Positions 1-49,887 of a stretch of 49,887 nucleotides of DNA are shown piece after piece; position 1 is the first letter of the stretch, and the number at the start of each line of letters is the position of its first letter. Both the position numbers and the translations under genes were made by a program. Source of the stretch: Nitrososphaeraceae archaeon (GTDB lineage Archaea > Thermoproteota > Nitrososphaeria > Nitrososphaerales > Nitrososphaeraceae). The DNA lies in the NCBI GenBank assembly GCA_021325295.1, contig JAJPHM010000029.1:1-49887 (forward strand), read 5' to 3'. The notes beneath the pieces were generated by a model. It worked only from the letters and a program-made list of their open reading frames with translations, had not been told where the DNA came from and made no database searches.

Positions 1-1895
1 TAGTCCTGTACTTCTATTGTATATTGCTGTCCAGCAGTAACTGCAAATGTTGCTGGAGTAAAGGCAGTGGATAGTGTAGCGCCGTTTTGAGATAGGGTAG
101 TATAGTAGCCATTCAATGGATTGTTGTTTGAATCAACAGATGTCACGGCAATGCTTGACTGAGCAGGTGCAGTTACTGTCAGTGATATTGTAGTGGAGTG
201 TCTGATGGAGCCACTTGAGCCAGAAATTGTCAGCTGATATGTTCCTGGTGTTGTTGATGGGCTTGCAGAGAGCGCAAGTGTAGACGTTACTGGGCTGCTT
301 GGAGAAGGTGTCACTGTGCTTGAGCTAAACGCTGCGCCAAGGCCAGCTATAGATGGCATACCACTCAATGTGACGGCAGAGTTAAAGCCATTGGTTGAGG
401 TCACTGTAACTGTCGATTGGCCAGAGCTTCCAGCCTGTAGGTTGAGACTGGATGGGCTGGCAGATATTGCAAAGTCTGGTGGAGGCAATTGTGTATTTTT
501 GTAGACTGCCGTTAGCTGTGTGTTCGAAGATATGGATACAGTTCTATCTCTTGTAGTAGAGCCTGTGTCAAGCCAGTGATCGAATGCATAGTTACCATAA
601 TCCTGTACTTCAACAGTATATGGCTGTCCGCTGTTTAGGGTAAATGTAGCTGGCGAAAATGCAGTTGAGACTGTGTTTCCATTCTGGGAAAGTGTTGTAT
701 AGTAGCCCGTCATTGCATTGCCTGCAGAGTCCTGTGTGTTTATTGTCAAAGATGCAGTTGTAGGTGTTGGAGTTGGCGTTGGTGAAGGAGATGGTGAAGA
801 TGTTGAGCCTGTGCTATAGTATGCCGTGAGGGTTGTTGGCTGTGTAGCAGTAATTGTTCTTGAACTGCTTGTGCTTCCGTCCTCCCAGTGGTTGAAGATC
901 GAGTTCTTGTAGTTTGCAACAGTCACTTGGTATGTCGATCCTTGCTGTGCATTAAATGACAGTGGCGTAAAGCCAGAATCGATCTGCACTCCGCTCTGCT
1001 GGACAGTGGTCCACATTCCTGTTACTGCATTGCCATTGAGGTCCACAGAGTTGACCGTTATGGAATATGTTGTTGCAGGCGGTGGAGGTGACGAGCCGGA
1101 ACCTGTCGGGTTAGCTGCTCCAACTGCCGACACTAGGTTGCCAAAATAGTAAGGTACTGTATCATATGGATTTGGCAAAGTGTCGTCTGTCATGGATATA
1201 AATCCGACATAGTTTGCAGCAGAGCTAACGTACGATGTGTCGAGGCTGCCTACTCCATACGCAACCATGCTAAAGTTTCTCTTGTCATAGTTTGTATGCC
1301 ATCCTCCAAGTGATGATATACTAGGCAGACCAGAGTTTTCGTATATCACGATGTTGTCAACTGTCCCGACATAGCTTGGCAACGTATCAGCTCCGGGGTT
1401 TCCAACAGTGTATGTAAAGCCCAGAGATTTTGCATAGTTGTTGAGGTTGGAGTAGTACTGTTCATACCCCGCGACATTTGACATTTCGTCGAAGAATATC
1501 CCGTTTGTGTTGTACCAGTTTTTGTAGTCTGATATTTCTGCTTCTAGAGAGCCGGTATCCCTTGAGCCATAGCTTGTATGCACGTATCCAAGTACGGTTA
1601 TTCCTGCTGCCTGCATTCTCTGTATGCCCGACGCATAGTTAGAGTCCTGACCACCTCCAGGGCCACTGGCAGGGTTGATTACGGCAACTATGGGAACTGA
1701 AGGGTTTGCGTTCTTTGCCTGTATGACAGTATCCCATGTTTGTCCGGGGTAGGTATAGAGTGCGATCATAACCCCGGATGGGGATCCTGTTGCAGCAAAT
1801 GCATTCGTGATTCCTGCTATTGTCGTTGAAGGAACAACGACAAGCAGAATCGAAAGCACGGCTGGTAGAAGTCCTCTTGTGCTTTGTTCTCGCAT
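1..1895 (-). CDS. Secreted spherulin-4 / GH135-like protein with C-terminal repeats (partial)
   Basis: The reading frame is open from an ATG at 1895 to the window edge, so the C-terminus is missing. Residues 1-35 form a signal peptide ending near AFA. Residues about 38-260 resemble the spherulation-specific family 4 (GH135-like) barrel. They include an NGIFFDE segment whose Asp-Glu pair (residues 136-137) matches the position of the acidic catalytic pair in that family. A Pro/Gly linker follows, then alternating modules: beta-repeats of the type NHWEDG/DHWLDTG...LTAYY, resembling InlB-type repeats, and an Ig-like domain. A GYYTTLSQNG element occurs twice. In known family members the enzyme cleaves alpha-1,4-galactosamine polymers. 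Here a role on the cell's own or a neighbour's surface polysaccharide is inference. The fold call is from memory of the family. Confidence 0.75.
   Translation of the reverse strand, partial: MREQSTRGLLPAVLSILLVVVPSTTIAGITNAFAATGSPSGVMIALYTYPGQTWDTVIQAKNANPSVPIVAVINPASGPGGGQDSNYASGIQRMQAAGITVLGYVHTSYGSRDTGSLEAEISDYKNWYNTNGIFFDEMSNVAGYEQYYSNLNNYAKSLGFTYTVGNPGADTLPSYVGTVDNIVIYENSGLPSISSLGGWHTNYDKRNFSMVAYGVGSLDTSYVSSAANYVGFISMTDDTLPNPYDTVPYYFGNLVSAVGAANPTGSGSSPPPPATTYSITVNSVDLNGNAVTGMWTTVQQSGVQIDSGFTPLSFNAQQGSTYQVTVANYKNSIFNHWEDGSTSSSRTITATQPTTLTAYYSTGSTSSPSPSPTPTPTPTTASLTINTQDSAGNAMTGYYTTLSQNGNTVSTAFSPATFTLNSGQPYTVEVQDYGNYAFDHWLDTGSTTRDRTVSISSNTQLTAVYKNTQLPPPDFAISASPSSLNLQAGSSGQSTVTVTSTNGFNSAVTLSGMPSIAGLGAAFSSSTVTPSPSSPVTSTLALSASPSTTPGTYQLTISGSSGSIRHSTTISLTVTAPAQSSIAVTSVDSNNNPLNGYYTTLSQNGATLSTAFTPATFAVTAGQQYTIEVQD
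3..145 (-). repeat. Repeat unit, distal copy, in the secreted protein
   Basis: This stretch is clearly similar to 601-740 on the same strand, at an offset of about 598 bases. Both encode the GYYTTLSQNG...YT(I/V)EVQD module. The copies are diverged at DNA level, so this is an old protein-domain duplication and not a fresh one. A third, more distant copy lies at about 900-1060. Confidence 0.6.
601..740 (-). repeat. Repeat unit, middle copy, in the secreted protein
   Basis: Partner of the repeat at 3-145. It encodes the same GYYTTLSQNG...YTVEVQDYG module, which is followed by the DHWLDTG beta-repeat. Confidence 0.6.
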
Positions 1896-2092
1896 TTTGT
1901 TCTAGATAGAGCTTCTGTAATCTTATTTAAGACAAATGTTAATCAAAAATGTAGTCGCTCTCTAGTTCTCTAAGGCATTGAATGTGATAAAACAGACCGC
2001 CCTTACGCATAACATTATGCCCTTGATCGACAGAGCTCTAAAGGTTGGTTTATCTAGACCATTGTTGGTCAAGATAGCGAGCGAAGGAAGCA

Positions 2093-3547
2093 TTGCCTTT
2101 CGAGAGTCTCGGGGATTATATTGGAGCTTTGGAACAGGCCGGGCAGCTGAAGCGGATACAGACCAAAGTAAGTTATAACTTGGAAATAGCAGAGATCCTG
2201 CGCCGACTGATGTACTCCAAGCAAGAGCAGCCGGCTGTGCTATTTGAAAACGTCGAAGGTTCTAGATTCAAAATCTTGGGCAATGCATTTGGTACGCTGG
2301 ATCGGCTGCAAATCGGGCTTGAAACGAAAGATTTCACCGAAATCGGGAGGCGCATAGTCGAGCTGACCAGACTCAAGATGCCGTCTGGCATGCTCGACAA
2401 GCTCAAGATGCTGCCAAAGCTTTCAGAAATCGCCGAATACGGACCAAAGTATGCAGATTCAGGACCTGTTACAGAAGTATTTGAATCTGACAAAGCATCG
2501 TTGAATTCCTTGCCCGCGCTCAAATCATTTCCCGAAGACGCAGGTCGGTTCATTACTTTTGGGCTAACTGTTACAAAGCACCCAGAAACTGAAGCTCGTA
2601 ATCTAGGAGTCTATAGAATCCAGATTCTAGACGACAGGCATGCAATAATGCATTGGCAGATCCACAAGCGAGGTGCGCAGCATTATCGGCTTCTAAAAGA
2701 ACAGAACAGGAAAATACAGGTTGCAATTGTAATCGGCTCAGACCCCGCAACAATATTCAGTGCAGTGGCTCCTGTCCCAGAAGGCATGGACAAATTCCTA
2801 TTTTCTGGCATAACCAGAAAGAAAGGTATCAAGCTTGTAAAATGCAAGACTGTAGATCTAGAAGTTCCGGCAAATGCAGAGATCGTACTTGAGGGTTATG
2901 TGGATCCTAATGACATTCGGATGGAAGGGCCATTTGGTGACCATACTGGATACTATACTCCAGCAGAGCCTTATCCTGTCTTTACTCTTACCGGGATAAT
3001 GAGAAGAAGAGATCCAATTTACCTTGCCACCGTCGTGGGCAAGCCTGTACTGGAGGATGCTTTTATTGGCAAGGTGATAGAGAGGGCATTTCTGCCTCTA
3101 ATCCAAATGTTCCATCCAGAAGTAGTGGATTTTTCTATGCCCGCAGCGGGATGGTTCCAAGGCATGGCTATAATTTCTATCAAAAAGCAGTACCCTGGTC
3201 AAGCAAAGAAGGTCATGATGGGATTGTGGGGGATGGGGCAGCTTACACTGACAAAAATTTTCATAGTTGTCGACAGCGAGATCAACGTGCATGATGCAGA
3301 CGATGTTGTCTGGGCATTGACAACTAGGGCAGATCCAGCTAGAGATACTGTGATAATTGAAAATGCTCCGACAGACACCTTGGATCCTGCGTCACCTCTC
3401 TTGAACCTAGGCTCAAAGATGGGAATCGATGCTACTACCAAATGGAAAGAAGAAGGATATACAAGGGAGATACAAAAGCTAGCAGTTGCCGATAGGCAGA
3501 CAGAGCAGCTTGTAGATAGCCGGTGGAAAGAGTATGGCTTCACTTAA
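2093..3547 (+). CDS. UbiD-family decarboxylase (menaquinone pathway candidate)
   Basis: This 484-residue protein has the UbiD hallmarks. The N-terminus (SLGDYIGALEQAGQLKRI) is typical, and the centre holds EGPFGDHTGYY, the prFMN/active-site region. UbiD enzymes use prenylated FMN to decarboxylate aromatic or unsaturated acids. Next to mqnC the likely substrate is a naphthoate intermediate of the futalosine menaquinone pathway (an MqnP/MqnL-like role); this is inference from context. The start is a TTG. An in-frame stop lies six codons upstream and the family N-terminus begins here. A TATA-like TTTAT lies near 2049. The stop codon overlaps that of the convergent mqnC in a shared TTAA. Confidence 0.88.
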   Translation: MPFESLGDYIGALEQAGQLKRIQTKVSYNLEIAEILRRLMYSKQEQPAVLFENVEGSRFKILGNAFGTLDRLQIGLETKDFTEIGRRIVELTRLKMPSGMLDKLKMLPKLSEIAEYGPKYADSGPVTEVFESDKASLNSLPALKSFPEDAGRFITFGLTVTKHPETEARNLGVYRIQILDDRHAIMHWQIHKRGAQHYRLLKEQNRKIQVAIVIGSDPATIFSAVAPVPEGMDKFLFSGITRKKGIKLVKCKTVDLEVPANAEIVLEGYVDPNDIRMEGPFGDHTGYYTPAEPYPVFTLTGIMRRRDPIYLATVVGKPVLEDAFIGKVIERAFLPLIQMFHPEVVDFSMPAAGWFQGMAIISIKKQYPGQAKKVMMGLWGMGQLTLTKIFIVVDSEINVHDADDVVWALTTRADPARDTVIIENAPTDTLDPASPLLNLGSKMGIDATTKWKEEGYTREIQKLAVADRQTEQLVDSRWKEYGFT

Positions 3548-4674
3548 ACAGCAGGTCCGTGCACGATATTGTAAAAGTTGTCTCTTTCTACGGGCAAAAA
3601 ATCAACCTGCTTTATTGCAGAGACTATTCTGTCAGATGTCAGCTCTGTTGACCTTGCGCCTGTTGCACTGACTACCTCTTCGCCTATCAAAGTGCCGCCA
3701 AAGTCATCGGCTCCATAATTTAGTGCAAGTTGAGCCATGCCTATCCCGTTTGTCAGCCATGAAGACTGAAGATGCGGAATCAGGCCATAGTAAACTATTC
3801 TAGATATGGCTATCATCTTGAGCAGGTGCAGGCCGCCTGCAGGATATTTTATCATCCCTTCTGCCTGCATCTCTGTCTTGTTTGGCTCAAAGCTCCATGG
3901 AATAAATGCCATAAATCCTCCTGTTTTTTTCTGGAGCTCGGCTATTTTCATAATATGTCTTGCACGCTGCTCTTCACTTTCGACTGTACCGTACATCATG
4001 GTAGCAGAGGACTTGATACCTAGCTTGTGGGCCTCTTCCATTATTCTAAGCCATTCAGCGCTTTTGATCTTGAGCGGGCTTATCTCTTTCTTGACCAAGT
4101 CGTCAAGTATCTCAGCACCGGCGCCTGGAAGGGTATCAAGCCCTGCTTCCTTTAGCCTTGCAAGGACTTCGTTTGTGCTGCTGCGCTCCACCCTTGCAAT
4201 CATGTCTACCTCAGATGCCGACAGGCCATGTATCCCGACGCCAGGGCATTTTGCTTTGATGGCTCGAAATGCATCTTCATAGTAGTCTATCTTCAGGTTT
4301 GGGTTGTGGCCACCCTGTAGCATGACTTGAGTAATGCCAAACATTTCCCTTGACATAGAAACTCTGCGCACAATTTCTTCAAGTGGCACAGTGTATGCAT
4401 CTGCATCTCCGGGAGGCCTGTAAAATGCACAGAACTTGCAGTATGTAACACAGACGTTAGTATAATTTAGAATTATATTGTTGACATATGATGCAGTGTC
4501 GCTATAGAGCCTCCGCCTGAGTATATTAGCTACAAGCCCTAGTGCATGTACATCATGAGATTGCACAAGCCGAATGCAGTCATTGAGGTCTGGCTGGTTG
4601 CCATGCAGAACGCCATCAAGGATATCGCCTACATCAGACTTGCTCAATACCTGCGCCAGCATCCTAGTTTGCAA
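3544..4674 (-). CDS. mqnC: Cyclic dehypoxanthinyl futalosine synthase (radical SAM)
   Basis: This 376-residue radical SAM protein has the cluster motif CVTYCKFC followed by AFYR, then LQGGHNP and the segment LPGAGAEIL. This combination marks MqnC rather than the related MqnE or CofH. MqnC closes dehypoxanthinyl futalosine into its cyclic form, using a 4Fe-4S cluster and S-adenosylmethionine in the cytoplasm. It converges on a UbiD-type decarboxylase that may act later in the same pathway, and a UbiE/MenG-type methyltransferase lies at 40514-41218. The length is normal for the family. The start is an ATG at 4674. Confidence 0.88.
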   Translation of the reverse strand: MQTRMLAQVLSKSDVGDILDGVLHGNQPDLNDCIRLVQSHDVHALGLVANILRRRLYSDTASYVNNIILNYTNVCVTYCKFCAFYRPPGDADAYTVPLEEIVRRVSMSREMFGITQVMLQGGHNPNLKIDYYEDAFRAIKAKCPGVGIHGLSASEVDMIARVERSSTNEVLARLKEAGLDTLPGAGAEILDDLVKKEISPLKIKSAEWLRIMEEAHKLGIKSSATMMYGTVESEEQRARHIMKIAELQKKTGGFMAFIPWSFEPNKTEMQAEGMIKYPAGGLHLLKMIAISRIVYYGLIPHLQSSWLTNGIGMAQLALNYGADDFGGTLIGEEVVSATGARSTELTSDRIVSAIKQVDFLPVERDNFYNIVHGPAV

Positions 4675-5074
4675 ATATCAAAATCCTGACAGTCGATAAT
4701 GGTATTTATTCTATTGCTTGAGCTCGGTATTGTGGTTTATTTCGTGTCCATTTATATGGTATTTACCTGACGCAGAGCTGCCATGCAAGCAGTAGGGTCT
4801 TGGTTATTCACCATATTGTTAATGTCGACTATCTTTGACAATTTTTACCCGCATACTTCTGGTGACTAGCTGCCAAATAATTAACCCATCTGAAATTTCA
4901 GCCAAATTGCAGGGGTTTGACATTTGCTGATGATGTGGTCAAAGCTATTGCATTAGTAATATTGAAAAAATTGCCAAGACGCTCTTCTTGCAATCAATCA
5001 TAAGACGATTGTGGCAGGTGCATCGGAATTACTTGAAATCCTTATCTACTTTGCAGACCTCTTGAGAGCCAACT
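4675..5074. other. 400-base gap, mostly empty; one promoter-preceded mini-ORF
   Basis: No RNA gene is recognisable. The one candidate is a mini-ORF at 4783-4869 (+), listed separately. The rest is AT-rich and lacks long hairpins. Confidence 0.5.
4783..4869 (+). CDS. Possible 28-residue hydrophobic mini-protein
   Basis: An ATG lies 27 bases after the centre of a TATA-like TTTATAT (4751-4757), the spacing seen at leaderless genes in this window. The frame gives 28 residues with a hydrophobic middle (SWLFTILLMSTIF) and ends at TAG. I recognise no family. It may be chance, so confidence is low. Confidence 0.22.
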   Translation: MQAVGSWLFTILLMSTIFDNFYPHTSGD

Positions 5075-5494
5075 ATGGGTCTCGGAGAAAAGCTGTTTGA
5101 AGAGAAAGGAAAAGTAACTGATATGAATATAGAGTCAGTGCATCCTGTAGAAGGAACTAAAGTTAACGCAAATTTTGTTTCAGATATCAAGGGAATGGGC
5201 AAATTCCCAAGTGGAAAAAATATGGGCTCTGGCGTAATCAACCAGTATCCTCATGGTATATGGGATGCAAGCTATCGTGGTGTGGTTACAACACAGGATG
5301 GAGAGCAATTTTTCTGGTGGGGCCATGCGAAAAACAGAGCTGGTGAAGGATGGAATGTCAGGGGTATAGTCTTGGTTACAGGATTTACGAATTCACAAAA
5401 GCTAGCATGGATGAATAGGTTAATCTTGGCAATAGAAACTGAGCTGAACCAGACGGCGCAGGAATTTGCGGCGACAGGCTTTGAGTGGAAATAA
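5075..5494 (+). CDS. Conserved hypothetical protein, beta-rich
   Basis: This 139-residue soluble protein has no signal peptide or membrane segment. It starts MGLGEKLFEEKGK, and its middle is rich in beta-prone stretches and Gly/Trp (GIWDASYRGVV, FFWWGHAKNR). The C-terminus runs SQKLAWMNRL...TGFEWK. The pattern suggests a small ligand-binding barrel like those of the allene-oxide-cyclase/DUF3224 type, but this is a guess from composition. It stands alone between two non-coding gaps. Confidence 0.7.
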   Translation: MGLGEKLFEEKGKVTDMNIESVHPVEGTKVNANFVSDIKGMGKFPSGKNMGSGVINQYPHGIWDASYRGVVTTQDGEQFFWWGHAKNRAGEGWNVRGIVLVTGFTNSQKLAWMNRLILAIETELNQTAQEFAATGFEWK

Positions 5495-5632
5495 GCAAAC
5501 AGGCCGTAAGTTCTCTGACTTTTTGAAATAGCAGTACCGCATTCAGCAGCTAACTATGTTATCATTTTCTGGATTATCAGTTCAATATGAACTGCTTATC
5601 AGATAGTTTAAACCTTGTCTCCACTTTAGAAA

Positions 5633-5683
5633 ATGTCTGACGGAGCAGGCTTAACAATGTTCTTCAACCTTTCACAATTCTGA
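5633..5683 (+). CDS. Possible 16-residue mini-ORF upstream of FBPA/P
   Basis: An ATG 26 bases after a TTTAAA box (5608-5613) opens a 16-codon frame ending at TGA, just before the promoter of the FBP aldolase/phosphatase gene. The promoter spacing matches leaderless genes here. No function is evident and it may be chance. Confidence 0.15.
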   Translation: MSDGAGLTMFFNLSQF

Positions 5684-5725
5684 AATATCGATAAAGTTTT
5701 AAACCAAAGGTCATGAGTCTGCTCT

Positions 5726-6910
5726 ATGAAGATAACTGTTTCTGCGATCAAGGCTGATATTGGTGGTATAGGCGGACATACTCGCCCAAGTGACGAGCTT
5801 GTCAGAACGGTACGGGACTTTGTTGCAAAAAACGGCAAGGGCATACTGATAGATTATTACATTGGATACACAGGAGACGATATCCATATCATAATGACCC
5901 ATACTATGGGAGTGGACAACGTCAAGATCCACAAACTTGCATGGGATGCATTTACAGAAGGTACCAGGACTGCAAAAGAACAGGGCCTCTATGGTGCGGG
6001 TCAGGATCTACTTAAAGATGCGTTCTCTGGCAACGTCAAGGGCATGGGACCGGGCGTGGCAGAAATAGAAATGGAAGAGAGACCAAGCGAAGTATTTTGC
6101 ATATTTGCAGCGGACAAGACAGAACCGGGAGCATTTAACTTGCCGCTCTGGCGCATGTTCGTAGATGCAAGAAGCAATACCGGACTTCTTATCAATGAGA
6201 ATCTTGCAGCTGGGGTTATCTTTAGGATAATGGATGTAATGACAGGCGATATAGCAGACCTGAAAATGTGGCAGGATAAGCCAGAGCTTGAAGCTGCCCT
6301 CATGTATCCCGGGCGGTATGTTGTCCACTCTGTTCTGTCACCTGATGGAGAACAGATAGTCTCTGCATCAACCGACAGGCTGCACAATATAGCTGGGACC
6401 TACGTAGGAAAGGACGATCCTATAGCGATCGTAAGGACTCAAAAGAACTTTCCTGCAACTGAAGAGGCTGGCAGCGCATTCAACGAACCGCATTATGTAG
6501 CCGGCAACACCAGAGGCAGCCATCATATGCCGCTTATGCCTGTAAAGTTAAACTCTGCTGCGAGTCTGAATTATTCGATTCCAATTGTTTCATGCCTTCT
6601 GTTTAGTATGCACAATGGTAAGCTCACAGGGCCCCATGATGGGTTTGGCACTGTGGACTGGGACTACCAGAGGATGCAGGCGGCTGAAAGGGCCATGATA
6701 ATGAGAAATCAAGGATTCATACATCCTGCAACCTTGGTTCCTGAAGAGCTAGAATACAACAAAGGATATGAGGCAAGGATGGCAAAGCTGTCAGAAAAAT
6801 TCAAAAAACAACCAGAACATGATCAAGGCACAAACAAGTCAGGCAAGGAAAGAGAGAAAGGAAAAGAGAAAGAAAAGGAAAAGGAAAAAGAAAGAGCGGT
6901 CAGACGTTGA
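5726..6910 (+). CDS. Fructose-1,6-bisphosphate aldolase/phosphatase (class V)
   Basis: This bifunctional archaeal gluconeogenic enzyme condenses dihydroxyacetone phosphate with glyceraldehyde phosphate and dephosphorylates the product to fructose 6-phosphate. It aligns end to end with the family. Metal-ligand regions are visible in DIGGIGGH near the start and GDDIHI near residue 52. The core ends near residue 365. The last ~35 residues are an unusual Lys/Glu run (KEKEKEKEKERAVRR) coded by a purine-only stretch at about 6848-6897. A TTTTAAA box at 5697-5703 sits 26 bases before the ATG, fitting a leaderless mRNA. The stop overlaps the start of the triosephosphate isomerase gene, which supplies its substrates, so the two form an operon. 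Confidence 0.95.
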   Translation: MKITVSAIKADIGGIGGHTRPSDELVRTVRDFVAKNGKGILIDYYIGYTGDDIHIIMTHTMGVDNVKIHKLAWDAFTEGTRTAKEQGLYGAGQDLLKDAFSGNVKGMGPGVAEIEMEERPSEVFCIFAADKTEPGAFNLPLWRMFVDARSNTGLLINENLAAGVIFRIMDVMTGDIADLKMWQDKPELEAALMYPGRYVVHSVLSPDGEQIVSASTDRLHNIAGTYVGKDDPIAIVRTQKNFPATEEAGSAFNEPHYVAGNTRGSHHMPLMPVKLNSAASLNYSIPIVSCLLFSMHNGKLTGPHDGFGTVDWDYQRMQAAERAMIMRNQGFIHPATLVPEELEYNKGYEARMAKLSEKFKKQPEHDQGTNKSGKEREKGKEKEKEKEKERAVRR

Positions 6911-7569
6911 GAAGACCACTAATAATAAATTTCAAGAACTATATCGAGGCTTCAGGCGAACGGACTATAGAGCTTGCAAAGGCAGCTGAGAAGGTGGCTG
7001 AAAGCCTCAGAACGGAGATCGTTCTTGCCCCTCCACAGGCAGCAGCTGCGCTCGTCTCAAGATCAGTTAGCATACCTGTCATATGCCAACACCTAGACAC
7101 TTCAGAGCCCGGCTCTACAACCGGCTTCTTTGTTCCCGAAATAGCTAGATCCTATGGCGTTGCTGGTTCCATTCTCAACCATAGCGAACACAGAATTGAC
7201 CTGCCGGCCATCAGCTCGCTTGTAAGGAGAATGCGCAGGCTAGGCATGACGTCTATAGTCTGCGCCCAGACCCCAAGGGAAGTAAAGCATATCGCAGAAC
7301 TCAACCCGGATTTCATTGCCATAGAGCCACCTGAACTGATAGGCACGGGTAGGGCAGTTTCCAAAGAAAACCCTTCAGTAATCACAGAATCTATAAGGGC
7401 CGCCGGATCCGCAAGGTCACATATTATATGTGGAGCAGGAATCTCAGATCAGACTGATGTCAGCACTGCGATGAGACTTGGTTCACAAGGCATACTTGTA
7501 GCAAGCGGTGTAATCAAGGCAGCAAAATGGCAGGAAAAAATAGCCGAGCTTGCTCAGGGAATGGAATAA
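6907..7569 (+). CDS. tpiA: Triosephosphate isomerase (archaeal type)
   Basis: This 220-residue protein has the short archaeal TIM length. It interconverts glyceraldehyde 3-phosphate and dihydroxyacetone phosphate. The catalytic set is visible: Lys in NFKNY near residue 10, His in NHSEHR near residue 92, and Glu in AIEPPELIGTG. The phosphate-binding GAGIS and LVASG loops follow. The start is a TTG overlapping the TGA of the upstream gene (TTGA), which implies translational coupling with the FBP aldolase/phosphatase that consumes both of its triose phosphates. Confidence 0.94.
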   Translation: MRRPLIINFKNYIEASGERTIELAKAAEKVAESLRTEIVLAPPQAAAALVSRSVSIPVICQHLDTSEPGSTTGFFVPEIARSYGVAGSILNHSEHRIDLPAISSLVRRMRRLGMTSIVCAQTPREVKHIAELNPDFIAIEPPELIGTGRAVSKENPSVITESIRAAGSARSHIICGAGISDQTDVSTAMRLGSQGILVASGVIKAAKWQEKIAELAQGME

Positions 7570-7655
7570 TGCAATATACTGTATACCATATCATACCATA
7601 CACCAATCTATCTGAATTGATATACACAAAACAATCAAACTGCAGTTGTCAGGGA

Positions 7656-8327
7656 TCAGCTTTTTGCTACCGGCAGGTTCCAGTTGAACTTTATTGCCAG
7701 CAATCGGATCGAAGTGGCGACTATAATGCTCACTATGGCAGATATGTTAAAGTCTGCATGTGCAGAGAGTAGAACAAAGAGAACGACAACCCCGGCAAAG
7801 CTTGCTGAAGCGTAAAGTTCTTTCACAAATACAATGGGAACCTCGTTTACGAAAACGTCGCGCAGGATCCCGCCACCTACAGCTGTGATCACTCCTGCAA
7901 AGGCCATGGCAAGAAAATTTAGTCCGAGGACACTGTATGCGAAAGTTGATCCAATTATAGTAAATACTCCAAGACCGATCGCATCGAATTTCAAGAAAAG
8001 ATTCCAATGTTTCTTCAATAACGGATACAGGAAAAAGATTGCAACTGCGACAGATGTAGTTATGACAAGATACAGAGGATTGAGTATGGCAACAGGGGGA
8101 ATTCTTCCAAACACAATATCCCGGATTGCACCTCCGGCAACCCCTGTTATTGTAGAAAGTATGATTATCCCAACGATATCGGACTTGTGTTCAATTGCCT
8201 TGAATGCACCGGTCACCGCAAAGGCTCCTGTGCCAAACAAGTCGAGGATCTGAATAAGGATTGGCACCGCACCCAAGCTAGCAGCATCAGGGCTCAATTG
8301 AATTGATGTTCGCCAATTACGGGTCAT
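7656..8327 (-). CDS. TRIC-like / UPF0126 membrane protein
   Basis: About 220 residues with six to seven membrane helices in two homologous halves. Each half carries the family's glycine-rich signature: GVAGGAIRDIVFGRIPP in the first and VGGGILRDVFVNEVPI in the second. The family includes bacterial and archaeal TRIC-type cation channels, and its domain is sometimes labelled a glycine transporter; the substrate here is unknown. ATG 8327 is chosen over the GTG two codons upstream. Stop-to-start spacing suggests it could follow a doubtful small frame at 8337-8672. Confidence 0.88.
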   Translation of the reverse strand: MTRNWRTSIQLSPDAASLGAVPILIQILDLFGTGAFAVTGAFKAIEHKSDIVGIIILSTITGVAGGAIRDIVFGRIPPVAILNPLYLVITTSVAVAIFFLYPLLKKHWNLFLKFDAIGLGVFTIIGSTFAYSVLGLNFLAMAFAGVITAVGGGILRDVFVNEVPIVFVKELYASASFAGVVVLFVLLSAHADFNISAIVSIIVATSIRLLAIKFNWNLPVAKS

Positions 8328-8333
8328 TGTCAC

Positions 8334-8707
8334 TTGTTAATTAACATCGTTATTGGCACTTCTGACTATCTGCATGTAGGGTGGCACTGGTGTGATTGGA
8401 ATGGCCCTTGCAATTGCAGATTGACCCAATCCGAGTTGAAATAGCACAGCTGAAACCAAGTTTGATCTGGTCGCTATAGACAAGCCACTTCGAGGAATTT
8501 GAGGAATAGAATTGCCAACAGACAGAACTGATAAGTGTAGATCTTTGGAAACGAAAAGCAAAGACGGTTTGTTGGCTAAACTACCAAGCAGTGCAATGCA
8601 TACGTAAATCCATTCCTGCTGGATACTCTGCACAATACAGCAGACACAACTGCGAAATTGCTCTCTACACACAACATTTTAAACCAGTTATTCTGCCATA
8701 TTCAGGC
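8334..8707. other. 374-base gap; doubtful minus-strand frame and the PPDK promoter
   Basis: The minus strand has an open frame (8672-8337) that stops a few bases before the TRIC-like gene. Its C-terminal half (IPITPVPPYMQIV) reads like real protein, but the N-terminal half does not and no convincing start is seen. The end of the gap holds the PPDK TATA box. No RNA gene is recognised. Confidence 0.4.
8677..8683 (+). promoter_or_regulatory. TATA box of the PPDK gene
   Basis: TTTTAAA is centred 28 bases before the ATG at 8708. This supports a leaderless transcript and rules in the short form of the protein over a 39-codon upstream extension that lacks family similarity. Confidence 0.65.
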
Positions 8708-11389
8708 ATGGAAAGCGGCAGCAAGACCGTCAAGCCGATATACTTTTTTGATGAGGCTGACGGCAAGAACAAATCCCTGCTTGGAGGGAAAGGTGCGGGC
8801 CTTTCAGAGATGACAAGATTAGGCCTTCCTGTCCCGCCGGGGTTTGTGATTACGACAGATGTTTGCGAAAAATTCTATGAAGCAGGCAGAAGACTTCCGG
8901 ATGGCTTGATGGATGAAGTGCGCAGGTCAATTGACAGGCTGGCATCGTTGACAGGCAAAAAGTTTGGAGACTCTACAAACCCGCTTCTTGTCTCGGTCCG
9001 TTCTGGAGCTCCTGTGTCAATGCCCGGCATGATGGATACTATCCTCAATCTTGGTCTTAACGACCAAACTGTTGCAGGCCTGGCCGCGCAGAGCAAAAAT
9101 CCCCGCTTTGCCTGGGACGCATACAGGAGGTTTATTCAGATGTTTGGCAAGGTAGTGCTCAATGTCGACGAAAAGGTGTTCGACGAGATACTGGCCGGCA
9201 AAGACTTGTCAAACGAAAAGGTATTGCGGGAAATTTCGGCATCTTTCAAGTCTGCATGCGAGCAAAAGACAGGCAAAAAGTTTCCGTCCGACCCGTACAA
9301 GCAATTGGAGCTTGCAATAGATGCTGTATTCCGTTCATGGATGGGAAGAAGGGCAGTTGAGTATCGCCGGCAGTACAGGATAACTCCTGAAATTGCCAAC
9401 GGAACTGCAGTAACAGTTGTTACTATGGTATTTGGCAATATGGGAAATGACAGTGCCACAGGAGTTGTATTCACAAGAGACCCCGAGGTGGGGGAGAAAA
9501 AGCTGTATGGAGAGTACCTTGTAAACGCACAGGGAGAAGACGTTGTATCAGGCAAGGTAACGCCACAGCATATTGGAGCACTTGCAAAAGAGATGCCAAA
9601 TGTTTACAGAGACCTCCTGTTGGTGTGCAATAAACTTGAAAACCACTTCAAAGAGCCTCAGGATGTCGAGTTTACGGTTGAAAGAGGCAAGCTGTATATT
9701 CTGCAAACAAGGGCAGGCAAGATGAATGCTATTGCCATGGTCAAGACATCAGTCGACATGTTTCACGAGGGCCTGATAAGCAAAACGTCTGCGCTTTCCA
9801 GAATAGATCCAGAAGGCCTCGAGCAGATCCTTTACAGAAGAATAGATCCTCATGCAAAGAACAAACCCGTGGCAACAGGGGTCGGCGCCTCTCCAGGAGC
9901 AGCAAGTGGCATTGCAATATTTGATGTCCAGCGCGCAGAGCTTTTGGGCAAAAAAGGCGAAAAAGTCATACTCGTAAGAGAAGAAACGCGGCCTGATGAT
10001 GTCCCTGCTTTCTTTCAGTCAGTAGGCATACTGACAAGCAGAGGAGGAAAAACTTCGCATGCAGCAGTTGTTGCACGCGGCATGGGCAAGCCATGCGTAG
10101 TAGGCTGCTCACAGATCGAAATTGACGAGGCCGGCAAGAAATTTAATGTCAGCTTCGGCAGCAGCGGCAAGAATCACTTATCTTCGGAAACGGTTGTATC
10201 TGAGGGACAGAGGATAACAATTGATGGCTCAACTGGTAGGGTCTATGTCGGCGACATCCCAACAGTTGAACCAGAAATAACGCCTGAATTCAGGGAACTG
10301 CTGCAATGGGCAGCCGAAACCAAGGCCATAAAAATCAGGGCAAATGCCGATACTCCAGAAAGCGCCGCATTGGCCAGAAAATATGGTGCAGAGGGAATTG
10401 GTCTGTGCCGAACAGAGAGGATGTTTAACCGGCACGACCGGATAGCGCAATTTGTGAACATGATAATGGCAGAAACAGAGCAACAGAGGAGAAAGGCCCT
10501 AGCCGAGCTTGAGCCCTTGCAAAGGCAAGACTTTAAGGCCATTCTGAAGGAAATGCAGGGTCTCCCGGTCACAATCAGGTTGCTTGATCCGCCCCTGCAC
10601 GAATTCCTGCCAAAAGAGGAGGATCTTTTAGAGCAGATATCGGAACTTAAGCTAAAGGGTAGGTCAGATGCACAGCAGAAGGAAAAGGAAAAGATGCTGA
10701 GGCGGGTACACGAGCTTTCCGAAGTAAATCCGATGCTTGGTCATAGAGGAGTAAGGGTCGGAATATCTTTTCCAGAAATTTACGAAACGATAATCCGGGC
10801 AATATGCGAAGCTGCCGCAGAGCTTGCCAAAGAGGGTGTAACGGTAGAACCTCAGATAATGGTTCCCCAAGTGGGAATGGTTGAAGAGCTTGTCAGCACC
10901 AGGCAGATATTTGAATCAGTCAAACGTGAGGTGGAACACAAGCACAAGATAAAGCTAAAGATAAAGTTTGGAAGCATGATCGAAGTAGTTCGCTCGTGCC
11001 TAGTAGCTGACGACATCGCAGAGGTAGTTGATTTCCTGAGTTTTGGAACAAACGACCTCACGCAGGCTACATTCAGCTTCAGTAGAGAGGATGCCGAGGG
11101 CAAGTTCCTGCCATTTTACTTGGAAAAGGGAATTGTATCGTTCAACCCATTTCAGACCGTAGACACAAAAGGTGTCGGTAGGCTGATGAAGATGACTGTA
11201 GACCTTGCCAGAAAGGTAAGGAGGGATGTTGAAATAGGAATATGCGGCGAGCACGGCGGGGATCCGCGTTCTATAGAGTTTTGTAGCAATATTGGACTGG
11301 ATTATGTCAGTGCATCGTCATATAGGATACCAATAGCTATACTGGCCGCCGCTCAGTCTGCAATCAGAAAAAGTAAAGCTTCCCAGTAA
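8708..11389 (+). CDS. ppdK: Pyruvate, phosphate dikinase
   Basis: This 893-residue enzyme interconverts pyruvate + ATP + Pi and PEP + AMP + PPi, and so feeds gluconeogenesis from pyruvate. The three family domains are in order. The N-terminal nucleotide-binding domain has GGKGAGLSEM near residue 25 and SVRSGAPVSMPGMMDT. The swivelling phospho-histidine domain has TSRGGKTSHAAVVARGMGKP. The C-terminal PEP/pyruvate barrel has GLCRTERMF, GTNDLTQ and GICGEHGGDP. The start at 8708 rests on the TATA spacing and the family N-terminus (an upstream in-frame extension exists). It lies near the FBPA/P-TIM pair that acts further up the same pathway. Confidence 0.96.
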   Translation: MESGSKTVKPIYFFDEADGKNKSLLGGKGAGLSEMTRLGLPVPPGFVITTDVCEKFYEAGRRLPDGLMDEVRRSIDRLASLTGKKFGDSTNPLLVSVRSGAPVSMPGMMDTILNLGLNDQTVAGLAAQSKNPRFAWDAYRRFIQMFGKVVLNVDEKVFDEILAGKDLSNEKVLREISASFKSACEQKTGKKFPSDPYKQLELAIDAVFRSWMGRRAVEYRRQYRITPEIANGTAVTVVTMVFGNMGNDSATGVVFTRDPEVGEKKLYGEYLVNAQGEDVVSGKVTPQHIGALAKEMPNVYRDLLLVCNKLENHFKEPQDVEFTVERGKLYILQTRAGKMNAIAMVKTSVDMFHEGLISKTSALSRIDPEGLEQILYRRIDPHAKNKPVATGVGASPGAASGIAIFDVQRAELLGKKGEKVILVREETRPDDVPAFFQSVGILTSRGGKTSHAAVVARGMGKPCVVGCSQIEIDEAGKKFNVSFGSSGKNHLSSETVVSEGQRITIDGSTGRVYVGDIPTVEPEITPEFRELLQWAAETKAIKIRANADTPESAALARKYGAEGIGLCRTERMFNRHDRIAQFVNMIMAETEQQRRKALAELEPLQRQDFKAILKEMQGLPVTIRLLDPPLHEFLPKEEDLLEQISELKLKGRSDAQQKEKEKMLRRVHELSEVNPMLGHRGVRVGISFPEIYETIIRAICEAAAELAKEGVTVEPQIMVPQVGMVEELVSTRQIFESVKREVEHKHKIKLKIKFGSMIEVVRSCLVADDIAEVVDFLSFGTNDLTQATFSFSREDAEGKFLPFYLEKGIVSFNPFQTVDTKGVGRLMKMTVDLARKVRRDVEIGICGEHGGDPRSIEFCSNIGLDYVSASSYRIPIAILAAAQSAIRKSKASQ

Positions 11390-11468
11390 GTTAAACAGTT
11401 CGACTAACTTGCTCACAGAAAAAAGGCATGTGCTGATAGTTGGTTGTTGTGATGCAGACTAAATGTGG

Positions 11469-11813
11469 TTACAGGGCGGCTTCGCCACGTTTTTTCGAGC
11501 CAATATCCACTACATCGTCTATATCTGACACAAATATCTTGCCTTCTCCTGCCAGACCTGTGCTTGTGCTGTTGATAATCTTGTCAACCACCTTTTCTAC
11601 CATCGAGTCTTTCACTACGACAACAATTGTCGTGTTCACATTAAACTCTGGAACATAGCTTGATGTACCTCTGCCTGAAAGCCTAGGTGTTCTTGGAATC
11701 TGACCCCTGCCTTTGGAATCGTAGTATGTCAGACCTCCTATGTCTAGTCCCTTGAGCGCATTAAACGCTTCGTCCATTCTGGTTACAGGAATTACTGCTT
11801 CAATTCTTTTCAT
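11469..11813 (-). CDS. PII-family nitrogen regulator, copy 1
   Basis: This 114-residue PII-like protein has the typical N-terminus (MKRIEAVIP), the GRG region before the T-loop, YVPEF at the T-loop base, and the C-terminal GEGKIFVSDIDDVVDIG...KRGE nucleotide-binding segment. PII trimers sense ATP/ADP and 2-oxoglutarate and gate targets such as Amt. The T-loop (residues ~37-56) is rich in Arg/Pro/Ser and lacks the tyrosine that is uridylylated in enterobacterial GlnB. An Amt gene lies 4 kb away and a second PII is at 21151-21492. The start is an ATG with an AT-rich box (TTTAATAAAAG) about 40 bases upstream. Confidence 0.92.
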   Translation of the reverse strand: MKRIEAVIPVTRMDEAFNALKGLDIGGLTYYDSKGRGQIPRTPRLSGRGTSSYVPEFNVNTTIVVVVKDSMVEKVVDKIINSTSTGLAGEGKIFVSDIDDVVDIGSKKRGEAAL

Positions 11814-12111
11814 GGCAGCCTATCAACCTACCAAACTCAGTATGGAGTGCTTTTATTAAAGTATTGCTCCCGAGAGCTTTTTGGAGTAAAATTTTGCATG
11901 AGCATAGGAAAGAAGCCTGACAATTCATCATGATTGAGAGATAATTCTCATATTCCTTGAACCACAATCTTTGCAATCACTTTGAAATTTTTATAATAAT
12001 TAATTCTAAGTTGATGCTTTCTGGAACAGATAGCCGTGGGATGATAAACCGTACTGGAAGAACTAAAAATTTCAGCAAAATTAATATACTTACTTTCGCA
12101 TAGCTGGAGCC

Positions 12112-12279
12112 ATGGCTGAAGCCGATATAATGATCTTTATCGCAACTGCAGTGTCTCTTGCGATAACCATTGGCATACTCTTTGGCGAGCGCGCCTATAG
12201 GTATAGAAGGATGGCCGAGAAAAAGCACTATGGAACATACGGATTCACCTACGAATCCCATCCGGAGCAAAAAGAATAG
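12112..12279 (+). CDS. Small single-span membrane protein (55 aa)
   Basis: Fifty-five residues with an acidic N-terminus (MAEAD), one hydrophobic helix (IMIFIATAVSLAITIGILF) and a basic C-terminal tail (RAYRYRR). The positive-inside rule puts the tail in the cytoplasm. A TATA-like TTAATATACTT (12081-12091) ends about 21 bases before the ATG, which fits a leaderless gene. A longer open frame on the opposite strand lacks these signs. I recognise no family and the function is unknown. Confidence 0.65.
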   Translation: MAEADIMIFIATAVSLAITIGILFGERAYRYRRMAEKKHYGTYGFTYESHPEQKE

Positions 12280-12310
12280 AGCCTAAGGTCAGGCCAAGCC
12301 TCAATACTTT

Positions 12311-12868
12311 TTGTTTTTCGTGCTGATACCAATAACATTTTTACCATGGAAATTTAGACTTGGTTATAGCAGGGACAAAGTTTTGCGAGTAAATCTTGAA
12401 GCAGATGAGCATATTGTTGCAGCACTTCCGAAGGTATGGGACAATATTGTCGGCTTTGCGGGATTTTTCCATAAAAGCAAGGAAGGTATCCTTGCTCTAA
12501 CTAACAGGAACCTTATCTTCACTCCACAGTACTTTTACATTACTCCAAAGGAAAGAGAAAAATACTTTGGGCAAGACAAGGCCCAGATAACAAAAATAGA
12601 CAATTATTCCGAATCCCAGCTAGACGAAGACATCTCCAAAGAATCAGGCAGCCTGGTTATCCCTCTGAAATCTGTCATTGAAGTCAGTAGCATAAGATTG
12701 CGAAAAGTCAATTTTCTGCGAATTAAATTCAAGACAGACAACAACAAAACAAAGGTGGTTGATTTTGGAATTACAAAGAGTGTGACAAACTATCCTGTGC
12801 GACAACCAATGATTTTTTACAGTATTGATTGGGAACCGTGGGTCAGAATTATCAAAGCTTATACCTGA
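12311..12868 (+). CDS. Hypothetical protein with possible PH/GRAM-like fold
   Basis: This 185-residue protein has a hydrophobic start, then a pattern seen in PH/GRAM-like domains: EGILALTNRNLIFTPQ followed by IPLKSVIEVSSI and a beta-strand pair. That fold often binds lipid or protein at membranes, and here it is inference. The TTG at 12311 or the GTG at 12320 could be the start. No operon partner is obvious. Confidence 0.6.
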   Translation: MFFVLIPITFLPWKFRLGYSRDKVLRVNLEADEHIVAALPKVWDNIVGFAGFFHKSKEGILALTNRNLIFTPQYFYITPKEREKYFGQDKAQITKIDNYSESQLDEDISKESGSLVIPLKSVIEVSSIRLRKVNFLRIKFKTDNNKTKVVDFGITKSVTNYPVRQPMIFYSIDWEPWVRIIKAYT

Positions 12869-12913
12869 TCATATCTAAATGCGACCTATCTTACCTTTAT
12901 CCTAATACAGAAG

Positions 12914-13411
12914 CTATACACGTGTTCCTTCGCCAGAAAATTTGAGTACCTGCTTGGATCTCTGAACTATAGTGTCTGTGATTGATTCACTTTCTGCCTG
13001 AAATGTCACATTGGTGACTCTTTTTTTGTACTTGAAAATTTCAAGCTCATACGAGTCGTCCTTAGGCCTGTATAATGCAAGACCAAGGTTTGCTGCTCCG
13101 CCATAATCTGATTTGAATCTGGTGTAATGCTCTGACATCTTTAAAGACTTCAAGAAGACCCACTTTGTGTTCAAAATTTTCGAATCACTGTGCAAATAAA
13201 ACTCGTACGATGCAGGATTCTGCTTTTCTATCAATACCATCCTTATGTCAGGGTCAGGCCACCACTTGATGATCTTTGACCAAGTATTGACAAGAGCTCT
13301 TCTGTTATCAAATATCAGAAGCACATTTGGTCGGACATCATGAAAAAAGTATCCGACTCCCATAAAATCCTGGAACAATTCTATATCATGTTCAGTGCTT
13401 GGATTATCCAT
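12914..13411 (-). CDS. Hypothetical protein (165 aa)
   Basis: A soluble alpha/beta-looking protein with no motif I recognise. It contains Trp-rich stretches (WSKIIKWWPDPDIR) and no Cys. The ATG at 13411 is preceded by an AAAGGAG Shine-Dalgarno-like element about 10 bases upstream, so it is probably translated from a leadered mRNA, unlike many of its neighbours. It converges on the gene at 12311-12868 across a 45-base gap. Confidence 0.65.
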   Translation of the reverse strand: MDNPSTEHDIELFQDFMGVGYFFHDVRPNVLLIFDNRRALVNTWSKIIKWWPDPDIRMVLIEKQNPASYEFYLHSDSKILNTKWVFLKSLKMSEHYTRFKSDYGGAANLGLALYRPKDDSYELEIFKYKKRVTNVTFQAESESITDTIVQRSKQVLKFSGEGTRV

Positions 13412-13566
13412 CTGCTTCTATTTCTCCTTTGAGAGTTTCCTCTCCTATTCTTCGGCCACTCTATTTAATATTGTTCTGCAAATTGCTGCGTTCGTCATCG
13501 CATTCCACTTGCTGTCTAGCAGGTACTATTCTATTGAGGCATATATACATCCTCCACTAACGATCT

Positions 13567-13797
13567 GTGTTGCGAATTCCAAAAGTAAAGCCATTGTCAG
13601 AAATTCTCAAAATGAACAAAGAAGAGCTTTTAGAATACCTTAAGCAATCAGAGAAGTCAATGCAACCATCTGATTCAATTGAGGTAGTGCCATTTGAACA
13701 TGGAACAAAGGTACTATATTATCATAAGAATCAAACCAAGCCGTACAAGACGAGAGTTTACCTAGCCAAGGTCGAGGACAATGACCTGATGAAGTGA
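13567..13797 (+). CDS. Small hypothetical protein (76 aa)
   Basis: Seventy-six charged residues with an amphipathic N-terminal half (LSEILKMNKEELLEYLKQ) and a beta-prone C-terminal half. A TATATA box (13540-13545) lies about 25 bases before the GTG at 13567, supporting a leaderless start there; TTG 13570 is an alternative. No family is recognised. Confidence 0.55.
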   Translation: MLRIPKVKPLSEILKMNKEELLEYLKQSEKSMQPSDSIEVVPFEHGTKVLYYHKNQTKPYKTRVYLAKVEDNDLMK

Positions 13798-13848
13798 AGA
13801 ATAATGGTAAAGTAAATTGATATACGAGGCACACCATATTACTTCTGT

Positions 13849-14607
13849 GTGAGAAAAGCGGCAAGACCAGTAAACCAGAAGGGGACCTTTATAGATGCTA
13901 TTTACGAATGGTTCTTGCCTAGAAATAGATTCTGGACTCTGGTTAGCGTAGCTACCTTCTGTGCACTTGTTATGCTAGAAGCTTTTTTCATTATTGTAGA
14001 AAGTACTGACCCACAAATCAGACAGAAAATGATTCCCTTGGTATTGAGTTTGATGTTAACCTTTGTTCTGAGTATATTCTGGCGTGGCTCTATTCAGTCT
14101 TTCCTATCAATTGCAGGGACTGGAAGCATGTACTTTGGTATGGTGTTTATCTTATCGACAGCAGCTGGTCACCACGGACTGCAACCCGTCATAGCAAGTA
14201 GGCTAGGCGTAGGAAAGGTCATGGAGCCGGTCCCTCCTGTGCCAATGGCGAACCTGTACTTTCTAATGGGTATTCTTGGCATGGCGCTATGTATGGCAAT
14301 TAGTTTTAAACCATCATTATTCAGAATTAAGGGTCCACAGTTTAAGCTTCCATATCCAGTATGGACTGGCTTGGAAGCCTCAAAATCTGGATCTAGTGCG
14401 ATGCTTATCCCGGTACAGGGATTGCTCAATCCAACAGAGCGCCATTTGATTGCAAAATATAGATACATTGTGGTAAAGATTGGTGGGACAGCATACTTTG
14501 TTTCTCCTGATGACTGGGTGCCTCAAGGATCTTTTGTAGTAAGGGATATGGGATCCGGCTCGCTTCTTGGAATACCAAAATTGCCTGATGGATTCAATAT
14601 GTGGTAG
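13849..14607 (+). CDS. Integral membrane hypothetical protein
   Basis: This 252-residue protein has a basic N-terminus and four to five predicted membrane helices between residues ~30 and ~155. A soluble C-terminal domain of about 95 residues follows (LNPTERHLIAKYRYIVVKIGG...). The GTG at 13849 is the apparent start. It follows a small hypothetical gene by 51 bases. I cannot name a family; the soluble tail may be regulatory or binding. Confidence 0.6.
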   Translation: MRKAARPVNQKGTFIDAIYEWFLPRNRFWTLVSVATFCALVMLEAFFIIVESTDPQIRQKMIPLVLSLMLTFVLSIFWRGSIQSFLSIAGTGSMYFGMVFILSTAAGHHGLQPVIASRLGVGKVMEPVPPVPMANLYFLMGILGMALCMAISFKPSLFRIKGPQFKLPYPVWTGLEASKSGSSAMLIPVQGLLNPTERHLIAKYRYIVVKIGGTAYFVSPDDWVPQGSFVVRDMGSGSLLGIPKLPDGFNMW

Positions 14608-14683
14608 ATGCACCAGAAACAGAATCCAAATAAAACAAAATAGGATGGAAAAATAATGAAATGAAAGTTGAGATTGGCTGGGC

Positions 14684-15436
14684 CTAAAGGATTGGCTTTG
14701 CCTTTAGCTCGCGCCACTTGCCGCGTGCCCAAAATCCCCATTTCTGCTTGTCTTCTGATGGATAATAACACTTTTCGTTGTGGGGACAATTGATACACCT
14801 ATTTGAAGGCTCAAGTGTCGGAGCTATATTGTTTTTCAGTAGCGTATTAAGGATGCGAGCTCTTCTTGTAGTTTCATTCAGCAGCTTTTCGCTTCTGGGA
14901 ACGACAAATTCCAGCTCATTTCCTTCGGTATCAAAATAGATTATCACGCCTTCTTGCTTGTTAAACATGTGAAGGTATGCATTCAACTGCATGAAATGTT
15001 CGGCAAATGGCATCTCGGGTAGTTCTGCAACACTCCTGAATACCATTACCACCTCGTCCTCAACCCTGTCTGCGCGGCCAACAAGCTTGACACCAGATCC
15101 CGCGTCAATTTCTCCTGTTGCAGGTTTTTCCAGAATGCTGAGAGCTCCTTTTTCGATTATGGTTGCCATCATTTGCTTGTGCGTAGCTTCTTGTGGGTCC
15201 TTTCGATCAAGGTAGGCTCGCCTGAGGCATCCGCTTACCTCATCTATTGATATTTTGCTCTCGTCACCATTTGTGGGATTGATGAGTGAAAAGACCTGCT
15301 CTATTACATCGTAAACATCAACCTTGGGAGGTGCATCGCTGGCAGCTCTATAGTTATCGACGCCTTCTTTGATCTTGTTACGGGCTTTTTCTAAAATTTT
15401 TTCGCTCTGCCTTACAGCCTTTACCCCTGATGACAT
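14684..15436 (-). CDS. Cas4/RecB-like PD-(D/E)XK protein with altered active site
   Basis: This 250-residue protein has the Cas4-like layout: one Cys early (SGCLRRAYLDR), a GRAD motif (VGRADRV, residues ~127-133), a QLNAYLHMF helix, and three C-terminal Cys in CINCPHNEKC. Together the four Cys could hold an iron-sulphur cluster. In active members the strand after GRAD carries E-x-K; here the aligned strand reads VVMVFRS, so the Glu and Lys appear to be replaced. It may bind DNA without cutting it or use other residues. No cas gene or CRISPR array is near. The gene is divergent from amt and shares with it a perfect 84-bp inverted promoter repeat and the N-terminus MSSGV. Confidence 0.75.
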   Translation of the reverse strand: MSSGVKAVRQSEKILEKARNKIKEGVDNYRAASDAPPKVDVYDVIEQVFSLINPTNGDESKISIDEVSGCLRRAYLDRKDPQEATHKQMMATIIEKGALSILEKPATGEIDAGSGVKLVGRADRVEDEVVMVFRSVAELPEMPFAEHFMQLNAYLHMFNKQEGVIIYFDTEGNELEFVVPRSEKLLNETTRRARILNTLLKNNIAPTLEPSNRCINCPHNEKCYYPSEDKQKWGFWARGKWRELKAKPIL

Positions 15437-15504
15437 GCTATCGGAAGTCTGAATGCAACTATAAATACTATTTTATCATAAAAATGATTTTTTATGGTAA
15501 TATG
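15421..15504 (-). repeat. Left arm of perfect 84-bp inverted repeat (Cas4-like promoter)
   Basis: The reverse complement of this segment matches 15692-15775 at all 84 positions by direct reading. It holds the first five codons of the Cas4-like gene (MSSGV), the TATA box at 15460-15465 (26-27 bases from the ATG at 15436) and about 40 bases of upstream AT-rich sequence. Similarity stops sharply at both ends. Confidence 0.95.
15460..15465 (-). promoter_or_regulatory. TATA box of the Cas4-like gene
   Basis: TTTATA on the minus strand, 26-27 bases before the ATG at 15436. It is an exact mirror copy of the amt box inside the inverted repeat. Confidence 0.65.
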
Positions 15505-15691
15505 CCGAAACCCTTTGTGCGTTGCCTGGGCTATTGCGACAATAACCTGCTTTAATATTAATAATATGTGCAAAACGGACAGCATCTCCCTGTAACTTGT
15601 TATTGGCGGAAGCTTGCCTCAGTGTAGTAGCTTGAATATCCCGACAGATTGAAAAAACTGAGTACAAAACAGGTGACATAGTGCCTTGACA
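15505..15691. other. 187-base unique spacer between inverted-repeat arms
   Basis: With the arms, this makes the 323-base intergenic region between the Cas4-like gene and amt. No coding frame, RNA gene or hairpin of note is visible in the spacer. Confidence 0.6.
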
Positions 15692-15775
15692 CATATTACC
15701 ATAAAAAATCATTTTTATGATAAAATAGTATTTATAGTTGCATTCAGACTTCCGATAGCATGTCATCAGGGGTAA
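15692..15775 (+). repeat. Right arm of perfect 84-bp inverted repeat (amt promoter)
   Basis: Mirror copy of 15421-15504. It carries the amt TATA box and codons 1-5. Beyond the repeat the two genes diverge at once: codon 6 is ATG in amt and AAG in the Cas4-like gene. Confidence 0.95.
15731..15736 (+). promoter_or_regulatory. TATA box of amt
   Basis: TTTATA, 26-27 bases before the ATG at 15760. The spacing implies a leaderless amt mRNA. Confidence 0.65.
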
Positions 15776-17277
15776 TGGCCGACCCGTTATTTTCGATGGT
15801 AAAAAAGCACAAGTGGGCAGCAGTCTTTATAATGGCAGGTCTGCTCGTTGGGGTGTCCGGATTCGTTGCAGCTGATACTGCATATGCACAGTTCGGTCCT
15901 CTCAACAAGCTTGCTGATCCAAACCAGACATCAGAGATACATTGTGGACAACCAATGAAGCCGCCGGGCAACACCAGTCAAACATTTGGTGGAAGCATGG
16001 CACCATGTATCGACTCTGGAGATACCACTTTCATGTACACCGCAGCATCATTTGTGATGATAATGACTCCGGGTGGTGTTGGTTTTCTGTACGGTGGTAT
16101 GACAAGGAGAAAGAACTCTCTTACAATCATTCTCCAGAACTTCTTGGTATATTCCATAGTAAGCATCCAGTGGGTCATTTACGGATATTCGATAATGTTC
16201 GGTCCTGATTCTGGAATTGGGCCTGGATTTATTGGCAACCTCGATTGGATAGGGCTAAATAACGTTCAACATAATGCGCCAGCGGACGTTTACGCTCCGA
16301 CAATTCCGCATATCGGCTATGTGATGTTCCAGCTCATGTTCGCAGCTATCACACCGGCACTGACTATAGCAGGTTATGCGGATAGAGTGAAGATGAGTGC
16401 CTTCATGATCTATACAGTACTCTGGAGTACATTCATTTACGACTTTGCAGGACACTGGAACTGGTCTCTCGGAAGTCAAGGCACTCATCCTGGATGGCTA
16501 GCTGCTCTTGGCGCTGAAGACTTTGCAGGTGGAACTGTGATCCACATTACATCAGGGTTCTCAGGTTTAGCTAGTGCAATGATCCTTGGCCGGAGAATGG
16601 GATACGGAAGGGCTCCATTTGAACCGCATTCTATCCCGCTAGTGATGCTAGGTGCAATACTGCTATGGTTCGGGTGGTTCGGCTTCAACCCAGGTAGTGC
16701 TGGCTTTGCAGGGTTGCTTGAGACCCAAGCGTTCCAGAATACAAACCTTGCAACTGCTGTAGCAGCCATGTGGTGGGTATTCCTCAGCTGGGCGCATACA
16801 GGAAAGACAAGTGCACTGGGTGCAACTGCCGGCGCAGTCGCTGGGCTTGTAGCAATCACGCCTGCATCAGGGTTCATTGGCACATGGGCCTCCATAATAG
16901 TAGGATTTGCTTGCGCGACAGGGTGCTTCTATTGTCTGATATGGAAGAACCGCAGAAGAATTGACGATGCACTCGATACTTGGCCAGTACATGGTATGGG
17001 CGGAGTAATCGGAGCACTATTGACAGGTGCCTTCAGCGAAACAAGAATTAACCCATATGGACACAACGGCGCATTCTTTGGAAATCCAATACAGCTAGGA
17101 ATAAACGCAGTAGGAGCAGGAGCTGCATGCATCTGGTCCTTTGCACTTACTGTTGCGATGTGGAAAGCAATGGATGCAGTGTGGCCGGGCGGAGTACGTG
17201 TAACTCCCAAGGAAGAAGAGATTGGGCTAGATATTGCCCAAGTGGGAGAAAGAGCCTACAGCGAAGGCGTCACGTAA
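15760..17277 (+). CDS. amt: Ammonium transporter Amt
   Basis: This 505-residue Amt/Mep/Rh protein takes up ammonium across the cytoplasmic membrane for assimilation or oxidation. A signal-like segment ends near AYAQF (residue ~45), followed by about 11 membrane helices. The channel's twin histidines are seen in GGTVIHITSG and WPVHGMGG, and FYGG-type and DFAGH signatures are present. Between the signal segment and helix 1 is a ~35-residue extracytoplasmic loop with two Cys. The PII proteins in this window are natural partners. The promoter and first five codons are duplicated, inverted, in front of the Cas4-like gene. A hairpin terminator follows. Confidence 0.96.
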   Translation: MSSGVMADPLFSMVKKHKWAAVFIMAGLLVGVSGFVAADTAYAQFGPLNKLADPNQTSEIHCGQPMKPPGNTSQTFGGSMAPCIDSGDTTFMYTAASFVMIMTPGGVGFLYGGMTRRKNSLTIILQNFLVYSIVSIQWVIYGYSIMFGPDSGIGPGFIGNLDWIGLNNVQHNAPADVYAPTIPHIGYVMFQLMFAAITPALTIAGYADRVKMSAFMIYTVLWSTFIYDFAGHWNWSLGSQGTHPGWLAALGAEDFAGGTVIHITSGFSGLASAMILGRRMGYGRAPFEPHSIPLVMLGAILLWFGWFGFNPGSAGFAGLLETQAFQNTNLATAVAAMWWVFLSWAHTGKTSALGATAGAVAGLVAITPASGFIGTWASIIVGFACATGCFYCLIWKNRRRIDDALDTWPVHGMGGVIGALLTGAFSETRINPYGHNGAFFGNPIQLGINAVGAGAACIWSFALTVAMWKAMDAVWPGGVRVTPKEEEIGLDIAQVGERAYSEGVT

Positions 17278-17286
17278 ACTAAAAAC

Positions 17287-17315
17287 GAATCAGGAGTTCC
17301 TGATTCTACCTTTTT
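17287..17315 (+). terminator. Hairpin plus T-tract after amt
   Basis: A perfect 9-base inverted repeat (17287-17295 and 17298-17306) lies ten bases after the amt stop and is followed by TTTTT at 17311-17315. The T-rich tract alone would suit archaeal termination. Confidence 0.55.
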
Positions 17316-17523
17316 CATCCTTTCTTTTTGTTCTGATCTGCTTTTGTTATCATTACTTTCTTGGTATTCTTTGTAATTTTCCTTGAATGCATTTGGCAGA
17401 AGCATTTCTGGCATTATTTGTTCAAGCACTCATATGCAAAGCCGGCCTATAACATAATAGAATGGTCAAGTTGGCCTTAACATATTGAAGGAAAATAGTT
17501 AAAAGGATGATAATAAATCACTC

Positions 17524-17739
17524 TTGGTATTGGTAGATAGATGGATAGTCCTTGTTATAACCCAGTTCATTAGCGGAACTATTGGGATTCTATGGGGTTA
17601 TGTTGCCGGAAACTGGCTATTTGTAATGGTTGGAGGATTTTTCTTCTCCCTAGGCATTTTTGCGGCAACCATGTGGGGATATAACAGATGGAAAGCAAAG
17701 AGTGAGAAAGCTAGGTTAAGGCAAAAGCGCCGACACTAA
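17524..17739 (+). CDS. Small two-span membrane protein (71 aa)
   Basis: Two hydrophobic helices (residues ~8-27 and ~32-52) are followed by a strongly basic tail (RWKAKSEKARLRQKRRH), so both ends are probably cytoplasmic. A TTAAAA box near 17499 is about 25 bases from the TTG at 17524, which suggests a leaderless start. No family recognised. Confidence 0.6.
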   Translation: MVLVDRWIVLVITQFISGTIGILWGYVAGNWLFVMVGGFFFSLGIFAATMWGYNRWKAKSEKARLRQKRRH

Positions 17740-17807
17740 GAAATTTATCAATATACAAGCACCATATGACCTTGTTATCTTTTTATACAATTGCTATCTG
17801 AAAAGAG

Positions 17808-18518
17808 TTGAAAAATCGATTGCCACCCAAAATGGTCATGACACCAAGAAAGAAAAGGTACATCATTGCGGCCATTATAGGATCTATTGCAGTTTCCTTT
17901 GCGCTTTATAATGCTGCAATAAGCTTCCCTTACAAAACCACCAAGTTATGGAATTTTGATCAGTACCAGGTAAATTCTCTGCCGGATATATTCTCGGCGG
18001 CACAGATAGGTACTGGCAATCCGGGCAAATGGGCTATAGTGTCTGACCCATCGGCTCCGTCTCCACCCAATGTCCTCGCCAAGATATCTGTTCCACGTTC
18101 CGGATCTGATTACAGCTTACTTGGAGTTTCAGATTCGCCTACTGTAGGAAACGCAAGGGTCAGTGTAATGTTCAAATTAATATCCAATGCAACTAATGAT
18201 GCATCAGCAGGTCTTGTAATCAGGCTCCAGGATAGCTCGCATTATTTTGTCCTGATGGCCGACTCGTACAATAGCCGGTTTTCATTTTGCAGGGCAGATA
18301 CAGGCAAGATACTCTGTACCGAAGACAAAAATGCAGACATTGCAATAGGTCAGTGGCATAACATAACAGCAGACGTCTCTACACAGGGAGTCGCAGGCTA
18401 TCTTGATGGCAACCTGCTACTGCAGAGGTACGATGCTCATTATCAGGATGGTCAGATAGGGCTATGGACAAAAGGAGATTCACAGGTCTACTTTGATAAT
18501 CTCCAGATTCAATACTGA
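17808..18518 (+). CDS. Membrane-anchored/secreted LamG-like protein
   Basis: About 236 residues. A basic N-terminus (TPRKKRY) and a hydrophobic stretch (residues ~19-37) form a signal anchor. The rest is a beta-sandwich resembling concanavalin A/LamG or DUF1080-like folds: AGLVIRLQDSSHYFVLMAD, then GQWHNITADV, YLDGNLLL and GQIGLWTKGDSQVYFDNLQI. Such domains bind carbohydrate; here the ligand is unknown. The TTG at 17808 lies about 23 bases after TTTTATA; ATG 17832 is an alternative. Confidence 0.72.
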   Translation: MKNRLPPKMVMTPRKKRYIIAAIIGSIAVSFALYNAAISFPYKTTKLWNFDQYQVNSLPDIFSAAQIGTGNPGKWAIVSDPSAPSPPNVLAKISVPRSGSDYSLLGVSDSPTVGNARVSVMFKLISNATNDASAGLVIRLQDSSHYFVLMADSYNSRFSFCRADTGKILCTEDKNADIAIGQWHNITADVSTQGVAGYLDGNLLLQRYDAHYQDGQIGLWTKGDSQVYFDNLQIQY

Positions 18519-18680
18519 CCAACTAATTTGGACTGGCGACACGTGCTGCCATCCAAATCAATTTCTTCTTATTTGTCTCTAGTTATCGGGATAGATTTGG
18601 CAAAAAATCAATAAAAAAATAGTTGCGGTAGCTAGATCTCTTAAAAGCTTTAAATGTGGAGTTATCACATTCAACTCCGA

Positions 18681-18851
18681 ATGTCTGCAAACCCTGAAAA
18701 CATTGCTAATGTAACCTATGAATGTATGCGCTGCGGCACAGGGGTAACCGTAGAAGAGCTATCTAGACTGCCCGAGATAAAATGCATTTGCGGTTTTCGT
18801 GTATTCCGCAAGGCGAGGCCTCCAATAGTAAAGCAACTTAAAGCTATCTAG
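18681..18851 (+). CDS. rpoP: DNA-directed RNA polymerase subunit P (Rpb12)
   Basis: This 56-residue zinc-ribbon subunit is recognisable by YECMRCGTGVTVEELSRLP and FRVFRKARPPIVK. It sits at the Rpb2/Rpb3 edge of archaeal RNA polymerase and aids assembly and promoter opening. The zinc ligands read C-x2-C in the first knuckle and C-x-C (CIC) in the second, one residue tighter than the usual C-x2-C. A TTTAAA box (18649-18654) is 29-30 bases before the ATG, so the shorter start is chosen over an in-frame ATG at 18654 that overlaps the box. Confidence 0.88.
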   Translation: MSANPENIANVTYECMRCGTGVTVEELSRLPEIKCICGFRVFRKARPPIVKQLKAI

Positions 18852-18992
18852 CTTTCTTGCCTTTTCTAGTCATCTCATTTGATTTGCAGGCTCTTATTCT
18901 TGCTTTCCTTTCAGCACTCGGCTAACTAACTATCTATCTATATGTGATAAATTTTTTTACCCGAAGCGCCATCCAACATATGGTATATCCAG

Positions 18993-19454
18993 TTGCCACT
19001 CTTTGGTAAAAAAACAGTTCATTTCTGCGCTATCTGCAGCAAAGAGCTAAAACACAAATACAAGCCACCAAGCGGGTCAGAAGTTGAAGGCTATCTATGC
19101 AGTGATTGCCACATTGAAAAGACCAAGGAAGCTGTTCTAAAACAACAGGAAGAAAAGGCCCGGCTCCAAGAAGCGCCAGATACCTGCGCGATATGCAAAA
19201 AAGAGCTAGTGCAGGATACTGACTTGCAAAACAAGCCAAGGTGGCAGTGGAATCTGGAAGCAGGCAGTCTGCTATGCAAAAGTTGCTTTGATACTATGGA
19301 GGCTAAGTATCAAAAGGAGCTTAACTACTGTGTTATATGCAACAGAAAGATAGGATTCATAAGGTACAACCCAAAACCTGCATGGAATCTAAAGGGACAA
19401 ATGTGCAGAGAGTGCTGGGACAAACAGAATGCCATAACGAAAGGAAAGGTCTAA
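18993..19454 (+). CDS. Triple zinc-knuckle hypothetical protein
   Basis: This 153-residue protein is made of three similar modules, each with two CxxC knuckles: CAIC...CSDC, CAIC...CKSC and CVIC...CREC. Each module would bind one zinc. The modules are separated by charged linkers. No other domain is seen. This suggests a nucleic-acid or protein adaptor, which is inference. The TTG at 18993 is the only plausible start. A two-finger C2H2 gene follows 44 bases later on the same strand. Confidence 0.7.
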   Translation: MPLFGKKTVHFCAICSKELKHKYKPPSGSEVEGYLCSDCHIEKTKEAVLKQQEEKARLQEAPDTCAICKKELVQDTDLQNKPRWQWNLEAGSLLCKSCFDTMEAKYQKELNYCVICNRKIGFIRYNPKPAWNLKGQMCRECWDKQNAITKGKV

Positions 19455-19498
19455 CTTGATACTTGATAATGACAGATAGACGAGGTTGAAACTGGTAA

Positions 19499-19702
19499 AT
19501 GGATTTTTTCAAGAAATATGTATGCGAAAAATGCGGCAAAAAGTTTCGCCACATTGAGCAACTTATGCAGCATGAACAGGTTATACATGAAGCTCTCCTC
19601 TATGAATGCAAGAAATGCAATGTCAGCTTCACAGGGATGGAGCAGATGAGAGATCACGCCAGAAAATACCATTCATATAACAAGATGAAGGAAGGAAAAT
19701 AA
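19499..19702 (+). CDS. Small protein with two C2H2 zinc fingers
   Basis: Sixty-seven residues carrying two fingers with identical spacing C-x2-C-x12-H-x4-H: CEKC...HEQVIH at residues ~9-30, and CKKC...HARKYH at residues ~37-58. C2H2 fingers this regular are well known in Thaumarchaeota. DNA or RNA binding is likely but the target is unknown. It may share a transcript with the triple-knuckle gene upstream. Confidence 0.8.
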   Translation: MDFFKKYVCEKCGKKFRHIEQLMQHEQVIHEALLYECKKCNVSFTGMEQMRDHARKYHSYNKMKEGK

Positions 19703-19822
19703 AAGAAAAGTCTAAAGACTTTTTTAGCTTGGTAATTAGAGCCTAAAAGTCGCCAGCACAACAGGAAATGACAAGACATAAAATCCGGTGCAAGCGACAG
19801 ACTCAACATCCTGTATCTTATA

Positions 19823-20734
19823 TCATCCTGCGACAGGTATGACAGTAACTCTTTCAATGTTTCTTATTTCCGACCTCAGGTGTTCCTGTATCTTTGTGCT
19901 CAGTTCATTTAGCTCATGTACAGTCATTTTCCCGTCTACCATGACGCTCAGCTCACAATGGAATCTGGGGCCAGCTGGCCTTGCTAGCACTCTTAGGACC
20001 TGAATATGGAACTCTGTCTCTATAGCAGACTGCGCCTCGTCTGCAAGGTTCCTATCATAGCTTGCGTCTACAAGAACAAGGGATGATGATTTCAAGGCCA
20101 CATAAGCTACGGTAAAGATGTATCCTGCAATTATTACTCCTCCTATTGCATCCATCTGTGTAAAGCCAAGGTAAGATGCAATTATGATGCTGGCAAGTCC
20201 CACAAGCGACGCAGATCCATCCTTTATCGAGTTCTTGGCGTCTGTCTTTAACGATAACAGATTGTACTTATTTGCGATCCTTTGCATCTGGATTGCTCTG
20301 TACCACGAAAGACCTGCTGCGGCAGCCAGCACAGTCATTGCAACAACCGCATGGCCAACCGGCTTTGGGTTCAAAAGTGATTCAAAGGAATGAAATGCAA
20401 TAAAGATGCCTATAGATATCATGCCAATTGCAGCCAGCAAGGCCGCAAGCGTCTCAATCTTGTGGTATCCAAAGTTAAAACGCCTATCTGGCTTTTTCTG
20501 AGAAAATTTCAATCCAAGCCATACTACAAACGAAATAGCCGCATCTGACATCGAGTCAGTGCCGTCGGCAGTAGTTACTACGCTACCAGTAAAAGCGCCT
20601 GCAGCAATCTCTGCTACTCCTATTCCAAGCAATGTCCACAGGGAGATCCAGCTGATGCGAGCCCCCTCAATAAACCCCCTGGCCAGATCATCGCCTTCTT
20701 CTCTCTGACCTTTCGCCTGAAAGCTTGGAAGCAA
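19823..20734 (-). CDS. Cation diffusion facilitator (metal efflux)
   Basis: This 303-residue CDF transporter has about six membrane helices (residues ~28-215) and a cytoplasmic C-terminal domain (~225-303) of the ferredoxin-like type that dimerises in this family. The helix-2 metal site reads DSMSD (D-x3-D) and the helix-5 site NSIKD (N-x3-D), not the H-x3-D of zinc exporters. In the family this pattern is associated with Mn/Fe transport, so Mn2+ or Fe2+ export is the better guess. TTG 20734 is the likely start. Confidence 0.85.
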   Translation of the reverse strand: MLPSFQAKGQREEGDDLARGFIEGARISWISLWTLLGIGVAEIAAGAFTGSVVTTADGTDSMSDAAISFVVWLGLKFSQKKPDRRFNFGYHKIETLAALLAAIGMISIGIFIAFHSFESLLNPKPVGHAVVAMTVLAAAAGLSWYRAIQMQRIANKYNLLSLKTDAKNSIKDGSASLVGLASIIIASYLGFTQMDAIGGVIIAGYIFTVAYVALKSSSLVLVDASYDRNLADEAQSAIETEFHIQVLRVLARPAGPRFHCELSVMVDGKMTVHELNELSTKIQEHLRSEIRNIERVTVIPVAG

Positions 20735-20901
20735 TGCTGAAGCATTTTCTAAAGTCTTTCATAATAATCCCTGTTCCTGAGTTTTGACAAATGTGTAAAG
20801 AAATTCACTCGAGAGAAAGGATGGGTGGATAGCGTTTAATGGTAGAAAGAGGGTAGAAAAGAGAAGGAGAGCAGAGCAGAAGCCGCCTAAATGGCCAAGG
20901 G

Positions 20902-21051
20902 CTATTCTATGCTGCCAGCAGCTTTCTCTATGGCTTGGCTTGCATTGAGCATGCCATTTCTCTTTGCGTACTCCTCTACGGTCCTCATCTGGTCAGGAGT
21001 AAGACATACCGGCATGGTTCTTTTAGCATGGTTTTCCAGAGGGTAATTCAT
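20902..21051 (-). CDS. Small ribbon-helix-helix-like protein (49 aa)
   Basis: Forty-nine residues ending MPVCLTPDQMRTVEEYAKRNG and LNASQAIEKAA. The strand-helix-turn-helix pattern resembles a short RHH or antitoxin-like DNA-binding protein. The ATG at 21051 is about 27-29 bases downstream of a TATA-like box lying inside the palindrome at 21071-21084, so I prefer it to the upstream in-frame starts. It lies just downstream of the second PII gene on the same strand. Confidence 0.55.
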   Translation of the reverse strand: MNYPLENHAKRTMPVCLTPDQMRTVEEYAKRNGMLNASQAIEKAAGSIE

Positions 21052-21070
21052 GTAGCAGATACATGGATTC

Positions 21071-21084
21071 AAGATTATAATCTT
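21071..21084. promoter_or_regulatory. 14-bp perfect palindrome with TATA element
   Basis: AAGATTATAATCTT sits between the PII gene at 21151-21492 and the small RHH-like gene. It supplies the TATA box of the latter and could also be bound by a dimeric regulator, including the RHH-like protein itself. Confidence 0.4.
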
Positions 21085-21150
21085 TTCCATCAGGGTCAAA
21101 CCGTCATCTGTCCCAGATCGGACAGATCTTGCTTTGTTCTGGCGGCAAAT

Positions 21151-21492
21151 TCAACTTGTCCTGTTCTGGGAGAGCGTGGCTGTATCATATACAGCTATAA
21201 CATTGCAGATGACTATCTTGCCATCACAGGCTGAGCCAGCTTTCATAACCTTCATTATATCGTCCACAATAGGCTTTACTTTTGAATCAGGCAAAAGTAC
21301 CTCGATCTTGGTCCAGGAGCCGAATTCAGGTACATATCTTGTGGCTCCTCTGCCGACACTTACAGATTCCTTTTTCATTCTCCCTCTTCCCTTGACATCG
21401 TAAAAAGTCATACCACTGGCGCCCCTTTTGTGCAAAATTGTGTTAATCTCCACAAGCCGCTCATGCGGAATAATGACCTCAAGCTTTTTCAT
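21151..21492 (-). CDS. PII-family nitrogen regulator, copy 2 (divergent)
   Basis: This 113-residue PII paralogue keeps MKKLEVIIPHERL, GMTFYDVKGRGR and YVPEFGSWTKIEVLLPD at the T-loop base. The C-terminal nucleotide segment has drifted (DGKIVICNVIAVYDTATL) and lacks the basic RxGE end that copy 1 retains (KRGE). Its T-loop is Lys/Arg/Ser rich and again lacks the uridylylation tyrosine. It may sense a different effector or serve a different target than copy 1. The start is an ATG at 21492. Confidence 0.9.
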   Translation of the reverse strand: MKKLEVIIPHERLVEINTILHKRGASGMTFYDVKGRGRMKKESVSVGRGATRYVPEFGSWTKIEVLLPDSKVKPIVDDIMKVMKAGSACDGKIVICNVIAVYDTATLSQNRTS

Positions 21493-21569
21493 CGCTTGTG
21501 AGATATGATATGTTGGCAGGTAATAATAAGAGTTTCAAGTAGCCTGCCCTGCCTCTGGTAAGTAACCAA

Positions 21570-21860
21570 TCAATCATTGTTGCTTCCAGCCTTACCCTCA
21601 AAGCGTTGATGATGCACAAGATCGTGCTGGTTCTGAAAGTTCTTGCCGCAAAAATCACATATAAAGTTGGACATTGCCGTTGGCGTTACCTCCGGGTAAT
21701 CCTTACGTTCTTCATTTCTATTAACCGCCTCCATTTCCTTTATACTTCGACCCTGAGATGTATCTCCTGTGCGAAACTGAGGGTGCTCTCCCGCTTTGTC
21801 AGTTATCTGGCTGCCAAATCTACCATCATCTTTTTTCGGTCTTCTTTGATTGGACGACAT
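21570..21860 (-). CDS. Zinc-finger-like small protein with an incomplete C2H2 motif
   Basis: Ninety-six residues. The first two thirds are polar and probably disordered (QRRPKKDDGRFG...). A finger-like segment near residue 68 reads CDFCGKNFQNQHDLVHHQRF. The two Cys and one or two adjacent His are present, but the second His is not at the usual 3-5 residue spacing. It may bind zinc through another residue or be degenerate. It is transcribed in the same direction as PII copy 2. Confidence 0.65.
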   Translation of the reverse strand: MSSNQRRPKKDDGRFGSQITDKAGEHPQFRTGDTSQGRSIKEMEAVNRNEERKDYPEVTPTAMSNFICDFCGKNFQNQHDLVHHQRFEGKAGSNND

Positions 21861-21934
21861 TTTTTCATTTCATCTCCTTTCGACTTAGCTCTACTGCACA
21901 GCTATGCTACGTATTGCTAGTTATGCCATCTAGA

Positions 21935-22330
21935 TTATATTGTATATCCATCTGTCGGGGCAAGTGTTGCTGACCCTGTAATGTATTCTATTTCAGGATC
22001 CTCTGACAACAGCCGCTCTAGATCCTTCACGTACATCCTAATTGCCTTGAACCTCAATGTCCTGTCCCTTTCTGCTGAAGGGACGCGACCATAACTTTTG
22101 AAAATCCACTCTTTCTTTGAATCTATATCTACATTGCGCGGGTACACTATCTCAACCAACACGCTTCCTTCCCAGTCATTGTACGCATGCTCATAGTGAA
22201 GCATGGTCAGGAGTAACTTTTGGTCAACCTTTGGAAATAACCTTGCTCCCTCACGAACGAGCTGTTCATAGTATGATTTTAACTTGGCGCTAGCAGGAGA
22301 CATTGTGCTTGCGGGTACTTTTCTTGCCAT
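21935..22330 (-). CDS. Conserved hypothetical protein (131 aa)
   Basis: A soluble protein that begins with a helical region (SAKLKSYYEQLVREGARLF), continues with a beta-prone core (GSVLVEIVYPRNVDID) and ends with helices (RMYVKDLERLLSEDPE). The ATG at 22330 lies ~27 bases from an ATTAAAA box, which supports a leaderless start. I recognise no family. Confidence 0.6.
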   Translation of the reverse strand: MARKVPASTMSPASAKLKSYYEQLVREGARLFPKVDQKLLLTMLHYEHAYNDWEGSVLVEIVYPRNVDIDSKKEWIFKSYGRVPSAERDRTLRFKAIRMYVKDLERLLSEDPEIEYITGSATLAPTDGYTI

Positions 22331-22886
22331 CAATAATTAAATGGCGAATATTTCTTTTAATAGTATTATATTGAGACAGTGTTTTCAAGGCCTAGATAGC
22401 CAGCCTGCCTACCTGCCTACCTCGATTCGCTCTTCAAATCCAATTATTGATCGCTTGGTCAAGTAATGAGCCGATGTTATGAAAAAAAGCCGCCAGCATC
22501 GAGATTTTTTGTAAACTGTGGTGAACGATATATCTTCAAAACCGGTTCCATGGTTTTCCTTTTCCTTTTTGCCTCGTGAAGGCTTGGACAAACATATTTT
22601 CTGAAGCCAACGCAGGTTTCACTCGGCCATATCACTTGATCTTTCTGATTGCAGAAATACAACAAATAGATGAGTGTTGCGCGTTACAAGATGCATATGA
22701 TCATCCATATCAATAATTCCTCTTTCGCATATTGTTTGAATGCAAACTGTATCGACAACAAGTTGGACCTATAACCTGTTGCCAAAAGATTGCGGTCGAT
22801 TGTACTTTTACTAAAAAGTTACTATTGGGCAATAAATAGGAAGAAAAAGATCGATAGACAGCAGCTTGCATCACTATTGATGTCTG
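22331..22886. other. 556-base gap without a supported gene
   Basis: It holds the promoter of the gene at 21935-22330 at its left end and a short CCTGCCTA direct duplication near 22404-22420. Several frames of about 60 codons exist on both strands, but none has a promoter or protein-like composition. No RNA gene is recognised. This is the longest gap in the window. Confidence 0.5.
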
Positions 22887-23129
22887 CTATTCAAACCTGT
22901 AGTTGCTTTCAACAAAATCCATATCTTCTTTTATATGGACTATGCCATCAAATTCTTCAACTGAAGACTTGGGAATAAGATACTTGCTTGGGCTGACGGC
23001 TCCAAAATAGACTACGATCCTCTCTGGCTGGATTGCATAGACAGAACCCACCTGCTTGCCATCGGCTGTCTCGACTGGCTTTGTGACCATCGCCTCCCAG
23101 TCTCCTGGATTGCTCCGCTGCTCTTCCAT
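22887..23129 (-). CDS. PRC-barrel-like small protein (80 aa)
   Basis: The order KPVETADGKQVGSVYAI, then RIVVYFG and YLIPKSSVEEFDG, is typical of a single PRC-barrel fold, found in ribosome maturation, photosynthetic and archaeal cell-division proteins. The ATG at 23129 lies 25 bases from a TTAAAT box, so I prefer it to an in-frame upstream start. It lies 63 bases downstream of the SDR gene on the same strand. The function is unknown. Confidence 0.65.
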   Translation of the reverse strand: MEEQRSNPGDWEAMVTKPVETADGKQVGSVYAIQPERIVVYFGAVSPSKYLIPKSSVEEFDGIVHIKEDMDFVESNYRFE

Positions 23130-23192
23130 AGTACAAATAGCGCGATTATGCAATTTAACAATTTCAAATAAATAGCTCTTGTGGGCAGGCAT

Positions 23193-23951
23193 CTACTGCC
23201 TGGCAGACGCGCCGCCATCGACTGTCAAGATTGACCCAGTTACCCACCCTGCTTCGTCAGAGCACAGGTATTCCACCGCTCCAGATATATCCTCTGGCTC
23301 ACCGATTCTTTTCAGAGGAAACAGAGATTCTAGGAGTTTTTTTGCATTTTCATCCTGCAGGTATGGTTCAATTATTGAACTCCGTATAGTTGATGGGCAG
23401 ACGCAATTGCAGCGTATTCCATACCTTCCATACTCTACTGCTATGCTTCTCGTAAACATTATGACTCCCGCCTTTGTCACTCCATAAACAGAGAGCGGAA
23501 CCCGCGCGATAGCTCTCATTCCTAATTCAGAGGATATATTGACAATGCTGCCACCATTATTTTTCATCATAACCGGCAGAACGGCCTTTGTCATCCTAAA
23601 TGTGCCTATCAGGTTAGTATTGATAAGCTCTGTCCACTGACTGTCAGTCATTTCGTGAAAACACACAGGATCGTTTATTATCCCAGCATTATTGATGAGG
23701 ATATCAATTCTGCCAAATGATGATATTGTTTGCTCTATTGCGGAAAGCACTTCGGCTTCTTTTGTGATGTCTGCAGTGACAGGGAGGAAATTTTTTTTGT
23801 CACCAGACTGAGACACGACCTTCGCCAGCCTGTCCCTGCTTCTTCCAATCATGACAATCTTGCAGCCTTTAGACGCAAGCCCCTTCACTATTGCCTTCCC
23901 TACTTCTCCGCCAGCTCCTGTAACGATAGCAATTTTGCCACGCAATGCCAT
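23193..23951 (-). CDS. Short-chain dehydrogenase/reductase
   Basis: This 252-residue classical SDR has the Rossmann motif TGAGGEVG, NNAG near residue 87, catalytic Ser in NISSELG, YGVTK (Tyr-x3-Lys) and the C-terminal SILTVDGG. It most resembles 3-oxoacyl-ACP reductase or glucose dehydrogenase-like members, but the substrate cannot be read from sequence. The ATG at 23951 is 26 bases from a GATAAAAGG box and matches the family N-terminus (MALRGKIAIVTG). Confidence 0.9.
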   Translation of the reverse strand: MALRGKIAIVTGAGGEVGKAIVKGLASKGCKIVMIGRSRDRLAKVVSQSGDKKNFLPVTADITKEAEVLSAIEQTISSFGRIDILINNAGIINDPVCFHEMTDSQWTELINTNLIGTFRMTKAVLPVMMKNNGGSIVNISSELGMRAIARVPLSVYGVTKAGVIMFTRSIAVEYGRYGIRCNCVCPSTIRSSIIEPYLQDENAKKLLESLFPLKRIGEPEDISGAVEYLCSDEAGWVTGSILTVDGGASARQ

Positions 23952-24079
23952 AGAGTTAGTTAGCAAGTTGTCCTTTTATCTTTATCACTCCAAATTCTGA
24001 CCTGCCAGCACGGTCTGGTAACAGTTATTTATTTGAGGAGAAAAACCAAGTTGATTGGGTTAGCCTTAATAAATCCAGG

Positions 24080-25051
24080 TCATGTATTGGCCTTGGCCAA
24101 AAGGGCCTTCTCAACTGCAGCCTGCAGCTCCGCGATTACAGCCTGAGTGTCAGCAGGGTTACTATGGAAAACTGCTCCTGCAGCATACGCATGGCCTCCA
24201 CCTTCCGGAAGGTTTGATGCTATCTGGCTGCATGAGATATTCTCGTTGTTGCGCCTTATGCTCACCTTGCCTTTACTGCTATAAAACATGACAAGGTCTG
24301 CACCAGTCTTCTGGAATACCTGCTCTGAGAATATGCTATTCTGCAGGTAAGGAGAGGCTTGTACAAATGCCACGTTAAAGCCAGCGATTGGTTTTACTAC
24401 TGTGGTGGAAAGTGCATGGTTTGCAGCTTCATCACGTAGTCTGGTGTATTCCTCATAGTCTGTCTGCATTTCGACATCCCATAGCACTCCGCTGGCAGAC
24501 TTGCGAGCGAGAGACACCATCCTTGGATAAAAGTTTGAAAAAGTCTGATAATATCTGATAAGTTCAGACAGGGGAACAAGGTACCTGTCCTTTGTAAAAA
24601 AATCCATTGTATGGGCCATAGCCGCCAGGTTCTTGGCCAGCTCATTTTCAGGCAAAAGAGTTTCATACATCAGGTCGGCAGCGCATTTGCTCCCAGAGCT
24701 GTCAAGAACAATTTTGGCGACCTGCTTTATGGAATCTATTGCTTTCTGGGACCACGGGTGATGGTCAATCCATAGTACTTCCCAGCCATCCTTGGCTGCA
24801 GAAGAAAAGATCTGACTGCAGATATCGATAACGTCATCATTTAGTCCGAGATCTGATATGATCACCAGTCCTCCGCCGGGTTCTCTGGAGTAATGCGTCT
24901 GTGAATGAATAAAATTGCCGATCTTTTCGAAATTTTCCTTTCCATAGCCCAAGAATACTGCTGTTGCTTGAGGATATCGCATGAGGGCAATTGTAGCGGA
25001 GTATAGGCCATCCAGATCGGATTCGTGTGAAAAAATTATCACTTTTTTCAT
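24080..25051 (-). CDS. DHH/DHHA1-family phosphoesterase
   Basis: This 323-residue protein shows the metal-binding SDLDGL near residue 11, SDLGLND, the IDHHPWS signature, and C-terminal GGGHAYAAGA typical of the DHHA1 substrate-binding domain. Family members hydrolyse short oligonucleotides, nano-RNA, cyclic dinucleotide products or single-stranded DNA. The exact substrate is not readable. The HAD phosphatase gene at 25119-25772 lies 67 bases upstream on the same strand. Confidence 0.85.
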   Translation of the reverse strand: MKKVIIFSHESDLDGLYSATIALMRYPQATAVFLGYGKENFEKIGNFIHSQTHYSREPGGGLVIISDLGLNDDVIDICSQIFSSAAKDGWEVLWIDHHPWSQKAIDSIKQVAKIVLDSSGSKCAADLMYETLLPENELAKNLAAMAHTMDFFTKDRYLVPLSELIRYYQTFSNFYPRMVSLARKSASGVLWDVEMQTDYEEYTRLRDEAANHALSTTVVKPIAGFNVAFVQASPYLQNSIFSEQVFQKTGADLVMFYSSKGKVSIRRNNENISCSQIASNLPEGGGHAYAAGAVFHSNPADTQAVIAELQAAVEKALLAKANT

Positions 25052-25118
25052 TGTTTACTGCTACTACCCTTGAGTTATCTAATTCAATTTATTGCTATGC
25101 CAAAGCGCCACCTGCAGA

Positions 25119-25772
25119 CTATTGAGCAAATAGGAGATGGCTGATAGAAGTTGTTTTTTCAAAAATCCTGTCGCTTCCAATTATCCCATCAAAGTCAGTC
25201 CTGCCAAGCGGTGAATCATTTAGAACAACCACGCATGGTATGCCTGCTCTGTTTGATGCCATTGCGCCAAGAGGCGCATTTTCAACTACCATCGCATCAG
25301 CTGGGTTGATATCGAGTTTTTTTAGAGCCAAGAGAAATGCTGACGGGTCAGGCTTGCCTTTACTGATATCTCCTGCAGTAATCAGCAGATCAAAAAGGCC
25401 GGTCTTGTTTCTAAATGCATTTCGTATTATCTCCTCGACATCGCTTTTCTCCGAGCCGCTTACAACAGCCTTGCGGCAGATAAGGCTTTGAATCATCTCC
25501 TCGACACCTGGAAACGCCTTGGGGCTGGGTGATTTTCTAAAGTTTGCATTCTTCTCCTTGACAACTTGGGCTGCAACTGAATGGTCTGTAAAGCCTTTTT
25601 GTGAAAATACCTTGCGTACAAGCTCTTCGCCACGCATCCCCTCAAGAAGATAGATCTCTCTTTCTGTAACGTCGAGCCCTGCAGCGCTTTTGAAGGCCGA
25701 TATCCACGCTCTGCAATGCGCCGGCATAGAATCTACTAGAACGCCGTCTAGGTCAAAGATGACTCCTTTCAG
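25119..25772 (-). CDS. HAD-superfamily phosphatase with apparent CTG start
   Basis: A haloacid-dehalogenase hydrolase of the beta-phosphoglucomutase-like branch. Motif I (FDLDGVLVDS) holds the nucleophile Asp, motif II is VVSGSEKS, the motif III Lys is in SKGKPDP, and motif IV is VVENAPLGAMAS. The first ATG (25727) lies after motif I and would give a dead enzyme. In frame upstream the only codons before a TAG stop are AAA and CTG, then KGVIFDLDG. Initiation at the CTG (25772) restores exactly the family N-terminus and a full 217-residue protein. CTG initiation is inference; a sequencing error or a decayed start is possible. Confidence 0.75.
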   Translation of the reverse strand: MKGVIFDLDGVLVDSMPAHCRAWISAFKSAAGLDVTEREIYLLEGMRGEELVRKVFSQKGFTDHSVAAQVVKEKNANFRKSPSPKAFPGVEEMIQSLICRKAVVSGSEKSDVEEIIRNAFRNKTGLFDLLITAGDISKGKPDPSAFLLALKKLDINPADAMVVENAPLGAMASNRAGIPCVVVLNDSPLGRTDFDGIIGSDRIFEKTTSISHLLFAQ

Positions 25773-25997
25773 TTTCTATCGTGTGTACGCAGAACAACCA
25801 AACCTATCAACCTTCGGCTTTGAATTCGATAAATAAATGAGAAATATCTACCGATAAACTTGGTTGTTTACAACTTGATAATTCTAGATTTTTCTTTGGC
25901 CGTATCACAGAGGAAGAAAATCGCCAACAAGAGAAAGGAAAACCCCTACCTTAATGGAGGCTAAAAACAATAGCACTTGAGCTTATATTTCAGCTTG

Positions 25998-26408
25998 CTA
26001 GCGGAGCTTTTCAAGCTCGCTATCATCGCGGTAGTTTTCAGGATCGAGTCTGAAGCCTTGGGTTGCTTCATACGGAACGTCGCTTAGCCTTAGATGATAC
26101 TCTAGCTTTGTCTTTTTCAGCTGTTTTTCCAGCCACAGAACAAATTTCTGCTCAATCATATTGGCATCCTGCTTCTGGATGTCTGGATATACATCAAGAA
26201 GCTTCTCGACAAATTCAGAATCAAAGTAGATATTGAAAAACTCCCAGCCCATAGCCTTGCCATTTGAGGAGCATTCGCATTTGCTTTTAGAGTGAATTCC
26301 CCATTCTAGGTTGCCGATAAACTCCATTATCTTTTGCCTTTCCTTGTTAAAATCAATGCAAGAGCCTGATACCACGATCATGGGAGGCTTCTCAGCAAAC
26401 TTTCGCAT
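25998..26408 (-). CDS. Hypothetical protein (136 aa)
   Basis: A soluble, charged protein with aromatic stretches (MGWEFFNIYFDSEFVEKLLDVYP) and a CECSS cluster near residue 45. No motif is recognised. The ATG at 26408 is about 29 bases from a TTATATA box, supporting a leaderless start. It is flanked by another leaderless gene on the same strand. Confidence 0.6.
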   Translation of the reverse strand: MRKFAEKPPMIVVSGSCIDFNKERQKIMEFIGNLEWGIHSKSKCECSSNGKAMGWEFFNIYFDSEFVEKLLDVYPDIQKQDANMIEQKFVLWLEKQLKKTKLEYHLRLSDVPYEATQGFRLDPENYRDDSELEKLR

Positions 26409-26525
26409 TACTGTCTCAAAGGTATTAGGATTGTTTGATATATAAGTAAACTGCTGATATGCGGCCCTTTCATGGAGTTTTTACATTACAATGTTCAATT
26501 TACAATTAGGCCAAGCTAGGTCAAA

Positions 26526-26903
26526 TCAACGGCCTGCGTTGGCCTTTTGTTGATGCTTTGCCCTTTCAGACAATACATACGCATCTATAAAACGTCTCGC
26601 GTAAAGATTTGCATATTTCTCTGTTCCTCTATGCAGACCGCCTCTTGATCGGATATGATGGTAAAACTCGTGCAAGATGATGAACGGATTATAAAAGATG
26701 TCCGAAGTCGATGCGTATATTTTTTCTTCCTTTGCCACATATACTGCATAGGCTGACCTCCTTTTTCCCTTTACAGTACCGACTGCAATTTCAGGGGCCC
26801 TGACCTTATAAAATAAGCTCAAAACTTGTAGCGCCTCCTCTGTTCTTCTGTCCAGAATCATTTGGACCACTCTGGATTGCATATCCACATCAGGTTCAGG
26901 CAT
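26526..26903 (-). CDS. Small putative zinc metalloprotease (HExxH)
   Basis: This 125-residue protein has ILHEFYHHIRSR (HExxH) near residue 77 and a downstream Glu in TEKYANLYARRFI that could serve as the third zinc ligand, the gluzincin arrangement. There is no signal peptide or membrane segment, so action would be cytoplasmic. Such one-domain forms are known as minigluzincins. Proteolytic activity is untested. The ATG at 26903 is about 26 bases from an ATAATA-like box. Confidence 0.65.
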   Translation of the reverse strand: MPEPDVDMQSRVVQMILDRRTEEALQVLSLFYKVRAPEIAVGTVKGKRRSAYAVYVAKEEKIYASTSDIFYNPFIILHEFYHHIRSRGGLHRGTEKYANLYARRFIDAYVLSERAKHQQKANAGR

Positions 26904-27042
26904 CTGTTATGCGATCAAGCTATTATGATCAATGCCAATAATATAAACAGGTCTGGGCGAGATGAAAGACGATGTGTCTAGAGTGGATACAAGAAGATGA
27001 AAAACAAAGAAAGAAAAATATTCAGACTGGACTAGACCAATC

Positions 27043-27432
27043 CTAGCCTACCAGTTGAGTAATTCTCTTCAGTATCTCATTCTCGATATGCCGCGTCCAG
27101 AGCATTTCTGGTATATCTACGGCTAAAAACATCACAGACAATAGCAGTGCTTCCGCCGCAGCTACAGCTAGATTTTGAATCCACTTGCCTATCCCAATAT
27201 GAACAGCAAAGTTATTGGGTTCTCCTGTTATCATTATTGTAAATGCTCTGTCGGCAGTTATGATGTCGCGCAAGATTCCGGCCTTTTGTGCCTGGATAAC
27301 TATTCCCACCGGGGCACTTGTGTTGATCTGAGTCTTGTACCCATCATTTTGAAGCATCTGCACAATCTGCTGAGCTAACTGGTTCAGGTCTTTGTTTTTG
27401 TTCTGAAACTGTACTACCTTCTCGGATACCAT
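27043..27432 (-). CDS. Hypothetical protein with a hydrophobic helix (129 aa)
   Basis: The N-terminal ~75 residues are soluble alpha/beta (LNQLAQQIVQMLQNDGYKTQ). A hydrophobic stretch follows at about residues 88-106 (LAVAAAEALLLSVMFLAVD), then an amphipathic end. It could be a monotopic membrane-associated protein. No family recognised. Confidence 0.6.
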   Translation of the reverse strand: MVSEKVVQFQNKNKDLNQLAQQIVQMLQNDGYKTQINTSAPVGIVIQAQKAGILRDIITADRAFTIMITGEPNNFAVHIGIGKWIQNLAVAAAEALLLSVMFLAVDIPEMLWTRHIENEILKRITQLVG

Positions 27433-27635
27433 TTAAGAAGATGGACTAGGGCTGACTTATTAGCATTCTGCGTACGACATCATGTGCAAGTGAAAGCAAG
27501 CGCACAGGTTGCAGAGGCTATGTAAAGCCAGAGTAGATAGTTTGTTATCTTCGGCTGTCATTTTGAGCTGACCGGATTGTAATGCAAATTGATACTACGA
27601 AACAGAAAACTGCTTTGCTATTGCAATCGTCTTGA

Positions 27636-28223
27636 TCACTCGGGTATCTTTACTAGAACTGTATTGGATGTCAGGGTTGTAAGAGTTGTAGTTTTAGCCA
27701 GAGATTCCTTCAGAAGAGATTCTATCAGGGTTTTCAGATACAGAGACCATTTTTGTCCAAGATCATGTTTTATTACAATAGTCTGCGATCTTGATTGAAA
27801 CTCACTTTCAGAGTTCACTTTTCGCGATATCTCTATGCCAGAATTTTTCATCCTGGCCTCTAGCCATGAGATAAATGACTCCAGGTCAGTTTTGCCCTTC
27901 ATAAACAGCATGATATCAAAATTCGCATCCTTGCCTGTCTTGCGAGCAATTTCAATTATGTCTTCGTCGCTTAGCCTGTTGAAAAGCTCCGCAACGACAG
28001 GTTTTGTCAGCTGCATGTAGCCTGCCTTTGCTGCATACTCCTCCCACTCAATATACCTGTTGATAATGTGGTTGACCAAGTTGTTGAGGCTTATCTGTTG
28101 CCTCTTTGCTTCTTCCTGTAATAGATGCATGCTCTCCTTGTCAACCCTAAAAGTTACTGTCACAGTCTCTTTCTTCCTGACTGAATCTGGAAAATATCCT
28201 GCTCCTTTACTCATAAATGACAT
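27636..28223 (-). CDS. Ribbon-helix-helix protein with extra C-terminal domain
   Basis: About 195 residues. The N-terminal region (residues ~10-60) reads TVTVTFRVDKESMHLLQEEA followed by ISLNNLVNHIINRYIEW, a clear RHH (MetJ/Arc) DNA-binding pattern. The remaining ~130 residues, including LFNRLSDEDIIEIARKTG, form an uncharacterised domain that may sense a ligand or act as a partner-binding module. The ATG at 28223 fits an AT-rich box near 28243; an in-frame TTG at 28238 is an alternative. Confidence 0.72.
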   Translation of the reverse strand: MSFMSKGAGYFPDSVRKKETVTVTFRVDKESMHLLQEEAKRQQISLNNLVNHIINRYIEWEEYAAKAGYMQLTKPVVAELFNRLSDEDIIEIARKTGKDANFDIMLFMKGKTDLESFISWLEARMKNSGIEISRKVNSESEFQSRSQTIVIKHDLGQKWSLYLKTLIESLLKESLAKTTTLTTLTSNTVLVKIPE

Positions 28224-28374
28224 GATATGATGGCTCAATATTATTAGATGTTTCTTGGGCTATCTTGATATCATTTTCATCTGAAGCTAGGAAACTAGTG
28301 ACCGGTAGGACACCCGTGCACTGCTTGTGTAAGGCTGCTTTGCTACTGCCTTGACACTGGCGACAAATCTGCCG

Positions 28375-30018
28375 CTAGAGATATCTTTCCAGCATGGTGC
28401 ATGTCCTGTCAATCCCAAGGTCCAGAACATAATTTCCAATTCTGGGACCCCTGTCAGCATTAATAAGCATCCGGTACAAGAGAACAAAGAACTCTTTTGG
28501 CTCGATTCCGTTGCTTCTAGCGGTATCAAACACGATCGATTGAAGGTTTTTTGGAGCTTCCGGGTCGCTTGGCGAAATGGATGATAACGACCCAAGTGAT
28601 TGAATCAGCTGCCTGATAGCATTTTTCTGCTTGTCGTCAAGCTCTATTTCAAATTTCTGCTCTGTACTGCTGTCAATATCGTCTGCCCAGTTGCATGCAA
28701 GCTCTATCTTGCGCATCATCCTTTCTGTCTTGTCCTTTACCACGCCATACTTTGAAAGCCTGCCAAAGACTTTTTCGTGTCTCTTTTCTGCCGTCTCGCC
28801 CCGGAATATTGATGCCTGCTGGACGATCAGCCTGTAAGGCACATGAGCATCAGGCATCGCAGGTGGTTTGAGGCGGTTGACATATTCGTATACCCCTTTT
28901 GTCTTTGCGAGCTTGGCAGGATTGTCCTCTTTAGCCCTGCCAAAGTATACATCTTCATAATAGTCGTACTCGTCCATAAGAGTCGGGATATCGTCTAGAC
29001 CCACATGCCTTGTACCTGTGATGCGTTTGTATAGCAAAAGCAGAATTGACTCCGGTGAACCATATTTCAGCCACATCTGCGGTGTAAGGACATTGCCTGC
29101 TGATTTGCTTATCTTTTTGCCAGTCTTGTCCAGAAACATTTCATATTTTACGTGCAGAGGATGGGGGTAGCTCAAAATTTCATCAGCCACCCAGTCATTT
29201 ACCCTCACCGAGTCCATGATATCCTTGCCGTATGCCTCAAACCTGATATCAAGTGCCTGCCATCTAGCAGCAAACTCGACCTTCCATGCAAGTTTGCCTT
29301 CACCTTTTGTAATGTCCGCTTCGCCGCGGTTTCCACATCCTTTCACATCGACCTTGCCTATTCTGCTCCCGGAACAGATGTAGGTAACCTTCTTTTCATC
29401 TGGCAGATACTTTTCTGCTATTGCAGTATACAGCCTGCCACATTGGCTGCAGATGGGAAAATATGGCAGGACTTCAGTGTACTTGTCCTGACCGACAAAC
29501 TCGGATATCTTTTTCCCAAGAAGCGAACTATTTCTTAGCAGAGTGTCTATCTGGTTGACAAGAAGACCGCTTTTGTATGACTCCCTGCCACTGCGAAAAG
29601 AATATTTTATTCCGGCCCGGTCCAGCCCGTCAAGCAAAAGACCGCTCATATGGTCCCCATACGATCTGTGACAGCTTCCAAAAGGATCCGGGATGCTTGA
29701 GACAGGTCTTGCAAGATAATCGTTCAACCATTCCGGCAACCCATATGGAATCTTGCGGAGACCATCCATGTCGTCAGAATATGCTACAAGCTCTGCCCTG
29801 TAGCCAAGGTTTTGCAGAGCAAGGGCAATTCCATAGGCCCTTACTGCGTCTCCCATGCTTCCGATATGGGGTATTCCGGATGCCCCAAGGCCGCTTTCAA
29901 CCCTTATGGTATCCAGGGTCCGACCAATTTTTTTCTCTCGCTTTATCAGTGAGTCGGCAACCTTGTCTATCCATGTTCCCTTACCAATTATTTCGTCATG
30001 GTCCTTTTTCTCTGGCAT
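28375..30018 (-). CDS. lysS: Lysyl-tRNA synthetase, class I
   Basis: This 547-residue enzyme charges tRNA-Lys. It is the archaeal/spirochaete class I form, shown by PHIGSMGD (HIGH-like, residues ~50-57) and KISKSAGN (KMSKS-like) within the Rossmann catalytic core. A zinc-like CSQCG region is also present. A helical anticodon-binding C-terminal half follows. The length and order match the family. Elp3, a tRNA-modifying enzyme, lies upstream on the same strand, 122 bases away. Confidence 0.96.
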   Translation of the reverse strand: MPEKKDHDEIIGKGTWIDKVADSLIKREKKIGRTLDTIRVESGLGASGIPHIGSMGDAVRAYGIALALQNLGYRAELVAYSDDMDGLRKIPYGLPEWLNDYLARPVSSIPDPFGSCHRSYGDHMSGLLLDGLDRAGIKYSFRSGRESYKSGLLVNQIDTLLRNSSLLGKKISEFVGQDKYTEVLPYFPICSQCGRLYTAIAEKYLPDEKKVTYICSGSRIGKVDVKGCGNRGEADITKGEGKLAWKVEFAARWQALDIRFEAYGKDIMDSVRVNDWVADEILSYPHPLHVKYEMFLDKTGKKISKSAGNVLTPQMWLKYGSPESILLLLYKRITGTRHVGLDDIPTLMDEYDYYEDVYFGRAKEDNPAKLAKTKGVYEYVNRLKPPAMPDAHVPYRLIVQQASIFRGETAEKRHEKVFGRLSKYGVVKDKTERMMRKIELACNWADDIDSSTEQKFEIELDDKQKNAIRQLIQSLGSLSSISPSDPEAPKNLQSIVFDTARSNGIEPKEFFVLLYRMLINADRGPRIGNYVLDLGIDRTCTMLERYL

Positions 30019-30140
30019 TTTATTTTATTTCTCTGTCCCCTTTTCCTTCTTTTCTTCTTATATGTTGTCTTGTCGCTGTTCCGCTATCTCTACCTGTATT
30101 CTGTTCGACCTTGTCCTATCCTATCATGTCCTGCTGCATT

Positions 30141-31808
30141 CTACAAATCCTTAGAAACATATGGCCCGTTCTGAGTATAACCAAGCTTTCTATAATATTC
30201 TCTGGTTCCGACTGCACTTATGACTGACAGCTTGTAGATGCCAAACTCTTCTCTTGCAATTCTTTCAGCTTCACTCATGAGCTTTGCACCATAACCTGAG
30301 TGCTGGTAGTACCTCTGCTCAGGTCCGCCGGCTTCACCAGTTCCGGTTGCAGAGATTCTCTGGCCCACGCTCAGAGCCTGGCCATATATATGCAACTCTC
30401 GTACAATAGCCGAGTCTTGAAGTTCAATTCTATGAGGATTGGCCGGGATTCTCAGGCGTAAAAATCCAATGATTGTAAACTTGTCCTTTACAAAAGACAA
30501 AAACACCTCCTGTCCAGCAGAGGCTGTGTAAACTATTTTCTCCATCCTGACCTTGGACTCATCTGCAAGACCTGCCGTCTCTTCTTTTACCTGATCAGCT
30601 GTACCTGTCCTGTCATGTTGCAGGCCTGGCTCTCTGCATCTTATGCATTTGCACTCAAGGCCTTGTTGCCTGAGCCTTTCTAAAACCACCTGCCTCAGGT
30701 TTCCATCCTTTGGTCCTGCCACGATATCTTTGGATTCTATTTCCCTCTGGACTCGCATTATCCGCACCCATGGCGGGATCATTTTCTTTACCTCTACGAG
30801 CAGATTAACCAGATCATTGTCAGAATAGGCGAAATAAGACCCACGCCTATAAAGCTCGTACAGACCTGTGTTTTTTAGCACCAGCGTTGGGTAGATCTTG
30901 AGCATATCTGGCCTGAATGCTTGGTCATCAAAGAGTCTTTTGAAATCTTCAAGATCCTGTTGCACGGAAGAGCCAGGCAGCCCTGGCATCATGTGTGCCA
31001 CAATCTTGTAGCCAGCATCCCTTGCAATCGCAAAAGAATCTTTGACATCGTCAAGTGTATGCCCTCTATTGACTGCCTTGTAAACAGAGTTCCTGAGAGA
31101 CTGGACCCCGATCTCTACTCTGGTGATACCCATGTCGAGCATCAGGTCAATATGCTGTCGCTTGCAATAGTCTGGCTTTGTTTCGACCGTAAATCCAACA
31201 CACCTTTTCTCTGCCGTCTCGTTTGCTCTGATTGCATCGGCCAAGCTTGCAGCCCTGAACCCATTTAGGGCATCGTAGCAGCACTTTGCAAATTCTTTCT
31301 GGTATTGCTCAGGCATAAATGGAAAAGTGCCACCTACTATTACAAGCTCTATTTTGCCAGTTTCATGGCCTCTTGATTGAAGCTGCCGTATTTTTGTGGC
31401 AACCTGCTCGTAAGGATCATATCTTACAGCCTGGGCAATTCTTGTAGAAGGTTCAGTGCCCGTATAGCTGAGTGGCGTATTGAACTCTATTCCGCCCGGG
31501 CAGTATATGCACTTGCCATGCGGGCATTCAAATGGTTTTGGCATGACAGCAATTACGGCAACGCCTGATGCAGTTTTTACTGGCCTGACTGCCAGAACAC
31601 TTCTCTGCCTTTTATCATGAATGTGTTGCATAATATGCTCGTTTTTTGGCAAGGTCGCAAGGCCATACGAACAAGATACCTTTCTGGCAATCTTGAGAAT
31701 ATCTCTGACTGATAAAATGCGACCAGATTCCTGTACCTGTCGGGCAATCACCCTGCAGGCCTGCCAGTAGTTGTCCTGTTCTGCATCAGTTACCGCCGTA
31801 TCGAGCAA
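30141..31808 (-). CDS. elp3: Elp3-type tRNA uridine-34 carboxymethyl synthase
   Basis: This 555-residue protein joins a radical SAM domain (CPHGKCIYC, C-x4-C-x2-C, near residue 95; ETKPDYC; GVQSL) to a C-terminal GNAT acetyltransferase domain (HSGYGAKLMSEAERIAR; YYRKLGY). Archaeal Elp3 works alone to add a carboxymethyl group to wobble uridine of tRNA. The TTG at 31808 is about 28 bases from a TTAATATTC box, supporting a leaderless start. Confidence 0.95.
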   Translation of the reverse strand: MLDTAVTDAEQDNYWQACRVIARQVQESGRILSVRDILKIARKVSCSYGLATLPKNEHIMQHIHDKRQRSVLAVRPVKTASGVAVIAVMPKPFECPHGKCIYCPGGIEFNTPLSYTGTEPSTRIAQAVRYDPYEQVATKIRQLQSRGHETGKIELVIVGGTFPFMPEQYQKEFAKCCYDALNGFRAASLADAIRANETAEKRCVGFTVETKPDYCKRQHIDLMLDMGITRVEIGVQSLRNSVYKAVNRGHTLDDVKDSFAIARDAGYKIVAHMMPGLPGSSVQQDLEDFKRLFDDQAFRPDMLKIYPTLVLKNTGLYELYRRGSYFAYSDNDLVNLLVEVKKMIPPWVRIMRVQREIESKDIVAGPKDGNLRQVVLERLRQQGLECKCIRCREPGLQHDRTGTADQVKEETAGLADESKVRMEKIVYTASAGQEVFLSFVKDKFTIIGFLRLRIPANPHRIELQDSAIVRELHIYGQALSVGQRISATGTGEAGGPEQRYYQHSGYGAKLMSEAERIAREEFGIYKLSVISAVGTREYYRKLGYTQNGPYVSKDL

Positions 31809-31973
31809 TTTTGGAAAATTGGCCTCGAGTGAATATTAACCTTCTTGCGTGCGTGAACTAGCCTCGATTAGGAGCTGCTGCTCAGCTTTGCCAGATTCTC
31901 TGGTACATGTTCATTATATTTTACTTGGCCATCTTGCCAAGCCGCTGCTAGTTTGGATGTATTTGTAATCTGG

Positions 31974-33062
31974 TTACGAGAGAACTTCATTTCTTCCTGC
32001 TAGCTTTGCAATAACTCTGCCTCTGCCCTTTTCTATTCTCCCTATCTTGGTGCAGCGCACTCTGTGCTTGGCAAATATTCTGCTAATTCCATCGATGCTT
32101 TCTTTTGGCACAATTATGCAAAAGCCAATTCCCATGTTAAATGTCCTATACATCTCTTTAATGGATATCTTGCCATCTATCTGGATCTGCTTGAATATCC
32201 CATATGGTTCTGGCAGATCGTCCAGGTAATAGTCTACACCCCCATTGAGCCTGGCCAGCTTTGCAAATGCTCCACCGGTAATATGCGCAAGGCCGTGTAT
32301 CTGGACCGTTTTGAGGGCCTCAACCACTGGCTTGACATAAATCCTGGTGGGAGTAAGCAACTCTTCACCCACGGTCTGCACGAGGTGTTGAGCTGTATCG
32401 TCAACCGAATATTTTGAAAGCAAGACCTTGCGTGCAAGAGTATAGCCGTTTGAATGTAATCCCGAGCTCTCTATGCCCAGGACAATGTCGCCTGCCCTGA
32501 CTTTATCGCCCATCACCGGCTTGCCTCCGACTGAACCAATTATCATTCCAGCCAGGTCGAAAGTATTCTCGTCTCCGGAAATTAGATCTGGCAGAATGGC
32601 TGTTTCGCCACCTACTATTGCAACAGCCGCTTGTCTGGCACCGGCAACAAGGCCTTTTGCGATTTCTCTTACTAGGGCCTCGTTGGGAGTCCTCAATGCG
32701 ATATAGTCAATAAATCCAATAGGTCGGGCACCGACGCAAATTATGTCGTTAGCATTCATTGCAACACAGTCTATGCCCACAGTGTCGAAGCGACCCACCA
32801 TCTGAGCCACCATCACTTTTGTGCCTACACCGTCAGTGTGGATTGCAATTGTACTTCTTCCAATTCTCATCAGACCTGCATAATGCCCAAATCCTGAAAG
32901 CACTTTTGCATTGGAAGGTGAAGGAAATTTATGGGTCGCTGAAATAATGTCGCCAATTGCATTCTGTGCTTTACGCACGACTTTCCTGTCTACTCCTGCC
33001 TTGCCATATGTCAAGTGGTCATCTGTCTCTGAATTCAAGTTACTTGGCTGGCCTCCAGTCAT
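31974..33062 (-). CDS. purM: Phosphoribosylaminoimidazole (AIR) synthetase
   Basis: This 362-residue PurM makes aminoimidazole ribonucleotide from FGAM in purine synthesis. The signature regions are DGVGTKVMVA, VAMNANDIICVGARP, the GGETA loop, and ESSGLHSNGYTL. It is an ATP-binding dimer. ATG 33062 lies 24 bases from an AATTAAAATAA box and is preferred over the TTG two codons upstream. PurN lies 5.6 kb away, so the pathway genes are dispersed. Confidence 0.95.
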   Translation of the reverse strand: MTGGQPSNLNSETDDHLTYGKAGVDRKVVRKAQNAIGDIISATHKFPSPSNAKVLSGFGHYAGLMRIGRSTIAIHTDGVGTKVMVAQMVGRFDTVGIDCVAMNANDIICVGARPIGFIDYIALRTPNEALVREIAKGLVAGARQAAVAIVGGETAILPDLISGDENTFDLAGMIIGSVGGKPVMGDKVRAGDIVLGIESSGLHSNGYTLARKVLLSKYSVDDTAQHLVQTVGEELLTPTRIYVKPVVEALKTVQIHGLAHITGGAFAKLARLNGGVDYYLDDLPEPYGIFKQIQIDGKISIKEMYRTFNMGIGFCIIVPKESIDGISRIFAKHRVRCTKIGRIEKGRGRVIAKLAGRNEVLS

Positions 33063-33281
33063 TTGCAACAGGTCATTTTATTTTAATTGTTATGGATATG
33101 TTGGCAACTGCATATTGTATTGAGACTCGATCACTGCCATCTGTCGCATAAGGCTGGTGGCTCTGCAGGAAGGCAGAGAAAAAATGACCGAGCCTTAAAA
33201 TATCTGCAAGCACTACTTTAATATTGAAACAGGACGAAAGGAAGGAAGGAAAAAAAAGAATGTGTGAGGTTCGCTAGATAG

Positions 33282-34460
33282 ATGGATGCGAGGAATATAG
33301 GCCTCAGAAATATCGAAGTTGCAGATACAAAGATCTGTTCTATCGATGGCGAAAATGGCAAGCTGATATATCGAGGTTATGATATCCTTGACCTTGTCAA
33401 GAATTCTACGTTCGAAGAAACTGCTTACCTTCTGCTGTTTGGCGATCTCCCTGACTCTTCCCAGCTTGCAGACTTTACCCGCAGGCTGAGGGAAGCGCGT
33501 GGTTTGCCCGACCCGTTGATAAAGGCACTGAAAAGCAGGCCGCGGCGTGCCCATCCTATGGATGTCTTGCAATCGTGCGTATCAGAGCTGGCAGACTATG
33601 ACCTAAACAACGAAGACCAGACAAAAGAAGCCAATGTCCGCCGGGCAATTGTATTAATCTCAAAGGTTCCTGCGATTATAGCTGCGTGGAATAGGATAAG
33701 AAATGGCCTTCATGTGGTGGACCATCTGGACGAAGGGTCACATGCTGCAAACTTTTTGTACATGCTGAGAGGTTCAGAGCCTACATCTGAAGAGGCAAAG
33801 ATCCTTGATGTGTGTCTCATAATCCATGCTGAACATAGCTTTAATGCCTCTACTTTTGCTGCAAGGGAGATAGCGTCAACCCGGGCTCACATGTATGCCT
33901 CTATAAGCGGCGCAGTGGGCGCATTGTCAGGCGAACTGCATGGGGGTGCCAATATCCAAGTCATGAAAATGCTATTGGAAATAGGGGATCCGTCAAACGT
34001 TGACAAATGGGTTTACGAAAGGCTGCAGGCTGGAGGACGAATAATGGGGATGGGTCATGCAGTTTACAGAACCACTGATCCGAGGGCAGACGTGCTTTCG
34101 AGGCTATCAAGAGCAATATCCACGCAGAAGGGCAATAAATGGTACGAAATGACAAGGCGAGTAGAAGAAGCTACAAAAAGGTACTTCTCTGAAAACAAAA
34201 AGCAGGCGATATATCCAAATGTCGATCTTTACAGCGCATCAGTTTATTACAGCATGGGTATACCAATGGATCTGAACACTCCAATTTTCGCAATCTCTAG
34301 GGTGGCAGGGTGGTCTGCACATGTGATAGAAGAGAAATTCGCAGAGGCTGCACCAAAGCCAGCACTGTACAGGCCAAAGGCAGTCTATGTCGGCAAATAC
34401 TGTGGACCGATGGGCTGCGAGTATACTCCAATGGCAAGCAGAAATAAGCAGAGTGGCTGA
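33282..34460 (+). CDS. gltA: Citrate synthase
   Basis: This 392-residue archaeal-type citrate synthase condenses acetyl-CoA and oxaloacetate. Motifs include GELHGGAN (active-site His), GMGHAVYRTTDPRA (second His and Arg), and YPNVDLYS (catalytic Asp). The upstream region has a TTTAATATT box near 33217 and a purine-rich leader of some 40 bases (GGAAGGAAGG), so unlike most genes here the mRNA probably has a leader. A malic enzyme gene follows 112 bases later. Confidence 0.95.
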   Translation: MDARNIGLRNIEVADTKICSIDGENGKLIYRGYDILDLVKNSTFEETAYLLLFGDLPDSSQLADFTRRLREARGLPDPLIKALKSRPRRAHPMDVLQSCVSELADYDLNNEDQTKEANVRRAIVLISKVPAIIAAWNRIRNGLHVVDHLDEGSHAANFLYMLRGSEPTSEEAKILDVCLIIHAEHSFNASTFAAREIASTRAHMYASISGAVGALSGELHGGANIQVMKMLLEIGDPSNVDKWVYERLQAGGRIMGMGHAVYRTTDPRADVLSRLSRAISTQKGNKWYEMTRRVEEATKRYFSENKKQAIYPNVDLYSASVYYSMGIPMDLNTPIFAISRVAGWSAHVIEEKFAEAAPKPALYRPKAVYVGKYCGPMGCEYTPMASRNKQSG

Positions 34461-34572
34461 TAAGACGGCATGAGTTTTTATTGCAGGCATAAACTCTCGG
34501 TAGAATAGGCTCCGAAGAAGAGACGCAGGCAAAGAAGAGATAGAAAGAGAAAATAATAAGGGTTAGACAGCA

Positions 34573-35787
34573 ATGAACACCAAACAAACTCAAGCTGGCG
34601 ACAAGAAGCATTCGGCCAACAGCCAGTCATTGGGCAAGGCTGCAATAGAGCTCCACAGAAAGCTCAGGGGCAAGATTGAGCTCCACAGCAAAGTGCTGAT
34701 CGAGTCGCCTGAGGATATCAGTATCTTGTATACGCCGGGAGTTGCCGAAGTTTGCCTGAGAATTGCTGCTGACAAGGAAAAGGCATATGAATACACATCA
34801 AAGTGGAACAATGTTGCGATAGTAACAGACGGGACAAGAACGCTTGGGCTTGGAAATATTGGCGCAGAAGCTGCTATCCCTGTGATGGAAGGCAAGGCGC
34901 TACTTTACAAGCAGTTTGGTAACGTGGATGCCTTTCCAATATGCTTGAGAACAACAAATGCTGACGAGATCATTTCTGCAGTCAAGAATATATCGCCAGT
35001 CTTTGGCGGCATAAATATCGAGGATATAGAGACTCCAAAGGCCCTCGAGATAGTCGAGAGGCTCTCAGATGAACTCGATATTCCTGTATTTCATGACGAC
35101 CAGCATGGGACTGCAGTCGTTACCCTTGCTGCCCTGCTAAATGCAATGAGGTTGACCAAAAGAAAGCCCGAAGATACGAGCGTGGTTGTGGCCGGCGCCG
35201 GCTCGGCAGGATACGGTATAGTAAAGATACTGAAGGCTATAGGCATCAAACAGATTGTAGTTACAGATTCTCAAGGTGTACTGTCAAAGTACAGGCCAGC
35301 TGAGACCATGAACCGATTCAAGTTAGAGCTTGTAGAGATTGCAAGCCAAAATGCTGGCAAAACTGAAAAGTTAGATGATGCCATAAAGGGAAAGGACGTC
35401 TTTATCGGCGTATCTGGCGTAAAAAATCTCCTTACACCCCAAATGGTAAGGTCGATGAACAAAGATTGTATAGTATTCCCTCTCACAAATCCGGATCCTG
35501 AAATTCATCCCCGCATTGCAGCAGAGGCAGGAGCAAGGATAATAGCCACCGGAAGCTACAAATTTGAAAATAGGGCAAACAATGCTCTTGTATTTCCATT
35601 TCTAATGCGCGCGATTCTAGATAAAAAGATCAAAAAGATAGGCCAGACTATCCTAGTTGATGTTGCCTATGCTCTGGCAGACCTTGTTCCGAAGGATAAG
35701 TTGAGCACCTTCAACATCATCCCAAACGTAACGGACCCTCGCATACAGGCAGCTGTAAATAGAGCAGTGCATCCTCATTCCCGCTGA
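34573..35787 (+). CDS. Malic enzyme (NAD(P)-dependent)
   Basis: This 404-residue malate dehydrogenase (oxaloacetate-decarboxylating) converts malate to pyruvate, CO2 and NAD(P)H. Motifs include YTPGVAEVC, TDGTRTLGLGNIG, FHDDQHGTAVVTLAALLNA (metal and malate site) and the Rossmann VVAGAGSAGYGI. It sits next to citrate synthase and links the TCA intermediates to pyruvate, the PPDK substrate. Its last 13 bases overlap the 3' end of the convergent gene at 35775-36086. Confidence 0.93.
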   Translation: MNTKQTQAGDKKHSANSQSLGKAAIELHRKLRGKIELHSKVLIESPEDISILYTPGVAEVCLRIAADKEKAYEYTSKWNNVAIVTDGTRTLGLGNIGAEAAIPVMEGKALLYKQFGNVDAFPICLRTTNADEIISAVKNISPVFGGINIEDIETPKALEIVERLSDELDIPVFHDDQHGTAVVTLAALLNAMRLTKRKPEDTSVVVAGAGSAGYGIVKILKAIGIKQIVVTDSQGVLSKYRPAETMNRFKLELVEIASQNAGKTEKLDDAIKGKDVFIGVSGVKNLLTPQMVRSMNKDCIVFPLTNPDPEIHPRIAAEAGARIIATGSYKFENRANNALVFPFLMRAILDKKIKKIGQTILVDVAYALADLVPKDKLSTFNIIPNVTDPRIQAAVNRAVHPHSR

Positions 35788-36086
35788 GCCGCAAGCTTGC
35801 TGTTGAGCCATTCCTTTGCGCGCTTCTCTGCTATGTGTTTTCTCATGACAAGAAGCGCCATTTCATAGAATGTTACCCCGTTTTTTCGAGACTGCGAGTC
35901 TATCCACCTGATACCCTCTGCAAGTTCAGCATCATTTTCTGCCATTATGACTAGCTCATCTACAATCCCAATGAAATGGTCGTCAACCTTGCTAAACATC
36001 TGGCACCAATTGCATTGGACCGATTTTATATCATGATTCAAATCAAGTTGACACCAGACACATAATATGTTGACAATCGACGGCAT
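35775..36086 (-). CDS. Small protein with paired CxxC motifs
   Basis: About 103 residues. The N-terminus has CVWC and CNWC 16 residues apart, a likely zinc ribbon. A helical remainder follows (VDELVIMAENDAELAEGIRW...). The ATG at 36086 lies ~30 bases from a TTTAAC box; a TTG at 36134 would add 16 residues. The stop overlaps the end of the malic enzyme gene in convergent orientation. No family recognised. Confidence 0.6.
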   Translation of the reverse strand: MPSIVNILCVWCQLDLNHDIKSVQCNWCQMFSKVDDHFIGIVDELVIMAENDAELAEGIRWIDSQSRKNGVTFYEMALLVMRKHIAEKRAKEWLNSKLAAQRE

Positions 36087-36256
36087 GAAGCAAAGATGAT
36101 AGCTATTTTCAAAGTTAAACTTGGCGTTACACAACTTGGCATCTTATAAACAGGAAGCTGCAAATCTGGCAGCGCCTCACATTGCAGAGCAATAAGCAAA
36201 AGATGCACGCCGGGACAAAGGGGATGAATAGCAACTAGCACCTGCCAGACTTCAAT

Positions 36257-36267
36257 GCTTAAATATG
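36257..36267 (+). promoter_or_regulatory. TATA box upstream of the Cys-rich leader ORF
   Basis: GCTTAAATATG is centred about 31 bases before the ATG at 36293 and about 110 bases before the F420-type oxidoreductase. This places the transcript start at or just before the leader ORF. Confidence 0.5.
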
Positions 36268-36292
36268 TCTTTACTTTGATTTTAGTGTCGAC

Positions 36293-36373
36293 ATGCATAT
36301 ATCAGTGATCAATCTGTGCTGTTTCGGTTTTTGTCCTTGTGCTGAATCTCCATCTCTCTGGAGGAGCGTTTGA
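36293..36373 (+). CDS. Cysteine-rich 26-residue leader peptide
   Basis: ATG 36293 opens a 26-codon frame with four Cys within eight residues (CCFGFCPC). Its TGA (36371-36373) overlaps the ATG of the next gene (TGATG). The last codons contain GGAGGAG, the ribosome-binding site of the main gene. This layout is typical of translational coupling or attenuation. A regulatory role, for example sensing Cys supply, is inference. Confidence 0.45.
   Translation: MHISVINLCCFGFCPCAESPSLWRSV
36360..36366 (+). promoter_or_regulatory. Strong Shine-Dalgarno site
   Basis: GGAGGAG lies six bases before the ATG at 36373. It is unusual in this window, where most genes look leaderless, and it fixes 36373 as the start. 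Confidence 0.7.
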
Positions 36374-37455
36374 TGAGGATAAAGTTTGGCTTTACGCAGG
36401 GCCTCAACGTGGCTAGGCTTGGACTTGATGAGACACAGATAATGACGGGCTGCCAGATGGCAGACAGGATGGACTACGACTCTGTCTGGGCCATGGATCA
36501 CTCCAATGTTCCTCAGTGGAAAAACGCTGTTGTCAATGATGCATGGCTTCTTCTTGCGGCAATAGGAGCAAACACAAACAATGTTGAGTTGGGGACCTGT
36601 GTTACTGATGCCATCAGAAGACACCCCTCGGCTATTGCGCTTTCTGCAATCACGCTGGACAGGATAACCAAAGGCAGAGGAATTCTGGGAATAGGGGCAG
36701 GAGAGGCTCAGAATGTGGTGGACTTTGGTATAGAGTTCAGTAAACCTGTAACCAAGTTCAAAGAGCAGCTTGAAGTGATACGCAAGCTCTTTGAGTCAAG
36801 CCCTGATCACCGGGTCAGCTATGAAGGTGAGTACTACAAGCTTGTTGATGCATGCCTTCAGGCCAAAAGTGTACGCAAACCCCATCCTCCAATCTATATT
36901 GCCGCAGGAGCTCCTAAAACACTCGAGTTGTGCGCCAGGTACGGAGATGGATGGATCCCTATCGGCTACACACCGGAGCTTTTCAAGCATCATGCTAACA
37001 TAATCCGGGACCATGCTAAAAAGGCCGGCAGAGATCTCTCAAACTTTCAATTTGCAAATGACGTGGATGTGTACTTTTCAGAAGATGGCGAAGAGGCTTG
37101 GAACAAGATGAAGAACGCGGTGAAGGTAAGCCTTTACAAGCCAGAACTTCTCAAGGTGCATAACATACCACAAGATTCAGAGTTTGACTTTCGCAAGTAT
37201 TTTACAGAATATGCAATGAACAAGCCGGAATTGATGGAGCAGATGAAAAGGGCTGCAATGAAGATCCCAGATAGCGTTGCTCGGTCCGCGATAGGGGTAG
37301 GCAAACCAGACGACGTAATACAGATGCTGGAGCGATTTGTAAAAGCAGGAACCAACCACTTTATCATAAGGTTCTGGGGCGAAGGTTACTTCAAGAACAT
37401 TGAAATGTTTGGAAACAAGGTCATTCCCTACTTTAGAGGACAGGAAAGAAGGTAA
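36373..37455 (+). CDS. F420-dependent luciferase-like oxidoreductase (Mer-like)
   Basis: About 360 residues of the bacterial-luciferase-like superfamily that uses coenzyme F420 or FMN. Visible features are MRIKFGFTQG, a DSVWAMDH segment near residue 40, GRGILGIGAGEAQN, HPPIYIAAGAPKTLELCARYGDG (split here: HPPIYIAAGAP, LCARYGDGW) and the C-terminal HFIIRFWGEG. Relatives include methylenetetrahydromethanopterin reductase, but the substrate cannot be assigned. It is preceded by a Cys-rich leader ORF and a strong Shine-Dalgarno site. Confidence 0.85.
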   Translation: MRIKFGFTQGLNVARLGLDETQIMTGCQMADRMDYDSVWAMDHSNVPQWKNAVVNDAWLLLAAIGANTNNVELGTCVTDAIRRHPSAIALSAITLDRITKGRGILGIGAGEAQNVVDFGIEFSKPVTKFKEQLEVIRKLFESSPDHRVSYEGEYYKLVDACLQAKSVRKPHPPIYIAAGAPKTLELCARYGDGWIPIGYTPELFKHHANIIRDHAKKAGRDLSNFQFANDVDVYFSEDGEEAWNKMKNAVKVSLYKPELLKVHNIPQDSEFDFRKYFTEYAMNKPELMEQMKRAAMKIPDSVARSAIGVGKPDDVIQMLERFVKAGTNHFIIRFWGEGYFKNIEMFGNKVIPYFRGQERR

Positions 37456-37515
37456 GCACTATATGGAAAGCAAAGACGAACAGGCAAGAAAGAAGCAAAG
37501 CAGATAAGAAACCTG

Positions 37516-38568
37516 TCAGGAAAAAACATCCAGTGTAAGTGTCTTGCCTTCTTGCTTGCCGTCTTTTTCTGCATTGTTTTCCGCCCATGCACCTAGCGGC
37601 TCAGCATCAAAACCTACTGATCTGAGATATTTTGCAAAGTCTGCTGCAAAGCCATGAAATGTATATACCTTGTCTGGGCTGCATGATTTTACTGCAGCGA
37701 CAAGTTCTTTAAAATCACAATGATCGCTCATAGGCATGGCATAATCCAACCCCATCATCGAAGCATACCGCCTGCCTGTTGCCCACCCACTAAAGCCGAT
37801 TGTAATGGCACCATACTTTCTTTTCATTTTTCCGACAAATTCATTCCGCGCATGCATCAGCGGTGAGATCATGAGCCACGGCCTGCTATCGAGCAGTCCC
37901 CTCTTTTCGGCTTCAGAGAAGGTAATTGCTTGTTTAAGCTCTATGCCAAGCTCAATACAAACCGAATTTATCTTCCATACTGAATCATGCACATAGATAG
38001 GATCCCAGTGGCCAAACAAGCTTGTAAGAACTTGAGCCTTTCCAAGAGGGTAGCCCATCAGAATGACTGGTTTGCCCAAGTCATACATTTCAGAGATTAT
38101 CCTGTTGGTTTCATGCACAATCTGAGTCAGCTCTGGAAAGACATAGTCTGGGCGACCAAAGGTTGATTCTATGACAAGGACCTTTACCTTTGGAAGTTGT
38201 GCAGGCTTCATGAACGCCCTCTTTCTTGTAGATATATCACCAGTGTAGTAGATCTCTCCACCTACAAGCAAGCCCTTTGAGCCTACTATGTGCCCTGTGT
38301 CAACCAGCTCAAAAGTGTCATGCCTTTCAATGGGCTCTCTTATTGTGTATCCTCTTGTTCTTGCAATGGCGCAGGTTTCCTTTGAAGCCAGTATCTGGCC
38401 TTTGAAGGCGCTATTCTTCCTTGCTCTGTGGAGGTGGTCTGTATGAGCATGCGATACAAATACAAAGTCGCAATCTACAAGGTATGAGGGGTCTAGTGCT
38501 ATTCTGATGTCCTTGTAGCTGGCCATGATGCCGCAATGGGCAAGGGTGACGGAATTTTCTGATGGCAT
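37516..38568 (-). CDS. Metallo-beta-lactamase-fold nuclease-like protein
   Basis: This 350-residue protein has the MBL signature SHAHTDHLH (HxHxDH, residues ~39-47), further His/Asp in DTGHIVGS and YYTGDIS, and a C-terminal SDHCDFKELVAAV plus FHGF. This arrangement matches RNA-processing or DNA-repair exonucleases of the COG1236/SNM1/Lhr-associated type. No KH RNA-binding domain is present, so it is not the large archaeal CPSF. Nuclease activity is inferred. Confidence 0.8.
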   Translation of the reverse strand: MPSENSVTLAHCGIMASYKDIRIALDPSYLVDCDFVFVSHAHTDHLHRARKNSAFKGQILASKETCAIARTRGYTIREPIERHDTFELVDTGHIVGSKGLLVGGEIYYTGDISTRKRAFMKPAQLPKVKVLVIESTFGRPDYVFPELTQIVHETNRIISEMYDLGKPVILMGYPLGKAQVLTSLFGHWDPIYVHDSVWKINSVCIELGIELKQAITFSEAEKRGLLDSRPWLMISPLMHARNEFVGKMKRKYGAITIGFSGWATGRRYASMMGLDYAMPMSDHCDFKELVAAVKSCSPDKVYTFHGFAADFAKYLRSVGFDAEPLGAWAENNAEKDGKQEGKTLTLDVFS

Positions 38569-38679
38569 TTGGCCTAGCTGTCAGACCTAGTTACAAATTC
38601 GTATTTTAACATTTAGCTTCTCATGCGAATGTCCTTGGGCGCCATAGACATTTAAGAGCAGCAGCCAGAATCAGATCAT

Positions 38680-39306
38680 GTGATCAACCTTGCAATACTG
38701 ATTTCGGGCAGGGGCAGCAACATGGATGCCATACTTTCTGCAGTAAAGTCCGGCTCAATTAAGAATGTAAATCCTGCATTGGTAATATCTGACAAGGCAG
38801 GCGCTGAAGGACTCAAAATAGCCTCAGAGAAATACGGCGTTCCTGTCAGAATTGTTCCAAGCAATGGAGCTAAGGGTTGGGAATACGATCAAAGGATCGT
38901 ATCACTTTTGTCAGAGCAAGATATCACGCCGCAAAATGGGCTTGTCTGCCTTGCAGGATTTATGCGCATCATCAGCCCAGAGTTTGTGCGGCTATATCGA
39001 ATGCACATGTTAAACATCCATCCGTCTCTCCTTCCTTCATTTCCTGGACTTCATGCACAAAGACAGGCCATAGAATACGGCGTCAAAGTGTCTGGATGTA
39101 CCGTTCACTTTGTCGACGAGGGAGTTGATTCCGGACCAATAATCATTCAGCGCTCAGTTCCCGTTATGGAAGGAGACACAGAGGAAAGCCTTTCAGCAAG
39201 AATTCTGGAACAGGAGCACATCATCTATCCCGAGGCGGTCAGGTTATTTGCTGAAGGAAGGTTGCAGGTTAAAGGAAGAGTTGTATCCATTCATCATTTA
39301 GCCTGA
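38680..39306 (+). CDS. purN: Phosphoribosylglycinamide formyltransferase
   Basis: This 208-residue PurN transfers a formyl group from 10-formyl-tetrahydrofolate (or the archaeal pterin equivalent) to GAR. Motifs include ISGRGSNMDAI near the start, NIHPSLLPSFPG (Asn and His of the active site), and VDEGVDSGPII (catalytic Asp). The GTG at 38680 lies about 27 bases from an ATTTAAG box, supporting a leaderless GTG start. Confidence 0.95.
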   Translation: MINLAILISGRGSNMDAILSAVKSGSIKNVNPALVISDKAGAEGLKIASEKYGVPVRIVPSNGAKGWEYDQRIVSLLSEQDITPQNGLVCLAGFMRIISPEFVRLYRMHMLNIHPSLLPSFPGLHAQRQAIEYGVKVSGCTVHFVDEGVDSGPIIIQRSVPVMEGDTEESLSARILEQEHIIYPEAVRLFAEGRLQVKGRVVSIHHLA

Positions 39307-39356
39307 AGCACAAAAAGGTTCCTGAGGCGCTGAACAATACCTGCAAATGGTAGCTC

Positions 39357-39527
39357 CTACTTTAGTAACCTAGTTAGGTCGAGTAAATAGGCAGTTAAAG
39401 ATGTTGTCGCAGCCATTGCGACTGTCATTGCAATAATAATCAGAATATTGCGTGTTTGCCTGGATTCGATACGCCTATGTTCAAGCGTCAATTTTCTTCT
39501 CCCGCAATTACAGCCTTTGCTTGCCAA
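39357..39527 (-). CDS. Small single-span membrane protein (44-56 aa)
   Basis: This fills most of the gap between purN and the gene at 39698. The frame from TTG 39527 gives 56 residues: a Cys/Arg-rich head (GCNCGRRK), a charged segment (LEHRRIESRQTRN), and one hydrophobic helix (ILIIIAMTVAMAATT) with a short tail. A second TTG at 39491, preceded by GGGAGAAG, gives 44 residues and drops the Cys. I recognise no family, but the charge pattern looks like a real membrane protein. Confidence 0.5.
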   Translation of the reverse strand: MASKGCNCGRRKLTLEHRRIESRQTRNILIIIAMTVAMAATTSLTAYLLDLTRLLK

Positions 39528-39697
39528 ACAGGAAAGCGCATTAAGCTAAACCTACTGTGTTGTCATTCATGACTCTATTGCTGTATATGAGGTATACGTA
39601 CAGGACTATATAGGAACGGCAACCATCTGTTGCAATCTAATCTAGAGCAGCCTTTTGAGTATACAAGTATTCCTAAAATACAAGGAAATATTTTCCC

Positions 39698-40108
39698 TCA
39701 ACCTGTCTTTAGATCTAGCTTTAGATTGAAAAATTGCCTCACACTATTGAGCTGCAGCCCTTTGCTTCTGGTGATAAGCCGTGACAGAGTAGGTTTGGCG
39801 TTTCTACCTAACGTAACTGCTTTCTTGCCGTCTCTGCGAAAAGATATCGTCAGGTCATTCGCTGATAGCCTTTCTCCGAACTCTTTGGCAGTCTTTAACT
39901 TGTCTCTCAAACTAGTTCTATCCTGTGGAACCTTGAAGAGCGCGGCCTGCAGCATGTCGACATCGATAACTCTCCTGTTAATTTCTATGACGGCCGCCGG
40001 CTGGCTTCCAAGTGAAATGACTATGGATCCTTTGCTGGCAGACCCTATACTATCTGTCAGTAAATGTACAAAAGGGTCGTTTCTATCTAGATGTAAATGA
40101 TTTGCCAT
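39698..40108 (-). CDS. Hypothetical protein (136 aa)
   Basis: A soluble protein whose first half is beta-prone (GSIVISLGSQPAAVIEINRRVID) and whose second half is basic (SFRRDGKKAVTLGRNAKPTLSR, a tail suited to nucleic acid). It starts at ATG 40108. The gene at 40148-40423 is 39 bases upstream on the same strand, and both proteins contain Val/Ile-rich strands. Their shared orientation suggests an operon. Confidence 0.6.
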   Translation of the reverse strand: MANHLHLDRNDPFVHLLTDSIGSASKGSIVISLGSQPAAVIEINRRVIDVDMLQAALFKVPQDRTSLRDKLKTAKEFGERLSANDLTISFRRDGKKAVTLGRNAKPTLSRLITRSKGLQLNSVRQFFNLKLDLKTG

Positions 40109-40147
40109 TAGCTGCAAATAACCTTTCTTGTATGGGATTGTTCATTA

Positions 40148-40423
40148 TTAAGCTGCAGACGTTGCCGCCTGTATACGTCCTTTTGACTCTGCAGCTCCGG
40201 CCTCGTGAGTTTCAGCATTGATCATAATCTTGCCATTTATCGTGACTTTGGCGCTTGCTACATGCTGGCCCCCGGGGCCTTCTGCGCGGGGCATGTCGAT
40301 TACCAAGTTTTCAAAAGTATAAGTTACTGAAGCACCTTTTCCTGTTAGCCTATCGAGTAATTGACCCAGTATTTCGGCCCATTGGGATGCTTGGTTATCA
40401 CTGTTGTTTGTAACTTTACTCAT
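40148..40423 (-). CDS. Hypothetical protein (91 aa)
   Basis: A small soluble protein: a helical start (SQWAEILGQLLDRLTGKG), then beta-strands (SVTYTFENLVIDMPR; HVASAKVTINGKIMINAET), and an Ala-rich end. A TTATAT-like box near 40450 is ~26 bases from the ATG at 40423. An ATG three codons upstream is also possible. No family recognised. Confidence 0.6.
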   Translation of the reverse strand: MSKVTNNSDNQASQWAEILGQLLDRLTGKGASVTYTFENLVIDMPRAEGPGGQHVASAKVTINGKIMINAETHEAGAAESKGRIQAATSAA

Positions 40424-40513
40424 ATCCGCCATTGGGCGGCTTTGCATATAATACAGTGTGGTACTTTTTTCTCTTCTCCTCCCTTCCACTTTCATTCACT
40501 CTACTTCTATTGT

Positions 40514-41218
40514 CTACTTGTAAGCCGCCACTATGATAGCGCCCCCCATCATGGGCTTATCAAACTCGATACGTGAAAACTTGTCTCTGAGCATCGCATA
40601 GAGTTCGGAATTTTTAGGCCATCTGAGGTATGTTCCATAAAGCGTCCGAAATTTCAAACCTGCCTTGCCAGCTGCAGCAAATGCCAGTATGCCCAGAATA
40701 TATTTTAGGTAAAATGAGACCATGGCTCTAGTAACTCTGCAATCAGGCTTGCCCAGATCTACTATAATCAATCTGCCACCATCTTTCAGAACTCGGTACA
40801 TTTCTGCAATTGCTTGTGATAGATAAATGGCATCTCTAAGAGAGTATCCGCACAGTATTGCATCAAAGGTGCCATCTCTGAATGGCATGTACTCGAATAT
40901 CCCTGTTGATAGAAATGCAGTTGCACCAAGGTAGGCTCGTGCGTTCATGAGCATTTCTGGAATAGGATCATACATTACGATATTGGCATTTCCCTGTGCT
41001 TCCCTGAGAGCAACCTGTGACATATTTCCATACCCTGACCCTGCGTCAAGAACAGTATTGCCCGGAAAAATCCGTCCTTGTATTCCTCTATGCCTGTACT
41101 CAGAATCTTTACCAAGAGATATTGCTCTGTTCACCTTGTCATAGACTGGTATTATGGAGCGAAGGATTCCAATTACCTCGCCCCAATAGCTTTTGCCAAG
41201 TCCTGACAACTTGGACAA
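40514..41218 (-). CDS. UbiE/MenG-type methyltransferase
   Basis: This 234-residue class I SAM-dependent methyltransferase has motif I VLDAGSGYGN, the UbiE/MenG-like CGYSLRDAIYLSQAIAEMYR (split: CGYSLRDA, AIAEMYRVLKDGG) and IIVDLGKPD. This points to the demethylmenaquinone C-methyltransferase family. With mqnC and a UbiD-like gene at the other end of the window, a role in menaquinone maturation is reasonable but not proven. Confidence 0.75.
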   Translation of the reverse strand: MSKLSGLGKSYWGEVIGILRSIIPVYDKVNRAISLGKDSEYRHRGIQGRIFPGNTVLDAGSGYGNMSQVALREAQGNANIVMYDPIPEMLMNARAYLGATAFLSTGIFEYMPFRDGTFDAILCGYSLRDAIYLSQAIAEMYRVLKDGGRLIIVDLGKPDCRVTRAMVSFYLKYILGILAFAAAGKAGLKFRTLYGTYLRWPKNSELYAMLRDKFSRIEFDKPMMGGAIIVAAYK

Positions 41219-41296
41219 ATCTGAAGAGCGCCGCTATTTTATTCAAGTGCCGCTATGACGCCAATGCATGTAATGAGTTATGATATCAAGTCATAG

Positions 41297-41458
41297 TCAG
41301 TCATGCAGGGCAAATGCAAGCATCTTGTAATTTCTTTCAGTTAATTCCATTATGGCCCGAAGCAATTCGTCATTGTCACGGATCATAGAAATAAGACCTT
41401 CGACTCCAACAACTGGAACTTCATCCTGCAGGTCGCTAATACGAAGAATATCTTTCAT
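41297..41458 (-). CDS. Small acidic hypothetical protein (53 aa)
   Basis: A short helical protein (LQDEVPVVGVEGLISMIRDN; LLRAIMELTERNYKML). The ATG at 41458 lies ~30 bases from a TATATT box; in-frame ATG 41476 would add six residues but sits too close to the box. No family recognised. Confidence 0.5.
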   Translation of the reverse strand: MKDILRISDLQDEVPVVGVEGLISMIRDNDELLRAIMELTERNYKMLAFALHD

Positions 41459-41787
41459 GTCATTATCTTCTTTCATTACCAAACAATATACATTGCACAA
41501 CCTTGCTTTTATCCTGATAAGGTTAACATGACTGCTCTGTATTCAGATAAAAGAAAGATTGCAGAATCCTTCTTGTGTATCATCAGTGACCTGTTCATGA
41601 TTTTTACGGCTTTGTCGTAGGTTGATGCTGTTGTCCTCTATAGTATTCACACTGTTACTGTACTGAATATCACAAATTCAACTGCCCGCAGAATTTTGTA
41701 GATTGCAAAAAGGAAAGCTGTTCAACTAGCTATTTTGTTGCGGAACTATCGAAATACAAATAAAGCCCATGAAGCGTTGTTCCCTCT
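41459..41787. other. 329-base gap upstream of EF-1 alpha
   Basis: It contains the EF-1 alpha promoter near its right end (an AAATAAAG box about 30 bases before the ATG). A 30-codon frame at 41528 lacks a correctly placed promoter. No RNA gene recognised. Confidence 0.45.
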
Positions 41788-43101
41788 ATGAGCGCTAGCA
41801 AAAAACCACACATGAACTTGGTGGTTACCGGTCATGTAGATAATGGTAAATCAACTACTGTAGGTCATTTAATGGTGGATATGGGTGTTATTGACCCAAG
41901 AACTATAGAGGCATTTGCCAAAGAATCAGAAGCAACAGGCAAGGGTGATACTTTCAAGTACGCTTGGGTTCTTGATAGCATCAAAGACGAGCGAGAGAGA
42001 GGTATTACGATTGATCTTGCATTTCAAAAATTTGAGACGCCAAAATTCTTTTACACTCTGATAGATGCTCCCGGTCACAGGGACTTTATCAAAAACATGA
42101 TTACCGGCGCATCAGAAGCCGATGCAGCCATACTGGTAGTTTCAGTAAAGCCAGGTGAAATGGAAGCTGCCATTGAACCAGGAGGACAGGGAAGGGAGCA
42201 CGCTTTCCTTGCCAGAACACTTGGTGTAGGCCAGCTTGTTGTAGCTTTGAACAAGATGGATGATGCCGGCTATTCAGAGGCACGCTACAAAGAAGTCAAA
42301 GATCAGGTGGAAAAGATGCTTAAACTTGTAGGCTACAATACTTCAAAGATTAACTTTATCCCAATCTCTGGATGGAAGGGAGATAACCTTGTGAAAAAGT
42401 CAGAGAATATGCCATGGTACAAGGGCCCGACTCTTGCTGAAGCTCTGGACATGTTCGAGCCACCAGAGAAACCTATAGGCAAACCACTGAGGATTCCGGT
42501 TCAGGATGTATACTCTATCACAGGTGTCGGAACTGTGCCTGTAGGCAGAGTTGAAACTGGTAAAATGAAGGCAGGAGACAAGGTTATTGTGATGCCTTCT
42601 GGAACAGTAGGCGAAATCAAATCGATTGAGACTCACCACACACAGATGGAAACTGCTGAAGCAGGAGACAACATTGGTTTTAACCTGAGAGGCGTTGACA
42701 AGAAGGCGATAAAGCGTGGAGATATGATAGGTCCAGTGGACAACCCGCCGACTGTGGCAAAGGAACTGGAGGCCCAGATCATTGTCATCCACCACCCGAC
42801 TGCTATGGCTCCGGGATATACTCCTGTTCTTCACGCACACACCGCTCAAGTTGCTGCAACTATTTCTGAATTTGTCGCAAAGATTGACCCCAAGACTGGC
42901 GGTGCCACGGAACAGAATCCAAAGTTCCTAAAGACCGGGGACGCAGCCATAGTCAAGATTAAACCGGTGAGACCTCTTCCTATCGAGACATTCAAAGAGT
43001 TTCCAGAAATTGGAAGGTTCGCACTCCGTGATATGGGAACCACTATTGCAGCAGGCGTTGTCAAGGCAGTCACAGAAAAGTACGATCCTAACAAAAAGTA
43101 G
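41788..43101 (+). CDS. tuf: Translation elongation factor EF-1 alpha (aEF1A)
   Basis: This 437-residue GTPase delivers aminoacyl-tRNA to the ribosome. The G motifs are GHVDNGKST (G1, residues ~15-23), DERERGITID (G2), DAPGHRDF (G3) and NKMD (G4). Two beta-barrel domains follow. It is the archaeal form, with the usual partner, ribosomal protein S10, 26 bases downstream. The start is ATG 41788, about 30 bases from the TATA-like box. Confidence 0.98.
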   Translation: MSASKKPHMNLVVTGHVDNGKSTTVGHLMVDMGVIDPRTIEAFAKESEATGKGDTFKYAWVLDSIKDERERGITIDLAFQKFETPKFFYTLIDAPGHRDFIKNMITGASEADAAILVVSVKPGEMEAAIEPGGQGREHAFLARTLGVGQLVVALNKMDDAGYSEARYKEVKDQVEKMLKLVGYNTSKINFIPISGWKGDNLVKKSENMPWYKGPTLAEALDMFEPPEKPIGKPLRIPVQDVYSITGVGTVPVGRVETGKMKAGDKVIVMPSGTVGEIKSIETHHTQMETAEAGDNIGFNLRGVDKKAIKRGDMIGPVDNPPTVAKELEAQIIVIHHPTAMAPGYTPVLHAHTAQVAATISEFVAKIDPKTGGATEQNPKFLKTGDAAIVKIKPVRPLPIETFKEFPEIGRFALRDMGTTIAAGVVKAVTEKYDPNKK

Positions 43102-43127
43102 TCAAAAACAAAACAAGTGAACAGCCG

Positions 43128-43439
43128 ATGGCACAAGAAGCAAGAATCAAGCTTACAAGTACCAATCTTGTCACCTTGGAAGAGGTATGCAGCGAGATTA
43201 AGGGAATTGGAGAAAAGAACGGCATCAGGCTCAAGGGACCACATCCGCTTCCTACAAAGAAAATGAAAATTGTAACAAGAAAATCGCCATGCGGCCAAGG
43301 CACAAATACCTATGACAAATACGAGCTGCGAATTCACAGAAGAGTAATAGACTTGGGCGCTGATGACAGGTCAATTAGGCAACTTATGAGGCTCAAGATC
43401 CCTGAAGACGTGTATATAGAAGTCTCACTTACCCAGTAA
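43128..43439 (+). CDS. rps10: Ribosomal protein uS10
   Basis: This 103-residue small-subunit protein is recognisable from ARIKLTSTNL, GPHPLPTKK and YELRIHRRVIDL. It follows EF-1 alpha as in most archaea and is probably co-transcribed with it (26-base gap). The length and start match the family. Confidence 0.97.
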   Translation: MAQEARIKLTSTNLVTLEEVCSEIKGIGEKNGIRLKGPHPLPTKKMKIVTRKSPCGQGTNTYDKYELRIHRRVIDLGADDRSIRQLMRLKIPEDVYIEVSLTQ

Positions 43440-43519
43440 CCAGATTCATCTTCTATATTTTCAGCTTCAATCCCTTCTGTCTTCCTAATGCCGCAGCTCC
43501 GACAGTAATAGTCAAGCCT

Positions 43520-44560
43520 TTATTTTTGCTGACCTATCTGATCTGCTCTTGCTTGGTTGCTTGCTAACCTTGCTTTGCCTATCTTGACGAACGAACCCTT
43601 TGGAACCTTCAGGCGCTTGAATGCCTCTGGATTAATAATCTTGGCAAGTATTTCAAGGCCTGTAACAGTTCGAGGTCCCGGCTTGCTAAAGTATGACCCT
43701 GCATCTACCGCATAGAGATTACCTGCCTGTAAGGCGCGCAGGGAATTCCATGCATTATTGTTGTTCAGGGCTGACATCTCTTTCAGAGTCCTTTTGACAT
43801 CAAACCCGCATGGCATCAGAACTATTATGTCGGGGTCAAATTTTACAATCTCGTCAATATCCATCCTGCGAGAGGGCTTGCCTCTTTCACTGATTCCGTT
43901 GATACCTCCTGCAATCTCTACCATTTGGGGCACCCAGTGGCCTGCGGTGAAAAAGGGGCTTACCCACTCTATGCACAGTACTTTTGGCTTTTTAGCGGAT
44001 CTTCTGCCTGTGCCAAGAGTTTCTCTTCTGTTCTTTTCAATCTTTTCAACGGTTGCCTTTACTTTATTGATCCTGCTCTGGAGACAAGACACAAGTTTCA
44101 TTCCTTGACTCTTTCTTCCGACCTTCCCGGCCACAGTCAATATGCTAGCGAGTATGCCATCGAGGTCATGTGGGTCAAGAACAATTACGTCAGGCTTGTT
44201 GTCCAGAATTGACAGTGCCCTGTCTATCTCTTTTGTAAAAGGTGAGCAGACTTGGCAAAGCCCCTGTGCAACGATAAGGTCAGGCCTAGCCCTTTTGAGG
44301 GCAGCATCATCAACTATGTAAATGTCACCGCCAGAGCTCATAATCTCGGCAATTTTGTCATCGATCTGGCTGCTTGACATACAAGCCGGGTCAAATGAAG
44401 AATGTATTACCCTTGGTTTTCTTTTTGCTTCCAGAGGAAACTTGCATTCATGCGTAACCCCGACTAGCTGCCTGCCAATACCTAGGGCATAAAGGGTCTC
44501 TGTGGCACTTGGAAGGAAAGATACGATACGCCTTTGCTGCACAACAAGAAGATGGACCAA
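43520..44560 (-). CDS. BtuF-like cobalamin-binding protein without signal peptide
   Basis: This 346-residue protein has the fold of periplasmic cobalamin/iron-siderophore binding proteins: RRIVSFLPSATETLYALG near the start, RPDLIVAQGLCQVCSPF, and FDPDIIVLMPCGFD. The central segment has EWVSPFFTAGHWVPQM. Unlike exported BtuF it has no signal peptide or lipobox, so it may act in the cytoplasm or have a misplaced start. No permease or ATPase is next to it. The TTG at 44560 lies about 33 bases from the palindromic TATA at 44590-44610. Confidence 0.8.
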   Translation of the reverse strand: MVHLLVVQQRRIVSFLPSATETLYALGIGRQLVGVTHECKFPLEAKRKPRVIHSSFDPACMSSSQIDDKIAEIMSSGGDIYIVDDAALKRARPDLIVAQGLCQVCSPFTKEIDRALSILDNKPDVIVLDPHDLDGILASILTVAGKVGRKSQGMKLVSCLQSRINKVKATVEKIEKNRRETLGTGRRSAKKPKVLCIEWVSPFFTAGHWVPQMVEIAGGINGISERGKPSRRMDIDEIVKFDPDIIVLMPCGFDVKRTLKEMSALNNNNAWNSLRALQAGNLYAVDAGSYFSKPGPRTVTGLEILAKIINPEAFKRLKVPKGSFVKIGKARLASNQARADQIGQQK

Positions 44561-44589
44561 GCAATTTTTAATCTTACCTTGAGCTAAAA

Positions 44590-44610
44590 TTATATAAAAA
44601 TTTTATATAA
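44590..44610. promoter_or_regulatory. 21-bp AT-only palindrome between divergent genes
   Basis: TTATATAAAA and TTTTATATAA flank one central base, so both strands read as a TATA box. The left arm fits the BtuF-like gene. The right arm is too far from the cupredoxin gene, which has its own TTTAAA at 44634-44639. It could be a bidirectional promoter core or a regulator site. Confidence 0.45.
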
Positions 44611-44633
44611 CTTGACGGTAAAACCAAAACTAA

Positions 44634-44639
44634 TTTAAA
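44634..44639 (+). promoter_or_regulatory. TATA box of the cupredoxin gene
   Basis: TTTAAA is centred 26-27 bases before the ATG at 44663. This favours that ATG over the GTG one codon upstream. Confidence 0.6.
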
Positions 44640-44662
44640 GCCAGCAATTACTTCTGTGAGTG

Positions 44663-45181
44663 ATGTATACTAAACTTGCAGTCGGTGCAGGACTGGGAGC
44701 AGTCCTTGTCGTGATGCTAGCGCCACTTTTGGCATCACACGTATATGCAGCTTCACCAGTAAAGGTGACTATACAGCCCGGTGCTTCAAACTTGGCTGAC
44801 AAGGCATTTTCGCCAAACCCTGTTAGCGCAAGTGTTGGCGACAATGTTACATGGACAAACGGCGATACCCAAGCACATACAGTGACATCAGGAACTGGAC
44901 CTAACGATGCAAACAAAGGAAAGGACTTTGATTCCTCGCCAAACTATAATCCACTACTAACGCCAGGCAAGAGTTTCAGCCATGTCTTTACTGCAGCCGG
45001 AACATTCCCGTACTTCTGTCAGCTTCATCCAACAATGGTGGGAACTGTGAATGTAGCCACATCAGGACAGGCAACAACACCAGAGTTCCCTGTTGGCGTT
45101 GTACTGGCTATTACGGCAGCAGTATTTGGAGCGGCAATATTCGCAACAAGGTGGAACAAGCTAGGCGTTCCCAAGGTCTGA
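44663..45181 (+). CDS. Membrane-anchored plastocyanin-like cupredoxin
   Basis: A 172-residue type 1 copper protein. A signal peptide (residues 1-30, ending VYAA) is followed by a cupredoxin domain with ligands His72 (TQAHTVTSG), Cys119 and His122 (FCQLHP) and Met125. The C-terminus is tripartite: PEFP at residues 140-143, a hydrophobic helix, then basic residues (ATRWNK). This matches archaeal PEF-type sorting/anchoring signals. Such blue copper proteins are thought to carry electrons in the ammonia-oxidising respiratory chain. It would sit on the outside of the membrane. Confidence 0.92.
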   Translation: MYTKLAVGAGLGAVLVVMLAPLLASHVYAASPVKVTIQPGASNLADKAFSPNPVSASVGDNVTWTNGDTQAHTVTSGTGPNDANKGKDFDSSPNYNPLLTPGKSFSHVFTAAGTFPYFCQLHPTMVGTVNVATSGQATTPEFPVGVVLAITAAVFGAAIFATRWNKLGVPKV

Positions 45182-45266
45182 CCTGACTGACTAACAAACC
45201 AACCAAAGCATCAAATCAACACGTAACTTTTTTTATTTTTTGTAAATTCCTCAGCGAGGTTGCCAG

Positions 45267-45779
45267 ATGACAATAAAGACAAGTTTCTTTTCGCTTTCCA
45301 TGACTCTGATGCTGGCCTTGCTTGGAGAGTCATTTGCTGTACAGGCATTTGCTGAAGATAGTAACGGACCAACCGACAATCAAATCCATCTAGTGACAGC
45401 AAGCGACCAGGGAACATTCAAGGTTGAGATAAACTGGACAAGCAGCGATATCGGAGAAGAAAATACCTTTGACATTGGTTTTTTTGATTCTAACACTAGC
45501 GAGCAGCTTGAAATGGTGAAGTATGACATCGAGCTTCTCAATGATGGGAAGGGAATTGATGGAACTCTGCGGGTAAATCAGACAGCGACTGAGCAAAAAT
45601 ATATTTTCAGCGAACCCGGTCAGTACACAATAAGGATTGACAATATCGAAGATCTTGGCGAAGGTGCTAGCTTTCCAGTGCAGGTAACCCCTGAATTTCC
45701 AACATCGGCAATTCTGGCAATAACCGCATCAGCAATCAGCATAGTGTTGGCCACAAGATGGTCATCCTTTAAGCATTAA
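45267..45779 (+). CDS. Secreted surface protein with PEFP C-terminal signal
   Basis: 170 residues: a signal peptide (1-29, ending AFAE), a beta-rich middle of Ig-like character with N-glycosylation sequons (NWT, NQT), then SFPVQVTPEFP, a hydrophobic helix and a basic tail (TRW...KH). PEFP is at residues 142-145. It is a paralogue of the next gene, sharing the (A)SFPVQV(T/A)PEFP junction. The biological role is unknown. A lone cupredoxin gene precedes it on the same strand. Confidence 0.75.
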   Translation: MTIKTSFFSLSMTLMLALLGESFAVQAFAEDSNGPTDNQIHLVTASDQGTFKVEINWTSSDIGEENTFDIGFFDSNTSEQLEMVKYDIELLNDGKGIDGTLRVNQTATEQKYIFSEPGQYTIRIDNIEDLGEGASFPVQVTPEFPTSAILAITASAISIVLATRWSSFKH

Positions 45780-45861
45780 ATCTGCCTATCGTGACATTGA
45801 TTGGAAAAAGGTATCTGCGATAATAGTTAATTAAATTAAAGACTGCTAAAACACTTACTTG

Positions 45862-46383
45862 ATGACCAATGCTTGGCGCTTGCTGTTGAGCCTCATTTTG
45901 GCTTTATGCATTAGTTGCTTTCCTTTGCTGCATGCCTATGCTCAGACAGCGGCTATGAAGGAGCCCACGACAGGAAAAAGCCTAGATGTGCTTCTCAGAA
46001 TTGGGTCATTTTCAGTACAGCCAAATGAAGAGACAAAATTTAGCATCACCTTTCTTCAACATGGAACTAATAACGTGCAGCCATTTGTAGACTATTATTT
46101 CAAGATTTTAAAAGACGGAAAGCAGGTCTTTCGGGTTCCATCAGAACAACCGGTGTTGCACACTCCAGATGGAAATGTAAGCGTATTCTACAGGTTTGAT
46201 AGCGGCGGAAATTATACTGTCCAAGTAACCGTCGCAGGAATTGCCTTCCAGCCAATCAGACCTGAAACAGCGTCATTTCCAGTTCAGGTAGCTCCAGAAT
46301 TCCCTTCGGCAGTCGTAGCATTAGCAGCTGCAGCAGTCTTGGCAATGATAGTAGGCGTAAAGAAACCGAGCAAATGTCTGTAA
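45862..46383 (+). CDS. Secreted surface protein with PEFP C-terminal signal, paralogue
   Basis: 173 residues with the same plan as the preceding gene: a signal peptide (1-29, ending AYAQ), a beta-sandwich-like domain (FKILKDGKQVF; NYTVQVTVAG), ASFPVQVAPEFP, a hydrophobic helix and a basic tail. PEFP is at residues 145-148. ATG 45862 lies 27 bases from an ATTAAATTAAAG box. Tandem duplication with the previous gene is likely but old. Confidence 0.75.
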   Translation: MTNAWRLLLSLILALCISCFPLLHAYAQTAAMKEPTTGKSLDVLLRIGSFSVQPNEETKFSITFLQHGTNNVQPFVDYYFKILKDGKQVFRVPSEQPVLHTPDGNVSVFYRFDSGGNYTVQVTVAGIAFQPIRPETASFPVQVAPEFPSAVVALAAAAVLAMIVGVKKPSKCL

Positions 46384-46517
46384 GTAGTGATCTTTCTTAT
46401 TAAATGGTCGTCTCAATTTCCGGTATACCGGATGTATTTTTCTGTAGATCAAAACGTGATTGTTCCGTTAAAAAGAAAATGTAGGGCTTGGCAAAAACCT
46501 ACTAGTTCTTATCTCGT

Positions 46518-47252
46518 TTACCTTTCTAGGACCTTTTCTCTTCTGTTAATAGCTACAACCGCTATCGCGATACCTGCTATACCGACACCTATGCCAGTCA
46601 TGCCTACCAAATATGCTCTATCTGCTGCGCTTTTTGCATCTTGAACAGTCTTTTGAGCATCAGCTGCATTCTGTGCGGCGGCGTTTGCACTGCTCTTGGC
46701 AGAGCTAATATCATTTGTTAGCTGATTGATTATTCCTCCAAGTTGTGATGCTAAGCCGGGGCTTATTGTTCCACCTGTCGTGCTTGTACCGCCACTTAAT
46801 CCTCCACTGGATGATGGTGGAAAGCTTACTGTATCTATACTTGCCACATCATCAAGGTTAATCTGGGTGTCTATATTCTGTCCATTTATGGTGCCCTTAA
46901 ATACTACGGTGTATGTTCCCTCCCTAGTTGGGAGTATTGGTGCCAAGTACTGCCCTTCCGTAGTCGGACTTGGAAGGAACTCTATGCTCTTGGTAGTAGT
47001 ACCATATACAAGAGTAGTTTGGAGATTCGCTACTGCATTGATTACATATTGCGGCTTGTCTACGCTCCCTGTGTAAATGGTCAACTGGGCTGCATTCATC
47101 TGGTCGGTCAATGCAGGCTCGATGTTCCAGCCTAGTTCGATGGATAGGTTTCCGAATTGTTTCGTTATATGTGCTGATGCTGGCCTAATTGTATATGTAA
47201 AAGAAAACATTGCAATGGCTATCAGGGCAAAAAGAAGAGCTGCTGATGCCAC
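46518..47252 (-). CDS. Secreted membrane-anchored protein, unknown function
   Basis: 244 residues. A signal peptide ends at ASA|H, so the mature protein would start with His (HITKQFGNLSIELGW). A beta-sandwich-like domain (to about residue 130), a Ser/Gly/Thr linker (SSSGGLSGGTSTTGG), an Ala-rich coiled-coil segment (SSANAAAQNAADAQKTV) and a C-terminal helix with a basic end follow. The His at the mature N-terminus recalls copper-binding CopC or lytic polysaccharide monooxygenases, but this is only a hint. It has no PEFP motif. Confidence 0.7.
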   Translation of the reverse strand: MASAALLFALIAIAMFSFTYTIRPASAHITKQFGNLSIELGWNIEPALTDQMNAAQLTIYTGSVDKPQYVINAVANLQTTLVYGTTTKSIEFLPSPTTEGQYLAPILPTREGTYTVVFKGTINGQNIDTQINLDDVASIDTVSFPPSSSGGLSGGTSTTGGTISPGLASQLGGIINQLTNDISSAKSSANAAAQNAADAQKTVQDAKSAADRAYLVGMTGIGVGIAGIAIAVVAINRREKVLER

Positions 47253-47298
47253 GGTTCTTTTTGAACTATTCTGGAATATCGTATTTCTGTCTGCCTCC

Positions 47299-48147
47299 CT
47301 ACAATTTTATTCTGGTTCTGGCCCTTGCCACCACTATAACCCCTGCAAGGGAAGCAACTGCTATGGCAAGTGGAACAGGGAACTCTGGTGCGACTACTGT
47401 TCTATATGCTGTCGCGAAATTCGTCTTTATAGTTCCATTTACAATATTGTTGATTTGGTCGTCAGATGCGTTCTTGTCTATTGATTGTGTCAGGTTCGCA
47501 AATGCGGTGTCAAGATTGCTAATTGTCGCTGAAGATACATTGGATGGAGTCTTTGTCTTCAAGTCATTCCACATAGACTGAGCAGCCTCTGCAAGTCCTT
47601 TTGCGTTTTGGTAGGCTGCAACATTCACGATCAGTGCAGGATTGCTATTACTACTGTTGGTGGCATCACCGTATCCCTCCATTACTTCACCCAAGACATC
47701 ATTGATAGCCAATGCGCTAACGGTAAGATTATTCAATTGTGGTTTGTCTATTCTTACTGGAACTGATTCAGCCATATAGCCGTCCAAGTTAGATACCATC
47801 TGCTTGATAGCTGATACATTGGGGTTTGTCTTGTTTGCCTCTGCAATTATGCTGGCAATGGTTCCTGGTATTTGCTTTGCCAGCAGCTGGTTTCTTTCAT
47901 TCATTTCTCTTGTATCGTTAGAATTCCAATATTCCCCTATCTTGTCAAAGTGCCAGTCAAGGAGGGTTTTGTTACCTACATCGTTCAATATCGCATGGGT
48001 CTCAACTGGCACCTCTTTTACTTTGGCCAAGTACGAAGCACTCTCGTCCCCACCGAAATTGTGAGCGTATGCTGCCTTTGATGTATAAATTAAACCAAAG
48101 GAAAGGGCCGCAATAAGAAGCAACACCACAGGAATGCGCCTATTCAT
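47299..48147 (-). CDS. Secreted helical protein with PEFP C-terminal signal
   Basis: 282 residues: a signal peptide ending AYA|H (mature start HNFGGDES), a mostly helical body with many N-glycosylation sequons (NKT, NLT, NSS and others), VVAPEFP at residues ~252-257, a hydrophobic helix, and a basic end (ARARTRIKL). It is likely anchored to the outer face of the membrane. A TTTAAG box near 48173 is 26 bases before the ATG. The gene upstream of it on this strand is the winged-helix regulator. Confidence 0.75.
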   Translation of the reverse strand: MNRRIPVVLLLIAALSFGLIYTSKAAYAHNFGGDESASYLAKVKEVPVETHAILNDVGNKTLLDWHFDKIGEYWNSNDTREMNERNQLLAKQIPGTIASIIAEANKTNPNVSAIKQMVSNLDGYMAESVPVRIDKPQLNNLTVSALAINDVLGEVMEGYGDATNSSNSNPALIVNVAAYQNAKGLAEAAQSMWNDLKTKTPSNVSSATISNLDTAFANLTQSIDKNASDDQINNIVNGTIKTNFATAYRTVVAPEFPVPLAIAVASLAGVIVVARARTRIKL

Positions 48148-48313
48148 AAAGGTAAATATTACAATATTGCTTAAATATTTTGTAGTACAAACATCGAACT
48201 AAAATACAACAATTGAAAAATTGTATATTAACGTTTACTTATCATTTGTAGCTGAGAAATTGTAAAGATTTGCACTCATTCAAGGTGACATTCTGCTACT
48301 TATCAGAATATCC

Positions 48314-48880
48314 TTAAAGTTCCTCAATAACTTCCACATAGTTATTCACCACCTTATCCACTAGGCTTTCTTTGTATTTAGCAAGCACATCTCCAACAAA
48401 ATCTCTATTAACTAAGGTGTATAGGGTAAATTCTCCATATCTTACATTTACAATACCCCTGTCCACAAGTCTTTTAATGTGCCATGAAATAGTTGAAGGG
48501 GATCTCTTGGCATAATCCACAATTTCGGAAAATGTACAAAATTCTTGCTCGAGCATTAACAATATTATCTGCCTCGTAGTTGAATTTTTTATAAACCCAA
48601 TTATCTTGGACTCTGCATCAGAGACATTTAGCGAATAATATCTAGTTCTTCCTAGGCCATTTTTTCTATCTACCTTTATGCGATTTGATTCTTCCAAGAC
48701 TCTCAGATGATGAGCTAAAGAGCCGTTGGAAATGTTGACAAGCCTCAAGAGTTCCCTGTACCAAATACCCGGATTTTCGTTTATATGTTTTAATAGGACA
48801 TCCCTGATATGGTTAGCCTCTGTCGAAAGTGAATCGTTATTAGCACCAGCGGCTGCAAGAACTTCCTTCCAGTAATCCAT
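48314..48880 (-). CDS. Transcriptional regulator with two winged-helix domains
   Basis: 188 residues with two ArsR-like winged helices. The first (residues ~22-85) has PGIWYRELLRLVNISNGSLAHHL...RVLEESNRI (split), the second (residues ~96-165) has EFCTFSEIVDYAKRSPSTISWHIKRL. Both recognition helices end in His-containing H-x2-x-L patterns (AHHLRVL; SWHIKRL). No metal or ligand site is visible. It starts one base after the stop of the membrane protein at 48881, so the two are co-transcribed. It is likely to regulate a nearby surface gene or its own operon. Confidence 0.82.
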   Translation of the reverse strand: MDYWKEVLAAAGANNDSLSTEANHIRDVLLKHINENPGIWYRELLRLVNISNGSLAHHLRVLEESNRIKVDRKNGLGRTRYYSLNVSDAESKIIGFIKNSTTRQIILLMLEQEFCTFSEIVDYAKRSPSTISWHIKRLVDRGIVNVRYGEFTLYTLVNRDFVGDVLAKYKESLVDKVVNNYVEVIEEL

Positions 48881-49303
48881 CTATTTGTTCACCTTCAATA
48901 CACCCAAGCCAAACAATGTTAGCATGCCTAGTAGAAATACGTGGGACAGGTCTATGTCAACAACTGGAATTGTCAACTGGCCTATTATCTCTGCCACATT
49001 AAGTAGGTAGATCAACTCTACAATAGTCAATGCAACAAAGCTAAGCGCTGTCAGCAATATCCTTGTGCTGCCAGAGTTTTTATAAGAAACAAGGGACACT
49101 GTGCTCAAAAAGACAGCCAAGGTAACGCTGGCTAGATGTAGAACGAAATGATAGATTACAGATGTATGAAAGACATGAGGAGCAGCAAAAATGACAAAGA
49201 TGGAAACAGTCATTGCAGAGACAACGCCAAGAAGCCACTTTTTACTGGAGTCAAGCGTTCTATGATCTGAGCGCGGCTGGGACTTATTCGATTGCAAGAC
49301 CAT
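48881..49303 (-). CDS. Histidine-rich four-helix membrane protein
   Basis: 140 residues with a basic cytoplasmic N-terminus and four membrane helices. Histidines lie in or near helices 1-2 (PHVFHTSVIYHFVLH) and helix 4 (DIDLSHVFLLG). Such residues can bind haem or copper. The stop is adjacent to the start of a double winged-helix regulator, which suggests a membrane sensor working with it. This is inference. It resembles small archaeal membrane proteins found next to winged-helix genes. Confidence 0.65.
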   Translation of the reverse strand: MVLQSNKSQPRSDHRTLDSSKKWLLGVVSAMTVSIFVIFAAPHVFHTSVIYHFVLHLASVTLAVFLSTVSLVSYKNSGSTRILLTALSFVALTIVELIYLLNVAEIIGQLTIPVVDIDLSHVFLLGMLTLFGLGVLKVNK

Positions 49304-49619
49304 CTAAATATAAGCAGCTTGTAATTTAAATTAATTGGTATAGGCGTCGAACATGTTAAGCCGATTCACAAACTAAGCTATAGCAAAATGAAACAGTAGT
49401 GGCATTGTGATGATAATACTCCTTGCAAGACATCACTGGGATCCAAATTGCTTTCATGCTCGTTATTCCAGATCTTCTAGCTTTTAATCCTAAAATTTTC
49501 CCTTCTGGGGCCACTGATTACGCAGATTGGTATCATTATTAGTGCATTCGTGGAATACTCTAGTCCATTTGTCGAACGTACTAAAAACTTAAAATAAAAA
49601 ACTTCTTTGATTTGAGGTA
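49304..49619. other. 316-base intergenic region between divergent transcripts
   Basis: An AT-rich near-palindrome (TAATTTAAATTA, 49331-49342 region) lies upstream of the membrane-protein gene. A TTAAAATAAAA box (49589-49599) lies ahead of the gene at 49620. No RNA gene recognised. Confidence 0.45.
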
Positions 49620-49887
49620 ATGAGCTCAAGAATTCTTGGCATAATTGTGGGAATATCTATATTGGCTTCAATTGCATTCAATCTCGGTCCGTATCAAGAA
49701 ATGGCCAAGGCATTTGGACAGATGAGCAGTAACATGAATATGAATTCAGGCAGCAAAACGCAATCACAACCAAGCTCCGCATCTTCCAACTCTATGTCCT
49801 CCATGCCACAATGTGGTCCTAACACAGTTCCAATTCAAGGCGGCTCTCAAAATGCAACATACTATGTTTCAGCCAGCTATACAGGCA
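49620..49887 (+). CDS. Secreted protein, partial (C-terminus beyond window)
   Basis: ATG 49620 opens a frame that runs to the window edge (89 codons). A signal anchor (residues 1-20, ILGIIVGISILASIAFNL) is followed by a Ser/Met/Asn/Gln-rich low-complexity stretch (MSSNMNMNSGSK; SSASSNSMSSM) and then QCGPNTVPIQGGSQNATYY. The Met-rich part could bind copper. A TATA-like box is centred about 26-27 bases before the ATG. Confidence 0.65.
   Translation, partial: MSSRILGIIVGISILASIAFNLGPYQEMAKAFGQMSSNMNMNSGSKTQSQPSSASSNSMSSMPQCGPNTVPIQGGSQNATYYVSASYTG

Follow-up and report, generated by a model that had tools for sequence, protein, structure and literature searches.

In methanogens and in Corynebacterium, NrpR and AmtR, respectively, recognise operators in front of amt and glnK; in these systems a palindromic site is common to ammonium-transporter and PII genes. 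The NrpR operator has the sequence GGAA-N6-TTCC. To our knowledge, the sensing of ammonium and the response to it at the level of transcription are poorly understood in ammonia-oxidizing archaea, which are major soil nitrifiers. A second group of described systems concerns quasi-palindromes, in which two similar sequences in inverted orientation turn identical and the spacer between them may flip (PMC8604942, PMC7202029). Both outcomes, the homogenization of arms and the inversion of the spacer, have been documented for template switching between inverted repeats in yeast, although on a smaller scale than at the locus described here (PMC8604942). This locus resembles both groups. It is found in a draft assembly (GCA_021325295.1; 2.69 Mb, 79 contigs) of a member of the Nitrososphaeraceae, whose genome encodes an AmoA of the archaeal type, identifying this soil archaeon as an ammonia oxidizer; the window, by which we mean the whole stretch of DNA that was analysed, covers 49,887 nucleotides of contig JAJPHM010000029.1. 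From sequence comparisons, we propose with a probability of roughly 0.6 that a duplicated promoter cassette places the ammonium transporter gene amt and a divergently transcribed gene for a Cas4-like protein under one nitrogen-responsive operator, and that this arrangement arose by the inversion of a gene block and the subsequent copying of one promoter.

The initial annotation of the window had reported a perfect 84-bp inverted repeat between the two genes, and this was confirmed by sequence comparison: positions 15421-15504 (left arm, minus strand) are the exact reverse complement of positions 15692-15775 (right arm, plus strand), and the arms enclose a unique spacer of 187 bp (15505-15691), in which no credible gene was seen. 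When one mismatch is allowed, the arms reach 88 bp (15417-15504 and 15692-15779). The left arm holds the promoter cassette and the first five codons of the Cas4-like gene and the right arm those of amt. As described previously for the window, both open reading frames start with MSSGV, and 16 bases lie between the ATG and the end of the arm. In sampled stretches of the source genome, other exact inverted repeats reached at most 16 bp when their arms were up to 1 kb apart (approximately 349 kb sampled) and 19 bp when they were up to 3 kb apart (332 kb sampled). Since background inverted repeats reach only 16-19 bp, a chance origin of the 84-bp repeat can be excluded. The annotation had also proposed a search for additional copies of the 84-bp unit, and such a search across all contigs of the 2.69-Mb assembly returned only the two arms. 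Similarly, the inverted repeat was absent from 60 relatives, in which a DNA search with the arm gave only partial matches of 26-40 bp to its palindromic part; all relatives compared belong to other genera, and the family comprises 70 genomes. Four short matches to the arm (in G027, G026, G018 and G036) were located in unrelated places and were attributed to chance similarity between AT-rich DNA and the palindrome. Short inverted repeats that flank a non-coding core are also a feature of small, MITE-like mobile elements, and the arms might be read as the terminal repeats of such an element. However, an element of this type would be expected in multiple copies and with target-site duplications, and we found no further copy in the source genome, nothing but the partial palindrome matches in the 60 relatives and no direct repeats around the locus or at its outer ends. 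Furthermore, two host genes with no relation to each other have their start codons in the arms, and we give this explanation hardly any credence.

Read from the inner end outward, each arm consists of a 26-bp imperfect palindrome, TACCATAAAAAATCATTTTTATGATA, followed by 8 bp, the TATA-like box TTTATA, approximately 22 bp and the ATG with four further codons. The inner boundary of the arm lies 5 bp past the palindrome and the outer boundary directly after codon 5. The palindrome, which we regard as a candidate operator, is located at positions 15474-15499 on the minus strand and 15697-15722 on the plus strand, corresponding to -63 to -38 from the ATG of the Cas4-like gene and of amt, respectively. 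The TATA-like boxes at 15460-15465 (minus strand, Cas4-like gene) and 15731-15736 (plus strand, amt) are centred around 27 bp upstream of the ATG, in agreement with the distance of 26-27 bases given in the initial annotation. The palindrome has the consensus TAYCATAA-N10-TTATGATA with the half-site TATCATAA, and the sites in the arms match this consensus at 15 of 16 positions. A strict pattern made up of the operator and the TATA box matches just the two arms in the source genome. The spacing of 8 bp between palindrome and TATA box is also seen at the orthologous amt genes of G022 and G028, while it is 10 bp at a second amt gene of the source genome, located on contig C23, and 21 bp in G025 and G031. 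Archaeal activators typically bind just upstream of the BRE/TATA region. The position of the palindrome next upstream of the TATA box therefore suggests that it is bound by an activator rather than a repressor, which would distinguish it from the NrpR and AmtR systems, and its sequence, TATCATAA-N10-TTATGATA, differs from that of the NrpR operator.

One could imagine that the repeat itself is the regulatory device, acting as a cruciform or, through an invertible spacer, as a phase switch. Perfect arms of 84 bp around a 187-bp spacer can in principle recombine or extrude, and the 26-bp operator folds better as single-stranded DNA than shuffled sequences (z -4.4). On the other hand, the 88-base arm as a whole folds no better than its shuffles (z -0.86), and the operator palindrome is found without a long repeat at other amt genes; a gene for a recombinase was not noticed in the immediate vicinity. 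If the spacer does invert, no effect is expected: the promoters are part of the identical arms and not of the spacer, so that after a flip as before each would face the same gene, and each gene would have the same promoter. The recombinational inversion raised in the initial annotation is therefore not supported as a functional switch, and we consider it very improbable that the repeat as such serves as a regulatory device.

The same annotation had suggested that amt and the Cas4-like gene are co-regulated. This is supported by the distribution of the palindrome, which marks promoters of amt and PII genes elsewhere in the genome and in related genera and would thus link the two genes to a common control. 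Nine sites with up to two mismatches were found in the source genome, compared to two for a reversed control. On contig C23, a palindrome at 235-260 (TAACATAAAGATGAGATTTTATGATA, 15/16) lies upstream of the second amt gene, between this gene and a divergent PII gene, and a palindrome within one mismatch is located upstream of a PII gene on contig C38. The sites on contigs C14, C15 and C24 appear to be intragenic. Two PII genes are encoded at most 6 kb away from the amt/Cas4-like locus (positions 11469-11813 and 21151-21492 of the window, both on the minus strand); the palindrome is absent at both and present at the G025 counterpart of the second. Contig C23 (G000, L154) also carries a perfect 16/16 palindrome at 1966-1991, 1.7 kb beyond the site at the second amt gene, which precedes a 62-aa cysteine-containing open reading frame by 63 bp and a gene coding for a CBS-domain plus zinc-finger protein by approximately 120 bp.

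Among the relatives, G025 contains four sites within two mismatches, all of which are located upstream of genes for Amt (two sites), PII and a ParB-like protein. The probability of finding three of the four sites near amt or PII genes by chance is about 3e-9, assuming upstream windows of 250 bp, three amt genes and six PII genes, the latter count being taken from a previous study (PMC12542715). Across 18 genomes of the same genus, 24 sites within one mismatch were detected, as opposed to one for the reversed control, and for the 15 loci examined in this genus the site was found upstream of amt (4/15), PII (1/15) and ParB (1/15). In G031, sites lie, among others, at a ParB-like gene, at amt, in the PII region and at a multicopper oxidase gene, which we take to be nirK-like. 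Palindromes matching at 14-15 of 16 positions are also present upstream of amt in G001, G012, G020, G032 and G033. The total number of sites is close to that of the control in G012, G021, G028 and G033, and overall about equal to it in the Nitrosocosmicus-like and g5/g7 genomes, so that in these genomes only the amt sites speak for a specificity of the palindrome. In G021, the closest relative by Amt identity, the palindrome is found neither at amt nor at the cas4-like gene, indicating that shared control through the palindrome is not universal. Since amt and PII promoters of several genomes have the palindrome in common and few other sites occur, the palindrome is, judged from its distribution, a good candidate for a nitrogen-regulon operator and in this respect similar to the NrpR and AmtR operators. 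A palindrome motif of this kind at amt/PII promoters was not found described in the open-licence literature.

A protein of the ParB family with ParB_N and HTH domains is encoded downstream of a palindrome, which in three genomes precedes its start by around 42 bp (L240 1138-2001 and L241 1167-2030, both on the minus strand; also G011, L280). With the palindrome in front of its own gene, this protein was considered as the regulator, but it was set aside, as no close ortholog is present in the source genome (best identity 40%) or in G021, G022, G033 and G027. The ParB-like gene is therefore more likely to be a target of the regulon.

With regard to the two genes at the repeat, the previous names stand, clearly for amt and with the caveat that the other gene is no more than Cas4-like. 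The 505-aa Amt protein (15760-17277, plus strand) matches, over its full length, PF00909 with 358.9 bits (cut-off 23.2, E 3.7e-107) and TIGR00836 with 403.9 bits (cut-off 343.3); only distant Amt loci were recovered in a contig search with this protein. A possible alternative start of amt is Met6 at position 15775, the ATG of which straddles the end of the arm and adjoins the aligned starts of the orthologs from genus g7. The shared ATG can thus not be taken for granted as the translation start of amt, and in the case of a start at Met6, the five shared codons would be leader sequence in amt. The product of the divergent gene (14684-15436, minus strand) is a protein of 250 aa of the Fe-S type. 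It is similar to Cas4 (TIGR00372; 4ic1) in that it shows a weak match across the fold, retains D123 and the GxxD motif and possesses the four cysteines expected of the Cas4 Fe-S site (C70, C214, C217 and C223), which are invariant in seven orthologs. It differs from Cas4 in that it scores far below the cut-off of TIGR00372 (35.1 bits, cut-off 65) and just under that of PDDEXK_1, and in that the gene kept next to it is amt; a cas gene was not noticed in its vicinity. In addition, IFRR stands opposite the EIKT strand of 4ic1 in the alignment, and the ExK position reads IFR or VFR in 7/7 orthologs, meaning that the PD-(D/E)xK catalytic residues are incomplete. Due to the low score and the absence of ExK, the protein was not filed as Cas4; it is expected to lack nuclease activity, and the term nuclease-like, used in the initial annotation, is too strong.

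Comparison of the locus with related genomes, which had also been proposed, revealed that amt and the Cas4-like gene are neighbours in five relatives (G021, G022, G015, G028 and G037) spanning two families, but always collinear and in no case with the repeat; the divergent order is specific to the source genome. In G021, whose Amt protein shares 83% identity, the order is cas4(+), h13849(-), amt(+), as compared to h13849(+), cas4(-), amt(+) in the source genome, where h13849 denotes a conserved protein of undefined function (13849-14607, plus strand) encoded convergently with the Cas4-like gene. From the differences in order and strand we infer that the convergent pair was inverted as a block, and the divergent arrangement is most simply interpreted as the derived state. 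An order found in no relative, in an assembly of 79 contigs, could also point to an assembly or amplification artefact in the form of a chimeric inverted duplication. However, the whole repeat spans 355 bp and is within reach of ordinary paired reads, and each arm runs into a different conserved gene, which is in frame from the shared start. A chimera would not normally be bounded by an operator on the inside and by codon 5 of both genes on the outside, making an artefact improbable. Four proteins (12311-12868, 12914-13411, 13849-14607 and 17808-18518), none of which matches an NCBIfam family above the cut-off, accompany amt and the cas4-like gene across two families, although in shuffled order, which suggests a functional neighbourhood around amt.

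The promoters of genus g7 (G022, G015, G028 and G034), in which amt and the cas4-like gene are arranged in tandem, provide information on the state before the inversion. Both the amt and the cas4-like promoters bear the sequence TATCAYAAAA approximately 22-23 bp before the TATA box; the cas4-like promoters (4/4) retain only the left half-site, and their likeness to the amt promoters is modest. In ungapped alignments over 51 bp, with operator and TATA box in the same register, the arm matches three g7 amt promoters at 34, 30 and 34 positions and four g7 cas4-like promoters at 29, 27, 26 and 32 positions, with a null of 24.2 +/- 1.8 matches that represents random AT-rich DNA and not other promoters; some of the single comparisons are not significant. 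Within one genome, the amt and cas4 promoters resemble each other with modest p-values of 0.0025-0.013. As the 10-mer is shared at a fixed distance in both types of promoter, common control before the inversion is likely, and the shared control of amt and the Cas4-like gene appears to be older than the repeat. The recent duplication or gene conversion suggested in the initial annotation fits the perfect identity of the arms and the absence of the repeat from 60 relatives, but the shared control itself may be older. The g7 amt promoters resemble the arm slightly more than the g7 cas4-like promoters do, and the amt promoter was probably the donor of the copied cassette; in G021, the cas4 and the amt promoter are about equally similar to the arm, and the direction of copying is not settled by this genome.

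We propose that the genes were ancestrally collinear, both with a promoter of the palindrome type, as already seen in one genus. Inversion of the block formed by the cas4-like gene and its convergent neighbour in the source lineage would have left two similar promoters facing one another. One cassette, probably that of amt, would then have been copied onto the other, most likely by template switching or gene conversion between these palindrome-bearing promoters, and the same processes may keep the arms identical. A dimeric regulator would bind the palindrome, directly in front of the BRE/TATA region, and set both genes to the ammonium or nitrogen state of the cell, so that one nitrogen regulator probably switches both amt and the Cas4-like gene. 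In comparison with the homogenized quasi-palindromes, which have arms of about 7-16 bp and spacers of up to 70 bp (PMC8604942), the arms of 84 bp and the spacer of 187 bp are large, the copied unit is a whole promoter, and the ancestral state is deduced from other genera only. In the case of a passive origin, the block inversion would have cost the Cas4-like gene its promoter, the gene would have been supplied with a fold-back copy of the amt promoter, and any nitrogen control of it would be accidental. The lack of a palindrome upstream of the cas4-like gene in G021, the restriction of the divergent order to the source genome and the perfect identity of the arms, which fits a single recent event, are all consistent with such a by-product. 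It is harder to reconcile with TATCAYAAAA in 4/4 g7 cas4-like promoters, spaced from the TATA box much as in amt, and with a neighbourhood kept across two families, which points to selected co-expression, and we consider a passive origin unlikely.

Returning to the reading of one operator for both genes, we tentatively speculate that the palindrome is the site of an undescribed regulator of nitrogen, and perhaps also of energy, metabolism in soil ammonia-oxidizing archaea. The Cas4-like Fe-S protein, presumably dead as an enzyme, might be a fixed member of its regulon and act together with Amt; a redox sensor or a sensor that binds nucleic acids would be examples of such a role. The two promoters might be kept identical by selection or conversion, so that a fixed protein ratio is maintained. 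Since the palindrome recurs in several genera at the promoters of amt and PII genes, it makes a concrete DNA bait for the regulator, and the repeat represents a clear natural case in which a promoter, together with the start codons, was copied to a divergently transcribed neighbour. In five genomes of the G025 genus (L281, L283, L284, L285 and L286), the palindrome adjoins a gene for a small CxxC protein starting with MSKTCLKCGK, with the site at position 1501 (737 in L286) and mostly a membrane protein of 78-85 aa encoded on the other side; the CxxC protein gene is presumably a further conserved target of the presumed regulator. In L288 and L291, the site at position 1501 is located near an apparent A/V-type ATPase gene cluster, and the presumed regulon may therefore extend to energy metabolism.
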